This document shows positions 1 to 47,152 of a stretch of 47,152 nt of DNA, piece by piece. The stretch spans positions 1 through 47,152 of the forward strand of contig DVMW01000008.1 of the NCBI GenBank assembly GCA_018714805.1, written 5' to 3'. The stretch's first letter is position 1; the number at the start of each line of letters is the position of its first letter. Origin of the DNA: Candidatus Fimenecus excrementigallinarum (GTDB taxonomy: Bacteria; Bacillota; Clostridia; Oscillospirales; Acutalibacteraceae). The notes beneath the pieces were generated by a model, which was given only the letters and a program-made list of their open reading frames with translations, had not been told where the DNA came from and ran no database searches. Position numbers and translations under genes: made by a program.

Positions 1-3000
1 AGTCCAAAAATGCGCTTTCTTCGATATACATAACACTTTCCGGGATGAATACGCTCGTAAGCGAAGTGCAGCCCTCAAACACCTGATGCGGGATTTGTGT
101 TACGCCATTGGGAATTTTGACTTGCGTCAGCAAAGTGCAGTGGTAAAACGCCCAAGTCCCGATGCTCGTTACGTTGTCCGGAATATCAATGCTTGCAAGC
201 GAAGTACAGCCCCAAAACGCACAGCGCTCGATGCTCGTTACGCTGTCCGGGATTTCGATGCTCGTCAGCGAAGTGCAATCCTCAAACGCAGAGTCCCCGA
301 TGCTTGTTACCGTATCCGGAATGCTGTAGGCCGTATTAGGCTTTGCCGCCGGATATTTCACCAGCACCGTTTTATCCTTGTTAAACAGCACGCCGTCCAG
401 ACTGCTATAGCTCGGATTCTCTGCCGCCACATCTATATGCGTCAGTGCATTGCAGTCCTCAAACGCGACTCGGTTTATAGTGGTTACACCTTTACCAATC
501 GTAACACTTGCAAGCGAAGAACAGCCGTTAAACGCACACCATTCGATGCTCGTTATGCCATCCGGGATGTCCATGCTCGTTAATGAAGTGCAACCTGAAA
601 ATACTTCCTCCCCGATACTCGTTACGCTGTCTGGGATGTCCATGCTTGTCAGCGAAGTGCAGCTCTTAAACGCAGAATCCCCGATGCTCGTTACGCTGTT
701 CGGAATATCGATGCTTGTAAGCGAAGAACAGCTGTAAAACGCATAATCCCCGATGGTTGTGACACTGTTCGGGATATTGATGCTTGCAAGCGAAGTGCAA
801 ACCCCAAACGCATAATCCCCGATGCTTGTGACGCCGTCCGGGATATCCATGCTTGTCAGCGAAGAACAATAACTAAACGCATAATCCCCAATACTTGTTA
901 CGCCGTCCGGGATATGGATACTGGTCAGCGAATCGCAGCTCTCAAACGCAGAATCCCCGATGCACGTTACGCTGTCCGGGATGTCCATGCTTGTCAGCGA
1001 AGTGCAACCCTCAAACGCAGAATCCCCGATGCTCGTTACGCCGTTCGGGACGTCAATATTTGTGAGCGAAGAACAGTAGGCAAACGCAGAGTCCCCGATG
1101 CTTGTCACCGTATATCCGTCAATCTCCGCCGGAATTTGGAGGCTTAGCACTGTAGAATCAACCGCGACGTCCGTAATTGCGCAGGTTTTATCCGTTTCGG
1201 AAAGTACGCTGTAGCTAAAGCCGATGTACGGAATATCATTGTTTCGAGCGTAGGTATATGCATAGCTGCCCGGGACAACCCCAAGGATAAGACTGCCGCA
1301 GTTGTAAAACGCACTAGACCCGATGCTTGTTACGCTTTCCGGAATGTCCATGCTGGTCAGCGAAGTGCAACCGTTAAACGCATCATCTCCGATGCTCGTT
1401 ACGCCGTCCGGGATATCGATGCTTGTCAGCGAAGAACAGCCGTAAAACGCATATTCCCCGATGCTTGTTACACCGTTGCCAATCGTCACGCTTGTCAGCG
1501 AAGTGCAGTCGCGAAATGCTGAATTCCCAATGCTCGTCACGCTGTCTGGGATGTCAATGTTTGTAAGCGAAGGAGAATAGGCAAATGCATAATCCCCGAT
1601 ACGCGTTACCGTACCCGGAATGTTGTAGGCCGTATCTGTTTTTCCGGCCGGGTATGCAAGCAATTCTGTTTTGTCCTTATTAAACAGAACGCCGCCCTGA
1701 CCGGAATAGTTCGGATTATCCGCCGCTACGTTAATGCTCATAAGCGAAGGACAGTCCGCAAACGCACCCGCCCCGATGCTCGTTACACTGTCTGGAATGT
1801 CCATGCTTGTGAGCGAAGAACATTCCCCAAACGCACCCGCCCCGATGCTCGTTACACTGTTCGGGATATCGATGCTTGCAAGCGAAGTGCAACCCCCAAA
1901 CGCATAATCCCCGATACTTGTTACGCTGTCTGGGATATTGATGCTGGCCAGCGAAGTGCAGCCCACAAACGCATACTCCCCGATGCTCGTTACGCCGTCC
2001 GGGATATCGATGCTTGTAAGCGAAGTGCAACCCCCAAACGCATACTCCCCGATGCTTGTGACACTGTCCGGGATATGGATGCTTGTAAGTGCGTCGCAAT
2101 AGAAAAACGCATACGCCCCGATGCTTGTGACACCATTCGGAATATCAATGCTTGTCAGCGAAGAACAGCCATAAAACGCAAATTCCCCAATGCTCGTTAC
2201 ACTGTTCGGAATATTGATGCTTGTAAGCAAAGAACAATAGGCAAAAGCATACTCTCCGATACTTGTGACACCGTCTGGGATATGGATGCTTGTAAGTGCG
2301 TCGCAATGGAAAAACGCATACTTTCCGATGCTCGTTACACTGTTCGGAATATTGATGATTGTGAGCAAAGTGCAATAAGCAAACGCATAATCCCCGATAC
2401 TTGTTACGCTGTCCGGGATATCAATGCTTGTAAGCAAAGAACAATAGGCAAAAGCATACTCCCCGATACGCGTCACCGTGCCCGGAATGTTGTAGGTCGT
2501 ATCTGTTTTTCCGGCAGGATACGTGAGCAATTCGGTTTTGTCTTTGTTAAACAGAACGCCGTCCTGACCGGAATAGTTCGGATTTTCCGCTGCTACATCG
2601 ATGCTTGTGAGCGAAGAACATTCCCCAAACGCACCCGCCCCGATGCTTGTTACGCTGTCCGGGATAGCGATGCTTGCAAGTGAAGAACAATAGCCAAACG
2701 CAGAATCCCCGATGCTTGTTACGCCATCCGGGATATTGATGCTGGTCAGCGAAGTACATAAACCAAACGCACCCGCCCCAATGCTCGTTACGCTGTCCGG
2801 GATGGTGATGCTTGTAAGAGAAGTACAGAAAACAAACGCCCTATCCCCGATGCGCGTCACGGTATATCCATCCAGCGTCGAAGGAATTTCGAGCTCGGTC
2901 GCCGTGCCCGTGTAACCCGTAATCTCGCAGGTCTTATCCGCTTCGGACAGGACTTCGTATTGAAAGTCCCCGCCGGCCGCCGCAAGCGCCAGCACGCCGG

Positions 3001-3067
3001 ACAGCGGCAGCGCCGTCAGTACAAGACACAGCGCCAGGGCAATGGATAGTATCCGTTTTTTCACCAT
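1..3067 (-). CDS. Secreted BspA-type leucine-rich repeat protein, 3' end cut by the window edge
   Basis: An uninterrupted minus-strand frame starts at ATG 3067 and stays open to base 2, giving at least 1022 residues. Residues 1 to about 30 are a Sec signal peptide (MVKKR, hydrophobic core, then ALAAA). The rest is about 35 tandem 23-residue LRR_5/BspA repeats of the form IPDSVTSIGxxAFxxCTSLTS. They are interrupted three times (about residues 160-185, 450-475, 885-910) by the module NPxYSGQxGVLFNKDKTxL. Around residues 590-640 the first repeat block closes with a GSYAYTYARNNDIPY cap, and a copy of the N-terminal entry segment (SVLSExDKTCxIT) opens a second block. An extended -10 (TGC TATAGT, minus strand, 3102-3107) and RBS AAAGGGG precede the start. 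BspA-type proteins are usually adhesins or surface binders; no ligand is evident. No anchor is visible because the C-terminus is outside the window. Confidence 0.93.
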   Translation of the reverse strand, partial: MVKKRILSIALALCLVLTALPLSGVLALAAAGGDFQYEVLSEADKTCEITGYTGTATELEIPSTLDGYTVTRIGDRAFVFCTSLTSITIPDSVTSIGAGAFGLCTSLTSINIPDGVTSIGDSAFGYCSSLASIAIPDSVTSIGAGAFGECSSLTSIDVAAENPNYSGQDGVLFNKDKTELLTYPAGKTDTTYNIPGTVTRIGEYAFAYCSLLTSIDIPDSVTSIGDYAFAYCTLLTIINIPNSVTSIGKYAFFHCDALTSIHIPDGVTSIGEYAFAYCSLLTSINIPNSVTSIGEFAFYGCSSLTSIDIPNGVTSIGAYAFFYCDALTSIHIPDSVTSIGEYAFGGCTSLTSIDIPDGVTSIGEYAFVGCTSLASINIPDSVTSIGDYAFGGCTSLASIDIPNSVTSIGAGAFGECSSLTSMDIPDSVTSIGAGAFADCPSLMSINVAADNPNYSGQGGVLFNKDKTELLAYPAGKTDTAYNIPGTVTRIGDYAFAYSPSLTNIDIPDSVTSIGNSAFRDCTSLTSVTIGNGVTSIGEYAFYGCSSLTSIDIPDGVTSIGDDAFNGCTSLTSMDIPESVTSIGSSAFYNCGSLILGVVPGSYAYTYARNNDIPYIGFSYSVLSETDKTCAITDVAVDSTVLSLQIPAEIDGYTVTSIGDSAFAYCSSLTNIDVPNGVTSIGDSAFEGCTSLTSMDIPDSVTCIGDSAFESCDSLTSIHIPDGVTSIGDYAFSYCSSLTSMDIPDGVTSIGDYAFGVCTSLASINIPNSVTTIGDYAFYSCSSLTSIDIPNSVTSIGDSAFKSCTSLTSMDIPDSVTSIGEEVFSGCTSLTSMDIPDGITSIEWCAFNGCSSLASVTIGKGVTTINRVAFEDCNALTHIDVAAENPSYSSLDGVLFNKDKTVLVKYPAAKPNTAYSIPDTVTSIGDSAFEDCTSLTSIEIPDSVTSIERCAFWGCTSLASIDIPDNVTSIGTWAFYHCTLLTQVKIPNGVTQIPHQVFEGCTSLTSVFIPESVMYIEESAFLD

Positions 3068-3193
3068 GTCGATTCCCCTTTTCGTATAAGTATACAGCAG
3101 TACTATAGCAGGAAATTTACCCAAAATCTATATGCTGGCAGAGTACACCTTGCGTTTTTTTACACATCCCGCCGCGTTGCGGCGTTTCCTGCG

Positions 3194-3222
3194 TTGCAGG
3201 GGGCAAAAAATTGTGCTACAAT
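3194..3222 (+). promoter_or_regulatory. Sigma-A promoter for the HAD phosphatase gene
   Basis: TTGCAG at 3194-3199, a 17-bp spacer and TACAAT at 3217-3222, with an extended -10 TG at 3214-3215. The gene starts 25 bases downstream. Confidence 0.75.
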
Positions 3223-3247
3223 AGACGCACACAAGGAAGGAGCCGGT

Positions 3248-4072
3248 ATGAAGACCTTATATTTAACGGATTTGGACGGCACGCTGCTGACGAGCGCCGG
3301 GGCCGTTTCCGAAACTACCGCACGCACCGTCAACGCGCTCGCAAACCGCGGGCTGCTGCTTTCCGTCTCTACGGCGCGGACGTTCCTGTCCGCTTCCAAG
3401 CTCGTTGAGACGCTCGATTTGCGCGCCCCGGCCGTCCTCAACAACGGCGTGTTCCTGTATGATTTGCAAAAGAAGCGGGTGCTTTCCTACCACGCCATCG
3501 CGCACGGCGCGCTGCAGGCGGCCATCCGCATTTTTACGGCGCACGACAAGGCCCCGCAGCTGTTTTTGTACGGCGACGATGGGCTTTTGTCCATCCATTT
3601 TACCGAGCACCGCCTGCAGGTGCAAAAGGATTTTTACGAGGCGCGCAAGGCGAGCTTGCAGGGGCGTTTCCGCCGCGTGGAAAAGCTCCAGGTCCCGCCC
3701 GGGCAGCACCCGACCTATTTGAGCACGGTGGATACCTACGAATCGCTTCTGCCGATAACGAAGGCGCTGGAGAAGATACCCGAGCTGCGGTTCTCCTTTT
3801 GTGCGGACAGCTACTCCCCCTACTGGTTTTTGGAGGTTTATTCCGGGAAGGCCGGAAAAGGGACCGGCGCGCTGGAGGCGAAGCGGCTTTGCGGTGCGGA
3901 CCGGCTCGTCGTATTCGGCGACAACCTAAACGACCTGCCGATGTTCGCCGTCGCGGATGCGAAGTACGCGGTGGCAAACGCGGTGGACGCCGTCAGGGAA
4001 GCGGCGGACGACGTGATTGGCAGCTGCAACGACGACGGCGTAGCGAATTTTTTGGAAAAGCGGTTTTCGTAA
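3248..4072 (+). CDS. Cof-type HAD-IIB family hydrolase
   Basis: A 274-residue cytoplasmic HAD-superfamily phosphatase of the Cof/YidA type (C2B cap), which usually hydrolyses sugar phosphates or other small phosphorylated metabolites with Mg2+. Motif I is D8-L-D10-G-T at the N-terminus (nucleophile D8), and motif IV is G224-D225-N-L-N-D229 near the C-terminus. The length fits the family (about 260-290). The frame is open further upstream, but ATG 3248 follows AAGGAAGG at good spacing and sits just downstream of a strong promoter. It appears to be monocistronic. The substrate cannot be told from sequence. Confidence 0.9.
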   Translation: MKTLYLTDLDGTLLTSAGAVSETTARTVNALANRGLLLSVSTARTFLSASKLVETLDLRAPAVLNNGVFLYDLQKKRVLSYHAIAHGALQAAIRIFTAHDKAPQLFLYGDDGLLSIHFTEHRLQVQKDFYEARKASLQGRFRRVEKLQVPPGQHPTYLSTVDTYESLLPITKALEKIPELRFSFCADSYSPYWFLEVYSGKAGKGTGALEAKRLCGADRLVVFGDNLNDLPMFAVADAKYAVANAVDAVREAADDVIGSCNDDGVANFLEKRFS

Positions 4073-4125
4073 GACGACTTGGAAAACGGATTTTCGGGTT
4101 TTCGCAAAAAAACGAAAAAACGGGA

Positions 4126-4154
4126 TTGACAAACCGCGATTTCAATGCTATTAT
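4126..4154 (+). promoter_or_regulatory. Strong promoter for tRNA-Leu
   Basis: TTGACA at 4126-4131, a 17-bp spacer and TATTAT at 4149-4154 with an extended TGC, 33 bases before the tRNA. Confidence 0.85.
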
Positions 4155-4186
4155 ATTCGAGCACGCAAACAAGACGCGTGCGATAT

Positions 4187-4273
4187 GCGGATATGGCGGA
4201 ATTGGCAGACGCGCTAGATTCAGGTTCTAGTCGGGGCAACTCGGTGGAGGTTCAAGTCCTCTTATCCGCACCA
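4187..4273 (+). tRNA. tRNA-Leu (anticodon CAG)
   Basis: An 87-nt class II tRNA with a long variable arm. The acceptor stem GCGGATA pairs with TATCCGC, the anticodon stem CTAGA/TCTAG encloses loop TTCAGGT (anticodon CAG, reading CUG), and the T-arm contains GTTCAAGTC. The 3' CCA is encoded. Confidence 0.97.
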
Positions 4274-4278
4274 AAAAA

Positions 4279-4304
4279 CCGAAAGCCGAGGCTTTCGGTT
4301 TTTT
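4279..4304 (+). terminator. Rho-independent terminator of tRNA-Leu
   Basis: The stem CCGAAAGC/GCTTTCGG is followed by a run of six T, directly after the tRNA CCA end. Confidence 0.85.
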
Positions 4305-4353
4305 CATTTTGATTTGCAGCGGTTTCTTCCTATGCGGAAAGTGCGGGTGTACC

Positions 4354-4947
4354 ATGCGAAAAAGCAAACTGAAAATTTTAGCGGGCGTGTTCGGCGCGCT
4401 GCTCGCGTTAAGCGTCGTTTTTATCGTCCTCGACCTTTTCGGCCTTTCGGTCTGCCTGTTCGGCCGGCCGCTGCACGCTTTTCTTGCGCTGCCGTTTTTT
4501 GCGGGCGCAATCGGGCTTACGGTCTGCCTTGTGCTCTGGCTTAAGCGCCGCAAGAAAACCGGCGACCGACTCCTGCAAACCGCGCTGCAAATTGTCCTGT
4601 GCGCGCTTTGCGCGCTCGCAGTCCTTGCCGCCGTGTTCGGCGCGCTGCTGACGCACACGCCCTACGCCGCGGGCGACGTCGCAGACGACGGGGCGCACAA
4701 GGCGTTTTTGGAAACGCAGGCCGACGCCGGCGAGCCGGTCGTGCACGTATACAAGCGGTACAGCCCCTTTTTCCTCTCCTACCGCAACGCCGGGACGCTG
4801 TACGGGTTTTACGGTGAGGAAAGTGAAATCGAATACGTGTGGTACCCGACGTACTGCGAGGTGCAGTACCCGGGCTTCGCGGACGACGCGCAGAGCGACA
4901 GCGACCGCACGACGCTGACGCGGAAAATCTATTTTTACGTTTCCTGA
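4354..4947 (+). CDS. Hypothetical membrane protein with three N-terminal helices
   Basis: About 197 residues with no family recognised. Three hydrophobic segments lie in the first half (LKILAGVFGALLALSVVFIV; a second around FLALPFFAGAIGLTVCLVL; a third around LCALCALAVLAAVFGALL), separated by basic loops such as LKRRKK. They are followed by a soluble tail of about 80 residues rich in Tyr and acidic residues (YRNAGTLYGFYGEESEIEYVWYPTYCEVQYPGF), probably outside the membrane. The frame is open upstream to 4309, but MRKSKLK at 4354 gives a normal basic N-terminus. The RBS is weak and no promoter of its own is clear; read-through from the tRNA-Leu unit is possible. Confidence 0.65.
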   Translation: MRKSKLKILAGVFGALLALSVVFIVLDLFGLSVCLFGRPLHAFLALPFFAGAIGLTVCLVLWLKRRKKTGDRLLQTALQIVLCALCALAVLAAVFGALLTHTPYAAGDVADDGAHKAFLETQADAGEPVVHVYKRYSPFFLSYRNAGTLYGFYGEESEIEYVWYPTYCEVQYPGFADDAQSDSDRTTLTRKIYFYVS

Positions 4948-4963
4948 ACCGGGAAACGGAATC

Positions 4964-5005
4964 GCCCGCCGCGGGTCTTACCGACCTGCGGCGGGCATTT
5001 TGTTT
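4964..5005. terminator. Terminator between convergent genes
   Basis: The stem GCCCGCCGC (4964-4972)/GCGGCGGGC (4988-4996) with an inner GGTC/GACC extension is followed on the plus strand by ATTTTGTTTTG. It serves the membrane-protein gene and may also stop the thioredoxin operon arriving on the minus strand. Confidence 0.75.
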
Positions 5006-5017
5006 TGACGCTTCGAA

Positions 5018-5335
5018 TTACAGGTTCGCCGCGACAAAGCTTTCAATATCGGCGACTTCGCCGCCGCCCACGCGCCGGGCAACCTCTTGCCCGTCCCGCA
5101 CGAGCACGAGCGTGGGAATGGACATCACCCCGTAGGTCATGGCAAGGTCGCCGGATTCATCGACGTTGATTTTCCCGACCTTGACGCGGTCGGTTTTGGC
5201 GGCAAATGCCGCAATCTCCCCGGCGAACGCCCGGCAGGGCGCGCACCAGTCGGCGTAAAAGTCCAAAAGGACGGGGTGGTCGCTTTTGGCAACCTCCTCT
5301 TGATAGTTGGCGAACGAAATGTGCTGAATTTCCAT
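5018..5335 (-). CDS. trxA: Thioredoxin
   Basis: A 105-residue single-domain thioredoxin, the usual length. The active site is W30-C31-A-P-C34; Ala replaces the common Gly of WCGPC. The cis-proline loop is SIPT (about residues 73-76), and the FYADWCAPCR context is classical. It should act as a cytoplasmic dithiol reductant. ATG 5335 follows GGCAGG; the frame is open further upstream but that would run into the neighbouring gene. It lies 20 bp downstream of the flavoprotein gene and is the last gene of the pyrB operon, which suggests it may reduce or partner the flavoprotein (inference). Confidence 0.93.
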   Translation of the reverse strand: MEIQHISFANYQEEVAKSDHPVLLDFYADWCAPCRAFAGEIAAFAAKTDRVKVGKINVDESGDLAMTYGVMSIPTLVLVRDGQEVARRVGGGEVADIESFVAANL

Positions 5336-5355
5336 GTGGATACCTGCCTTTTTTC

Positions 5356-5904
5356 TTATTGTACACGTTCGGCGAGCTGATATGCGCGCCGAAGCGTTGT
5401 TTCCGAAAGGGGCGCTGTGTCCAGCTTTTCCGCGGTGACATCGCCGCAAATGCGGGTGTTCATAACGGAAAACGCGCGCTTTGCCTGGTTTAGGATGACG
5501 GTCCGCCCCGGCTCGGCTTCGCCGCCGGCCGTCAAAAGCAGCACCGCCTGCTTCGGCTTTTGGACGTACCCTTCTATCCCGCGGCAGAACCGCGCGCAAT
5601 AAAAGCGCTGGAAGCGGTCGAACAGCGCCTTAAGCGGCGCGGGGAACGACATCAGGTAGACGGGCGACGCAACCACGACAAGGTCGGCGGCAAAAAAGCG
5701 CTGCATAAATTCGTCCAAATCCTTTTTGGAGCAGCCGTCGGCGGCTTTACAGTAGCCGCAGTCGTTGCAGGGCGTGGGCTTGAGCTGGAACAAGCGGACC
5801 ATATCCACCTGCGCGTTTTTAGGCAGCCCCGACAAAAACGCGTCGCAAAGCTTTGCGGTGCTGCCGACCGCGTGCGGCGAGCCGAACAGGACCAGTACGT
5901 TCAT
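5356..5904 (-). CDS. Iron-sulfur flavoprotein / NADPH-dependent FMN reductase family
   Basis: A 182-residue flavodoxin-fold protein. The FMN phosphate loop is GSPHAVGST (residues 8-16). A compact cysteine motif C46-x2-C49-x2-C52-x5-C58 follows, which is the [4Fe-4S] signature of Isf-type flavoproteins. SPVYLMSFPAPLKALFDR is the usual FMN-contact and dimer helix. Such proteins pass electrons between ferredoxin or thiols and small acceptors, but the physiological acceptor is unknown. The start ATG overlaps the stop of pyrB (ATGA, 5901-5904), so the two are translationally coupled. Confidence 0.87.
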   Translation of the reverse strand: MNVLVLFGSPHAVGSTAKLCDAFLSGLPKNAQVDMVRLFQLKPTPCNDCGYCKAADGCSKKDLDEFMQRFFAADLVVVASPVYLMSFPAPLKALFDRFQRFYCARFCRGIEGYVQKPKQAVLLLTAGGEAEPGRTVILNQAKRAFSVMNTRICGDVTAEKLDTAPLSETTLRRAYQLAERVQ

Positions 5905-6971
5905 GCGTCGAGCGGGCTGTCGCAGTACCGACAGACCGCCTTACCCCCCTTTTCATAAAAACGGTGCGGGACGTAGGGCTCGGTATTCGTTACGCAGCGC
6001 GGGTTTTGGCAGCAGCGCGCGTCGTCCCAGCGCGGCGTTTCGGGCACGGCGTCCCGGCGGGACTGCAGCATGGTGATGATAAGCGCCATGCGCGCGTACA
6101 TCCCGTATTCCGCCTGCTCAAAATATTTGGCGCGCGGGTCTTCGTCCACGCCGACGGTAATCTCATCCACGCGCGGCAGCGGGTGCAGCACCACAAGGTC
6201 GGATTTTGCAAGGCGCATTTTCGCTTCGTCGAGCACGAACACACCCTTTTGCGCTTCGTATTCCTCGGCCGAGGCAAAGCGCTCCTGCTGGATACGCGTC
6301 ATATAAAGCACGTCGAGGTCGGCAATGGCGCTCTCAAGGCTGTCCGCGAAGCTGTACGCGCAGCCGTTCTCCTGTAAAATCTCCAGAATATACGGCGGCA
6401 TTTGCAGCTGCGGCGTTGAAATCATGACAAAGCGGTTGCCCTTATATTTCGACAGGGTCTTGACAAGCGAGTGGACGGTGCGGCCGTTTTTCATATCGCC
6501 GCAAAGGCCAATCGTCAGCCCCTCGAGCGTCCCCTTCTCATACCAGAGCGTCACAAGGTCCGTGAGCGTCTGCGTCGGGTGCAGATGGCCGCCGTCGCCC
6601 GCGTTGACAATGGGGCTTTTCGAATACAGCGACGCGGCAAGCGCCGACCCTTCCACGGGGTTGCGCATAACGATAAGGTCCGCATAGCCGCTGACAACGC
6701 GGATGGTATCTTTTAAGCTCTCGCCTTTTGCGACGGACGCGTTGGAGGGGTCGTCAAAGCCGATAACCTTGCCGCCCAGGCGCAGCATGGCGGTCTGGAA
6801 GGACATCTGCGTGCGCGTAGAGGGCTCGTAAAACAGCGTCGCCATAATCTTGCCGTGGCAGGCGTCGGTAAAAATCGCGGGATTCTGCCGAATCATGCCC
6901 GCCAAGCGGATAATCTCTTCCAGGTCGCCGCGGGACATATCCGCAAGGTCGATGAGGTTGCGTGCCTGCAT
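5901..6971 (-). CDS. pyrB: Aspartate carbamoyltransferase with C-terminal PyrI-like zinc domain
   Basis: This enzyme carbamoylates aspartate in the first committed step of UMP synthesis. Residues 1 to about 305 are a full catalytic chain: carbamoyl-phosphate loop S51-T-R-T54, the swapped loop with SVAKGESLKDT, and HPLPRVDEI near residue 270. The protein is 356 residues, about 50 longer than a normal PyrB. The extra tail carries C321-x4-C326-x20-C347-x2-C350 in the context CQNPRCVTNTEP and CRYCD. That closely resembles the zinc domain of the separate regulatory chain PyrI (CxNxxCI..HAEP...CKYC). The nucleotide-binding allosteric domain of PyrI is absent. ATG 6971 follows CGGAGG. It is the first gene of the operon pyrB-flavoprotein-trxA. 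Confidence 0.95.
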   Translation of the reverse strand: MQARNLIDLADMSRGDLEEIIRLAGMIRQNPAIFTDACHGKIMATLFYEPSTRTQMSFQTAMLRLGGKVIGFDDPSNASVAKGESLKDTIRVVSGYADLIVMRNPVEGSALAASLYSKSPIVNAGDGGHLHPTQTLTDLVTLWYEKGTLEGLTIGLCGDMKNGRTVHSLVKTLSKYKGNRFVMISTPQLQMPPYILEILQENGCAYSFADSLESAIADLDVLYMTRIQQERFASAEEYEAQKGVFVLDEAKMRLAKSDLVVLHPLPRVDEITVGVDEDPRAKYFEQAEYGMYARMALIITMLQSRRDAVPETPRWDDARCCQNPRCVTNTEPYVPHRFYEKGGKAVCRYCDSPLDA

Positions 6972-7009
6972 AAAGGTTCCTCCGATAAGAACAAAACTGA
7001 AGCGCTATT

Positions 7010-7038
7010 ATTTTACCAAGAAATCCCGGAAATTGCAA
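7010..7038 (-). promoter_or_regulatory. Promoter of the pyrB operon
   Basis: Minus strand: TTGCAA at 7033-7038, a 17-bp spacer and TAAAAT at 7010-7015. The leader is only about 30 nt, so there is no room for a PyrR attenuator. Confidence 0.7.
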
Positions 7039-7053
7039 GGCTTCCGGCGGCGC

Positions 7054-7087
7054 AAAAAAAGCCCGCGGCGCACTTGGCGCCGCGGGC
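7054..7087 (-). terminator. Terminator of the DUF2804 gene
   Basis: Perfect 11-bp stem GCCCGCGGCGC/GCGCCGCGGGC with a 5-nt loop, followed on the minus strand by seven T (plus-strand A run 7054-7060). Confidence 0.9.
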
Positions 7088-7098
7088 AAAACGCAAAA

Positions 7099-8121
7099 TT
7101 ACCAATGGTTGTCGGAAAACTCGCAGAAGGCGGTCATGTCGCGGATGTCGAGCTTCGTCCCGTCGTCGAGAACAACCGAGCCGTTCCATTTGCCGAACAC
7201 CTGGTGGCAGCGGTTGCCGACGCCGAAAAAGCGCAGGTTCGTGTAATTGTCAAACTCGGGCGTCATGGTCATTTCAAAGCGCCCGTCGTTGGACGAAAAC
7301 ACCCAGGGACGCATATAGTCCTTCGGGTCCTTTTGCAGGTAGACCTGGTCGATTTTGTGCGCGACGCCGTCCAAAAACAGTGTGTTTTCACTGGCCGCGT
7401 CCATGCTGCCGAAGCCCCAGCCAATCTCAAAGCCGAAAATGCGCCCGTCGGGCAGATAGCTGCTGCCGTTGCCCCAGTACCAGCTCTGCGCAAACGGCCA
7501 GACCCCCCTGCCCCAGTCCAGAAGGCCGAAGGAGGTTTCCGGGTCGAACGTGATAACGCGCTTGCCGAGGCGCACCTGCACGTGGGCGGGCATACAGTTG
7601 ATTTTCTGGTTTAAGTAAAAATGGCCCTTCTGCCGAAACGGCACCGCCATGACAAGCGACTGCAGCCCCGGCATGACGTCGTAGACGACGTCCACCTTAA
7701 AATCGCCGCCTTTGCGGTTGCGCCCGCGCAGCTTTAAAATGCGGTGCCGCTCGGTCACGTCAAACGACATGTGGAAATGCGGCCGTTCCACGACAATCTT
7801 ATGCGGGACCTCGGTATTCGAAGGCAGATGGTACTTGTCAAAGGTCAAAAGAGACAGCGCGGTGCACTCGTGGCGCTCGCCGGTCTGCCGGTCAAACAGC
7901 GTCACGCCCGCCATGCCGCCGTAGGAAATCGACGCGATGGTCATCTGGATTGTATAGCGCTTGTCGGAGATTTGATAAAAATCCCACTCCTTAATGCGCA
8001 GCGGGTTCGCACGAACGGCGCGGCGGTCGTAGTCGTAGAGGTTGTGAACGCAGTAGCCGGGCTCTGAAAGATTGCCGTTTTCGTCCAGCAGCGGCGTGCG
8101 TTTTGTAATTTCGTGCTGCAA
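7099..8121 (-). CDS. DUF2804 family protein
   Basis: A 340-residue protein that matches the general appearance of DUF2804: an all-beta soluble protein rich in aromatic residues, with motifs such as RIKEWDFYQI, LLDWGRGVWPF, SWYWGNGSS and GFEIGWGFG. Function is unknown. There is no signal peptide and no membrane segment. The start is TTG 8121, because AAGGAGG lies seven bases upstream and no better codon exists. It follows the lipoprotein gene by 44 bp. That gap holds an inverted repeat (GCCGCCG/CGGCGGC, 8138-8163) without a T-run, so the two are probably co-transcribed, perhaps with attenuation. Confidence 0.8.
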   Translation of the reverse strand: MQHEITKRTPLLDENGNLSEPGYCVHNLYDYDRRAVRANPLRIKEWDFYQISDKRYTIQMTIASISYGGMAGVTLFDRQTGERHECTALSLLTFDKYHLPSNTEVPHKIVVERPHFHMSFDVTERHRILKLRGRNRKGGDFKVDVVYDVMPGLQSLVMAVPFRQKGHFYLNQKINCMPAHVQVRLGKRVITFDPETSFGLLDWGRGVWPFAQSWYWGNGSSYLPDGRIFGFEIGWGFGSMDAASENTLFLDGVAHKIDQVYLQKDPKDYMRPWVFSSNDGRFEMTMTPEFDNYTNLRFFGVGNRCHQVFGKWNGSVVLDDGTKLDIRDMTAFCEFSDNHW

Positions 8122-8165
8122 AGGTAAGCCTCCTTATGCCGCCGGGCTTTGCTTTTCGGCGGCGT

Positions 8166-9023
8166 TTAATATTGAAAATCCGTAATGGTCAGCGTGTTTT
8201 CCAGCGCCGCGCTCCCGTCAATGGCGTATTCCACAAGCCCCAGGTCGATAACGCCCTTCGCCGTGATGGTCACATAGGTCATTTGCAAAAGGGACGCAAT
8301 CTCTTTGGACTGCGGGTTGAAAACGAGCGTTGCGGTGCAGTCGTGGTAGTCGATGGAATACCGCTCGGGCTTGACGACGCGCAGCTTTTCGATTTCGGCG
8401 TCGATGACCTTGCGGGAAATGGGCGCGAACACCTGCCCGTGGTAAGAGGTGAACGGCTCGGGGTCGGTTTCGGGCTTGAGCGTCATGACGATTTCGTAAT
8501 TCCCGTCCGACAGCTTGCGGCAGGAAGCCTTTTCAATCGCCTTTTCCGCGTCGGCGGGGTCCAGCATACACCCAACCTCCCCTTCGTACAGCGGGAAGTA
8601 CGGCGCGGGCGCGCCTTTTTCGTGAAGCTCGGGATTTTTCTTCGCCTTTTCCTCGCTGGTCATGAACTGCGACGCAAGGCCCAGCGCGACGTTGACGGCC
8701 GCCTGTTCAAAGTTCTTTTCCGTGACCTCTTGGTATTCCATTTTACGGTATGCGGGCTTTTCGGATTTCGCCTTGTTCATGACCTCTGTATACAGGCGCA
8801 AAATATCCGCCTTGGACGTCGGGACGGACGGCTGCGCCGCCTTGGCTGCCGCGGCGGGCGCGGGCTCCTGCGCCGCTTCGGTCGTCTGCGCCGCGGGGAC
8901 GGTTTCGGCGGGCGCGGTCGTGCCTGGCGTATGCGTTTGCGGCTCGCCGCCGCACCCGGCGGTCAAAAGCAGCAAAGCGCCGGCGAGCAAAACGGAAAAT
9001 CGACGTGAAGAACGTAGAGACAT
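8166..9023 (-). CDS. Putative lipoprotein
   Basis: A 285-residue exported lipoprotein. Residues 1-24 are a type II signal peptide (MSLRSSRRFS, hydrophobic core, lipobox L-T-A-G-C24). An Ala/Pro/Thr-rich low-complexity linker of about 45 residues follows, then a mixed alpha/beta domain of about 210 residues (from SKADILRLYTEVMNKAK) that I cannot assign. ATG 9023 follows AGAGGG; the frame is open further upstream but would destroy the signal peptide. It has its own promoter at 9095-9123 and leads into the DUF2804 gene. Confidence 0.8.
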   Translation of the reverse strand: MSLRSSRRFSVLLAGALLLLTAGCGGEPQTHTPGTTAPAETVPAAQTTEAAQEPAPAAAAKAAQPSVPTSKADILRLYTEVMNKAKSEKPAYRKMEYQEVTEKNFEQAAVNVALGLASQFMTSEEKAKKNPELHEKGAPAPYFPLYEGEVGCMLDPADAEKAIEKASCRKLSDGNYEIVMTLKPETDPEPFTSYHGQVFAPISRKVIDAEIEKLRVVKPERYSIDYHDCTATLVFNPQSKEIASLLQMTYVTITAKGVIDLGLVEYAIDGSAALENTLTITDFQY

Positions 9024-9094
9024 AAAATTACCCTCTTTTCTGCACGCCAAACCGATTTTCGTGAACCTGAATAAAATCATAATTCCTAACATAT

Positions 9095-9123
9095 ATTTTA
9101 TAGCGCTTTCACCGAATCGTCAA
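9095..9123 (-). promoter_or_regulatory. Promoter of the lipoprotein-DUF2804 unit
   Basis: Minus strand: TTGACG at 9118-9123, a 17-bp spacer and TAAAAT at 9095-9100. Confidence 0.65.
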
Positions 9124-9205
9124 TCTTTTTTGGCGTGAAACTGCAAAAATAGTATAGCCGAAAACGGCGTCGTTTTGCCGTGCCGAAAAAAATGCAAAAA
9201 AGGTC

Positions 9206-9234
9206 TTGACAAACGGGGCCTTGCATAGTATGAT
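9206..9234 (+). promoter_or_regulatory. Strong promoter for tRNA-fMet
   Basis: TTGACA at 9206-9211, a 17-bp spacer and TATGAT at 9229-9234, 30 bases before the tRNA. Confidence 0.85.
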
Positions 9235-9263
9235 ATTAAGGCACTCGAGAGAGCGCGACATAT

Positions 9264-9340
<77 letters not shown>

Positions 9341-9346
9341 GAAAAA

Positions 9347-9375
9347 AGCAGTCGACTATGTCGGCTGCTATTTTG
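9347..9375 (+). terminator. Terminator of tRNA-fMet (copy 1 of a duplicated hairpin)
   Basis: The stem AGCAGTCGAC/GTCGGCTGCT around TAT (one G-T pair) is followed by ATTTTG. Nearly the same hairpin recurs at 9951-9979. Confidence 0.75.
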
Positions 9376-9508
9376 CAATGAAGCGCACCAAAAGGCGCGA
9401 ATGAAAAACTTTCATAAGCGAAAATCGATTGAAAGAGCCGGGTAAAATTTGCACCGGATTGCGTGCAATGCTTGCCGCTTCCGTCAACACCGCCAAGGGG
9501 AACAGCAG

Positions 9509-9919
9509 ATGAAATTTTATAAAATTACCGGGGAAGATGAAGAACTTATAAAAATCGCGCTTGAAACATTACAAAGAAATTTTGACGATGGGATTTATCA
9601 CCATACTGTCGGCGCGGCGCTTCGTTGTCAAAGCGGAAAAATTTATAGCGGCGTAAACTGTGACGGCATTCACGGTTCTTGCGCAGAATACATCACAATC
9701 GGCATGGCAATTTCGGCCGGAGAAAAAGATTTCGACACAATTGTCGCGGTTCACGACAACGCGCCGAATTTCCTGGTTCCGCCCTGCGGCAATTGTCGTC
9801 AATTGCTTATAGAATACTGCCCGAATATTCAGGTCATATTAAACGACGAAAACAACAATGTGGTAAAGGCGGATATAAAAGATTTGCTTCCCCTTGCATG
9901 GAAGCCGGTCGCAATGTAA
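9509..9919 (+). CDS. Cytidine / blasticidin-S deaminase family protein
   Basis: A 136-residue zinc-dependent nucleoside deaminase. The zinc site is C58-A-E60 (Glu as proton shuttle) and P92-C93-x2-C96 (PPCGNCRQ), the three-cysteine arrangement of small tetrameric cytidine deaminases. The C-terminal ending IKDLLPLAWKP, together with GSCAE, is closer in appearance to blasticidin-S deaminases than to housekeeping Cdd, so the natural substrate is uncertain. ATG 9509 follows AAGGGG. The codons are clearly more AT-rich than the neighbours. The gene sits between two copies of the tRNA-fMet terminator, which suggests acquisition behind the tRNA. Confidence 0.85.
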   Translation: MKFYKITGEDEELIKIALETLQRNFDDGIYHHTVGAALRCQSGKIYSGVNCDGIHGSCAEYITIGMAISAGEKDFDTIVAVHDNAPNFLVPPCGNCRQLLIEYCPNIQVILNDENNNVVKADIKDLLPLAWKPVAM

Positions 9920-9950
9920 GGAATATCGATTTTAGACAGCATTTAATAAC

Positions 9951-9979
9951 AGCAGCCGACTATGTCGGCTGCTGTTTTG
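9951..9979 (+). terminator. Terminator of the deaminase gene (copy 2 of the duplicated hairpin)
   Basis: Perfect 10-bp stem AGCAGCCGAC/GTCGGCTGCT around TAT, then GTTTTG. Confidence 0.8.
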
Positions 9980-10108
9980 TCTGTAACGCGAACGGCGCGT
10001 CTATGCCGTGTCTGCGACACCCTGCGTTTTTTGCGGGCGGTTTGCCGGTTTCTTTTGTAGACATTTAGAACGAATTTTGATGATTTTTATAAATTTTGTG
10101 TGATTTCC

Positions 10109-10137
10109 TTGACAGTATGCGCAATATATTGTAAACT
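10109..10137 (+). promoter_or_regulatory. Promoter of the surface-protein gene
   Basis: TTGACA at 10109-10114, a 17-bp spacer and TAAACT at 10132-10137. The leader is about 45 nt. Confidence 0.8.
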
Positions 10138-10189
10138 ATCCTCAAGAGTAGGCTTATGCCTGCAAATTTTGAGTAAAAGAGGGAAAAAC

Positions 10190-11059
10190 ATGAAAAAGGT
10201 TCTCGCAGTCCTGATGACCTTGGTTTTAGCAGTCACGCTGTGCGTACCGAGCTTTGCGGCAGACCCGACGGAATCCGGCGTTCTGGACCAGATTATTGCG
10301 ACGGTCGGTCCGGTGATTGAGCAAATCATCGGCTCCATTACCGGCGGCGGCACGCCGACGCTCCCGGATGTCAGCGCCCCGTCCTCGGATGAGCTCATGG
10401 ATATGCTTAAAGATATGCTGCAGGGCACCACGCTGGATGCGGCAACCGCCGAAACCGTTGTGTCTGTCATGCTCAATGCGGGCGCTTCCAAAGCGGACGT
10501 TGAGGCGGTCATTCAACAGCTCGAGGCTGACGGCACTTTGAACGCGGAATCCGTTGCCGCCCTGAGAGCGGCTCTGGAGGCGGCGGAGGAGCCGACGACC
10601 GAGGCGCCCATCGTCAGCGACGAGCAGGCGCAGGAGATTGCCACGCAGGTCATTTCCGCGCTGCAGGGTCTTGGCATTTCGGCGGACCAGATGCGCGACG
10701 TTGCGCAAGAGCTTTACGACAGAGGCATCCTGCCGCCGAACGTTTACGAGCTTGTCATTGCGCAGATTAACGCTTCCGAGGAAACCACGGCGGCGGAAAA
10801 TGACGAAGGCGGCATCGGCGGCCTTCTGGGCGGCGTCGGTGATTTCTTCGGCGGCATCTTTGACACCATCGGCGGTATGCTCGGCTTCGGCGGCGGCGAG
10901 GAAGGCGGCAGCGGCGAAGGCGGCGACGTGGATGAAGAGGACAATATCTACGGCGGCGGCCCTCCAAACGGCGATACGGTCGTATTTGCTGTTGTCGGCG
11001 TTGCGGCGGCTGCCGGTGCGGCGCTGCTTCTGACCCGCAAGAAGAAGTCCGACAAATAA
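10190..11059 (+). CDS. Secreted, C-terminally anchored acidic surface protein
   Basis: 289 residues. Residues 1-23 are a Sec signal peptide (MKKVLAVLMTLVLAVTLCVPSFA). The mature part is acidic and helical, with two Thr/Glu-rich linkers (EEPTTEAP, EETTAAEN) and a Gly-rich stretch (GGIGGLLGGVGDFFGG...GFGGGEEGGSGEGG). The C-terminus has the architecture of a sortase substrate: PPNGD, a hydrophobic helix (VVFAVVGVAAAAGAALLL) and a basic tail TRKKKSDK. The motif PPNGD is a degenerate form of the PxTGD-like sorting signals common in Clostridia, so covalent anchoring is possible but not certain. ATG 10190 follows AAGAGGG. It is monocistronic, with a promoter and terminator at its ends. No ligand or enzyme activity is apparent. 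Confidence 0.78.
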   Translation: MKKVLAVLMTLVLAVTLCVPSFAADPTESGVLDQIIATVGPVIEQIIGSITGGGTPTLPDVSAPSSDELMDMLKDMLQGTTLDAATAETVVSVMLNAGASKADVEAVIQQLEADGTLNAESVAALRAALEAAEEPTTEAPIVSDEQAQEIATQVISALQGLGISADQMRDVAQELYDRGILPPNVYELVIAQINASEETTAAENDEGGIGGLLGGVGDFFGGIFDTIGGMLGFGGGEEGGSGEGGDVDEEDNIYGGGPPNGDTVVFAVVGVAAAAGAALLLTRKKKSDK

Positions 11060-11074
11060 GCAGAACACACGTTG

Positions 11075-11109
11075 CAAGGGATTCGGGAAACCGGGTCCCT
11101 TGTTTTTTT
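11075..11109 (+). terminator. Terminator of the surface-protein gene
   Basis: The stem CAAGGGA/TCCCTTG with an inner CGG-GAAA-CCG is followed by seven T. The T-run also supplies the -35 of the coaX promoter. Confidence 0.85.
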
Positions 11110-11128
11110 GCCGAAATTGTGGTAAACT
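11100..11128 (+). promoter_or_regulatory. Promoter of coaX, overlapping the upstream terminator
   Basis: TTGTTT at 11100-11105, a 17-bp spacer and TAAACT at 11123-11128 with TGG before it. Confidence 0.6.
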
Positions 11129-11162
11129 GGACTTGAAACGCAAGCAGAAAGCAGGTGCAGGT

Positions 11163-11927
11163 TTGGTTTTAACGCTGGATATCGGCAACACCAACATCAA
11201 TCTCGGATTGTTCGACGATACAAAAATCACGATGCGCGCGCGGTTTTCCACACAGCGCGACGCAACGGACGACCAGTATGCCGTGCTGCTGCACACCCTG
11301 TTTGCCATGCACGGCGTGTCGCTCGGCGCCATTGCGGGCTGCGTGGTCAGCTCGGTCGTGCCGGAGCTGACGACGGCGCTTGTCGAGGCCGTCCGGACGC
11401 TCACGGGCAAAACGCCGCTTGTGCTGTCGCCCGGCGTGCGCACGGGACTCAACATTTTAATTGACAACCCCGCCCAGCTCGGCGCGGACCTTGCCGCCGG
11501 GGCGGTCGGCGCCGTACAGCGCCATCCCCTCCCCGCCTTCGTCGTGGACCTCGGGACGGCGACCAAAATTTATGCCGTCGACGAAAACCGCAGCTTTCAC
11601 GGGTGCATGATTGCGCCGGGCGTGCAGGTCTCCCTGCAGGCGCTGACCAGCGTCAGCTCCCTGCTGCCCGCTATCCCCCTGGAAGCGCCGAAAAAGGCGT
11701 GCGGGACCAACACCGTGGAAAGTATGCAAAGCGGCGTTGTGCTCGGGACGGCGGCGATGATTGACGGGCTTTTGGACCGGTTCGCCGAGGAGCTCGGCGC
11801 GCCGAAAAGCATTGTTGCGACCGGCGGGCTTTCCAAATGCGTGTACCCGGTCTGCCGGCACGAAATCCGGCACGACGCGGATTTGATTCTGCACGGCCTC
11901 AAAACCATCTACGACAAAAACAACTGA
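11163..11927 (+). CDS. coaX: Type III pantothenate kinase
   Basis: Phosphorylates pantothenate, the first step of coenzyme A synthesis. 254 residues, the usual CoaX length. The ASKHA-fold phosphate-1 motif is LDIGNTN (D6), GADLAAGAVGA is the family core around residue 100, VVDLGTATK is the second acidic motif and GCMIAPGVQ follows. There is no ATG at the right place. TTG 11163 directly precedes VLTLDIGNTN and follows a purine-rich AGGTGCAGGT, so TTG initiation is the best choice. It is followed 71 bp later by an ECF S component gene. Confidence 0.93.
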   Translation: MVLTLDIGNTNINLGLFDDTKITMRARFSTQRDATDDQYAVLLHTLFAMHGVSLGAIAGCVVSSVVPELTTALVEAVRTLTGKTPLVLSPGVRTGLNILIDNPAQLGADLAAGAVGAVQRHPLPAFVVDLGTATKIYAVDENRSFHGCMIAPGVQVSLQALTSVSSLLPAIPLEAPKKACGTNTVESMQSGVVLGTAAMIDGLLDRFAEELGAPKSIVATGGLSKCVYPVCRHEIRHDADLILHGLKTIYDKNN

Positions 11928-11998
11928 ACAGACATTTCGGCTTTCTCTGTCAAATTTTGCGCTGCATCCCGCCCGGGAGCAGCAGCAAGGAGGAACAT

Positions 11999-12637
11999 AT
12001 GAAAACCACCCAACAACCGTCCGCGCGCACGCGCGCGGGCAAAACAGTCGCGCTTGTGGAGACCGCGGTGCTGACGGCGATTATTCTGGTCATGACCTTT
12101 ACGCCGATTGGCTATTTGCGCGTCGCCGGGCTGGAGCTGACGCTCATCATGGTCCCGGTCATCATCGGTGCGGTCACGCGCGGCCCCGGCGTCGCCGCCT
12201 TTTTGGGCGGTGTTTTCGGACTGACGAGCTTTGCGCAATGCTTTATGGGCAGCGCGCTCGGCACGGTGCTGGCCGCGGTCAGCATCCCGCGGACCTTTGT
12301 CGTCTGCTTTGTGCCGAGACTGCTGGCGGGGCTTTTGTGCGGGCTTGTGTTCCAAGTCTGCCGCAAGCATGACCGGCGCGGCGGCTGGAGCTTTGTCGCC
12401 GCCGGCGTTTGCGGCTCGCTTTTGAATACCGCGCTGTTTTTGGGCGCGCTTGCGCTGCTGTTTTGGAACGTGCAATTCACGCCCGACCAGGCGGCTGCGC
12501 TCGGCGGGGTCGACACGGTGCTTAAGACCGTTATCGGCATAGCGGCGGGTCTGAACGCCCCCATTGAGCTTGTGGTCTGCGCCGTTTTGGGCTCGGCGGT
12601 CGGGAAGGGCCTTACCGTCGCGCTCAAGCGCCGGTAA
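11999..12637 (+). CDS. ECF transporter S component, probably for pantothenate
   Basis: 212 residues with six predicted membrane segments after a basic N-terminus, as in ECF S components of the PF12822 type. Early hydrophobic segments (LVETAVLTAIILVMTFTPIGYL and ELTLIMVPVIIGAVTRGPGVAAFLGGVFG) carry the conserved short loops of the family. S components bind the vitamin and dock onto a shared EcfA-A'-T module, which is not in this window. Placement directly behind coaX argues for pantothenate (PanT-like); this is context inference. ATG 11999 follows AAGGAGG. A strong terminator follows. Confidence 0.85.
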   Translation: MKTTQQPSARTRAGKTVALVETAVLTAIILVMTFTPIGYLRVAGLELTLIMVPVIIGAVTRGPGVAAFLGGVFGLTSFAQCFMGSALGTVLAAVSIPRTFVVCFVPRLLAGLLCGLVFQVCRKHDRRGGWSFVAAGVCGSLLNTALFLGALALLFWNVQFTPDQAAALGGVDTVLKTVIGIAAGLNAPIELVVCAVLGSAVGKGLTVALKRR

Positions 12638-12654
12638 GCGAATAAAAGCATACG

Positions 12655-12685
12655 GCCGGGAGGACTGTCCTCCCGGCTTTTCCTT
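12655..12685 (+). terminator. Terminator of the coaX - ECF S component unit
   Basis: Perfect 10-bp stem GCCGGGAGGA/TCCTCCCGGC around CTG, followed by TTTTCCTTT. Confidence 0.88.
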
Positions 12686-12729
12686 TGCCCGGACGCGGGA
12701 ACCCCGCCGCAGCCCCCGCCATAGAATGT

Positions 12730-12767
12730 ACCGTACCGGACCCGAAAAGCGCCGGCGGCGGTACGGT
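12730..12767. repeat. Inverted repeat in the convergent gap
   Basis: ACCGTACC (12730-12737) and GGTACGGT (12760-12767) form an 8-bp stem around a 22-nt GC-rich loop, between two unrelated terminators. No function can be assigned. Confidence 0.35.
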
Positions 12768-12815
12768 CGCGCCCTTTTGCGTGCCTGAAAAGCCGGACCG
12801 CATATGCGCCCGCGC

Positions 12816-12851
12816 AAAAAAAAGGACCCGCAGGTAGCTTTCTGCGGGTCC
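12816..12851 (-). terminator. Terminator of the MFS transporter gene
   Basis: Perfect 10-bp stem GGACCCGCAG/CTGCGGGTCC with an 8-nt loop, followed on the minus strand by eight T. Confidence 0.9.
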
Positions 12852-12871
12852 TTGCTGTTTACTGAAAAGCG

Positions 12872-14719
12872 TCAGTCGGCGTTTTCCATTTCGACCTTGT
12901 CCACAATCTCCTGCGGGACGGCCTCGCCGTGCCGGACAAACAGGATGCACAGGACGCTGATGACAAAGGCAATCGGGCTGTAATAGAACAGCGAGAGGTA
13001 CGTGCCGCTGAGCATGGCGACTACGCCGTACACAATCGGGGACGCAATCTGCGCCGAGAAGGTCGCCGTGTAATAATACCCCGTGAAGGTGCCGACCTTT
13101 TCCACGCCGCCAATCTCCAGCACCAGAGGCAGGGTGTTCACGGTGATGAACATATTCGCCGCGCCCGCAAGCACCAGAACCGGATAGATGAGAATCTTCA
13201 GAATGTCAATGACGTCGTTGAGCGAGCTGTTGACCGCTTCCAGTGCCCGGCCGCGGTCCGCTTCGGTCAGCTGCAGGCCGAACTGCGCGTTCGCCGCGCG
13301 GACAACGGCGCCGAAATCATACCCTTCTGCGGTAATTTCCTCGTCAAAGGCGGCGTATTTGGCCGCTTCCTCGCCGGTGAGCCCGCCGTTGAGATAGGCG
13401 ATGTAGCCGTCCATCTCAATGAGCGCGTCGTCCTTGAGCGCGTGCTCGTCATTGTAAGTATCCACCTGGTCGACAACGCTTGTATAAACCTTGTTGGTCG
13501 AATTGAAGGAGCTGATATTGAAGCCGTCCTGCGAAATCAGGACGCTGAAAATGCTGAAGAATACGACGAACGCCAGAATGAAAATGGCAAGTCCGCCGAG
13601 AATCGTCTTTTTGCGGCCGAACTTCTTGCCGAGCTTGCCGGCGGGCAGCGCGGCGGCGGCCGAACAGACGGCGAAGATTGCCATCAGAATCGTCGCCTGG
13701 CTGGTTTCCATGTGGAGAATCTCCGCGGCGAACAGCGAGAAGAAGGTCTGAATGGCGTTGGAGCCGCAGAACAGGAAAAAGAGGCCCATCAGCATAAAGA
13801 TGAGGCTCTTGCGCTCGGCGCGCGACAGCTTTTGGGCGCGGCGCTCCGCTTTTTCGCGGCGCTTGGCTTCCTTTTCGGCGGCGCGGCGGGCGGCCGCATC
13901 CATCGCCATGTTCTGGTCGGCGACCACGGTCAGGCGGCTGTCGGGCTCCTTGACCTTCAGGAGGACGACGAGCATACCGACGACCATGACGACCGAGCCG
14001 ATAAGGAACACGTACGGGTAGGTGCGTTCCTCGTTGGCGGAATTGACCTCAATGCCCGTAGCGGCCGTATACACCAGCGTAACAATCGTGCCGGCAACCA
14101 TGCCAATGAGGCTGCCGAGGCCGCCCATCAGGTTGATAATCGCGTTGCCCTCCGAACGCAGCGCGGGCGGCGTCAAATCCGGCATCAGGGCGACGACCGG
14201 CGCGCGCCACAGAGACATGACAAAAACGAACAGGATGATGCAGAGCATCGTCAGCGGCAGCGAGCCGCGCAGCGCGCACAGCGGGATGAGCGCAAACAGC
14301 AGCGCACAGACCGGCGCACCGAACGTGATGAACGGGCGGCGCTTGCCGAGCCGCGAATGGCACCGGTCCGAAAGCTTGCCGAAGGTGGGCTGGAAAATGA
14401 CGCCGAAAATGTTGTCAAAGGTCATGATGATACCGATGAACAACGGCACCAGCGTAATGCCGCCGCCGGCCAGGGTTACGTCCTCCCCCTGCGCCGCGGC
14501 AAAGCGCGCCAAAAACGGCAGGCTCTCATTGAGCTTGGCGCTCCAGGCGGCAACCGTAGGCGAATCCCCCAACAGATGGTTGAGGATTTTCGTGATGTAC
14601 GGGTCGTAGATGGCCCAGGCGATTGACGAGGCGAGAAAGCCGAACCCGGTCAGAATGGTATGCCAGTAGTTCAGTTTCCCGTTTTTTTCACAAAACAGTT
14701 CTTTTGCTTTTTCTGCCAA
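12872..14719 (-). CDS. MFS / GPH-type sugar-cation symporter with extra soluble segments
   Basis: About 615 residues, well above the usual 450-500. Twelve membrane segments are predicted. The signature after TM2-3 is PTFGKLSDRCHSRLGKRRPFI, typical of GPH/SLC45-like sugar symporters. Two additions explain the length. One is a charged Ala/Lys/Glu-rich central cytoplasmic loop (DAAARRAAEKEAKRREKAERR, likely coiled coil). The other is a soluble insertion of about 100 residues between late membrane segments, encoded near 13190-13540 (QVDTYNDEHALKDDALIEMD and following). A GTG at 14728 lies directly on the RBS; TTG 14719 is eight bases after AAAGGAG and is preferred. Substrate unknown. Confidence 0.85.
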   Translation of the reverse strand: MAEKAKELFCEKNGKLNYWHTILTGFGFLASSIAWAIYDPYITKILNHLLGDSPTVAAWSAKLNESLPFLARFAAAQGEDVTLAGGGITLVPLFIGIIMTFDNIFGVIFQPTFGKLSDRCHSRLGKRRPFITFGAPVCALLFALIPLCALRGSLPLTMLCIILFVFVMSLWRAPVVALMPDLTPPALRSEGNAIINLMGGLGSLIGMVAGTIVTLVYTAATGIEVNSANEERTYPYVFLIGSVVMVVGMLVVLLKVKEPDSRLTVVADQNMAMDAAARRAAEKEAKRREKAERRAQKLSRAERKSLIFMLMGLFFLFCGSNAIQTFFSLFAAEILHMETSQATILMAIFAVCSAAAALPAGKLGKKFGRKKTILGGLAIFILAFVVFFSIFSVLISQDGFNISSFNSTNKVYTSVVDQVDTYNDEHALKDDALIEMDGYIAYLNGGLTGEEAAKYAAFDEEITAEGYDFGAVVRAANAQFGLQLTEADRGRALEAVNSSLNDVIDILKILIYPVLVLAGAANMFITVNTLPLVLEIGGVEKVGTFTGYYYTATFSAQIASPIVYGVVAMLSGTYLSLFYYSPIAFVISVLCILFVRHGEAVPQEIVDKVEMENAD

Positions 14720-14752
14720 TGCGCACACTCCTTTGCTGCAAGTCTATTGTAA

Positions 14753-14781
14753 ATGATAACAGATTTCAAAAAAATGTGCAA
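14753..14781 (-). promoter_or_regulatory. Promoter of the MFS transporter gene
   Basis: Minus strand: TTGCAC at 14776-14781, a 17-bp spacer and TATCAT at 14753-14758. Confidence 0.7.
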
Positions 14782-14837
14782 GTTAAATTTATGTAAGGTG
14801 CCGGGGAAAACGCGCGGCGGCGCTCCGGCGCGGAATG

Positions 14838-16154
14838 TCAATCCTGCTCGTCCTTCTGCTCATGCGCGCGGCGGCGTTCGCGGCGGCGCTTTTCCTGCTT
14901 CTTTTTCCGGACGCGGACAATGACGACCTCGAGCGCCACAAGCGCCAGCACGACAAGCACCGCGGCAGCCACGCGCCCGGCCGTCACGGTCTTGCCGTCC
15001 GACTCCTGCGTGCGGTTCGTAAGGCCGGAAACCGCCAGCTCCAGGGCATACCGCGCCTGCATCAGGCTGTTTTCGGAGGCGGGCGCGGAAAGCGCGTCGC
15101 GCGCGTCGGATATTGCGTCCTTCAGCGCGTTTGCCGACTGGGTGCTGCAAAGCGTCACGTCGATTTGCTGGGCCTTATCGAGCGCTTCGTTCAGGCGTGT
15201 GCGTTCGGTCGAAAGCCGGGCGAAATATTCGCAAAGCTCCGTAATGCGGTCGGTCACCAGCACGCTGTAGCCGCGCGCGGTCACGTCGTTGTAGCCGATA
15301 TAGTTGTCCTCCCGGTCGCCGCAAAGCGCCGGGTCGGTCATGTCGATGACCCCCCTGCCCTTTTCCGCAAAGCGCGACATGACGGAATCGCCGAACACGA
15401 CGCTGTAGGCGTTGGCGCTTGCAAGCATCGTGCCCACCGCGCCCGCGGACAGCGTGCGGGAAACGGTTGAGCGCGCGGAAAAGACGACGTTGCCGGTATA
15501 GGCGGAAAACACCAGCGGCATTTGGGACTTGGATTCGAGCCAGTCCACAACCTCCCCGCGGTCGCCGTCCGCCAAGAATACGACGCTGCCGAGCGTTCCG
15601 GCAGCGTTCAGCTGCTCATAGATTTCCTCGCGAAACGCCCACGCGCCCTCCAGCACCAGCAAAACCCCGGCGGCGTTCGCCGCTTCGACGGCCTCCTCCA
15701 GCGTCGGGACCGTATACTCGGTGATGGGCTCGTGCAGGTTCCCCGTGCCGTTGCGCAGGTGGCAGGCGGAAAGCTCGTGATAGCCCATTTCGGAGACGTT
15801 GCGGTCTATCACGTTGCCGAGCGCGTCCACGCACATTCTGGACAGGTTCTCATCCGCCGACAGCACAAAGTAGTTGTCCGCCGTTTTGCGGACATACACC
15901 TGCACAAGGTCCGCGCCGGCCTCGGCCGCGGCGGTGATGGCGGCGGCGGAATTTTCAGGGTAATTCGCCTTGTCGCCGTATTTTGAGACAACCAGCGGTC
16001 TGCCCGCCGGGTCGCGCAGCGCGGACGCCGTATCGGAAATTTGCTTGGCGGCGTCGGTCTGCGCCGCCGCCGGCGCCGCAAAGGCGGGCAGCGCGCACGA
16101 GAGCAGCAGCATGAGCGCAAGCGCTTGCGCAAGCATGGTTTTCAAAAAACGCAT
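14838..16154 (-). CDS. Membrane-anchored glycerophosphodiesterase-like protein lacking catalytic residues
   Basis: 438 residues. Signal peptide 1-26 (LLLSCALPAFAA), a GDPD-like TIM-barrel domain about 50-310, a helical segment about 310-380, one C-terminal membrane helix about 390-415 and a strongly basic cytoplasmic tail (KKKQEKRRRERRR). The fold signature is clear: YPENS at 65-69, AGADLVQVYV at 79-88 and LSADENLSR at 98-106. The catalytic positions are changed, however. The AHRG site reads S57-K-Y-G60, the metal-binding E-x-D reads Q85-V-Y87, and the HD pair reads A100-D101. The domain is therefore probably not a phosphodiesterase and may be a binding or scaffold protein facing outwards. 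ATG 16154 follows AGGAGGAA. No strong terminator follows; a GC-rich imperfect hairpin lies at about 14805-14835. Confidence 0.8.
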   Translation of the reverse strand: MRFLKTMLAQALALMLLLSCALPAFAAPAAAQTDAAKQISDTASALRDPAGRPLVVSKYGDKANYPENSAAAITAAAEAGADLVQVYVRKTADNYFVLSADENLSRMCVDALGNVIDRNVSEMGYHELSACHLRNGTGNLHEPITEYTVPTLEEAVEAANAAGVLLVLEGAWAFREEIYEQLNAAGTLGSVVFLADGDRGEVVDWLESKSQMPLVFSAYTGNVVFSARSTVSRTLSAGAVGTMLASANAYSVVFGDSVMSRFAEKGRGVIDMTDPALCGDREDNYIGYNDVTARGYSVLVTDRITELCEYFARLSTERTRLNEALDKAQQIDVTLCSTQSANALKDAISDARDALSAPASENSLMQARYALELAVSGLTNRTQESDGKTVTAGRVAAAVLVVLALVALEVVIVRVRKKKQEKRRRERRRAHEQKDEQD

Positions 16155-16199
16155 GGCAGGTTCCTCCTACAATCCGAAACTCGGTTTCCTTTATGGGGT

Positions 16200-16228
16200 A
16201 GTATACCAAATTCGCCCGGAATTTACAA
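16200..16228 (-). promoter_or_regulatory. Promoter of the GDPD-like gene
   Basis: Minus strand: TTGTAA at 16223-16228, a 17-bp spacer and TATACT at 16200-16205. Confidence 0.75.
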
Positions 16229-16342
16229 GTGCCCGATTGTGCTTTTCCCCTGTTTTTCGGCCGGAAAGCACCAAATATTGTATAGTTTTCAAAATGCACA
16301 AAAATGGTAGTTGTTTTTTTACTATACCCGCCGTTTTTAGGC

Positions 16343-16372
16343 TTGATTGCGGCGGGACGGATGTGCTAAAAT
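16343..16372 (+). promoter_or_regulatory. Promoter of the HTH-nth-dnaD-dnaI operon
   Basis: TTGATT at 16343-16348, an 18-bp spacer and TAAAAT at 16367-16372 with an extended TGC. Confidence 0.6.
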
Positions 16373-16409
16373 AAGGGTCGATTCGACGAAAGAAAGGGGG
16401 CGCGGGCGT

Positions 16410-16640
16410 ATGTCCTTCGGGCAAAATCTGAAAGCGCTGCGGTGCGCAAAGCTGCCGCCGCTGACGCAGTCCGACCTTGCGAACGCCATCGGCGTTACGC
16501 AGCGGAAAATTTCCTTTTTGGAAACCGGCGCTTCGGAGCCCTCGCTGCGGGACATCGTGGCCATTTGCCGGTATTTCCGCGTTTCCGCCGACTATCTTTT
16601 GGGGCTGCCCCGCGACATGGAGTTTCCGAACGAGCTATGA
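16410..16640 (+). CDS. Small XRE-family HTH regulator
   Basis: 76 residues, a single cro/C1-type helix-turn-helix: LTQSDLANAIGVTQRKISFLETGASEPSLRDIVAICRYFRVSADYLLGLP spans all five helices. Such stand-alone XRE domains bind DNA as dimers. ATG 16410 follows AAAGGGGG. Its stop overlaps the start of nth by ATGA, so the two are translationally coupled. It may autoregulate the operon, but no operator stands out near its promoter. Confidence 0.85.
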   Translation: MSFGQNLKALRCAKLPPLTQSDLANAIGVTQRKISFLETGASEPSLRDIVAICRYFRVSADYLLGLPRDMEFPNEL

Positions 16641-17263
16641 CAAAAAAAGAACGTGCGCTGCGCGCTGTTGCGGCTTTAAAACAACTCTATCCCGACGCGC
16701 TTTGCTCGCTGGACGCGCAAAACCCGCTGGAGCTTCTTATCGCCACCCGTCTGTCGGCGCAGTGCACCGACGCGCGGGTGAATTTGGTTACGCCGGTCCT
16801 GTTCGCCAAATACAGGACGCTGGACGATTACTGTAACGCAAGCCTTGCGGACGTGGAGGCCATCATTCATTCCTGCGGCTTTTACCACGCCAAGGCGCGC
16901 GACATCATCGGGATGGCGCAAAAAATCAAAAGCGATTTCGGCGGCCGCGTACCCGATACCATTGAGGCGCTGACAACCCTGCCGGGCGTCGGACGCAAAA
17001 CGGCGAACCTGATTGTCGGCGACGTCTACCACAAGCCCGCGGTCGTCACGGACACGCACCTTATCCGCCTGGCGAACCGGATTGGCCTTGTGGAGACGAA
17101 AGACCCCCTGAAGGTCGAGCGCGAGCTGCGGAAGCTTTTGCCGGCCGACGAGAGCAACAACTTCTGCCACCGCTGCGTGCTGCACGGCCGCGCGGTCTGC
17201 ACAGCGCGCAAGGCGTATTGCGAGCGCTGCACGCTCGCCGACTTTTGCAAAAAGAAAATTTAG
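16637..17263 (+). CDS. nth: Endonuclease III
   Basis: Bifunctional DNA glycosylase / AP lyase for oxidised pyrimidines. 208 residues, the normal length. The helix-hairpin-helix is LPGVGRKTAN with catalytic K121; the catalytic aspartate is D139 in VTDTHLIRLANRIG; these match K120 and D138 of the E. coli enzyme. The C-terminal [4Fe-4S] loop is complete: C-x6-C-x2-C-x5-C in CTARKAYCERCTLADFC. The start is coupled to the upstream HTH gene, and 11 bp separate it from the dnaD-like gene. Confidence 0.96.
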   Translation: MTKKERALRAVAALKQLYPDALCSLDAQNPLELLIATRLSAQCTDARVNLVTPVLFAKYRTLDDYCNASLADVEAIIHSCGFYHAKARDIIGMAQKIKSDFGGRVPDTIEALTTLPGVGRKTANLIVGDVYHKPAVVTDTHLIRLANRIGLVETKDPLKVERELRKLLPADESNNFCHRCVLHGRAVCTARKAYCERCTLADFCKKKI

Positions 17264-17274
17264 GATGACGACCT

Positions 17275-18297
17275 ATGTATCGATTTGACCCGAGCTGCTA
17301 CGGCGCGATGTTCGCGCTGCCCGCAAAAGCCGCCGAGATTTGCCTAAACGAGGCGGACGAAACCGAAATCAAGGTGCTTCTGCACGTGTTTTGCCATCCC
17401 GAAAACGGAATTTCCGTGGACGGGCTTTCTTCTGCTTTGCAGCTTTCGGCGGACGGGGTGCTGACGGCGCTGGACTTCTGGGTCGCGCACGGCGTCCTGC
17501 AATTCACCGACGAACGCGGCAACACGCGCTTTGTCCGCAGCGCAGCACAGAAGGCCTCCCCCGCCGCGGACAATGCGAATACGGCGCCCGCCGCACGCCC
17601 GGCGGCACAAAGCTTTGCGGCGGCGTCCATTCCGAAGCCGACGATGGAGCAAATCGGCGCGCGGCTTTCCGAGGATGAGACCGTGCGCAGCCTGTTTTTG
17701 GAGGCGCAGCGCGTTCTGGGGCGGACCTTCGGTTTGGACGTGCAGACGACGCTTCTGGCGCTGTATGACACCTACGGCCTCTCGAAGGAGGTCATTTTGA
17801 CGCTTTTGCAGCACCTGACCGAAAAGGGCCGCGGTTCGACCGCTAACATCTTAAAGCTGGGCCGCACCTGGGCGGAGCGCGAAATTGAAACGCTCGACGA
17901 GGCGAACGCCTACATCCAAAACGACGCGGCGGCGACGGCGCTTTACCGGTCGCTGGCGTCGGCGGCGGGGCTTGCGAACCCCCGCCCCACCCCGAAGCAG
18001 ACCGAGCACCTGCTCGCGTGGCTCGAAATGGGTTTTTCCGCCGAAATGGTGATTAAGGCGTATGAGGAAATGGCGGACCGCACGGGCAAGGTTTCGTTTG
18101 CCTATATGGACAAAATTTTGCGCGGCTGGCACGCGCAGGGCCTCAAGACGCCCGACGCGGTCGACAAAAGCTATCAGGCGGCCAAGACGCCCCGGCAGCC
18201 CGCCGCGCAGCGCAAAACCTCCTATGATTTGGACGAGGCGCTCAAAAAAGCGACGGTATCGGCGAAAAAGCTTGCGAACGACGGGAAAGCGGGGTAA
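17275..18297 (+). CDS. DnaD domain protein (replication restart / primosome)
   Basis: 340 residues. The N-terminal winged-helix region (about 1-85, including EIKVLLHVFCHPENGISVDGLS) is followed by an Ala/Pro-rich linker (about 95-125). Two consecutive DnaD/DnaB-like helical domains follow: one around LGRTFGLDVQTTLLALYDTYGLSKEVILTLLQ and one around LLAWLEMGFSAEMVIKAYEEMADRTGKVSFAYMDKILRGW, ending in the YxxxI-type motif that contacts single-stranded DNA. The C-terminus is basic. It should act with the adjacent DnaI-like ATPase in loading the replicative helicase. ATG 17275 lies six bases before the adjacent gene in the usual tight operon spacing. Confidence 0.9.
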   Translation: MYRFDPSCYGAMFALPAKAAEICLNEADETEIKVLLHVFCHPENGISVDGLSSALQLSADGVLTALDFWVAHGVLQFTDERGNTRFVRSAAQKASPAADNANTAPAARPAAQSFAAASIPKPTMEQIGARLSEDETVRSLFLEAQRVLGRTFGLDVQTTLLALYDTYGLSKEVILTLLQHLTEKGRGSTANILKLGRTWAEREIETLDEANAYIQNDAAATALYRSLASAAGLANPRPTPKQTEHLLAWLEMGFSAEMVIKAYEEMADRTGKVSFAYMDKILRGWHAQGLKTPDAVDKSYQAAKTPRQPAAQRKTSYDLDEALKKATVSAKKLANDGKAG

Positions 18298-18302
18298 AAC
18301 AG

Positions 18303-19274
18303 ATGGGATATTCCAAATCGGTGCTCGCGCGCGCGTCGCACATTTTGCAGGAACGAAGAGCGGCCGCGGAGCAGCAGGCGCAGCGGCAGCGCGAAGCGGT
18401 TTTAAAGCGGTGTCCCGAGCTGTCAACGATTGAACGGGAGATGGCGGCGACCGGCCTTTCTGCCGTGCGCGCCGTCGGCGACCCGCAGCACGCGCGCAAG
18501 ACCGTGCAGACGCTTGCCAAGCGCAACCTGGAGCTGCAGGAGGAGCGCCGGCAGCTGCTTTTGCGGCACGGGTTTTCCGAGGACTGCCTGCAGCCCGCCT
18601 ACACCTGCAAAAAATGCTCGGACACGGGCTTTCAAAACGGAGCGGTCTGCGAATGCCGGGCGAGGCTGTTGCGCGAGCTCGCCTTTCAGGAGCTCGCCGC
18701 GCAAAGCCCCTTAAAGCTTTCGGATTTTCAAAGCTTCCGGCTGGACCTCTATGCCGACGAGCCGGACGAAACGGGACTTGTCCCGCGCGAGGAAATGGCG
18801 GCCATTCTTTCCATTTGCAAAACCTATGCCGCCGAATTTTCCGAGCACGCGGACAGCCTGTTTTTGTACGGCAAAACGGGCCTTGGCAAAACGCATCTGT
18901 CGCTCGCCATTGCCGCCGCCGCGATTGACAAGGGGTTCGGCGTGGTATACGGCTCGGCGCCGACGCTTTTGGGGAAGCTGGAAAAAGAGCGGTTCGGCCG
19001 CGCGCCGGATGAAAATACCGAAGGTCTGCTTGCGGACTGCGATTTGCTGATTTTGGACGACCTCGGCGCGGAATACACGACCGGGTACACGAAGGCGGCG
19101 CTGTATGAGCTGCTGAACACCCGTCTGCTGCGCGGGAAGCCGACCATTTTAAATTCCAACCTCACCTTCCCGGAGTTGGAGGCAAGGTATTCGGACCGCG
19201 TGACCTCGCGCATTTTGGGCAACTACACCGTCCTGCATTTTGCGGGCGGCGATATGCGCATCCGACTGCGCTGA
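18303..19274 (+). CDS. DnaI/DnaC-type helicase loader ATPase
   Basis: 323 residues. The N-terminal coiled coil (about 10-90) is followed by a zinc-binding cluster C102-x2-C105...C116-x-C118 as in Bacillus DnaI. The AAA+ domain has Walker A G190-K-T-G-L-G-K-T-H and Walker B LLILDDLG (about 248-255), sensor region TILNSNLTFPEL, and arginine-finger region DRVTSRILG. It loads DnaB-type helicase onto DNA. ATG 18303 begins five bases after the dnaD-like stop. It is the last gene of the operon, with a terminator seven bases after the stop codon. Confidence 0.93.
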   Translation: MGYSKSVLARASHILQERRAAAEQQAQRQREAVLKRCPELSTIEREMAATGLSAVRAVGDPQHARKTVQTLAKRNLELQEERRQLLLRHGFSEDCLQPAYTCKKCSDTGFQNGAVCECRARLLRELAFQELAAQSPLKLSDFQSFRLDLYADEPDETGLVPREEMAAILSICKTYAAEFSEHADSLFLYGKTGLGKTHLSLAIAAAAIDKGFGVVYGSAPTLLGKLEKERFGRAPDENTEGLLADCDLLILDDLGAEYTTGYTKAALYELLNTRLLRGKPTILNSNLTFPELEARYSDRVTSRILGNYTVLHFAGGDMRIRLR

Positions 19275-19280
19275 CAAAAA

Positions 19281-19310
19281 CCCTTCCGTTTTTGCGGAAG
19301 GGCTGTTTTG
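19281..19310 (+). terminator. Terminator of the HTH-nth-dnaD-dnaI operon
   Basis: The stem CCCTTCCG/CGGAAGGG with loop TTTTTG is followed by CTGTTTTG. Confidence 0.85.
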
Positions 19311-19320
19311 CATCTTACCC

Positions 19321-19349
19321 TTGTATTTTCGCCCGCGGCGGTATATAAT
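19321..19349 (+). promoter_or_regulatory. Promoter of the Gfo/Idh/MocA gene
   Basis: TTGTAT at 19321-19326, a 17-bp spacer and a perfect TATAAT at 19344-19349. Confidence 0.8.
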
Positions 19350-19370
19350 GATGAAAATTTGAAAAACGAG

Positions 19371-20681
19371 ATGAGTGCTATGGCAAAAGGACCCATTACA
19401 GCTGTGATTGTCGGCGCAGGACACCGCGCCATCATCTACGCGAAGCTCGCGCTGCAAAAGCCCGAGCTGCTGAAAATCGTGGGTGTTGCGGACCCCGACC
19501 CCATCCGCCGCAGAAAGACGCGGGAGCTGTTCGGCTTTCCGGAGGAAAACTGCTTTGCGGATGCGCAGAGCCTGGCCGCCGTCCCGAAGCTTGCGGACGC
19601 GGTTATCAACGGCACCATGGACCAGCAGCACGTGGAAACGGCCATACCCCTTTTGGAAAAGGGCTACGATATGCTGCTCGAAAAGCCCTTTGCCACGAAC
19701 GAGGCGGAAATGCGCAGGCTTGTGGACTGCGTGCGCAAAAACGGCAACAAGGTCATGATTTGCCACGTGCTGCGCTACACGCCGTTCTATTTGTCCATTA
19801 AGGAACGCGTTGCAAAGGGCGAGATTGGCGACATCATCAACATCCAGATGAACGAACACGTCAGCTACCACCACCTGTCGACCTCCTATGTCCGCGGGAA
19901 ATGGGCAAACTCCGACGAGTGCCACACCTCGATGCTTTTGGCGAAGTGCTGCCACGACATCGATTTGATGATGTGGATGATGGCCGAAACGAAGCCCGTT
20001 GCGGTCTGCTCGTTCGGCAGCAAATTCCAGTTCAAGCCCGAAAACGCGCCGAAGCAGGCCGGCACGCGCTGCCTTGTGGACTGCCCGCTTGTGGAGACCT
20101 GCCGGTATTCCGCAAAACGGCTGTATCTTGACCAGCCCGAACGCTGGGCGTTTTACATCTGGGATAAGCTCGAGGGGATTGACAACCCGACCGAGGAGGA
20201 CCGCGTCAACCTGTTAAAGGGGGACAGCAACTACGGCCGCTGCATTTATAAATGCAACAACAATGTGGTCGACCACCAGTCGGTGCTGGTGAATTTTGCA
20301 AGCGGCGCTACCGGCACGCACAATATGGTTGGCGGCGCTTCCAAGTCGGAGCGGCGCATCCACCTTATCGGCACGCTCGGCGAAATTTACGGGGATTTTG
20401 AGGAATCGAAGTTTTACGTTTCCAAAATCCACCCGACCAAGACCGACGAAAAAATCGTGGAGGAGGTCGACCTGCACGTCTTTGGCGACATGGTCGGCGC
20501 GTACGGCGGGCACGGCGGCGGCGACGAGCGGCTGGCGGAGGATTTTGTCAACTTCCTGCAGGGCGGCGAAACGAGCCTCGCGTGCACCTCCATTTTCGAT
20601 TCCGTCGCGGGGCACCTGTGCGTCTATCTCGCCGACCGGTCCCGCGAAGAAAACGGCGCGCCGCAGAAGGTCGTGCTGTAA
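19371..20681 (+). CDS. Gfo/Idh/MocA family oxidoreductase
   Basis: 436 residues. The N-terminal Rossmann domain binds NAD(P) through VIVGAGHRA, and the conserved LEKPFATN supplies the catalytic-pocket lysine. HDIDLMMWMM matches the usual HxxD region of the C-terminal substrate domain. There is an unusual cysteine-rich insertion, RCLVDCPLVETCRYSAKRLY, plus RCIYKCNN further on, which could bind a metal. The family oxidises sugars, inositols and related polyols; the substrate is not deducible. Two in-frame starts, 19371 and 19380, are possible; neither has a good RBS. It is flanked by its own promoter and terminator. Confidence 0.88.
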   Translation: MSAMAKGPITAVIVGAGHRAIIYAKLALQKPELLKIVGVADPDPIRRRKTRELFGFPEENCFADAQSLAAVPKLADAVINGTMDQQHVETAIPLLEKGYDMLLEKPFATNEAEMRRLVDCVRKNGNKVMICHVLRYTPFYLSIKERVAKGEIGDIINIQMNEHVSYHHLSTSYVRGKWANSDECHTSMLLAKCCHDIDLMMWMMAETKPVAVCSFGSKFQFKPENAPKQAGTRCLVDCPLVETCRYSAKRLYLDQPERWAFYIWDKLEGIDNPTEEDRVNLLKGDSNYGRCIYKCNNNVVDHQSVLVNFASGATGTHNMVGGASKSERRIHLIGTLGEIYGDFEESKFYVSKIHPTKTDEKIVEEVDLHVFGDMVGAYGGHGGGDERLAEDFVNFLQGGETSLACTSIFDSVAGHLCVYLADRSREENGAPQKVVL

Positions 20682-20710
20682 AATCCAACATAATTCATTG
20701 AAACAGAAAG

Positions 20711-20749
20711 CCGCACGGCGGGAAAGTTCCCCTTGCCGTGCGGTTTTTT
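20711..20749 (+). terminator. Terminator of the Gfo/Idh/MocA gene
   Basis: Stem CCGCACGGC/GCCGTGCGG followed by six T. Confidence 0.9.
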
Positions 20750-20770
20750 CCGTTTGCAACGATATATTGC

Positions 20771-20799
20771 GTGACATTTTGGCAGATTGGTGCTTTAAT
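20771..20799 (+). promoter_or_regulatory. Promoter of the HTH-membrane protein gene
   Basis: GTGACA at 20771-20776, a 17-bp spacer and TTTAAT at 20794-20799 with an extended TGC. Confidence 0.6.
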
Positions 20800-20822
20800 A
20801 AAGACGTAAAGGAGGTATTCGT

Positions 20823-22331
20823 ATGGCAAAAGTCGCAAAAAGCCTGCGCCGCCTGCGCACCGAGCGCGGCTGGACGCAGGAGCAGCTTGCCGAGCAGCTG
20901 CACGTCACACGGCAGGCGGTTTCCAACTGGGAAACCGGGAAAACGCAGCCGGACATAGACACCCTGACGGCGGTCGCGGCGCTGTTTGAGACGGACCTGG
21001 AAACGCTCATCTACGGCAGCCGCAAAAACGTCGGCACCGACGAGCCCGTGCAGGACAACCGCATCCGCATTGTGCTCGCCGTACTCGGCTCGCTGTTCGT
21101 GGGCGTAGGTCTTGTGCTCATCTTTGTCAACTTCTGGCGTGATTTCCCGACGGCGCTGCAGGCGGTCTTTGCCGTACTGCCCATCCTTATCGGCCAGGCG
21201 GCGGCTGCCTTCGTATACCTGAAAAAGCGGGACAGCGTGCTGTTTCGCGAGGGCGCGGCGGTGCTCTGGTTCGTGGGCGTAATTGCAACCGTTGCGCTCG
21301 TCAACAGCGTGTTTGAGATTCATTGCGGGTTCCAGACCTGCCTGCTGTTTGACATTGTGCTGTGCCTGCCGGTGCTGTGGCTGTTCGCTTCCGCCGCCAT
21401 GCTGCCCGTCTATCTCGGGATGACGCTCTGCTGGTTCGTCGCGGGCGGTCAGACGCTTCTGCCCGGCGTGCTGCTGCTTTTCGGCATCCTGCTTGTGCTG
21501 CTGTTTTACAAGGACCGCACGGACGCGCGCTATCGGTTTGTCGTCTGGATGGCGGCGCTCGCTGCGGCGGCGTTCTGGCTTCTGTCTTTGTTTACCCGGA
21601 CGGACTCGACTTCCAACATATTCCCCTTCCTGCTTCCGCCGTTTCTGGCGCTGCTGCTGTTGGACAGGGAGCAAAACTGGCGGCTGCCGTTTGCGCCGCT
21701 CGGCGTGCTCGGCTGTTCCGCTTTGGAGATTCTGTACTCCGTTTTCGGCTGGGAATCCCCGCTTATCGGGCATCTCGGCAGCTCCGGGGAAACCGGGCTT
21801 TCTCTGTTCGGCAGCGAGCAGCCCTCCGCGCGGGAGACCTGGGTCCCGGAATTTCCAAGCGCCTCCACGCAAGAGGGAGAAACGCTGTACATCTTACTTG
21901 CCGTATCCCTTGTCCTAATCGCCGCGTGCGCGGTCTTGCGGCGCAGCACCTTTGAAGAGAATATGCCGAAGGTGCTCGCGGCCGCGTGCGCGGGCGGGAC
22001 GTTCCTGTTCGCGCTGGTGGGCACAGGGCTTGACGCGACCGGCTGGCTTCTGGGCTGCGTGCTCGGCGCCATAGGCTTTGGCGCGGCGCTGCTGTGGTCG
22101 GGCATCCAAAATATGCGCCTGACCTATGTCAACCTCGGCCTGCTTGTGCTCTTTGCGCAATGCATCCAGCTGCTTTTGCAGCTGCACATCCACATCCTGT
22201 TCCTCGGCATTGTGCTCGTCGCGTTCGGCGCGCTGCTTATCGGCATCAACGTCAAGCTCACACGCGACAGGCAGGAACAGGAGGCCGCCGAAGCCGCCGA
22301 GGCGGCAAGCGAAACGGAGGCAGACGCATGA
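20823..22331 (+). CDS. XRE HTH domain fused to a DUF2157-like polytopic membrane protein
   Basis: 502 residues. Residues 1 to about 65 are a cro/C1-type HTH (TQEQLAEQLHVTRQAVSNWETGKTQPDIDTLTAVAALF). From about residue 85 there are roughly 12-14 hydrophobic segments with short loops and one larger extracytoplasmic loop (about 320-365), ending in an Ala/Glu-rich tail. The overall membrane architecture, and the GDYXXLXY-like gene immediately behind it, resemble DUF2157/DUF4401 loci of other bacteria, where no HTH is normally fused. Function is unknown; a membrane-tethered regulator is possible. ATG 20823 follows AAAGGAGG. The stop overlaps the next start by ATGA. Confidence 0.75.
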   Translation: MAKVAKSLRRLRTERGWTQEQLAEQLHVTRQAVSNWETGKTQPDIDTLTAVAALFETDLETLIYGSRKNVGTDEPVQDNRIRIVLAVLGSLFVGVGLVLIFVNFWRDFPTALQAVFAVLPILIGQAAAAFVYLKKRDSVLFREGAAVLWFVGVIATVALVNSVFEIHCGFQTCLLFDIVLCLPVLWLFASAAMLPVYLGMTLCWFVAGGQTLLPGVLLLFGILLVLLFYKDRTDARYRFVVWMAALAAAAFWLLSLFTRTDSTSNIFPFLLPPFLALLLLDREQNWRLPFAPLGVLGCSALEILYSVFGWESPLIGHLGSSGETGLSLFGSEQPSARETWVPEFPSASTQEGETLYILLAVSLVLIAACAVLRRSTFEENMPKVLAAACAGGTFLFALVGTGLDATGWLLGCVLGAIGFGAALLWSGIQNMRLTYVNLGLLVLFAQCIQLLLQLHIHILFLGIVLVAFGALLIGINVKLTRDRQEQEAAEAAEAASETEADA

Positions 22332-22942
22332 AAAAGAAGCTTTCCATTGCCGCCCTGTTTTGCGTGATTGCGCTGCAGCTTGCGGCCGTCACGGGGTTTA
22401 TTGCGTACTTCCTGCAATTGGACCGGGTTATCCTGGAAAAGGGCGTCGAGCTGCGCTTTCGCGTCACGCTCATCTCGGTCGATGAAGACGGCGTAATCAC
22501 CTTCCGGCCGGAGGATTACTGGTATTACGACGGACAGGTGGAGCAGCCGGTCTACATCGGCAACGACGGGTTCGCCTACTCCAGCTATTCCAAGGCGCAC
22601 GACATTATCGCCTCGGGCGACCCGGACTACTACATCCGCGTCGATTTGCCGAACGCCTTCCCGCAGAGCGCGACCTACGATTCCGGCAACGCCGCGCTTT
22701 ATGAAGGGCAGTCGGGACGCTACGGGCACGCGAAATATTTGGAGGAATATTACCGGGGCAGCCCCTATGACCGGGACGAAAACGCCCCCGAAACCAGGCA
22801 GCCCGAAGCGTATGTAACCGTAGCCCTGTACCGCGGGCACGCCGAGGTCACGGGGCTTTACATCGCGGGCGCGGATGCGCGCACCCTAAGCGCCCTGCCC
22901 GAGCCCGTTCCCGCAGAGGACCCGACCGACGCGGCAAGCTGA
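22328..22942 (+). CDS. GDYXXLXY-like membrane-anchored protein
   Basis: 204 residues. One N-terminal membrane helix (LSIAALFCVIALQLAAVTGFIAYF) is followed by an extracytoplasmic domain beginning LEKGVELRFRVTLISVDEDG. That is the position and pattern where GDYXXLXY proteins have their vxLxvxPvDPRdxxRGDY segment; the eponymous motif itself is degenerate here (RPEDYWYYD). The C-terminal AYVTVALYRGHAEVTGLYIAG matches the end of that family. Function is unknown. It is translationally coupled to the HTH-membrane protein gene and is followed by a strong terminator. Family assignment is by pattern only. Confidence 0.6.
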   Translation: MKKKLSIAALFCVIALQLAAVTGFIAYFLQLDRVILEKGVELRFRVTLISVDEDGVITFRPEDYWYYDGQVEQPVYIGNDGFAYSSYSKAHDIIASGDPDYYIRVDLPNAFPQSATYDSGNAALYEGQSGRYGHAKYLEEYYRGSPYDRDENAPETRQPEAYVTVALYRGHAEVTGLYIAGADARTLSALPEPVPAEDPTDAAS

Positions 22943-22966
22943 TTGCATCTCCCCTTTCTATACGAG

Positions 22967-23006
22967 AACCGCCGCAGTACCCGTGTACTGCGGCGGTTCG
23001 CTTTTT
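22967..23006 (+). terminator. Terminator of the HTH-membrane protein operon
   Basis: Perfect 14-bp stem AACCGCCGCAGTAC/GTACTGCGGCGGTT with loop CCGT, then CGCTTTTT. It may also end the minus-strand oadB unit. Confidence 0.9.
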
Positions 23007-23018
23007 GGGACAGCGGCG

Positions 23019-23186
23019 TTATTGGCCCGCTTCGTCCTTTTTCTTTTTGTCCTTTTTCGGCCGGCCGGTCGACTTGTTGAGGATGTAGATGGAGAGAATG
23101 ATAATCCCCGTCACGACGAAAATACCGACGAGACCCTTTGCCATAATCGGCAGCGTTTGCAGGAACAGCTCTACGTTGATACCCAT
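23019..23186 (-). CDS. OadG-like small membrane protein (55 aa)
   Basis: 55 residues: a short acidic N-terminus (MGINVELF), one membrane helix (LVGIFVVTGIIILSIYIL), then a polybasic tail (RPKKDKKKKDEAGQ). This is the layout of gamma subunits (OadG) of sodium-pumping decarboxylases. The start lies three bases after the oadB stop, with RBS GAGG inside the end of oadB, so it is tightly coupled to the beta subunit. Its small size makes it easy to miss in annotation. Confidence 0.75.
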   Translation of the reverse strand: MGINVELFLQTLPIMAKGLVGIFVVTGIIILSIYILNKSTGRPKKDKKKKDEAGQ

Positions 23187-23189
23187 AGT

Positions 23190-24335
23190 TTACCTCGCAA
23201 TCAGATTCAAAATCAGGCCGCCCGCAATGACCGAGGCTATCTGGCCGGAGACGTTGACGCCGATGGAGTGCATCAGCAGGAAGTTCTGCTTATCCTCGGC
23301 AAGCCCCATTTTGTGGACGACGCGCGCGGACATCGGGAACGCCGAAATGCCGGAGGCGCCAATCATCGGGTTAATCTTTTTCTTTAAGAACAGGTTCAGG
23401 AATTTCGCGAACAGCACGCCGCCGGCGGTGTCAAAGATGAACGCCACAAGGCCGAGCGCAAGGATAAGCAGCGTCTGGGGATTGAGGAAATCCTCGGCCT
23501 GCATACGCGCCGCGATAGTGATGCCGAGCAAAAGCGTAATAAGGTTTGCCAGGACATTCTGCGCCGTTTCCGACAGGGAGTTGAGCACGCCGCATTCGCG
23601 AATCAGGTTGCCGAACATCAAGAAGCCGATGAGCGCGACCGCACGGGGCGCGAAAATACCGGTGATAATCGTGACGATGATGGGGAACAGGATGCGCGTC
23701 ATCTTGGAAACTTCCTTCTGCTCGTAGGGCATCCGGATGAGGCGTTCCTTTCTGGTGGTCAGAAGCTTGATAACCGGCGGCTGGACGATAGGCACCAGCG
23801 CCATATACGAATAGGCCGCGACGATGATAGCGCCGAGGTAGTTCGATTCAAAATAGTTGGCGACGAAAATGGAGGTCGGGCCGTCCGCCGCGCCGATAAT
23901 GGCGATGGAAGCCGCGTCCTTGAGGTCAAAGCCGAACAGCGCCGCCATGCTCAGGGTAAAGAAGATACCGAACTGCGCCGCCGCGCCGAACAGCATGAGC
24001 TTGGGATTCGTAAGCAGCGGTCCGAAGTCAATCATCGCGCCGATGCCGATGAACAGAAGCAGCGGGAACAGCTCGTTGGCAATACCGGAATTGAACAGGA
24101 GGTCAATCACGCCCTCCTCGGTGCCGGTGTCGTAAATCTGGTCGACAACGCCCGACAGCGGCAGGTTGACCAGAATCGCGCCAAAGCCCATGGGCAAAAG
24201 CAGGGTCGGCTCCATGTCCTTTTTGACGGCGAGATAAATGAGAATCCCGCCAATCACCCACATAATGACCTGTTTGTAGTCGAGGTTGACGACGTTGCCA
24301 AACAGGGGCTCCAAAAATTGTGTGATTGCTTCCAT
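23190..24335 (-). CDS. oadB: Sodium ion-translocating decarboxylase, beta subunit
   Basis: 381 residues, a polytopic membrane protein of the OadB/MmdB/GcdB family, which couples decarboxylation of a biotin-bound carboxyl group to Na+ export. Family signatures include AIIGAADGPTSIFVA (Na+/carboxybiotin site), GAMIDFGPLLTNP, FPMSARVVHKMG and the C-terminal LMHSIGVNVSGQIASVIAGG. ATG 24335 is seven bases after GGGGAG; an upstream in-frame GTG is less likely. Only an OadG-like gene accompanies it. The carboxyltransferase (alpha) and biotin carrier are not in this window, so the substrate acid is unknown. Confidence 0.93.
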   Translation of the reverse strand: MEAITQFLEPLFGNVVNLDYKQVIMWVIGGILIYLAVKKDMEPTLLLPMGFGAILVNLPLSGVVDQIYDTGTEEGVIDLLFNSGIANELFPLLLFIGIGAMIDFGPLLTNPKLMLFGAAAQFGIFFTLSMAALFGFDLKDAASIAIIGAADGPTSIFVANYFESNYLGAIIVAAYSYMALVPIVQPPVIKLLTTRKERLIRMPYEQKEVSKMTRILFPIIVTIITGIFAPRAVALIGFLMFGNLIRECGVLNSLSETAQNVLANLITLLLGITIAARMQAEDFLNPQTLLILALGLVAFIFDTAGGVLFAKFLNLFLKKKINPMIGASGISAFPMSARVVHKMGLAEDKQNFLLMHSIGVNVSGQIASVIAGGLILNLIAR

Positions 24336-24366
24336 ACACACGCTCCCCTAACACAAATTTGCATTT

Positions 24367-24395
24367 ATTATACTAAATATTTCCGGGCGCTTCAA
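24367..24395 (-). promoter_or_regulatory. Promoter of the oadB unit
   Basis: Minus strand: TTGAAG at 24390-24395, a 17-bp spacer and TATAAT at 24367-24372. Confidence 0.75.
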
Positions 24396-24440
24396 TCCAT
24401 TTTTCCACAAAAGGCGGTAAAGCGTTTATTTTCCGCGAAA

Positions 24441-24481
24441 TCCACAAAAAGCGCGCAAAACCGGGCGTCGATTTCGCGCGC
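24441..24481 (-). terminator. Terminator of cysK
   Basis: Minus-strand hairpin with arms GCGCGCGAAA and TTTTGCGCGC, followed by TTTTTGTGG. Confidence 0.65.
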
Positions 24482-24496
24482 GTTGTCGAATTTAGG

Positions 24497-25429
24497 TCAG
24501 TCCTCCACAAGCGGCGTGGACAGATACCGGTCGCCGCCGTCGGGCATCACGGCGACAATCGTTTTGCCGGCGTTTTCCGCGCGCTCGGCGAGCCGGAGCG
24601 CCGCATACAGCGCCGCGCCCGAGGAGATGCCGACAAACACGCCGTCCGACCGGGTTACGGCGCGCGCCGTTTGCAGCGCATCCGCGTCGGAAACGGCAAG
24701 GACCTCGTCGTACACGGAGGTGTCGAGCGCCTTCGGCACAAAGCCCGCGCCTATGCCCTGGATGCCGTGCGCGCCGCCGCGCCCTTCGGAAAGCACCGGC
24801 GACGATGCGGGCTCGACCGCCACGACGCGCACCGCGGGATTTTGTTCCTTCAGATACCTGCCCGCGCCCGAAAGCGTGCCGCCCGTGCCGACGCCGGCGA
24901 CGAAAATATCGACCCGGCCGTCTGTGTCCCGCCAAATCTCGGGGCCGGTCGTCTCGTAATGCGCGCGTGGATTCGCCGGGTTTTCAAACTGGCCGGCGAT
25001 AATGCTGTTTTCGGTGGCGGCGTGCAGCTCCTCGGCCCGGCGAATGGCGCCCGCCATCCCCTCCTGCCCCGGCGTGAGCACCAGCTCGGCGCCGTAGGCG
25101 CGCATCAGCTTTTGGCGTTCTACGCTCATGGTCTCGGGCATGGTGATGATAACGCGGTAGCCGCGCGGAACGGCCATGGCGCAAAGGCCGATGCCGGTGT
25201 TGCCCGAGGTCGGCTCAATCACGGTGCCGCCGGGCTTTAGAGCGCCGCTTTTTTCCGCCGCCTCCAAAATGAAAACCGCAATGCGGTCCTTGGCGCTGCC
25301 GGCGGGGTTAAAGGCCTCGAGCTTCAATAAAATGCGCGCCGAAACGCCCGCCTGCTTTGTTAGGCGCACGGGCTCGAACAGCGGCGTGCGGCCGACAAGC
25401 TCGGAAAGCCGGGTGTAAATATTCGCCAT
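24497..25429 (-). CDS. cysK: Cysteine synthase (O-acetylserine sulfhydrylase)
   Basis: Forms L-cysteine from O-acetylserine and sulfide with PLP. 310 residues, the normal CysK length. The PLP lysine is K47 in NPAGSAKDR, the substrate/phosphate loop is T74-SGNTG79, and the PLP phosphate loop is GTGGTLSGAGRYLK. GISSGAA near the C-terminus is also conserved. ATG 25429 follows AAGGAG with an 8-base gap. Monocistronic. It is divergent from a GPH sugar symporter, and the two -35 regions lie in the arms of one inverted repeat. Confidence 0.95.
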   Translation of the reverse strand: MANIYTRLSELVGRTPLFEPVRLTKQAGVSARILLKLEAFNPAGSAKDRIAVFILEAAEKSGALKPGGTVIEPTSGNTGIGLCAMAVPRGYRVIITMPETMSVERQKLMRAYGAELVLTPGQEGMAGAIRRAEELHAATENSIIAGQFENPANPRAHYETTGPEIWRDTDGRVDIFVAGVGTGGTLSGAGRYLKEQNPAVRVVAVEPASSPVLSEGRGGAHGIQGIGAGFVPKALDTSVYDEVLAVSDADALQTARAVTRSDGVFVGISSGAALYAALRLAERAENAGKTIVAVMPDGGDRYLSTPLVED

Positions 25430-25498
25430 GGGTACCACTCCTTAAACGGGAACCGCCCAAACCCTATGGCGTTCGGCTCCCGGCAGATTTCTCCTTGC

Positions 25499-25527
25499 AC
25501 GATACCACACCCCGGGCGGTTTGTCAA
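25499..25527 (-). promoter_or_regulatory. Promoter of cysK
   Basis: Minus strand: TTGACA at 25522-25527, a 17-bp spacer and TATCGT at 25499-25504. Confidence 0.75.
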
Positions 25528-25581
25528 CCGCGAGGCTTGGCGAAAAATATACATTTCGTCCAATAAGTCGGTTGACAAACC
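25518..25581. repeat. 13-bp inverted repeat spanning both divergent -35 boxes
   Basis: GGTTTGTCAACCG (25518-25530) and its exact reverse complement CGGTTGACAAACC (25569-25581). Each arm is itself a small palindrome of the form GGTT-N4-AACC and each contains one -35 hexamer, so the arms could be operators for a shared regulator. Confidence 0.6.
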
Positions 25582-25600
25582 CCTGTTTTTGTTTTATAGT
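25572..25600 (+). promoter_or_regulatory. Promoter of the GPH symporter gene
   Basis: TTGACA at 25572-25577, a 17-bp spacer and TATAGT at 25595-25600. Confidence 0.85.
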
Positions 25601-25633
25601 TATAGTATTGCCAGAAAGGAAAGGAGATACTCA

Positions 25634-27160
25634 ATGGGTAAAATTGAGGCTTTGCTGCACAAAGTCTACGGCACCACGCCGAACGACGGGAATTTGCAGC
25701 CCAAGGAGGCCGTCGCCTACGCGGTGGCCGGGTTCGGGCAGAACTTTATCTGCACCATCATCGGTTCTTACTTGACCGTTTTCATGACGGACGCGCTACT
25801 GTACGGCTCCGCCAACGTCATGGTCGGCAGCGTGACCGGCGCCATGGCGGTTGCGTACCTGATGCTCGGCACGCGCATTTTCGACGCGCTCAACGACCCA
25901 ATCATGGGTTCCATCGTGGACAAAACGCGTACGAAATACGGCAAGTGCCGCCCCTACTTAAAATGGATGGCGCTGCCCATCGCCGTAATGACGCTCCTGT
26001 GCTTTAACCCCTTTGTTTCGGGCGGCACAGTGCGCACGTTCGTCTACATCGCGGTGGTCTATGTCATCTGGTCGGTCGTTTATACGGTTGTGGACGTGCC
26101 CTACTGGGCGCTGTCGAGCAGCATGACCAACAACACCATCGTGCGCGGCAACCTCTTGACGGTTACGCGTCTTGTGTGCACGCTCGGCGCGGGGATTGTC
26201 ACGGTCGGCGTCCCTATCATTACGGACCTTGTTACGGCAAAATATAAGGACCCCGAAACCGGCACGGTCCTGCCCTCGGAAATCTACAACAATGCAAACG
26301 CCCTGAAGTGGACCTACTTCGTCTGCGCGCTGGTGTTCACCGTGGTCGCCATCCCGATGTTCTACTACGGCTTTAAAAACACCAAGGAACGCATCAAGTC
26401 CCTGGAAAACCCGCCGAGCCTCGGGCACAACTTAAAGCTCCTGTTTAAAAACCGCGAGCTGATGCTGATTGTCATTTCCGGTATTCTGGGCGGCGCGCGC
26501 ATGGTCTATACCTATACGGGCGGCCTGTATTTTGCGCGCTACGTCCTGCACAACGACAGCTGGTATTCGCTTATCACCCTGCTCGTCGTCCCCGGCGGCC
26601 TTGTCGCCTCGCTGCTTGTGCCGTGGATGACGAAAAAGTTCACGAAAAAATGGGCGTACATTTACGTACACGTGCTTGGCGCCGTTGTCATGTTCGTCAT
26701 GTACTTTGTCGGCTATGACGCGCCGTGGAAGCTTATCCTCTGCGCGGTGGGCCTGGTGCTTCTGGGCATCCCGCAGGGTGCGAACAACATCCTTTCCTAC
26801 GCGATGATTGGCGACACGGTCGACTACCTCGAGTGGAAAACCGGCGAACGTGCGGAAGGCATCTGCTTTGCCATGCAGACGCTCATGAACAAGATTGGTA
26901 TGGCGGTCGGCGCGTTCATCGGCGTGTTCTCCTACGACTGGGCGGGCATCAACCCGACGGCGGCGGACGGCATTTACATCACCGCCGAGGGCTCGCAGAC
27001 CCTTTGGAACCTGCTGGTCCTTTCCGGCGCGCTGAGCATGGTCGGCACCATCATCCCGATTCTGTTCTATCGTCTGACGGAAAAGAGACAGCAGCAGATG
27101 GTCAAGGAGATTGCGGAACGCAAGGCGGCCGCCGGCGAGCTTGCGGAAGACGCCGAATAA
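25634..27160 (+). CDS. GPH family sugar:cation symporter (MFS)
   Basis: 508 residues, 12 membrane segments, of the glycoside-pentoside-hexuronide:cation symporter family (MelB/XylP relatives). Signatures are RIFDALNDPIMGSIVDKTRTKYGKCRPYLKW after TM2, and GDTVDYLEWKTGERAEGICFAMQTLMNKIGMAVG in the second half. The N-terminal LQPKEAVAYAVAGFGQNFIC is also typical. It takes up a sugar or glycoside with Na+ or H+; specificity is unknown and no glycosidase is adjacent. ATG 25634 follows GAAAGGAGA; the frame is open upstream but passes through the promoter. Terminator downstream. Confidence 0.92.
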   Translation: MGKIEALLHKVYGTTPNDGNLQPKEAVAYAVAGFGQNFICTIIGSYLTVFMTDALLYGSANVMVGSVTGAMAVAYLMLGTRIFDALNDPIMGSIVDKTRTKYGKCRPYLKWMALPIAVMTLLCFNPFVSGGTVRTFVYIAVVYVIWSVVYTVVDVPYWALSSSMTNNTIVRGNLLTVTRLVCTLGAGIVTVGVPIITDLVTAKYKDPETGTVLPSEIYNNANALKWTYFVCALVFTVVAIPMFYYGFKNTKERIKSLENPPSLGHNLKLLFKNRELMLIVISGILGGARMVYTYTGGLYFARYVLHNDSWYSLITLLVVPGGLVASLLVPWMTKKFTKKWAYIYVHVLGAVVMFVMYFVGYDAPWKLILCAVGLVLLGIPQGANNILSYAMIGDTVDYLEWKTGERAEGICFAMQTLMNKIGMAVGAFIGVFSYDWAGINPTAADGIYITAEGSQTLWNLLVLSGALSMVGTIIPILFYRLTEKRQQQMVKEIAERKAAAGELAEDAE

Positions 27161-27176
27161 GCAAAGACTACCCAAC

Positions 27177-27215
27177 ACGGCGGTGCGGCAAAAGCTGCGC
27201 CGCCGTTTCCTTTTC
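27177..27215 (+). terminator. Terminator of the GPH symporter gene
   Basis: A stem of about 13 bp, ACGGCGG...CCGCCGT with inner GCGGC/GCTGC and an AAAA loop, followed by TTCCTTTTC. Confidence 0.75.
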
Positions 27216-27250
27216 AAAACGACCCGCCGGCGTCTGCGCTGCTTTGCGGG

Positions 27251-27287
27251 CAAAACAAAAGCCCCGCACGCGATTGGCGTGTGGGGC
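27251..27287 (-). terminator. Terminator of tRNA-Arg
   Basis: An 11-bp stem GCCCCGCACGC/GCGTGTGGGGC (one G-T pair), followed on the minus strand by TTTTGTTTTG. Confidence 0.85.
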
Positions 27288-27293
27288 TTTCGC

Positions 27294-27370
27294 TGGCGCG
27301 CTTGACTGGATTCGAACCAGCGGCCTTCAGAGTCGGAGTCTGACGCTCTATCCAGCTGAGCTACAAGCGC
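27294..27370 (-). tRNA. tRNA-Arg (anticodon CCG)
   Basis: A 77-nt tRNA on the minus strand. The acceptor stem GCGCTTG pairs with CAAGCGC, discriminator G and encoded CCA follow. The anticodon stem TCAGA/TCTGA encloses CTCCGAC (anticodon CCG, reading CGG). The T-arm has GGTTCGAATCC. Confidence 0.96.
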
Positions 27371-27398
27371 ATAGGGCGCGCGGAAAACGCGCACCGTT

Positions 27399-27427
27399 AT
27401 TGTATCGCGTTCGGCGCAAAACGTCAA
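27399..27427 (-). promoter_or_regulatory. Promoter of tRNA-Arg
   Basis: Minus strand: TTGACG at 27422-27427, a 17-bp spacer and TACAAT at 27399-27404. Confidence 0.8.
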
Positions 27428-27470
27428 GCAAAATTTACACATTTGCCGCCGTTTGCCGCAACATTTTCCG

Positions 27471-28565
27471 TCAGACGTTGAAGCGGAACAGCACAATGTC
27501 GCCGTCCTGCATGACGTAATCCTTGCCTTCGGAGCGCACCTTGCCCTTTTCCTTCGCCGCCTGCATGGTGCCGCACGCCATCAGCTCGTCAAACGAAATG
27601 ACCTCGGCACGGATAAAGCCGCGTTCAAAGTCGGAATGAATCTTGCCCGCCGCCTGCGGCGCTTTGGTGCCGCGCTTGATGGTCCACGCGCGCACCTCCG
27701 GCTCGCCGGCGGTCAGATAGGAGATAAGCCCCAGCAGGTGATAGGAATGGCGAATCAGGCGGTCAAGCCCGCCCTCCTCCATGCCGAGGTCGGAAAGGAA
27801 CAGCAGCTTTTCCTCTTTGGGCAGCGACGCAATTTCCTCCTCGAGCCGCGCGCAGATAGGCAGCACCTGTGCCCCTTCGGCCTCGGCGACGTCGCAGACG
27901 GCGGCGTAATAGGCGTTTTCCGCAAGCGGCGCGGCGAACTCCGCCTCGCTCATGTTGCACGCATAGATAACGGGCTTCGACGACAGCAGCGCCACGCTCG
28001 ACAGCCATGCGCGCTCCTCGTCGTCCATCTCGACGGCGCGGGCGCTCACACCGTCGGCAAGCGACGCGCGCAGGCGCTCAAAAAACGCGACCTCGCCCTG
28101 CAGGCTCTTGTCGCCCTTCATCGCCTTTTTGTCGCGGTCAATGCGGCGGTCCAAAAGCTCAAGGTCCGACAGGATAAGCTCCAGATTTATCGTTTCAATG
28201 TCCCGGCGCGGGTCGATGCTCCCCTCGACGTGGACGATGTCGTCGTCGTCAAAGCAGCGCACCACGTGGATGATTGCGTCCACCTCGCGGATGTGGGAAA
28301 GGAATTTGTTGCCGAGTCCCTCGCCTTTCGACGCGCCGCGCACAAGCCCCGCAATGTCGACAAACTCGACCGTCGCGGGCGTAAGCTTTTTCGGGTGGTA
28401 CATTTCCGCAAGGCGGTCGAGCCGCGCGTCCGGCACGGCGACGACGCCGACGTTCGGTTCGATGGTGCAAAACGCGTAATTCGCCGCCTGCGCGCCCGCA
28501 TTCGTTATCGCATTGAACAGCGTGCTTTTGCCGACGTTCGGCAGGCCTACGATACCAAGCTTCAT
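27471..28565 (-). CDS. ychF: YchF/OLA1 family ribosome-associated P-loop ATPase
   Basis: 364 residues, the normal length. The P-loop is G7-LPNVGKST15, the G2/G3 region is FVDIAGLVRGASKGEGLGN, and the NKxD-like specificity element is the non-canonical NMSEAE, which explains the ATP preference of this Obg-related family. The C-terminal TGS-like domain ends in QDGDIVLFRFNV. It binds ribosomes and is linked to translation and stress in other bacteria. ATG 28565 follows CGAGGACGAG. Monocistronic with a strong promoter; no clear terminator before the tRNA-Arg promoter. Confidence 0.96.
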   Translation of the reverse strand: MKLGIVGLPNVGKSTLFNAITNAGAQAANYAFCTIEPNVGVVAVPDARLDRLAEMYHPKKLTPATVEFVDIAGLVRGASKGEGLGNKFLSHIREVDAIIHVVRCFDDDDIVHVEGSIDPRRDIETINLELILSDLELLDRRIDRDKKAMKGDKSLQGEVAFFERLRASLADGVSARAVEMDDEERAWLSSVALLSSKPVIYACNMSEAEFAAPLAENAYYAAVCDVAEAEGAQVLPICARLEEEIASLPKEEKLLFLSDLGMEEGGLDRLIRHSYHLLGLISYLTAGEPEVRAWTIKRGTKAPQAAGKIHSDFERGFIRAEVISFDELMACGTMQAAKEKGKVRSEGKDYVMQDGDIVLFRFNV

Positions 28566-28616
28566 AAACTCTCGTCCTCGATTCCAAAGCGGCAGCCTTG
28601 CCGCGTGCTATCGAGT

Positions 28617-28645
28617 ATTATACAGGATTTTGCGTCGTGTTGCAA
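28617..28645 (-). promoter_or_regulatory. Promoter of ychF
   Basis: Minus strand: TTGCAA at 28640-28645, a 17-bp spacer and a perfect TATAAT at 28617-28622. Confidence 0.85.
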
Positions 28646-28657
28646 GCAAAACCCATA

Positions 28658-28691
28658 AAACGCAAAAGCAGGGAGCCGCGCGGCTCCCTGC
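28658..28691 (-). terminator. Terminator of the EIIC - beta-helix operon
   Basis: Stem GCAGGGAGCCG/CGGCTCCCTGC, followed on the minus strand by TTTTGCGTTTT. Confidence 0.8.
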
Positions 28692-28698
28692 CCTGTTT

Positions 28699-30885
28699 TT
28701 ACTGCGCTTTTTGCCTGCGTTTTCGGATGACCTTTCGGACAATGCATACGGCGCACGCGGCGAGCGCCGCCGCGCCGGCCACGGAAAGTCCGCCAATCAG
28801 CGGAACGTTGGGCTTGTATTCCGGAATGGCGCGCATGACCGCCATCTCGCTTTCCCGCGCCGCTGCGGGGAAGGCGGCGTACACCTGCGGCGCTACGCCG
28901 GCATTGTCCACAACCGCCTGCGCCGTCACGTCCCAGTCGGCGTCGGGGACGTAGTGCGCATTCGTAATGACGGTGCCCGGCTCATAGGTCTCGGTCGTCG
29001 TATAACTTTGCGCCGTGGAATAGTTGTTGTCCCAGGTGTTGTTCCCCTTTTTGCCCCAGTCGCCGCAGTCGATGCAGGCGTAGGCCGGGTCAATCTTTAT
29101 CACGTTCTTTTCGCCGTAGACGTGCCGGGTGCCCTCGTCGATATGGATGCCGCGGATGTGGTAGGCCTTATTGGAATACGCCGAGCCGATGGTATCGATG
29201 TAATTTTCGCTGATAACCGTGCCCGGCATATCGCCGATGGTATAGATTGCGCCCGCGTCGCTCAGGGTCGTGACGGTGTTGACGAATTTGTTGTACCGCA
29301 CGGACAAATTGCGCGTGGTCGTGGACGGCGTGCCCGGCACAACCGATTCGCTGTCTCCGTTCATGTTCCACCAGCCCCACCCGAGACTGAGGCCGGAATA
29401 CGTCGTATTTTCAATGTTGTTGTGTTCAAACGCAAGCCCGTCGGCGGCATAAACCAGCACGCCCGCCACACCCCAAAAGAGGCGGCTGGTGTTTTTAAAC
29501 AGGTTGTTTTCGACGGTCAGGCTTTTGCACGCGCCCTCCACGGTGACGTCGTATTTTTCCCGTTCGGCGTGGCGGCCCTTGTCGGAAGCCTTGTCGCCGA
29601 TATACATATGCTGCGGATGGCCGATAAGCAGCGCCGCGCCGGCGGTGTCGTAAACCGCATTTGCCGTGACGGCCGTATCGGATACGTCGTTGACAAGCGA
29701 AACGCCGTCGTTGCCGGTGTGGCAGACCGTATTGCCCGAAAGCTCGATGCGCTCGGCGCTTGTGAGCAGGACGGCCGCCGGGCCGACGTCGTAGGCGCGG
29801 TAGAGGTAGCCGTGCCAATCCTCCTCGGCAAAGGCGGTCAGGGCGGCTGCCGCCTGGTTCGTCGCACGCCCGAAGGAGCCGCCGACCTCGTGGAGGTTCC
29901 AGTCGGTATATGCAAAGGTCAGGCCTTCAAACGAAAGGTCGTGGACGCGGTTTTCGAGACTCTCCCCTTCTATGCGCAGAATCGACTCGAGCGTCGGGAC
30001 GACAACCTGCGCCGTCGATAAATCCTCGCCTTCGCGCGGGCAGTAATACAGCCTGCCGCCCGCCTTGTCGAAATAAAACTCGCCCGGCTCGTCGAGGTGT
30101 TCAAAGACGTTGTAAATCATATTGTTCTCTTTGAACTGGTACTCGTTGCCCCAGCCGAGGGTCTGCGCAATGCCGGCATAGGGCATTTGCAGCTTCGCCT
30201 CGAGCCGCAGGCCGCGCCGCTTCAGCGAATCCACGCAGACAATGGTGGTGTTCCAGCGCGTCTGGGTCATCAGCTCAATGTCCTCGGGGTTGCGCGTGTC
30301 CACCGGGATGGCGTCCTTCTCAAACAGGACGCCGTCGTGTACCGTGCCGTCCGCCCATGCCCAGTCGGCCTCGCCCGCGGTCACGGTCACTTCACCGGTC
30401 GCGCCCCTGCCTTTTGCAACCTCCGAGGTCATATACGCGCGTTCACCGTTGACATACAGCGCGCGCAGCTTCCGGTCGCGCGACAGCTCGACGCTGTAAA
30501 TGCCGTGGCCCTCGTCCCGCCAGTCGCCCGTCACGGTTTTCCCGCCGCTGAGCACGGGGTGCGCGCCCTCGGCGGCGACGTAGCGGACGCGGCCGTTTGG
30601 CGTCCCGCTGTCCTCGGGCGTGAACACAAGCGTTTCGTCGAGTTCGTACACGCCGTCGGCAAGCTCGACCACAACATCGCCGTGCGACTTATCCAGCGTG
30701 CGGACATAGGCCTTGGCGTCCGCGAGACTCGAAAACACGGTTTTTCCGTCCGGCGTGCGGGCGGGGTCGACCGTCAGGCGAAACGCGACGTTTTCCATAT
30801 TCTCCGTTCCTTCTGCAAACGACAGCGCGGGCAGGCACATACACAGCAGGACAGCGGCCAAAAGGCCGGCAAGCGCCTTGCGCAT
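28699..30885 (-). CDS. Secreted, membrane-anchored right-handed beta-helix protein (possible carbohydrate-active enzyme)
   Basis: 728 residues. Signal peptide 1-24 (LLAAVLLCMCLPALSFA), a long parallel beta-helix of about 600 residues, and a C-terminal membrane helix (LIGGLSVAGAAALAACAVCIV) with a basic tail RKVIRKRRQKAQ. The N-terminal part (FSSLADAKAYVRTL, VVELADGVYELDETLVFTPEDSGTPNG, VLSGGKTVTGDW) and the repeat SGLSLGWGWWNMN look like the pectate-lyase-superfold glycosidases, for instance GH141-type fucosidase/xylanase proteins. That assignment is tentative. ATG 30885 starts one base after the stop of the EIIC-like permease gene, so the two are translationally coupled and probably act on the same substrate. 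Confidence 0.85.
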   Translation of the reverse strand: MRKALAGLLAAVLLCMCLPALSFAEGTENMENVAFRLTVDPARTPDGKTVFSSLADAKAYVRTLDKSHGDVVVELADGVYELDETLVFTPEDSGTPNGRVRYVAAEGAHPVLSGGKTVTGDWRDEGHGIYSVELSRDRKLRALYVNGERAYMTSEVAKGRGATGEVTVTAGEADWAWADGTVHDGVLFEKDAIPVDTRNPEDIELMTQTRWNTTIVCVDSLKRRGLRLEAKLQMPYAGIAQTLGWGNEYQFKENNMIYNVFEHLDEPGEFYFDKAGGRLYYCPREGEDLSTAQVVVPTLESILRIEGESLENRVHDLSFEGLTFAYTDWNLHEVGGSFGRATNQAAAALTAFAEEDWHGYLYRAYDVGPAAVLLTSAERIELSGNTVCHTGNDGVSLVNDVSDTAVTANAVYDTAGAALLIGHPQHMYIGDKASDKGRHAEREKYDVTVEGACKSLTVENNLFKNTSRLFWGVAGVLVYAADGLAFEHNNIENTTYSGLSLGWGWWNMNGDSESVVPGTPSTTTRNLSVRYNKFVNTVTTLSDAGAIYTIGDMPGTVISENYIDTIGSAYSNKAYHIRGIHIDEGTRHVYGEKNVIKIDPAYACIDCGDWGKKGNNTWDNNYSTAQSYTTTETYEPGTVITNAHYVPDADWDVTAQAVVDNAGVAPQVYAAFPAAARESEMAVMRAIPEYKPNVPLIGGLSVAGAAALAACAVCIVRKVIRKRRQKAQ

Positions 30886-30886
30886 C

Positions 30887-32359
30887 TTATTGTTCCCCTT
30901 TCTCTTTTGAAACCGCCGCCTCTTCTTTCCCGGCGTACTGCGCGGGCAGCTTGCCGCGCTGCTGCTTGAAGGGCACCCAAAGCTTCTGGGCGTAGCGCCG
31001 GAACTCCAGCACCATATCGCCGTCGGTTTCCACATAAGTCCCGCGCTTTTTCTGGGAACGGCAGGCAAGCTCCTTAAACAGCAGCATCCCCGCCCCGCCG
31101 ACAAGCGCGCCGAACAGGATGATGAAAAACAGCGGGATGCGGCAGGAGAGCCAGTCGCCCGAGCGCAGCGGCAGCGTAAAGGAAATATAAATTTCCCCGC
31201 GCGTAAACATCTCGGCAAAGGTCTCGCCGTTGCCGTACTTGGGCAGCTCCGTTAAGTACGCGGTATTGACAATCCCGAACGCCGCCGTCAGAAGCCCGGT
31301 CACCGCCGCGCCGAGCATATAGCCCGGGATAACGGTCAGGGGGCTGCGGTAGGCGTAGGGCATGGAAAACGCCACGGTCAGCTTGACGTTTTCAAAGAAC
31401 GCGTTGATAGGGCCGCTGGCCGCGAGATTGAAGTCGTCGGTATCGGCCCGGCCGCCCTTTTTCGTGATTTTTTGCAGCAGCACGGTCATCAGCGGAATCC
31501 AGCCGATGGTAATAAAGCACGCGCCGTAAATCGTCATCAGCTGGGCGTTGCCGTCAAAGAACGCCGCCACGGCGACGGAGAAGGCGGACATGGAAACCGG
31601 CCCTATCAGGTCGAAGCCGACCATCAGCCCCATGACGACCGCGCAGAGCACCACGGAAGCGCCGGAAAGCTCCTGCAGGGGCGCGGCCAGCGCCTCGCCG
31701 AGCGCGTTGAAGGGCAGCTGCACACCGTAGCGAATCAGCAAAAAGGTCAGCGCCGCGGCGACAACGGGCATGATAAGCACCAGCACGATAAGGTCCACCT
31801 GCTCCAAAATGCCGACGCCCGTGAGCGTGTCGGGGAGTTTTTTCCCTTTGTCGCGGTGCTTTTGGAAAGAGCGGTCCAGCTTTTTGCCGAGGGACTCCTT
31901 ACAGTTGTTCCAGGCGATGAACAGGTACTTGATGCAATACGACAGAAAGACGGCGAGAATCAAATACCCCATGTACCCGATGTTGGCGCCGCCGCCGAAA
32001 TTGCGCGGGGTAGCGAAATACGCCGAATACATTTCCACCGCCGGCACGGGGTCGCCGGCAAAATGGGCGAAATAAACGCCCAGCGCCATGGCGGGCGCGA
32101 CGGCGGGCAAGCCCGCAATCAGGTAAGACAGCACCACCGCCAGCGCGACAAAGAAAAAGTCCGTACCCCAAAACAGAATGAACCACAGGATGTTTTCGTT
32201 CTGCGGCTCCGTGGCGCCCAAAATGTGCTCGACGCCCAAAATATTCTGCACCACAAAGAAAAAGCCCGCGCCGAGCGCTCCAAACAGCTGGACAATAAAC
32301 AGGATGGCGGTTGCGCGGTGGATGTTTTTGCGGTAGGTGCGAATTTCGTTTTTCAGCAT
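30887..32359 (-). CDS. PTS fructose-type EIIC-like permease without EIIA/EIIB
   Basis: 490 residues with about ten membrane segments. Motifs recall the fructose-family EIIC: VLSYLIAGLPAVAPAMALGVY (compare AYSIADRPGxAPG), GYMGYLILAVFLSYCIKY, and FDLIGPVSMSAFSVAVAAF (compare FDMGGPVNKAAY). There is no EIIB cysteine domain or EIIA domain here or next door. A soluble basic segment (about residues 150-185) and a C-terminal cytoplasmic tail of about 70 residues are extra. It could be a PTS permease using other EII parts or a transporter working without phosphorylation. ATG 32359 follows GGGGGAAAA. First gene of a two-gene operon with the beta-helix protein. Confidence 0.72.
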   Translation of the reverse strand: MLKNEIRTYRKNIHRATAILFIVQLFGALGAGFFFVVQNILGVEHILGATEPQNENILWFILFWGTDFFFVALAVVLSYLIAGLPAVAPAMALGVYFAHFAGDPVPAVEMYSAYFATPRNFGGGANIGYMGYLILAVFLSYCIKYLFIAWNNCKESLGKKLDRSFQKHRDKGKKLPDTLTGVGILEQVDLIVLVLIMPVVAAALTFLLIRYGVQLPFNALGEALAAPLQELSGASVVLCAVVMGLMVGFDLIGPVSMSAFSVAVAAFFDGNAQLMTIYGACFITIGWIPLMTVLLQKITKKGGRADTDDFNLAASGPINAFFENVKLTVAFSMPYAYRSPLTVIPGYMLGAAVTGLLTAAFGIVNTAYLTELPKYGNGETFAEMFTRGEIYISFTLPLRSGDWLSCRIPLFFIILFGALVGGAGMLLFKELACRSQKKRGTYVETDGDMVLEFRRYAQKLWVPFKQQRGKLPAQYAGKEEAAVSKEKGEQ

Positions 32360-32392
32360 AATTTTCCCCCGGTCCGAACAAAATCTGTGTAC

Positions 32393-32421
32393 AATATACC
32401 ATATCCGCCCGCGCGTTGCAA
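32393..32421 (-). promoter_or_regulatory. Promoter of the EIIC - beta-helix operon
   Basis: Minus strand: TTGCAA at 32416-32421, a 17-bp spacer and TATATT at 32393-32398. Confidence 0.75.
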
Positions 32422-32464
32422 GATGGTTTTGTACAAAGCGTTCGAGTTCAAATTAGACATATAC

Positions 32465-32493
32465 TTGTAATTTTCGGCGGAATATGGTACGAT
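32465..32493 (+). promoter_or_regulatory. Promoter of the dockerin protein gene
   Basis: TTGTAA at 32465-32470, a 17-bp spacer and TACGAT at 32488-32493 with TGG before it. Transcription would start near 32500, which leaves no leader for an ATG at 32501 and favours TTG 32525. Confidence 0.6.
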
Positions 32494-32524
32494 AGCTCCG
32501 ATGAAATTAGCGGAGGCGATTGCC

Positions 32525-33613
32525 TTGAAAAAAAGAACAAAGCTTTTCGTATCGGCGGCTGCGCTGGGGCTTGCGGCGCTTTTGGCGGTGCCGGCCGGCC
32601 TGCAGGTTCACGCCCAACGGACGTTTACCCGCCGGGCCGAAGCGTATGCGCAAGAGAAGCTTTCCGCCGCCGCACCCGCGTCGGCGACGGCGGCCTTGCG
32701 GCTCGGGGACGTCAACGGGGACGGCAGCGTGGATGTAACGGACGCACGGTTTGCCCTGCAAACCGCCGCCGACCTGCGCACGCTGGAGGGAAACGCGCTG
32801 TATGCGGCGGATTTTGACTGCGACGACGAAGTATCGCTGAAAGAGGTTCGGATTATCCTGCGCGGCGCGGCGGGGCTCGGCGACATAAAGGCGGAGGCGT
32901 TCGGCCTTTCCGGGTCTGCCGTGACCGCAAGCACCGAGCAGGCGCTCCAGTATTACAATTTCGTCTGCGCCAACCTCAAGACGAGCCGCCCGGGGCTGAC
33001 GCTCGAGCGCACGTACTTTACGAAATTTGCCGGCGGGGTCGAAAACCCGTTTCCCTGGAATCTTTGGCCGACCTCCGATTATTCTAAGTTTGAAGACAAC
33101 GACGACATCAACGCGCTCAAAGGCGATACGGCCGAATATACGGACGCGGGCGCAGTCGTTTCCTATGCGCCGGGCGAGGATTTGACCGACGTGTACCCAT
33201 CCTACGGCGCCGTTCGCGGGACGCTGACCGCCTTGGACGTTTCAGCCGCTTCCGTCACGGCCGGCGACGGGACGTATACCATTACCATCACCTGCCCCGG
33301 CGCTTCCTTCCCGCTGCCGCAAAACGCGTCTCAAACGCAGCTTGGAAAGGTCTTTCCGATGCTGACGACCAAGGCGCAGTACCGCTCGCAGATGCTTTCG
33401 TCCGACTACGCGGCATACGCGCCGTATATCACCGACATTTCCTGCGAGTACGGCGCCTGTACGCTGACCTGCGTGGTCGACGCAGAGACGGACGTCCTTC
33501 GCTCCGCCGTGTTTTCCATGCCGTGCACATACCGCCACGACCTGTCCGTTGACGGAAAGGAGATTACGCTGGACACCGCCGTGCGCGATTTTGCAGCCTT
33601 TACCGTCGGCTAA
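32525..33613 (+). CDS. Secreted protein with N-terminal type I dockerin-like module
   Basis: About 362 residues. TTG 32525 follows GGAGG at eight bases and opens a good signal peptide (KKRTKLFVSAAALGLAALLAVPAG); ATG 32501 lacks an RBS. Right after it is a dockerin module with two Ca2+-binding repeats: LGDVNGDGSVDVTDARFALQ and ADFDCDDEVSLKEVRIILRG, the second less canonical. The remaining 230 residues form a beta-rich domain of unknown family (SYAPGEDLTDVYPSYGAVRG; two cysteine pairs near the end). Dockerins normally plug into cohesins, but no cohesin or CAZyme with dockerin is in the window; the module may instead act internally. Confidence 0.82.
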   Translation: MKKRTKLFVSAAALGLAALLAVPAGLQVHAQRTFTRRAEAYAQEKLSAAAPASATAALRLGDVNGDGSVDVTDARFALQTAADLRTLEGNALYAADFDCDDEVSLKEVRIILRGAAGLGDIKAEAFGLSGSAVTASTEQALQYYNFVCANLKTSRPGLTLERTYFTKFAGGVENPFPWNLWPTSDYSKFEDNDDINALKGDTAEYTDAGAVVSYAPGEDLTDVYPSYGAVRGTLTALDVSAASVTAGDGTYTITITCPGASFPLPQNASQTQLGKVFPMLTTKAQYRSQMLSSDYAAYAPYITDISCEYGACTLTCVVDAETDVLRSAVFSMPCTYRHDLSVDGKEITLDTAVRDFAAFTVG

Positions 33614-33633
33614 GTGAAGCCCCAAACGCAGAA

Positions 33634-33669
33634 AATCCCCGCACCGGGCGGTGCGGGGATTGTTTTGTA
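33634..33669. terminator. Terminator between convergent genes
   Basis: Perfect 12-bp stem AATCCCCGCACC/GGTGCGGGGATT with loop GGGC, followed on plus by GTTTTG. The A-rich left flank gives T on the minus strand, so it can stop both neighbouring genes. Confidence 0.88.
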
Positions 33670-33680
33670 TCCAACAGATT

Positions 33681-35108
33681 TTACGCTTCCGGCTCGTCTT
33701 GCGGCGCTTCGTCCTGTCCGTTTGTCAGGTCGTCCTCCGGCTCAGTGGTGAAAAAGTCGTACCCGTCGCCGTGCTTGAACGCCTCGGTGCTGTCGGAGGC
33801 CTTCAGGAAAACGGTCAGCGTCTGCAAAATCAGCTTGATGTCGTTCCAGATGCTGTAATGCTCGATGTACATCAAGTCCATCACAAGCTTGTCCTTCGGG
33901 GAGGTGTTGTATTTGCCCATAATCTGCGCGTAGCCGGTAAGCCCCGCCTTTACGCGCAGGCGGTAGCTGAATTCCGGCAGCGCCTGGGTGTATTCGTCTA
34001 CGTTTTCGAGCATTTCCGGGCGCGGGCCGACCACGCTCATCTCGCCCTTGAAAATATTGATAATCTGCGGCAGCTCATCGATGCGGAACTTGCGCAAAAT
34101 GCGGCCGACGCGCGTAATGCGGTCGTCGTCCTCCGTCACCGAGCGGTTCACGGAGCCGGCCTCGCGCATTGTGCGGAATTTATAGACCTCGAACACCCGG
34201 CCGCCCTTGGTCGCGCGTTTTTGCTTGAAAAACACCTTGCCGCCGTCCTCCGCCTTAATGGCGATGGCGCAGACGAGCATGACGGGGCTTGAAACAAGCA
34301 GCCCGATTGCGGAAATGAACAAATCCATCGCGCGCTTGACGATGGCCTGCTCCGCCGTAAGGCCGCCGACGTGCGATTCGACAAGCGGCTTGTCGTCGAG
34401 AATGGACGTGCGCCCGCGCAATGAAACGACGTCGCACATTTCAAAATTAAAGTAGATGTTCTTGTTTTTCGCGTAGCAATACTCCTCGAGCATCGTGCGC
34501 GTCGTCATCGGGACGTCGTACAGGAACACGGTGTCGCAGCGGTTGATGATGTCAAAAAGCCGTTCGTCCGTATACAGAACCATGTCCGTTATCCGGTACT
34601 GCTTTTTGTACTTCAAAATCTTGGGGACAATGCTGTTGAGCGCGTATTTCGACGAGGTGACCACGCAGCATTTTTCCGGGGAATTGATGGTGAAATAGAC
34701 AAAGTTCCCGAAATATGCAAAAAAGACGATGACAACAAATTGCAGCAGCATCACAAGCAGCAGCAAATGCACGTTTTCGTACCGGAACGTCGGGTTGTTC
34801 GCGGGGTTGGTGTTCATGATGCAAAGCTGCAGGTGCGTAATGATGTCGGTGAAAAACGTCGCCAGCGTCATGGAATGGATAATGGGTTTGCTTTTGTATA
34901 CGCCAATCTTATAGCCGCCGTACACGGACATCAGCGCAACGCCCAGAACCGCGAAGGTCAGCATCGTGATGGCGGTCGTGCGCGAGGCGTGCAGCAGCCA
35001 CTCGTTTTCATTGGCAAAGATTAGGAAAAAGATGGCGAACAGGCAGAAGAACAGCAGCAGCTTCAAAAGCAGCACAATGGTCTTTTGAAACTTTTTCAGT
35101 ATTTTCAT
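33681..35108 (-). CDS. Polyprenyl glycosylphosphotransferase (exopolysaccharide sugar transferase)
   Basis: 475 residues. The N-terminal half has four or five membrane helices and a degenerate nucleotide-binding-like domain (KCCVVTSSKYALNSIVPKIL). The C-terminal half is a complete bacterial sugar transferase domain: KRAMDLFISAIGLLVSSPVMLVC, VFFKQKRATKGGRVFEVYKFRTM, LRKFRIDELPQIINIFKGEMSVVGPRP and LTGYAQIMGKYN. It transfers a hexose-1-phosphate to undecaprenyl phosphate to start a surface polysaccharide. The tail is acidic (EPEDDLTNGQDEAPQDEPEA). ATG 35108 follows GGGGG. No other polysaccharide gene is adjacent; it is divergent from asnB. Confidence 0.93.
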   Translation of the reverse strand: MKILKKFQKTIVLLLKLLLFFCLFAIFFLIFANENEWLLHASRTTAITMLTFAVLGVALMSVYGGYKIGVYKSKPIIHSMTLATFFTDIITHLQLCIMNTNPANNPTFRYENVHLLLLVMLLQFVVIVFFAYFGNFVYFTINSPEKCCVVTSSKYALNSIVPKILKYKKQYRITDMVLYTDERLFDIINRCDTVFLYDVPMTTRTMLEEYCYAKNKNIYFNFEMCDVVSLRGRTSILDDKPLVESHVGGLTAEQAIVKRAMDLFISAIGLLVSSPVMLVCAIAIKAEDGGKVFFKQKRATKGGRVFEVYKFRTMREAGSVNRSVTEDDDRITRVGRILRKFRIDELPQIINIFKGEMSVVGPRPEMLENVDEYTQALPEFSYRLRVKAGLTGYAQIMGKYNTSPKDKLVMDLMYIEHYSIWNDIKLILQTLTVFLKASDSTEAFKHGDGYDFFTTEPEDDLTNGQDEAPQDEPEA

Positions 35109-35202
35109 ATCGGAAACCCCCTGCGGAAAGCACACCGCGGCGCCCCGGCAAGGCCGAAGCGCACAAATAGCGGGCGGTAAAGTCAAGTTGAAATTTTGTC
35201 TT

Positions 35203-35231
35203 ATTCTACGCTTTCTTTTCGATTTTGTCAA
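35203..35231 (-). promoter_or_regulatory. Promoter of the glycosylphosphotransferase gene
   Basis: Minus strand: TTGACA at 35226-35231, a 17-bp spacer and TAGAAT at 35203-35208. On the plus strand toward asnB only a -10 (TAGAAT, 35268-35273) is convincing. Confidence 0.75.
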
Positions 35232-35299
35232 TAGAGCGCCGAGGAACGAACCGCCCCGACCGGCGCATAGAATAGAGAAAACGAAACAGGGGTGGTCAT

Positions 35300-37135
35300 A
35301 TGTGCGGCATTGCGGGCGCGGTGTCCTATATGTGCAGCGTGGAAAACGAACGGGATTCCTTTTTAAGGATGCAGAAGGTCCTGACGCCGCGCGGGCCGGA
35401 CCAGAGCGGCGCCTATTTTTCGGAAAACTGCGCGCTTTTGCACACGCGGCTCGTGGTCCTGGACCGGGAAAACGGCCGGCAGCCGATGACGGAAACCTAT
35501 CGGGAAAACACGTACACGCTCGTCTACAACGGCGAGCTGTACAACACGCAGGAGCTGCGATTGGAGCTGCAAGGCGCGGGGCACCGCTTTTCCTCGCACG
35601 GGGACACGCAAGTCGTGCTGCACGCGTTTTTGGAATGGGGCGAGCGCTGCGTGGAGCGGTTCAACGGCATTTTCGCCTTTGCCATTTGGGACGAAAACCA
35701 GAAGCAGCTTTTTTTGGCGCGCGACCGCATGGGCGTCAAGCCCCTGTACTACGCGAAAACGGACGGCTGGTTTTTGTTCGGCTCGGAGCTTAAGGCGCTG
35801 TTTGCAAGCGGGAAGCTCGCGCCCGTGCTCGAGCGCGAGGGCATTGCCGAGGTCATGCTTCTGGGACCCGGGCACACCCCCGGGTGCGGCGTGTTCCGGG
35901 GCGTTTCGGAGCTGCCAAGCGCGCATTGCGCCCGGCTGGACCGCGGCGGCCTGCGGGTATGGCGGTACTGGGCGCTGCGCGACAAGCCCTTTACGGACAC
36001 CTTTGCGCAGGCTGTCGAGCGCGTTCGACATCTTGTGGTGGACGCCATTGAGCGGCAGCTGGTTTCCGACGTGCCGGTCTGCACGTTTTTATCCGGCGGG
36101 CTGGATTCGAGCATTATTTCCGCCGTCGCAGACCGGGTCTTTTCCGCGCGCGGCGAGCGGCTGCATACCTTTACGGTGACCTATAAGGACAACGACCGCT
36201 ATTTTCAGAAAAGCAAATTCCAGCCCAACAGCGATTCGCAGTTCGTCGGGCTTATGAACGACTTTCTGCACGCCGAAAACCACCTTGTCACGCTGGATAC
36301 CCCGGCGCTGACCGAGGCGCTGTACCGCGCGGTGGACGCGCGCGACCTGCCCGGCATGGCGGACGTGGACAGCTCGCTGCTGCTGTTTTGCAAGGAGATT
36401 AAGGCGTACGGCACGGTGGCGCTGTCCGGCGAATGCGCGGACGAAATTTTCGGCGGCTACCCCTGGTACCGCGACAAAACCATCCGCCTGCGCGAGGGCT
36501 TCCCGTGGGCGCAGTCGACCTCGTACCGGCAGAGCTTTTTGCAGGACGGCCTGTTCACGGCGCACCAGGCGGAGGAATTTGTCTATGCGCGGTACGCAGA
36601 CACCGTGGCGGCGGCCGACAAGCTGCCCGGCATCCGCGCAGAGGAAGCGCGCATGAAAGAAATGATGAAGCTCAACCTGGACTGGTTCATGCAGACGCTG
36701 CTGACGCGGAAGGACCGGATGAGTATGTACAGCGCGCTGGAGGTACGCGTGCCGTTTTGCGACTACCGCATTGCGGAATACCTGTACACCGTGCCGTGGG
36801 AATACAAGGACTACCGCCACTATGAAAAGGGGCTGCTGCGCGAGGCGGTCAGGGACTTACTGCCCGCGGATATCCTTTGGCGCAAAAAAAGCCCGTATCC
36901 GAAAACGCACAACCCGGCGTACCTTACGGCGGTGCGCCGGGAGCTGCAAAAGGTGCTGGACGACTCGCGCGCGCCGCTTTACCGCTTTGTAAAGCGCAGC
37001 GCGCTCGAGCAGCTCATGACAGAGGACGTGCGGCAGCCCTGGTACGGGCAGCTGATGACGACGCCGCAGACCATTGCGTATTTCGTCCAGATGAACTACT
37101 GGCTCGAAAAATTCCGGCCGGAAATCCGCATTTGA
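35300..37135 (+). CDS. asnB: Asparagine synthase (glutamine-hydrolysing)
   Basis: 611 residues. The N-terminal class II glutaminase begins MCGIAG, with nucleophile C2 exposed after Met removal. RLVVLDRENGRQPM and YNGELYNTQELR are glutamine-site motifs. The C-terminal synthetase domain has the PP-loop FLSGGLDSSII and the later LSGECADEIFGGYPW. It converts aspartate, glutamine and ATP into asparagine. ATG 35300 follows CAGGGGTGG. It is 49 bp upstream of ldh on the same strand with no terminator between, so the two may be co-transcribed. Confidence 0.95.
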   Translation: MCGIAGAVSYMCSVENERDSFLRMQKVLTPRGPDQSGAYFSENCALLHTRLVVLDRENGRQPMTETYRENTYTLVYNGELYNTQELRLELQGAGHRFSSHGDTQVVLHAFLEWGERCVERFNGIFAFAIWDENQKQLFLARDRMGVKPLYYAKTDGWFLFGSELKALFASGKLAPVLEREGIAEVMLLGPGHTPGCGVFRGVSELPSAHCARLDRGGLRVWRYWALRDKPFTDTFAQAVERVRHLVVDAIERQLVSDVPVCTFLSGGLDSSIISAVADRVFSARGERLHTFTVTYKDNDRYFQKSKFQPNSDSQFVGLMNDFLHAENHLVTLDTPALTEALYRAVDARDLPGMADVDSSLLLFCKEIKAYGTVALSGECADEIFGGYPWYRDKTIRLREGFPWAQSTSYRQSFLQDGLFTAHQAEEFVYARYADTVAAADKLPGIRAEEARMKEMMKLNLDWFMQTLLTRKDRMSMYSALEVRVPFCDYRIAEYLYTVPWEYKDYRHYEKGLLREAVRDLLPADILWRKKSPYPKTHNPAYLTAVRRELQKVLDDSRAPLYRFVKRSALEQLMTEDVRQPWYGQLMTTPQTIAYFVQMNYWLEKFRPEIRI

Positions 37136-37184
37136 GCGCGTTTTCCGGCAACACTACCGGCAGAACACATTGCCGGAGGAAGAA

Positions 37185-38147
37185 ATGCAAAACAACGGGT
37201 TTACAAAGAAGGTCGCCGTGGTGGGTACGGGCTTTGTCGGGATGAGCTTCGCCTACGCGCTGCTGTGCGACGGCGCGTGCGACGAGCTGGTGCTTTTGGA
37301 CATTGACCGGGAAAAGGCCGTCGGCGAAGCGATGGATTTGAACCACGGGCTTGCCTTTGCCAAAACGAACATGAATATAACCGCCGGGGAATACAGGGAC
37401 TGCGCCGACGCGGACATTGTGGTCATCTGCGCGGGCGTTTCGCAAAAGCCCGGCGAGGACCGCATCTCGCTTTTGCAGCGCAACCGCAAGGTGTTTGAAA
37501 GCATTGTCGAGCCTGTGCTCGCCTCCGGCTTTGACGGCATTTTTCTGGTCGCCACGAACCCGGTGGACATCATGACGCGCGTCGTCTACCGCCTGTCCGG
37601 CTTTTCAAGCGGACGGGTGATTGGCTCGGGCACGACGCTCGACACCGCGCGGCTGCGGTACCTGCTCGGCGCCTATTTCACGGTCGACCCGAAAAACGTG
37701 CACGCCTATGTCATCGGGGAGCACGGCGACAGCGAAATGACGCCGTGGTCGCAGGCGCTTGTGGGCACAAAACCAATCCGCGACATCGTTGCCGGGCAGC
37801 CGGACCGCTTCTCGCTGGAGGCGCTCGACCGCATCGCCGCAGACGTTACGAACGCCGCCTACCGGATTATCCGGGCGAAAAACGCGACGTATTACGGCAT
37901 CGGCCTTGCGCTTGTGCGGATTGTCAAGGCCATTTTCGGCGGGGAAAACAGCGTGCTGACCGTTTCCGCGAAGCTCTGCGGGGAATACGGCGTGCAAGAC
38001 GTGTTCGCGGGCGTACCGTGTATCTTGGGCCGCGAGGGCGTGCGCGGCGTTTTGACCCTGGAGCTCGAGCCCCACGAAATGGAGCGGTTCCGGGCCTCCT
38101 GCCGGCTGCTGGACCGGATTTGGAAAGACTCGTTTTCGGAAAAATAA
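37185..38147 (+). CDS. ldh: L-lactate dehydrogenase
   Basis: Reduces pyruvate to L-lactate with NADH. 320 residues, the family length. The NAD-binding loop is G14-T-G-F-V-G19, the acidic end of strand 2 is LLDIDREKA, the substrate loop is KPGEDRISLLQRN, the active-site histidine is in GEHGDSE, and NPVDIMT is conserved. Gln in the substrate loop region (VSQKPGEDR) supports lactate rather than malate dehydrogenase. ATG 37185 follows GGAGG. No Rex-like operator is visible before it. It converges on the hydrogenase operon across a bidirectional terminator. Confidence 0.95.
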   Translation: MQNNGFTKKVAVVGTGFVGMSFAYALLCDGACDELVLLDIDREKAVGEAMDLNHGLAFAKTNMNITAGEYRDCADADIVVICAGVSQKPGEDRISLLQRNRKVFESIVEPVLASGFDGIFLVATNPVDIMTRVVYRLSGFSSGRVIGSGTTLDTARLRYLLGAYFTVDPKNVHAYVIGEHGDSEMTPWSQALVGTKPIRDIVAGQPDRFSLEALDRIAADVTNAAYRIIRAKNATYYGIGLALVRIVKAIFGGENSVLTVSAKLCGEYGVQDVFAGVPCILGREGVRGVLTLELEPHEMERFRASCRLLDRIWKDSFSEK

Positions 38148-38150
38148 AAT

Positions 38151-38185
38151 CCGGGTCCGTACAAGGTACGGACCCGGTCTTTTTT
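38151..38185. terminator. Bidirectional terminator between ldh and the hydrogenase operon
   Basis: Perfect 12-bp stem CCGGGTCCGTAC/GTACGGACCCGG around AAG, flanked by TCTTTTTT on plus and by ATTTTATTTT on minus. Confidence 0.92.
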
Positions 38186-38194
38186 GGAAGCGCG

Positions 38195-39643
38195 TTATTG
38201 CAGCATACGGATAGCGTCGGAAATGGTCTTTTCCATCGCCTCGCGGCCGTATTTGTCGACCTCGTTTTTGTCGCGCGCCTCATGCGTCAGGCAGCCCGCG
38301 CCGCCGATGCACCCGCCGACGCAAGCCATGCCTTCGATAAAGTTGTTCGGCAGCACCCCTTTGGACGCTTTGAGAAGCGCCAGACGGCATTCCTCAATCC
38401 CGTCGCAGGCGATGGGCTTATAGTCTAAGTCAATCTCCTGCTCCTTGAGCGCCTGCTCCACGGCGTCGCGCAGACCGCCGCTGCGCGCGAAAATCCGGCC
38501 GTAGTAGGAGGCGTTGTCGAGCGCTTCCTCGGGCAGCGACGAAAAATCGATGTCGCGGCTGTCAAACAGCGCCTGCAGCTCTTCAAAGGTCAGCACGGAA
38601 TCCACAATGGGCTTCACGCGCTCCAGCCCTATCTCCTGCTTTTTCGCCGTGCAGGGGCCGATGAATACGATTTTGCAGTCCGGCTCGTTGTCGCGGATAT
38701 ACTTCGCAATCGTCGCCATGGGCGAAAGGTTGTGCGAAATGTGTTCGGCAAGCTGCGGGAAGCTTTTGCGGATATAGGCGACGAAGGCCGGGCAGCAGGA
38801 GCTGGTCAGGAAGCCTTTTTCCGAAAGCTCCTTGGCCTCGGCATAAGCGACCATGTCCGCGCCGAGCGCCGCTTCGACGACGCTGTGGAAGCCGAGCTTT
38901 TTGATGGCGGCGACGACCTGGCCGAGCTTTGCGTAGGTGAACTGGCTCGCAATCGACGGCGCGACAATCGCGTAGGTCTTGTACGCCGTGTTGTTTTGGC
39001 TCTTTTTCAGGATGTTGATAACGTCGAGGATATACGACTTGTCGGCAATCGCGCCGAAGGGGCACATATATTCGCACGCGCCGCAGGCGATGCACTTGTC
39101 ATTGTCGATGTGCGCGGCGCGCATCTCGTCATTTTTCATGGAGATGGCCTTGACCTTGCAGGCGCGCTCGCACGGGCGCACATAGTTGGAAATGGCCGAA
39201 TACGGGCAGACCTTGGCGCACGCGCCGCAGTTGACGCATTTGGTCTTGTCGATATGCGCCTTCTGGTTTTCGTCAAACGTAATCGCGTCGCGCGGGCAGA
39301 CGTCCTCGCAACGGTGCGCGATGCACCCGCGGCAGTCCTGCGAGACCTGGTAGCCGCTCGCCGGGCATTCGTCGCAGGCAATCTCGATGACCTCAATGAC
39401 ATTGGGATTGCTCTTATCCCCGCCGCACGCCATTTTAATGCGCTCGGCAATGATGGCGCGTTCTTTATAGATGCAGCAGCGCATGGTCGCCTTCGGCCCG
39501 GGGGCCACAACCTTGGCGATGTCGTTGAAGCTGTTGGCAAGCTGGAACTCGTCGCCGTCAAACGCAATCCGCGCGACCTCCCGCAGGACCTTGTATTTCA
39601 GGTACTGCACCTTGGTGTCAAATTTTCGTCCTTCTTTTCCCAT
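38195..39643 (-). CDS. [FeFe] hydrogenase, group B type
   Basis: 482 residues. The N-terminal ferredoxin part carries several clusters: C104-x2-C107...C112-x3-C116, C136-x2-C-x2-C-x3-C146, and C184-x2-C-x2-C-x3-C194. The H-cluster domain has all three loops: T280-S-S-C-C-P285, P330-C331-T-A-K-K335 and M439-A-C441-V-G-G-C445. Val replaces the usual Pro of MACPGGC and there is no HydA-type N-terminal [2Fe-2S] domain, which fits group B, ferredoxin-linked H2 production. ATG 39643 follows AAGGAG. It is the last gene of the rex operon, 11 bp after the phosphatase gene. The maturases HydEFG are not in this window. Confidence 0.92.
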   Translation of the reverse strand: MGKEGRKFDTKVQYLKYKVLREVARIAFDGDEFQLANSFNDIAKVVAPGPKATMRCCIYKERAIIAERIKMACGGDKSNPNVIEVIEIACDECPASGYQVSQDCRGCIAHRCEDVCPRDAITFDENQKAHIDKTKCVNCGACAKVCPYSAISNYVRPCERACKVKAISMKNDEMRAAHIDNDKCIACGACEYMCPFGAIADKSYILDVINILKKSQNNTAYKTYAIVAPSIASQFTYAKLGQVVAAIKKLGFHSVVEAALGADMVAYAEAKELSEKGFLTSSCCPAFVAYIRKSFPQLAEHISHNLSPMATIAKYIRDNEPDCKIVFIGPCTAKKQEIGLERVKPIVDSVLTFEELQALFDSRDIDFSSLPEEALDNASYYGRIFARSGGLRDAVEQALKEQEIDLDYKPIACDGIEECRLALLKASKGVLPNNFIEGMACVGGCIGGAGCLTHEARDKNEVDKYGREAMEKTISDAIRMLQ

Positions 39644-39654
39644 TCCGGTACTCC

Positions 39655-40827
39655 TTAAAAATAGCTGACCTTCACCCGTTTCCCGAGCGTCTTGAGCCGC
39701 TCGGACAGTTCCTCGACCAAATGCATTTTGATGTTGAAGGTAATGGGCAGGTCGGGGTTCTGGTGCGCGGGATTGATGGCGCGCCCGACAAAGAAATTGA
39801 CGTCGGTCGCCTCCTCTAACAGCATCCGCGCGATGCGCGAGGCGCCGTCCTCCTTGACGTTCCAGTCGGCGTATACATTGTCCGTCTCCCCATAGCTGTT
39901 CGCGTATTCCAGCACGCGGCTCATCGTAATGACGCCCTCGGTGCAGAGGTCAACGCCCTCGAGCTTCGCAATGGGCGGAATATCGGGGTCGATGTAGTCC
40001 AGCTGGGTTTCCACCGGCTTGCCCAAATATTCCCCCGCGAGCGTAGAGGTTGTCCCGCCGCTGACGATGTGCTTGCCGCCTCTCGAGAAAAACAGGCGCA
40101 TCATCTTTTGGACGTCCTGCGGATTGCTCGGCGGCCCGAACAGCAGGTTGACGGTCATGCGCCGCCGGATTTTGACGGTACAGACGGTCGTGTCGTCCCC
40201 GGGCTTCCCGCCGTAAAGCCGGCAGCACTCATCCAAAAGCAGCGAGGAAACGGTTTTGGCCGTGAAGTCCGGCCGGACCATTTTTTCGAGGAATTCCACT
40301 ATCTCCTCGCGCTGCCAGCCGAAATTCATCGACGTGCCGACGCCCGCCCAAATGGCGCCGTCGCTGGTAAACACAAGAAAATCATTCTCTTGCAGGGCCA
40401 GCTTCGTTTTGTAAATCGTCTTGCCGTCGATTTTCGTCTCGGTCTGGGGATAGTCAAAGCTTTTGCCGTCGCGCAGCAGGATAAGCTTCGGGTTATCATA
40501 TTGTATAATTTCCGCCTCGCGGTTGTCAAGAGTTCGGACGATGGTAAATGTAGAATATGCGACTTTTCGCACTTCGCAGATGGGCAGGGTTGCGGCAATC
40601 GTATCCACGCAGGATTCCAGGCTCATGCCGTTGGCAACCATGGTGGAAATGATGGTCGACGTCAGCGTCGAAAGGATGCTCGCCTTCACGCCGCTGCCAA
40701 GGCCGTCCGCCAGCACGACGACGTGGTCGTTGTCGCTTTGGTCAATGACCTCCACGTGGTCGCCGCAGAGCTGCTCGCCGAACTTGTTGACGCTCATATA
40801 GCCGATGTCGGTGCAAAGGTCATTCAT
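39655..40827 (-). CDS. SpoIIE / PP2C-type serine phosphatase
   Basis: 390 residues. The PP2C-like core (about 1-225) shows the acidic metal sites: CGDHVEVI, LADGLGSGVKAS, SDGAIWAGVG and GDDTTVCTVKI. The C-terminal 165 residues (VNLLFGPPSNPQDVQKMMRLF...) form a second domain I cannot assign; it is common behind PP2C domains in hydrogenase operons. No transmembrane segment. The start overlaps the end of hydS by eight bases, so the phosphatase is coupled to the H2 sensor and is its likely output partner. Confidence 0.88.
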   Translation of the reverse strand: MNDLCTDIGYMSVNKFGEQLCGDHVEVIDQSDNDHVVVLADGLGSGVKASILSTLTSTIISTMVANGMSLESCVDTIAATLPICEVRKVAYSTFTIVRTLDNREAEIIQYDNPKLILLRDGKSFDYPQTETKIDGKTIYKTKLALQENDFLVFTSDGAIWAGVGTSMNFGWQREEIVEFLEKMVRPDFTAKTVSSLLLDECCRLYGGKPGDDTTVCTVKIRRRMTVNLLFGPPSNPQDVQKMMRLFFSRGGKHIVSGGTTSTLAGEYLGKPVETQLDYIDPDIPPIAKLEGVDLCTEGVITMSRVLEYANSYGETDNVYADWNVKEDGASRIARMLLEEATDVNFFVGRAINPAHQNPDLPITFNIKMHLVEELSERLKTLGKRVKVSYF

Positions 40828-42508
40828 CTTTGAGCGACTCCTTCAAATGGGTCAGCGCGATTTTGGTTTCCGCCGTCGTCTCGCCCAGAAGCGAGGCAAT
40901 CTCCTGGACGATGCGCATCTGCTTTTCGATGACCTTGTCCGTCACCTCAATCGTCTGGCGGCTCATTTCCTCTTTCCGGGCCTTTTCCTTTTCCTCGGCG
41001 GTGATGTCGCGCATAATGCACATTAAAATGTGGTACTGCCGGTCGTAGATGATGGTCTCTTCCACATATTTGTCATACTCGGCAAGATACACGCGCTTGT
41101 CGTGAATCCCGATGCCGCCGGAAAGCACCTCGATAAAATCAAACGGCTCCAGGATACGCACGACCGGCTCGCCGAGCACGTCGTTCTGGCTGCGGATATT
41201 GAGGATATCGCGCGCGGCGGCGTTTATCTGCTGGATTTCCATGTCCTCGTTGAGAATCAGGATGCCGTTCGGCGTGTTCTGGATGATGGTATCGGAAAAC
41301 GTTTCCGCCTTTTCCTTGAGGTACGGCAGGCACATGGAAAGCTCCGCCTTGCCGTCGAGCACGGCCTGCGCCTTTTCGCGGCAGGTGTTGTACCCGCACG
41401 ACCCGCAGTTGAGCTCGTCCTCGGGGCGGATTTTGCCCATTTTGCGCAGGATTTCTTCTATCGCACGGCTGCCTGCGCGCGGCTTTTCCTTTTTGAGGAA
41501 CGGCAGCTCCTTTTGCAGCGCGGCGCTGTCCGGCTGTTCAACCGGGAAATCGGCGCCGCCGGCCTGCTTTGCATACTTTTCGACCGCCAGATACCCCTGC
41601 ACGGGCGCGCGGTGGGAATGGCGCATGGTCGGCCCCCCGATGCAGCTGCCCGGGCACGCCGACATTTCGATAAAGCAGTTGTGGATGTTGCCGTTTATCA
41701 CGTCTTCAATGGCGTTGATGCAGGCGGACATACCGTCCACCGCAAGATAGCTGTACTGCGGGTTGTCGCAGCGCATGGATTTGAGGATGCCGCCCGCTGT
41801 CGGGAAAAAGCGCGTCTTCCCCTGCGGCTCGCCGTCCTCGGGCAGGGACTCGGGAACAACGCCCGCTTCCTCGAACCAGGCGTCCAGCTCCTCAAAGGTC
41901 AGCACGCAGTCCACAATCCCGGGGTACGCCTCCCCTTCCGCCTTTTTCGAGATGCACGGACCCACAAAGACCGTTTTGGCGCCGGGGTGCTCGCGCTTGA
42001 GCTCTGCGCAGTGCGCCTGCATGGGCGACTGGACCTTGGCGAGAAAGGGAAGCGCCTCGGTAAAATGCTTTTGGATAAGCAAATTGACCGTGTGGCAGCA
42101 GGTGGCGATGATAACGTCCTGCTCGCCGGCGTCCGCCATGCGGTCATATTCGTTTTTGACCATTGTGGCGCCGACGGCGGTCTCCTCTGCGCCGGCAAAC
42201 CCAAGCTGCATCAACGCTTTGCGCATCCCCGCAATGCCGACGCCCTCGTAGTTTGCGGCGAACGAAGGCGCGAGACTCACATAAACGGGCGCGTCGCCCG
42301 CCAAAAGGGCTTTGGCGGACGGCACGTCGTTTCGAATCTCTTTTGCATTTTGCGGACAGGCGACGAAGCACATCCCGCACAGAACACACTCATCCTCGAT
42401 GATTTGCGCCTGCGAGCCCGAAAAGCTGATGGATTTCACCGGGCAGTTACGGATGCACTTGTAGCAGTTTTTGCAGTTGGACTTCTTCAGGTGGATATAA
42501 TTGGACAT
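40820..42508 (-). CDS. hydS: Sensory [FeFe] hydrogenase with PAS domain (HydS, group C)
   Basis: 562 residues. Two [4Fe-4S] motifs (C12, C15, C18, C22 and C41, C44, C47, C51) precede the H-cluster domain: loop 1 T136-C-C-H139, loop 2 P184-C185-I-S-K-K189, loop 3 M282-S-A-C285-P-G-S-C289. The TCCH form and the diverged loop 3 are typical of group C, sensory rather than catalytic, enzymes. An extra Fe-S motif follows (C368-x2-C371-x4-C376...C393), then a PAS domain (about 400-505, NTPNGILILNEDMEIQQINAAARDIL) and a C-terminal coiled coil (about 510-562). H2 oxidation is thought to alter the PAS output. ATG 42508 follows GGGGGAG. The gene overlaps the phosphatase gene. Confidence 0.93.
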   Translation of the reverse strand: MSNYIHLKKSNCKNCYKCIRNCPVKSISFSGSQAQIIEDECVLCGMCFVACPQNAKEIRNDVPSAKALLAGDAPVYVSLAPSFAANYEGVGIAGMRKALMQLGFAGAEETAVGATMVKNEYDRMADAGEQDVIIATCCHTVNLLIQKHFTEALPFLAKVQSPMQAHCAELKREHPGAKTVFVGPCISKKAEGEAYPGIVDCVLTFEELDAWFEEAGVVPESLPEDGEPQGKTRFFPTAGGILKSMRCDNPQYSYLAVDGMSACINAIEDVINGNIHNCFIEMSACPGSCIGGPTMRHSHRAPVQGYLAVEKYAKQAGGADFPVEQPDSAALQKELPFLKKEKPRAGSRAIEEILRKMGKIRPEDELNCGSCGYNTCREKAQAVLDGKAELSMCLPYLKEKAETFSDTIIQNTPNGILILNEDMEIQQINAAARDILNIRSQNDVLGEPVVRILEPFDFIEVLSGGIGIHDKRVYLAEYDKYVEETIIYDRQYHILMCIMRDITAEEKEKARKEEMSRQTIEVTDKVIEKQMRIVQEIASLLGETTAETKIALTHLKESLKDE

Positions 42509-42571
42509 ATCGCTCCCCCGTTTCCGTCTGCAAATTTTAAAGCTGCCGGGCTTTTTCTCAAAGCCCGTTTT

Positions 42572-42814
42572 TCAGGCAAGTTTTGCCAGCACGTTCTCCT
42601 TGAAAAAGTCGTCGACCGTTTCGGGCGAAACGGAAAACAGCACGTCGTCCACCGTGACGGACACGCCGTTGCGGCAGTTGCCCATGCAGAATTTCCCGCT
42701 GAGCTCGACCTTTTCCTTCAAACCGTTTTCCGCCACAAGCTGCTGCAGCCGCTCCACGACGGCGCGCGAGCCCTTCAGGTGGCAGGAACTGCCGATACAG
42801 ACTGTTACTTTCAT
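42572..42814 (-). CDS. [2Fe-2S] thioredoxin-like ferredoxin
   Basis: 80 residues. A stand-alone NuoE-C/HydC-like thioredoxin-fold ferredoxin with the cluster ligands in C6-IGSS-C11 and C43-MGN-C47. It resembles the small [2Fe-2S] subunits that accompany NAD-linked hydrogenases. Here it sits between the kinase-like gene and hydS, so it may deliver electrons to or from HydS (inference). ATG 42814 follows AAAGGAGAGG. Confidence 0.9.
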   Translation of the reverse strand: MKVTVCIGSSCHLKGSRAVVERLQQLVAENGLKEKVELSGKFCMGNCRNGVSVTVDDVLFSVSPETVDDFFKENVLAKLA

Positions 42815-42845
42815 TGCGAAGCCTCTCCTTTACCCTGCGGCAGCC

Positions 42846-43595
42846 TTATTCGTAATCGACGACGTCAAGCCACTTCATCAACAGCTCTTTTTCCTCGGGG
42901 TTGCGCTTGACGCTCTGCGAGGCGGCGACAATGGGCAGCCATTTCTGGACGTACTGCTTGGCGGTGTCGCTCTTTTTGCAGAACAGGTTCAGATACTTTT
43001 CCGCAAGCGCCGACTCGCCCTTGAGCGAAAACACAAGGTAGGTGCGCGCCGCATCGGCGGAGGCGTTGCCCTGGGTGACGTGCGCCCAGTCGATGATATA
43101 GTTCACGCCGTCGTCGCCGATGATGATGTTGCTCGGGCGGAAGTCGCCGTGGCAGACCTTGTTGTGCTTGGGCATACCCTCCAGGCGGGTGTGCAGCTCG
43201 TAGCGCGTGGTCGCGTCGAGGTCGGTCTCGTCAATCTTGCGGTTCATCTTGTCCTTGAGCTTGTTGAGCAGCGGCGCCTTCTGGTTGTGGATGCGCAGCT
43301 GGATTTCGACGAACAAATCGAGGTATTCGTCCTCTTTTTCCGGGTGCTCCTCCATAAGCTGGGCGAGCGTTTTGCCCTGGATGAACTCGGAGGCGATGGC
43401 CCATTTGCCGTCAATCACGCCGACCTCTAAAAGCTTCGGCACGGGCAGCCCCGTTTCCTCGGCGCGGGCCTGGTTGAGCGCTTCGTTTAAGATGTCGGAC
43501 TTTTTGTAGCCCTCGTCAAACACCTTCACAGCGCGGTCGCCGTCGCGGTAAACGGTCTTTGCGGTGCGGACCGCGATAACCTTTTCCAGTTTCAT
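42846..43595 (-). CDS. APH-fold kinase (aminoglycoside phosphotransferase / Ser-Thr kinase-like)
   Basis: 249 residues. The N-lobe nucleotide region holds the lysine of DRAVKVFDEGY; the catalytic loop is HGDFRPSNIII (Asp as base, Asn as Mg ligand) and the metal-binding acid is in YIIDWAHV, here DWAH rather than DFG. This is the fold of APH, choline and fructosamine kinases. The position in a redox operon with a PP2C-type phosphatase argues for a regulatory protein kinase rather than antibiotic resistance; the substrate is unproven. ATG 43595 follows GGAGGAG. It is 12 bp from adhE and 31 bp from the ferredoxin gene. Confidence 0.85.
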   Translation of the reverse strand: MKLEKVIAVRTAKTVYRDGDRAVKVFDEGYKKSDILNEALNQARAEETGLPVPKLLEVGVIDGKWAIASEFIQGKTLAQLMEEHPEKEDEYLDLFVEIQLRIHNQKAPLLNKLKDKMNRKIDETDLDATTRYELHTRLEGMPKHNKVCHGDFRPSNIIIGDDGVNYIIDWAHVTQGNASADAARTYLVFSLKGESALAEKYLNLFCKKSDTAKQYVQKWLPIVAASQSVKRNPEEKELLMKWLDVVDYE

Positions 43596-43607
43596 TTCTG
43601 CTCCTCC

Positions 43608-46217
43608 TTATTCACCGTAATAGGCTTTCAGATACATTTCCTTGAGCTCTTTCATCAGCGGATAGCGCGGGTTCGCGCCGGTGCACTGGTCGTTGAACGC
43701 CTGCTCGACCATTTCGTCCAGGGTGTCGAGGAAGTATTTCTCGTCCACGCCGTAGTCGCGGATGGTCTTTTTCACGCCGCAATGCGCCTTGAGTTCGTCG
43801 ACCTTCGCGATAAGGCCCTCGAGCTTTTCTTCGTCGGTCTTGCCCGTCACGCCAAGCGCGTCGGCAACCTCAGCGTAGCGCGCAAGGGTGTGCGGGTGGT
43901 CATACTGCGGGAAGGTGCCCATCTTGGTGGGAACCTCCGCCGCGTTGTAGCGCAGGACATGGTCGATAAGCAGCGCGTTGGCAATGCCGTGCGGCAGGTG
44001 GTGGAACGCGCCGAGCTTGTGCGCCATGGAGTGGCACACGCCCAGGAAGGCGTTCGCGAACGCCATACCGGCCATGGTGGCGGCGTTGCCCATTTTTTCA
44101 CGTGCGACGGGGTCGTTCGGGCCGTTGTCATAGGCGCGCGGCAGGTACTGGAAAATCATTTGCAGCGCGCGGATGGCCAGGCCGTCGGTGTAGTCGGTCG
44201 CCATGACGGAGGCGTACGCTTCCAGCGCGTGCGTCACCGCGTCAATGCCGGAGGCGGCCGTCAGCCCTTTCGGCGCGCTCATCATAAGGTCGGCGTCGAC
44301 AATCGCCATGTTGGGCATGAGCTGGTAGTCGGCAAGCGGCCATTTCACGCCGGTCTCGGCGTCGGTGATAATCGCGAACGGCGTGACCTCGGAGCCCGTG
44401 CCCGCAGAGGTCGGGACGGCGATGAAATACGCCTTTTCGCCCATTTTCGGGAAGGTATACACACGCTTGCGGATGTCCATGAAGTCCATGGCCATGTCGG
44501 AGAAGTCGACGTCCGGATGCTCGTACATGACCCACATAATCTTTGCCGCGTCCATGGCGGAGCCGCCGCCGACGGCGATGATGGTGTCGGGCTCGAACTG
44601 GCGCATCTGGTCGGTGCCCTTTTCGGCGCACTGCAGCGTCGGGTCGGGCGCGACTTCATAGAAGCAGGTGTGCTGAATGCCCATTTCGTCGAGCTTTTCC
44701 TCGATGGGCTTCGTGTAGCCGTTGTTGTAAAGGAAGGAGTCGGTCACGATGAACGCCTTTTTCTTGCCGAGCACGTTTTTCAGCTCGTCAAGCGCAACGG
44801 GCAGGCAGCCCTTTTTGAAATACACCTTTTCAGGCGCGCGGAACCACAGCATATTTTCCCTTCTCTCGGCAACAGTCTTGATGTTCAGCAGGTGCTTGAC
44901 GCCGACGTTCTCGGAAACCGAGTTGCCGCCCCAGGAGCCGCAGCCCAAGGTCAGCGACGGCGCGAGCTTGAAGTTGTAAAGGTCGCCGATGCCGCCCTGC
45001 GAGGAGGGGGTGTTGACAAGCACACGGCAGGTCTTCATGCGTTCGCCGAAGCGCGCGAGCTTCTCTTTTTCGGTGACGGCGTTGAGATACACCGAGGAGG
45101 TGTGGCCGTAGCCGCCGTCCGCGATAAGGTGGTCCGCCTTATCCATGGCGTCGTCAAAGCCCTTCGCCTTGTACATGGCAAGCACGGGCGAAAGCTTTTC
45201 GTGCGCAAACTCCTCGGAGATGTCGACGCTCTCGACCTCGCCGATGAGAATCTTGGTCGTTTCGGGAACGGTCACGCCCGCGAGCGCCGCAATCTTGTAA
45301 GCCGGCTGGCCGACAATCTTGGCGTTGAGCGCACCGTTGATGATGATGGTCTTGCGGACCTTTTCAATCTCCGCCTTTTTGAGGAAATAGCAGCCGCGGC
45401 GGGTGAATTCGTCCTTGACCTGCTTATAGACCTTGTCGAGCACGATAACGGACTGCTCGGACGCGCAAATCATGCCGTTGTCGAAGGTCTTGGAATGGAT
45501 AATCGAGTTGACGGCGAGCAGGATGTCGGCGGTGTCGTCGATAATCGCCGGCGTGTTGCCCGCGCCGACGCCCAGCGCCGGTTTGCCGGAGGAATAAGCT
45601 GATTTTACCATACCCGGGCCGCCCGTGGCAAGGATAATATCGGCTTCCTTCATCAAAAGCGTCGTCATTTCCAGCGACGGGATGTCAATCCAGGCGATGA
45701 TGTCCTCGGGCGCGCCCGCCGCCACAGCGGCCTCCAGCACGACCTTGGCCGCGGCGATGGTCGATTTTTTCGCGCGCGGGTGGGGGCTGATGATGATGCC
45801 GTTGCGGGTCTTTAAGGAAATCAGGGTCTTGAAAATCGCGGTGGACGTCGGGTTCGTGGTCGGAATGACCGCCGCGATAACGCCGATGGGCTCGGCGACG
45901 CGCTTAATCCCAAAGGCGGGGTCCTCGTCCACAACGCCGCAGGTCTTGGTGTCCTTATACGCGTTGTAGATATACTCGGCGGCGTAGTGGTTCTTGATGA
46001 CCTTATCCTCCACAACGCCCATGCCGGTCTCCTCGACCGCCATTTTCGCAAGCGGGATGCGCTGCTTGTTGGCGGCGATAGCGGCGGCGCGGAAAATGGC
46101 GTCGACCTGTTCTTGGGTATAGGTCGAAAAAGCCTCCTGCGCCTTGCGGACCCGTTTGAGCGCTGCTTCGAGCTTCTCGACCGAGTCCACCACTTCATAC
46201 GTCCTCGTGTTTTCCAT
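43608..46217 (-). CDS. adhE: Bifunctional acetaldehyde-CoA / alcohol dehydrogenase
   Basis: 869 residues, the usual AdhE length. The N-terminal aldehyde dehydrogenase half (about 1-440) has the catalytic cysteine in FDNGMICASEQSVIV and the NAD site GGPGMVKSAY. The C-terminal iron alcohol dehydrogenase half (about 460-869) has GGGSAMDAAK and the Fe ligand region GVCHSMAHKLGAFHHLPHG. It reduces acetyl-CoA to ethanol, oxidising two NADH, and forms spirosomes in other bacteria. ATG 46217 follows AAAGGAG. It lies 15 bp downstream of rex and is the classical Rex target. Confidence 0.97.
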   Translation of the reverse strand: MENTRTYEVVDSVEKLEAALKRVRKAQEAFSTYTQEQVDAIFRAAAIAANKQRIPLAKMAVEETGMGVVEDKVIKNHYAAEYIYNAYKDTKTCGVVDEDPAFGIKRVAEPIGVIAAVIPTTNPTSTAIFKTLISLKTRNGIIISPHPRAKKSTIAAAKVVLEAAVAAGAPEDIIAWIDIPSLEMTTLLMKEADIILATGGPGMVKSAYSSGKPALGVGAGNTPAIIDDTADILLAVNSIIHSKTFDNGMICASEQSVIVLDKVYKQVKDEFTRRGCYFLKKAEIEKVRKTIIINGALNAKIVGQPAYKIAALAGVTVPETTKILIGEVESVDISEEFAHEKLSPVLAMYKAKGFDDAMDKADHLIADGGYGHTSSVYLNAVTEKEKLARFGERMKTCRVLVNTPSSQGGIGDLYNFKLAPSLTLGCGSWGGNSVSENVGVKHLLNIKTVAERRENMLWFRAPEKVYFKKGCLPVALDELKNVLGKKKAFIVTDSFLYNNGYTKPIEEKLDEMGIQHTCFYEVAPDPTLQCAEKGTDQMRQFEPDTIIAVGGGSAMDAAKIMWVMYEHPDVDFSDMAMDFMDIRKRVYTFPKMGEKAYFIAVPTSAGTGSEVTPFAIITDAETGVKWPLADYQLMPNMAIVDADLMMSAPKGLTAASGIDAVTHALEAYASVMATDYTDGLAIRALQMIFQYLPRAYDNGPNDPVAREKMGNAATMAGMAFANAFLGVCHSMAHKLGAFHHLPHGIANALLIDHVLRYNAAEVPTKMGTFPQYDHPHTLARYAEVADALGVTGKTDEEKLEGLIAKVDELKAHCGVKKTIRDYGVDEKYFLDTLDEMVEQAFNDQCTGANPRYPLMKELKEMYLKAYYGE

Positions 46218-46232
46218 GTGTACCGTACTCCT

Positions 46233-46901
46233 TTACCGAATTTGCATGGATGCCTGTAACGACTGTTTCAAATGGGCGGACAGCACCGCCAGAGACGACG
46301 CGATATTTTCGTTTTGCAAAAGCACCCCGTCGGGGACCCGCAGGCGGACGGGCGCGAAATTCCAAACGGCGCGCACCCCGCCCTCCACGAGCATATCGCA
46401 AACCTCCTGCGCGCTTTCGGCGGGCACGGTGATAATCCCGATGTGCACGCCCATGCGCCGGCAGAGGTCCGTCAGCTTGCTGACCGGCAGAATTTTCGGC
46501 GCGCCGCGGATATACGGCGCGGTCTCGTCGGCCTCCCGGTCAAAGGCGGCGACCAGCCGGATGCCGAACTGCGCGAACCCCTCGTACCCGAGCAGCGCGC
46601 GTCCGAGCTTCCCGGCGCCCACAAGCACCGCCTCGTTGACGCTGTCATAGCCGAGGAAGGCTTCGATGTCCCGCACAAGGCGGGCGACCTCGAACCCCGT
46701 TTTCGGCTTGCCCGCACAGGAACTGACGGCGGCGAGGTCCTTGCGGACCTGGACCTCGTTAAGCCCCAGCGCCGCGGCGAGCTTCGGCGCGGAAATGCGC
46801 GCGTCGCCGGCGGGCAGGCGCTTGAGAAAGTCGAGATACACGGGCAGCCGCAGCAGCGTCTGCCGCGATACGCTGCGAACGCCGGACCGGACTTGCGCCA
46901 T
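46233..46901 (-). CDS. rex: Redox-sensing transcriptional repressor Rex
   Basis: 222 residues. The N-terminal winged helix (about 10-80; SRQTLLRLPVYLDFLKRLP, LGLNEVQVRKDLA) precedes a Rossmann domain that senses NADH/NAD+ (VLVGAGKLGRALLGY, then VAAFDRE with the acidic residue for NAD ribose). The C-terminal helix for domain swapping is present. Rex represses fermentation genes when NADH is low and leaves DNA when NADH is high. ATG 46901 follows AGGGGG; the frame is open further upstream into the promoter. It is the first gene of its operon and is preceded by two Rex-like operators, so it autoregulates. Confidence 0.95.
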   Translation of the reverse strand: MAQVRSGVRSVSRQTLLRLPVYLDFLKRLPAGDARISAPKLAAALGLNEVQVRKDLAAVSSCAGKPKTGFEVARLVRDIEAFLGYDSVNEAVLVGAGKLGRALLGYEGFAQFGIRLVAAFDREADETAPYIRGAPKILPVSKLTDLCRRMGVHIGIITVPAESAQEVCDMLVEGGVRAVWNFAPVRLRVPDGVLLQNENIASSLAVLSAHLKQSLQASMQIR

Positions 46902-46937
46902 GGCTCTGCCCCCTATCAGTAATCCTGTATTGATTGT

Positions 46938-46966
46938 ATGATAGCGCACGGCGGCGGCGTTGTCAA
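46938..46966 (-). promoter_or_regulatory. Promoter of the rex-adhE-hydrogenase operon
   Basis: Minus strand: TTGACA at 46961-46966, a 17-bp spacer and TATCAT at 46938-46943. Confidence 0.85.
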
Positions 46967-46973
46967 TGGAAAT

Positions 46974-46991
46974 TTGTTAATTTTTTAACAT
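46974..46991. promoter_or_regulatory. Rex operator 1
   Basis: TTGTTAATTTTTTAACAT matches the clostridial Rex site TTGTTAA-N4-TTAACAA at all but the last base. It ends seven bases upstream of the -35 box. Confidence 0.85.
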
Positions 46992-47000
46992 CTGTTTCCC

Positions 47001-47018
47001 TTGACAATTTTTTAACAG
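47001..47018. promoter_or_regulatory. Rex operator 2 (degenerate)
   Basis: TTGACAATTTTTTAACAG has one good half-site and the same N4 spacing, 27 bp from operator 1, which puts it two to three helical turns away. Confidence 0.55.
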
Positions 47019-47073
47019 AGCCGGGCGCGCTTTTGTGCAGATTTACGGAGCAAGCCGCGCGGAAAAATAACCA

Positions 47074-47120
47074 GCCAGGGGACGGTTCTGTGTCGAAACG
47101 ACAAAGAACCGTCCCCTGGC
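47074..47120. repeat. Long palindromic intergenic repeat (GGGGACGGTTCT type)
   Basis: Arms 47074-47095 and 47099-47120 are inverted copies of 22 bp with one mismatch and a 3-nt AAA loop; core GGGGACGGTTCT...AGAACCGTCCCC. This palindrome type recurs in intergenic regions of many Clostridia, from memory. It is not followed by a T-run. Confidence 0.85.
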
Positions 47121-47124
47121 AGAT

Positions 47125-47152
47125 ATTCAGAGTTCAGAAATCAGATGTCAGA
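47125..47152. repeat. Four tandem 7-nt units NNTCAGA at the window edge
   Basis: Units ATTCAGA, GTTCAGA, AATCAGA and TGTCAGA follow one another without gaps and run to the last base, so the array may continue outside the window. Confidence 0.75.

Follow-up and report, generated by a model that had tools for sequence, protein, structure and literature searches.

A fermentation gene block of Candidatus Fimenecus excrementigallinarum in which the kinase appears to follow adhE and the phosphatase hydS

On contig DVMW01000008.1 of Candidatus Fimenecus excrementigallinarum, genes for a kinase and a phosphatase lie in the same run as the gene of a putative H2-sensing hydrogenase, which raises the question of whether the two enzymes form a single relay. 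The window analysed here, 47,152 nucleotides in length, is the entire contig and ends, at 47152, on the upstream side of rex; its minus strand carries all seven genes, in the 38195–47018 region. These are rex, coding for an NADH/NAD+-sensing repressor (46233–46949, likely start ATG at 46901; NF003994, 261 bits, cut-off 130); adhE, for a bifunctional acetaldehyde-CoA/alcohol dehydrogenase (43608–46217; NF010378, 1410 bits, cut-off 951); an APH-fold kinase gene (42846–43595; APH Pfam, 61.2 bits, cut-off 23.2); a gene for a thioredoxin-like [2Fe-2S] ferredoxin (42572–42814; 2Fe-2S_thioredx, 32.0 bits, cut-off 24.8); hydS, for the putative H2-sensing [FeFe] hydrogenase (40820–42508; Fer4, H-domain, FeS (PF04060) and PAS); a SpoIIE-type PP2C phosphatase gene (39655–40827; SpoIIE Pfam, 55.2 bits, cut-off 25); and a gene for a group B monomeric [FeFe] hydrogenase (38195–39643; TIGR04105, 563 bits, curated cut-off 450). 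From rex to the hydrogenase the gaps are 15, 12, 31, 63, −8 and 11 bp, the start of the PP2C gene overlapping the end of hydS by 8 bp. Coordinates and profile scores bear out the gene identities, order and close packing given in the original prediction.

Many other genomes share this gene order or one very like it, a recurrence that places the arrangement far beyond chance. This kind of operon is already known, and the Fimenecus block is one further copy that ties ethanol and H2 output to redox sensors. Thermoclostridium caenicola DSM 19027 has adhE-kin-fdx-fdx-hydS-pp2c-hydB, and differs from the window in its two ferredoxins and in a 314-aa gene, not a called rex, before adhE (gene calls in the loci come from a simple script that takes the longest frame, so that starts and small genes are approximate). 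Many relatives carry a 303–316 aa gene upstream of rex or adhE, and by eye the six sequences inspected resemble LysR proteins; four loci of the genus with DNA upstream of rex (L137, L139, L141 and L142) show no gene of that size there. The eight-gene hydA2-hydS cluster of Ruminococcus albus 7, described as 111-fold down in H2-consuming co-culture (PMC6776011), had been named at the outset as a likeness, and published descriptions agree: it shares with the window a putative sensory hydrogenase, an AdhE-type enzyme, a hydrogenase and a phosphatase, although the hydrogenase is of group A1 in R. albus and of group B in the window. In C. thermocellum, Cthe_0422–0430 is annotated as rex, adhE, APH, hypothetical, Fe-S protein, SpoIIE, 24 kDa NADH dehydrogenase subunit and Fe-only hydrogenase, and is described as jointly down after furfural (PMC3848806). 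By locus number and annotation, its first six genes (the hypothetical being a small protein) stand in the window's order, whereas its hydrogenase part has a NuoE-like gene besides an Fe-only hydrogenase.

A palindrome resembling a Rex operator, ATGTTAAAAAATTAACAA, lies at 46974–46991 on the minus strand and agrees with the Rex operator consensus, TTGTTAANNNNTTAACAA, at 13 of its 14 specified positions, leaving one mismatch. Directly downstream of it is a sigma-70-like promoter, TTGACA-17-TATCAT (46938–46966, minus strand; 11/12 match to the −35 and −10 elements), and a similar operator with TTGACA is also present in four relatives of the genus. With up to two mismatches allowed, the operator was found in 19 of 44 distinct loci starting with rex or adhE, compared with 2 of 44 reversed controls, after removal of duplicate records (L101=L147, L111=L132 and L065=L145, outside the 80 named loci); coding-sequence controls, duplicates still included, gave 0/46. 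The block thus has, at the level of sequence, both a Rex-type repressor and an operator at its promoter, and Rex probably controls it, as had been predicted. At the other end, a strong, bidirectional hairpin resembling an intrinsic terminator (38151–38177) is common to the block and to the convergent ldh. Within the block, there are further minus-strand promoter-like matches, for example at 45631–45602, 42561–42534 and 40529–40500, and between fdx and hydS lies a hairpin with an 8-pair stem (42547–42567), followed by a T-run on the plus strand only in the window and on the operon strand, hence terminator-like, in some relatives of the genus. The single transcript of the original prediction, with one promoter and one terminator, is therefore no more than a possibility, and a minority of relatives carry terminator-like hairpins between the kinase gene and hydS; much of the enrichment of terminators at this seam accompanies longer gaps.

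Zheng et al. 2014, as cited in PMC5707799, proposed a route from HydS through PAS to an adjacent Ser/Thr kinase, and the original prediction had the kinase and the phosphatase relay the HydS signal together. The distribution of the genes across genomes weakens this idea, since the kinase follows adhE. Type-I adhE is present in 53 of 55 kinase genomes (Fisher p 1.4e-32; the genomes are related, so that such p-values overstate independence, and the search scores few candidates per genome). Of the 59 kinase matches, 50 have adhE no more than 400 bp away on the same strand; in 49 the kinase gene is just downstream of adhE, and 29 of the 50 are in genomes without HydS (in neighbour-distance counts the G129 kinase and the G132 PP2C, each in two pieces, count once). 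The other nine matches lie away from adhE, four of them beside hydS, and no recurrent neighbour was seen by eye among those fetched. Of the 25 family groups found to have the kinase, 23 encode it next to adhE; it is missing from 23 of 76 genomes with type-I AdhE (rows of at least 63% identity, including the partial G318; rows at or below 53% and the partial G248 and G313 are out). In the nearer set, for which the PP2C cut-off was E 1e-20 and seven genomes with weaker matches at E 1e-10 were set aside, nine genomes have the kinase but no HydS, and eight of these have adhE-kin; one, G011, is represented by a 3.9-kb contig ending after fdx. One locus, L214, reads rex-fdx-hydS-pp2c-hydB-adhE-kin, and adhE-kin has therefore moved as a unit.

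The PP2C is distributed differently from the kinase. The window's type is present in 72 of 78 HydS genomes and in 1 of 165 others; of the six HydS genomes that lack it, five, all included in the HydS counts, have only a sigma-54 fusion type of HydS, and the sixth (G235) has a divergent PP2C next door. It lies within 200 bp of 69 of 84 HydS matches, 28 of the 69 overlapping. Kinase and PP2C occur together in 25 genomes, the kinase only in 30 and PP2C only in 48, a weak positive association (p 0.007) that falls short of a signalling pair. Probably, then, going by these gene distributions, the kinase tracks AdhE and PP2C tracks HydS, as two enzymes and not one relay.

It could still be argued that kinase and PP2C are antagonists on one substrate, with HydS setting the balance, since both are in the window's block and the kinase lies within 2 kb of hydS in 38 of the 66 named loci having enough upstream DNA (the 80 named loci were found by patterns that include the HydS tail motif and are biased towards the tail, whereas A1 is not). 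This is unlikely, however, for a kinase match at E 1e-40 is missing from 53 of the 78 HydS genomes and a HydS match from 30 of the 55 kinase genomes, and the two are independent among genomes with type-I AdhE (p=0.61). What the kinase acts on is a separate matter. K24, HGD149–151, N156 and D169 are invariant across 17 homologues, so that the sequence has every element (catalytic Lys, HGDxxxxN, second Asp) of the motif of an active APH-fold kinase. When its profile was compared with solved structures, a partial match to choline kinase 4r77 (E 1.6e-6) came out best, ahead of StkP and MAP kinases, and a comparison of 60 kinase-linked with 20 unlinked AdhE sequences yielded no convincing phosphosite (best S334, 93% vs 40%). 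Both results would suit a small-molecule kinase, one that repairs or salvages metabolites around AdhE, for instance, instead of a protein kinase, and this is a serious though not the favoured possibility; against it stand short partial protein-kinase matches and the adhE linkage, which it leaves unexplained as long as no substrate is named. Gene adjacency indicates linkage, not function, and that of adhE and the kinase could reflect mere co-expression. Taken with the cross-genome counts, it suggests that the kinase is a candidate AdhE partner.

The HydS sequence has an H-domain (PF02906, 149 bits) with C138, C185, C285 and C289 invariant in 17 homologues, a PAS domain (PF00989, 25.4 bits, cut-off 22.6) and a C-terminal two-helix tail (residues 503–562; 40823–41002, minus strand), in which 23 of the 39 positions at 519–557 are invariant in 17 HydS, as against 137 of 562 over the whole protein; the predicted model is weak (pLDDT 72.5). 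The tail resembles the two-helix hairpin of histidine kinases by eye only, and an identification as such was rejected, there being no HisKA-type Pfam match. Like HydS of Thermotoga maritima (group C), the window protein combines an H-domain, an extra FeS cluster and PAS, and by alignment its framing methionines are Gly and Ser, as stated for the Thermotoga protein. It keeps the tandem CC, aligned with the equivalent cysteines in catalytic hydrogenases, whereas PMC8163306 states that M2e/M2f do not conserve the proton-transfer Cys. By table description, domains and linked phosphatase, HydS fits HydDB group C3, "phosphatase-linked (putative)", the role of which HydDB lists as undetermined. Sensing of H2 had been assigned to PAS; by homology, it is the H-cluster domain that should bind H2, and PAS would relay. 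Nine HydS-like proteins carry a sigma-54 AAA+ activator after the hydrogenase part in the same chain (HTH called in six), and none of the nine adjoins PP2C; this swap of output marks the front part of HydS as an input module. The [2Fe-2S] protein, whose four cysteines are invariant in 20 homologues, had been taken for an addition to the block, but is the usual upstream neighbour of hydS, 70 of 76 named loci having a ferredoxin no more than 700 bp away. A second small ferredoxin, present in many relatives, is missing from the window; a split into kinase-side and hydS-side types was not upheld, the first or only copy occurring with and without the kinase.

Behind its catalytic domain, the phosphatase has a conserved C-terminal domain (about residues 226–390; 39658–40152, minus strand), for which three homologues gave no Pfam match at E 5; its profile gave only a weak match, to phosphoheptose isomerase 3trj (E 0.11), and the 50 Foldseek matches listed for the phosphatase are PP2C-type. 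Among the matches listed, the PP2C domain is structurally nearest SpoIIE 5mqh (E 1e-15), and the genome has two STAS matches, one beside small ATPase-like and sigma-like frames (named by eye), as would befit a SpoIIE/RsbU-like enzyme that frees a sigma factor via a STAS protein. This route is nevertheless quite improbable: Pfam finds no STAS or anti-sigma gene among the seven, the score for the SpoIIE equivalog TIGR02865 is 48 bits instead of 490.8, the PP2C domain alone being common to both, and the C-terminal domain differs. Published work on Thermoanaerobacterium bears on the role of HydS itself. In the hfsABCD operon (PMC11837493), which has neither adhE nor rex, HfsB is a PAS hydrogenase, HfsC serine phosphatase-like and HfsD a hydrogenase, in the order of the window's ferredoxin-hydS-PP2C-hydrogenase part, HfsA being matched to the [2Fe-2S] protein as a positional guess only. 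Deletion of hfsA or hfsB is described as raising the adhE transcript and ethanol, and NADH-ADH but not ALDH activity; the authors see in the latter a possible post-transcriptional control. Deletion of hfsC left adhE expression unchanged, an argument against PP2C being the only route to adhE; the hfsA effect is possibly polar. The published effects are opposite in sign, R. albus expression being down in H2-consuming co-culture and adhE up on loss of hfsB. One might conclude from the hfsC result, the near-perfect Rex operator and the tandem CC that HydS does no more than act as a slow ancillary hydrogenase and that the operon is under Rex alone. I consider this improbable in view of PAS and the invariant tail, the strict PP2C linkage, the sigma-54 fusions in relatives and the reported hfsB deletion phenotypes.

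The reading that I favour, with modest confidence, is that the block is a Rex-controlled fermentation operon of two modules, rex-adhE-kinase and ferredoxin-hydS-PP2C-hydrogenase. High NADH would release Rex from the operator and open the promoter; AdhE would form ethanol, with the kinase as its dedicated partner, probably acting on AdhE or on a metabolite of its reaction. H2 bound at the H-cluster of HydS would pass electrons through the Fe-S clusters, and perhaps through the small [2Fe-2S] protein; PAS would then alter the two-helix tail, which, by contacting PP2C, may switch it to dephosphorylate a Ser/Thr target, and the group B hydrogenase would be the H2 outlet. Cross-talk between the modules is possible, as both lie in one stretch with short gaps in the window.

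Whether clostridia of the gut and of biofuel production make ethanol, acetate or H2 depends on the readout of H2 and NADH, and the available literature leaves open the signal path from HydS/HfsB to adhE. Splitting the block into two modules changes which experiments make sense. PP2C stands out as a conserved partner of HydS, and Cthe_0424, which encodes the APH protein next to adhE in C. thermocellum, is now a candidate cause of the shift in ADH activity that has lacked an explanation. More tentatively, the APH-fold protein may be a dedicated AdhE kinase, providing clostridial ethanol formation with a widespread post-translational or metabolite-level control that is independent of the H2 sensor, while the sensor would act solely via its own PP2C with its undescribed C-terminal domain.

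The seven genes predicted to form one block (rex, adhE, an APH-fold kinase gene, a [2Fe-2S] ferredoxin gene, hydS, a SpoIIE-type PP2C phosphatase gene and the group B hydrogenase gene hydB) were all found on the minus strand at 38195–47018, with successive gaps of 15, 12, 31, 63, −8 and 11 bp. Three of the products (Rex, AdhE and the hydrogenase) score above curated NCBIfam thresholds, and the other four above those of Pfam. The genome amounts to 1.87 Mb in 49 contigs, and the window is one entire contig, in which 203 bp precede the annotated start of rex. Close to that contig end, a roughly 39-bp inverted repeat (47078–47116), present as one exact copy in the assembly, is possibly a collapsed mobile repeat. 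At the other end, a hairpin (38151–38177) is common to the block and a convergent ldh-type gene (37170–38147). Since an LDH-family gene recurs in or beside the hydS cassette of relatives (loci L078, L098, L103, L110, L112, L118, L133 and L135), lactate, a third electron outlet, seems to be repeatedly drawn to the hydS locus. The single promoter first proposed is left unestablished, because some of the promoter-like sites (12 found versus 3.0 expected, both strands of 37500–47152) lie inside the block.

Conservation was assessed among HydS relatives in named genomes, at least 566 of which were confirmed and 80 kept for neighbourhood counts. PP2C is the next gene after hydS in 77 of the 78 loci with a called downstream gene, and the 8-bp overlap between them recurs in 68 loci. 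A small ferredoxin gene lies at most 700 bp upstream of hydS in 70/76 loci, a group B-like hydrogenase gene within three genes in 63/74, and the kinase gene within 2 kb in 38/66. Where upstream sequence extends beyond 5.5 kb (46 loci), adhE, kinase and rex are all present in 17 and all missing from 12. The overlap starts with ATGAAT in 94 of 114 distinct loci, which suggests translational coupling of hydS and PP2C; at class level a smaller share of the adjacent pairs overlaps (28 of 69). In 25 loci (L038, L045, L049, L055, L058, L062 and 19 others), an unlabelled same-strand gene of 303–316 aa lies upstream; LysR-like by eye in the six sequences inspected, it may be an additional operon regulator in relatives.

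The original prediction joined kinase and phosphatase in one relay. This pairing is weakened by their distribution, as the kinase tracks type-I AdhE (63% identity or more) while PP2C tracks HydS, so that the two enzymes appear to belong to different partners. In a class-level sample of 243 genomes, filtered at 90% completeness or more, 78 genomes had HydS, 73 PP2C, 55 the kinase (from 25 families) and 76 type-I AdhE. HydS and PP2C are shared by 72 genomes, one having PP2C only and six HydS only; five of these six carry solely a sigma-54 fusion type of HydS, and the sixth (G235) has a divergent PP2C adjoining hydS. Kinase and type-I AdhE are shared by 53, with two kinase only and 23 AdhE only (Fisher p = 1.4e-32; given the kinship of the genomes and the few candidates scored in each, this and the next three p-values express strength, not independent trials). 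Association of the kinase with HydS (25 shared, p = 0.02) or PP2C (25 shared, p = 0.007) is weak, and among type-I AdhE genomes kinase and HydS are unassociated (23, 30, 8 and 15; p = 0.61). Fifty of 59 kinase matches have adhE on the same strand no more than 400 bp away; in 49 of these the kinase directly follows adhE, and 29 of the 50 come from genomes without HydS; such adjacency occurs in 23 of the 25 kinase families (exceptions f32 and f49). In a nearer set of 98 genomes (kinase in 39, HydS in 38), nine carry the kinase but lack HydS, eight as adhE-kinase (one on a 3.9-kb contig) and the ninth as rex-kinase-hydB, and HydS and PP2C (E of 1e-20 or better) are discordant in three: G008 and G026, at contig ends, and G067, with a divergent neighbour. 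In one relative (L214), adhE-kinase is placed as a unit at the opposite end of the cassette.

The catalytic positions of the kinase are invariant in 17 homologues, and its PDB profile matches are weak, incomplete and of several kinds, with choline kinase ranked first, ahead of StkP, APH and MAP kinases. Comparison of 60 kinase-linked with 20 unlinked AdhE sequences gave no clear phosphosite. Among the publication titles listed, with partial literature coverage, none concerned an AdhE-linked kinase, though such a paper may exist in print. In the PP2C model (pLDDT 84.9), the phosphatase domain resembles that of SpoIIE (5mqh, E = 1e-15); for the C-terminal 165 residues (39658–40152), highly conserved in HydS-linked phosphatase, Pfam gives no match up to E = 5. 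The ferredoxin, previously regarded as an addition, proves to be the standard one, since in a tree of 151 small ferredoxins (duplicates included) it falls with 104 first-or-only copies; the optional second type, which the window lacks, makes up the remaining 47, of which 46 cluster with support 0.91, whereas the other side of this midpoint-rooted split is unsupported.

Aligned to solved hydrogenases, HydS retains the tandem CC of loop 1, while Gly stands where the Met preceding the loop-2 cysteine would be, and Ser replaces the loop-3 Met. According to PMC8163306, T. maritima HydS has the same Gly and Ser, but in these classes the proton-transfer cysteine is absent, unlike the tandem CC kept here. 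Of its 562 positions, 137 do not vary across 17 homologues, but in the stretch 519–557 as many as 23 of 39 do not; in the predicted model (pLDDT 72.5, with low values over residues 1–58), this tail forms two helices, the first of them long, joined by a turn. A second HydS-like frame in this genome (G000:C29:45766–46992; L003, L130), of 471 aa, is probably not long enough to hold both a complete PAS domain and the tail. Nine more distant relatives (L201:2246–4888, L202:3099–5732, L203:4645–7275, L204:3357–5600, L205:3408–6041, L206:2888–5506, L207:336–2954, L208:2590–5235 and L209:4242–6974) lack an adjoining PP2C and are instead fused, within one polypeptide, to a sigma-54 AAA+ domain, an arrangement that favours reading the hydrogenase-FeS-PAS part as a sensory input with exchangeable outputs. 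At E = 1e-8, seven of the nine show FeS and four PAS, and an HTH was called in six; they look like one-piece H2-responsive transcription activators. The HydDB group C table (PMC5037454) gives histidine-kinase, chemotaxis and phosphatase types (group C3), and among the publication titles listed none concerned hydrogenase-sigma-54 fusions.

A putative Rex-operator palindrome lies directly upstream of the −35 and agrees with 13 of the 14 specified positions of the Rex consensus. It is among three one-mismatch sites in the genome, where sites with up to two mismatches number 7 versus 3 in the reversed control. In scans running from 300 bp before the first gene to 60 bp into it, sites with up to two mismatches occurred in 19 of 44 distinct rex- or adhE-first loci versus 2/44 reversed (p = 3e-5), and in 30 of all 96 distinct loci versus 2; coding-sequence controls for the rex/adhE loci gave 0/46 (duplicates still included). 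Since ferredoxin-first loci also carry such sites (8/29 versus 0/29 reversed), the H2 module, ferredoxin-hydS-PP2C-hydrogenase, is probably often under Rex without adhE.

A Rex-controlled operon of two modules, adhE-kinase and HydS-PP2C, is rated at slightly better than even; that Rex alone controls the operon is considered improbable. PMC5707799 cuts both ways for the two modules: deletion of hfsA or hfsB, Thermoanaerobacterium genes which, with hfsC and hfsD, are likened to the H2 module, raises adhE two- to threefold, but no significant change follows the loss of hfsC (the phosphatase) or hfsD, and without hfsA the expression of hfsB–D falls too. The hfsC result took weight from the two-module reading and gave a little to control by Rex alone, as did the shrinking, once gap length was controlled for, of a hairpin enrichment at the junctions between the modules. 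There, terminator-like hairpins (kinase-ferredoxin 8/65, ferredoxin-hydS 7/100) exceed those at five other junction types (6/324; p = 0.0005), with 1/165 and 2/324 in the respective shuffled controls. Part of this enrichment is room, because other gaps are often shorter, and when the count is restricted to distinct loci with gaps of 20 bp or more it is modest (15/80 versus 4/64, p = 0.045). Among eight genus relatives, the ferredoxin-hydS gap holds a rule-based hairpin in L138, L140 and L141, a similar one by eye in L137 and L139, and neither in L117, L136 and L142; the window keeps an 8-pair stem, the T-run being absent from the operon strand. The transcript might be attenuated at this seam.

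The sources describe the R. albus cluster (PMC6776011), Cthe_0422–0430 (PMC3848806) and the hfs genes (PMC11837493); PMC13277313, PMC10055695, PMC12578642, PMC10084766 and PMC12456013 were likewise drawn on. The operon itself is of a known kind, and the useful outcome is that kinase and phosphatase appear to have separate partners.
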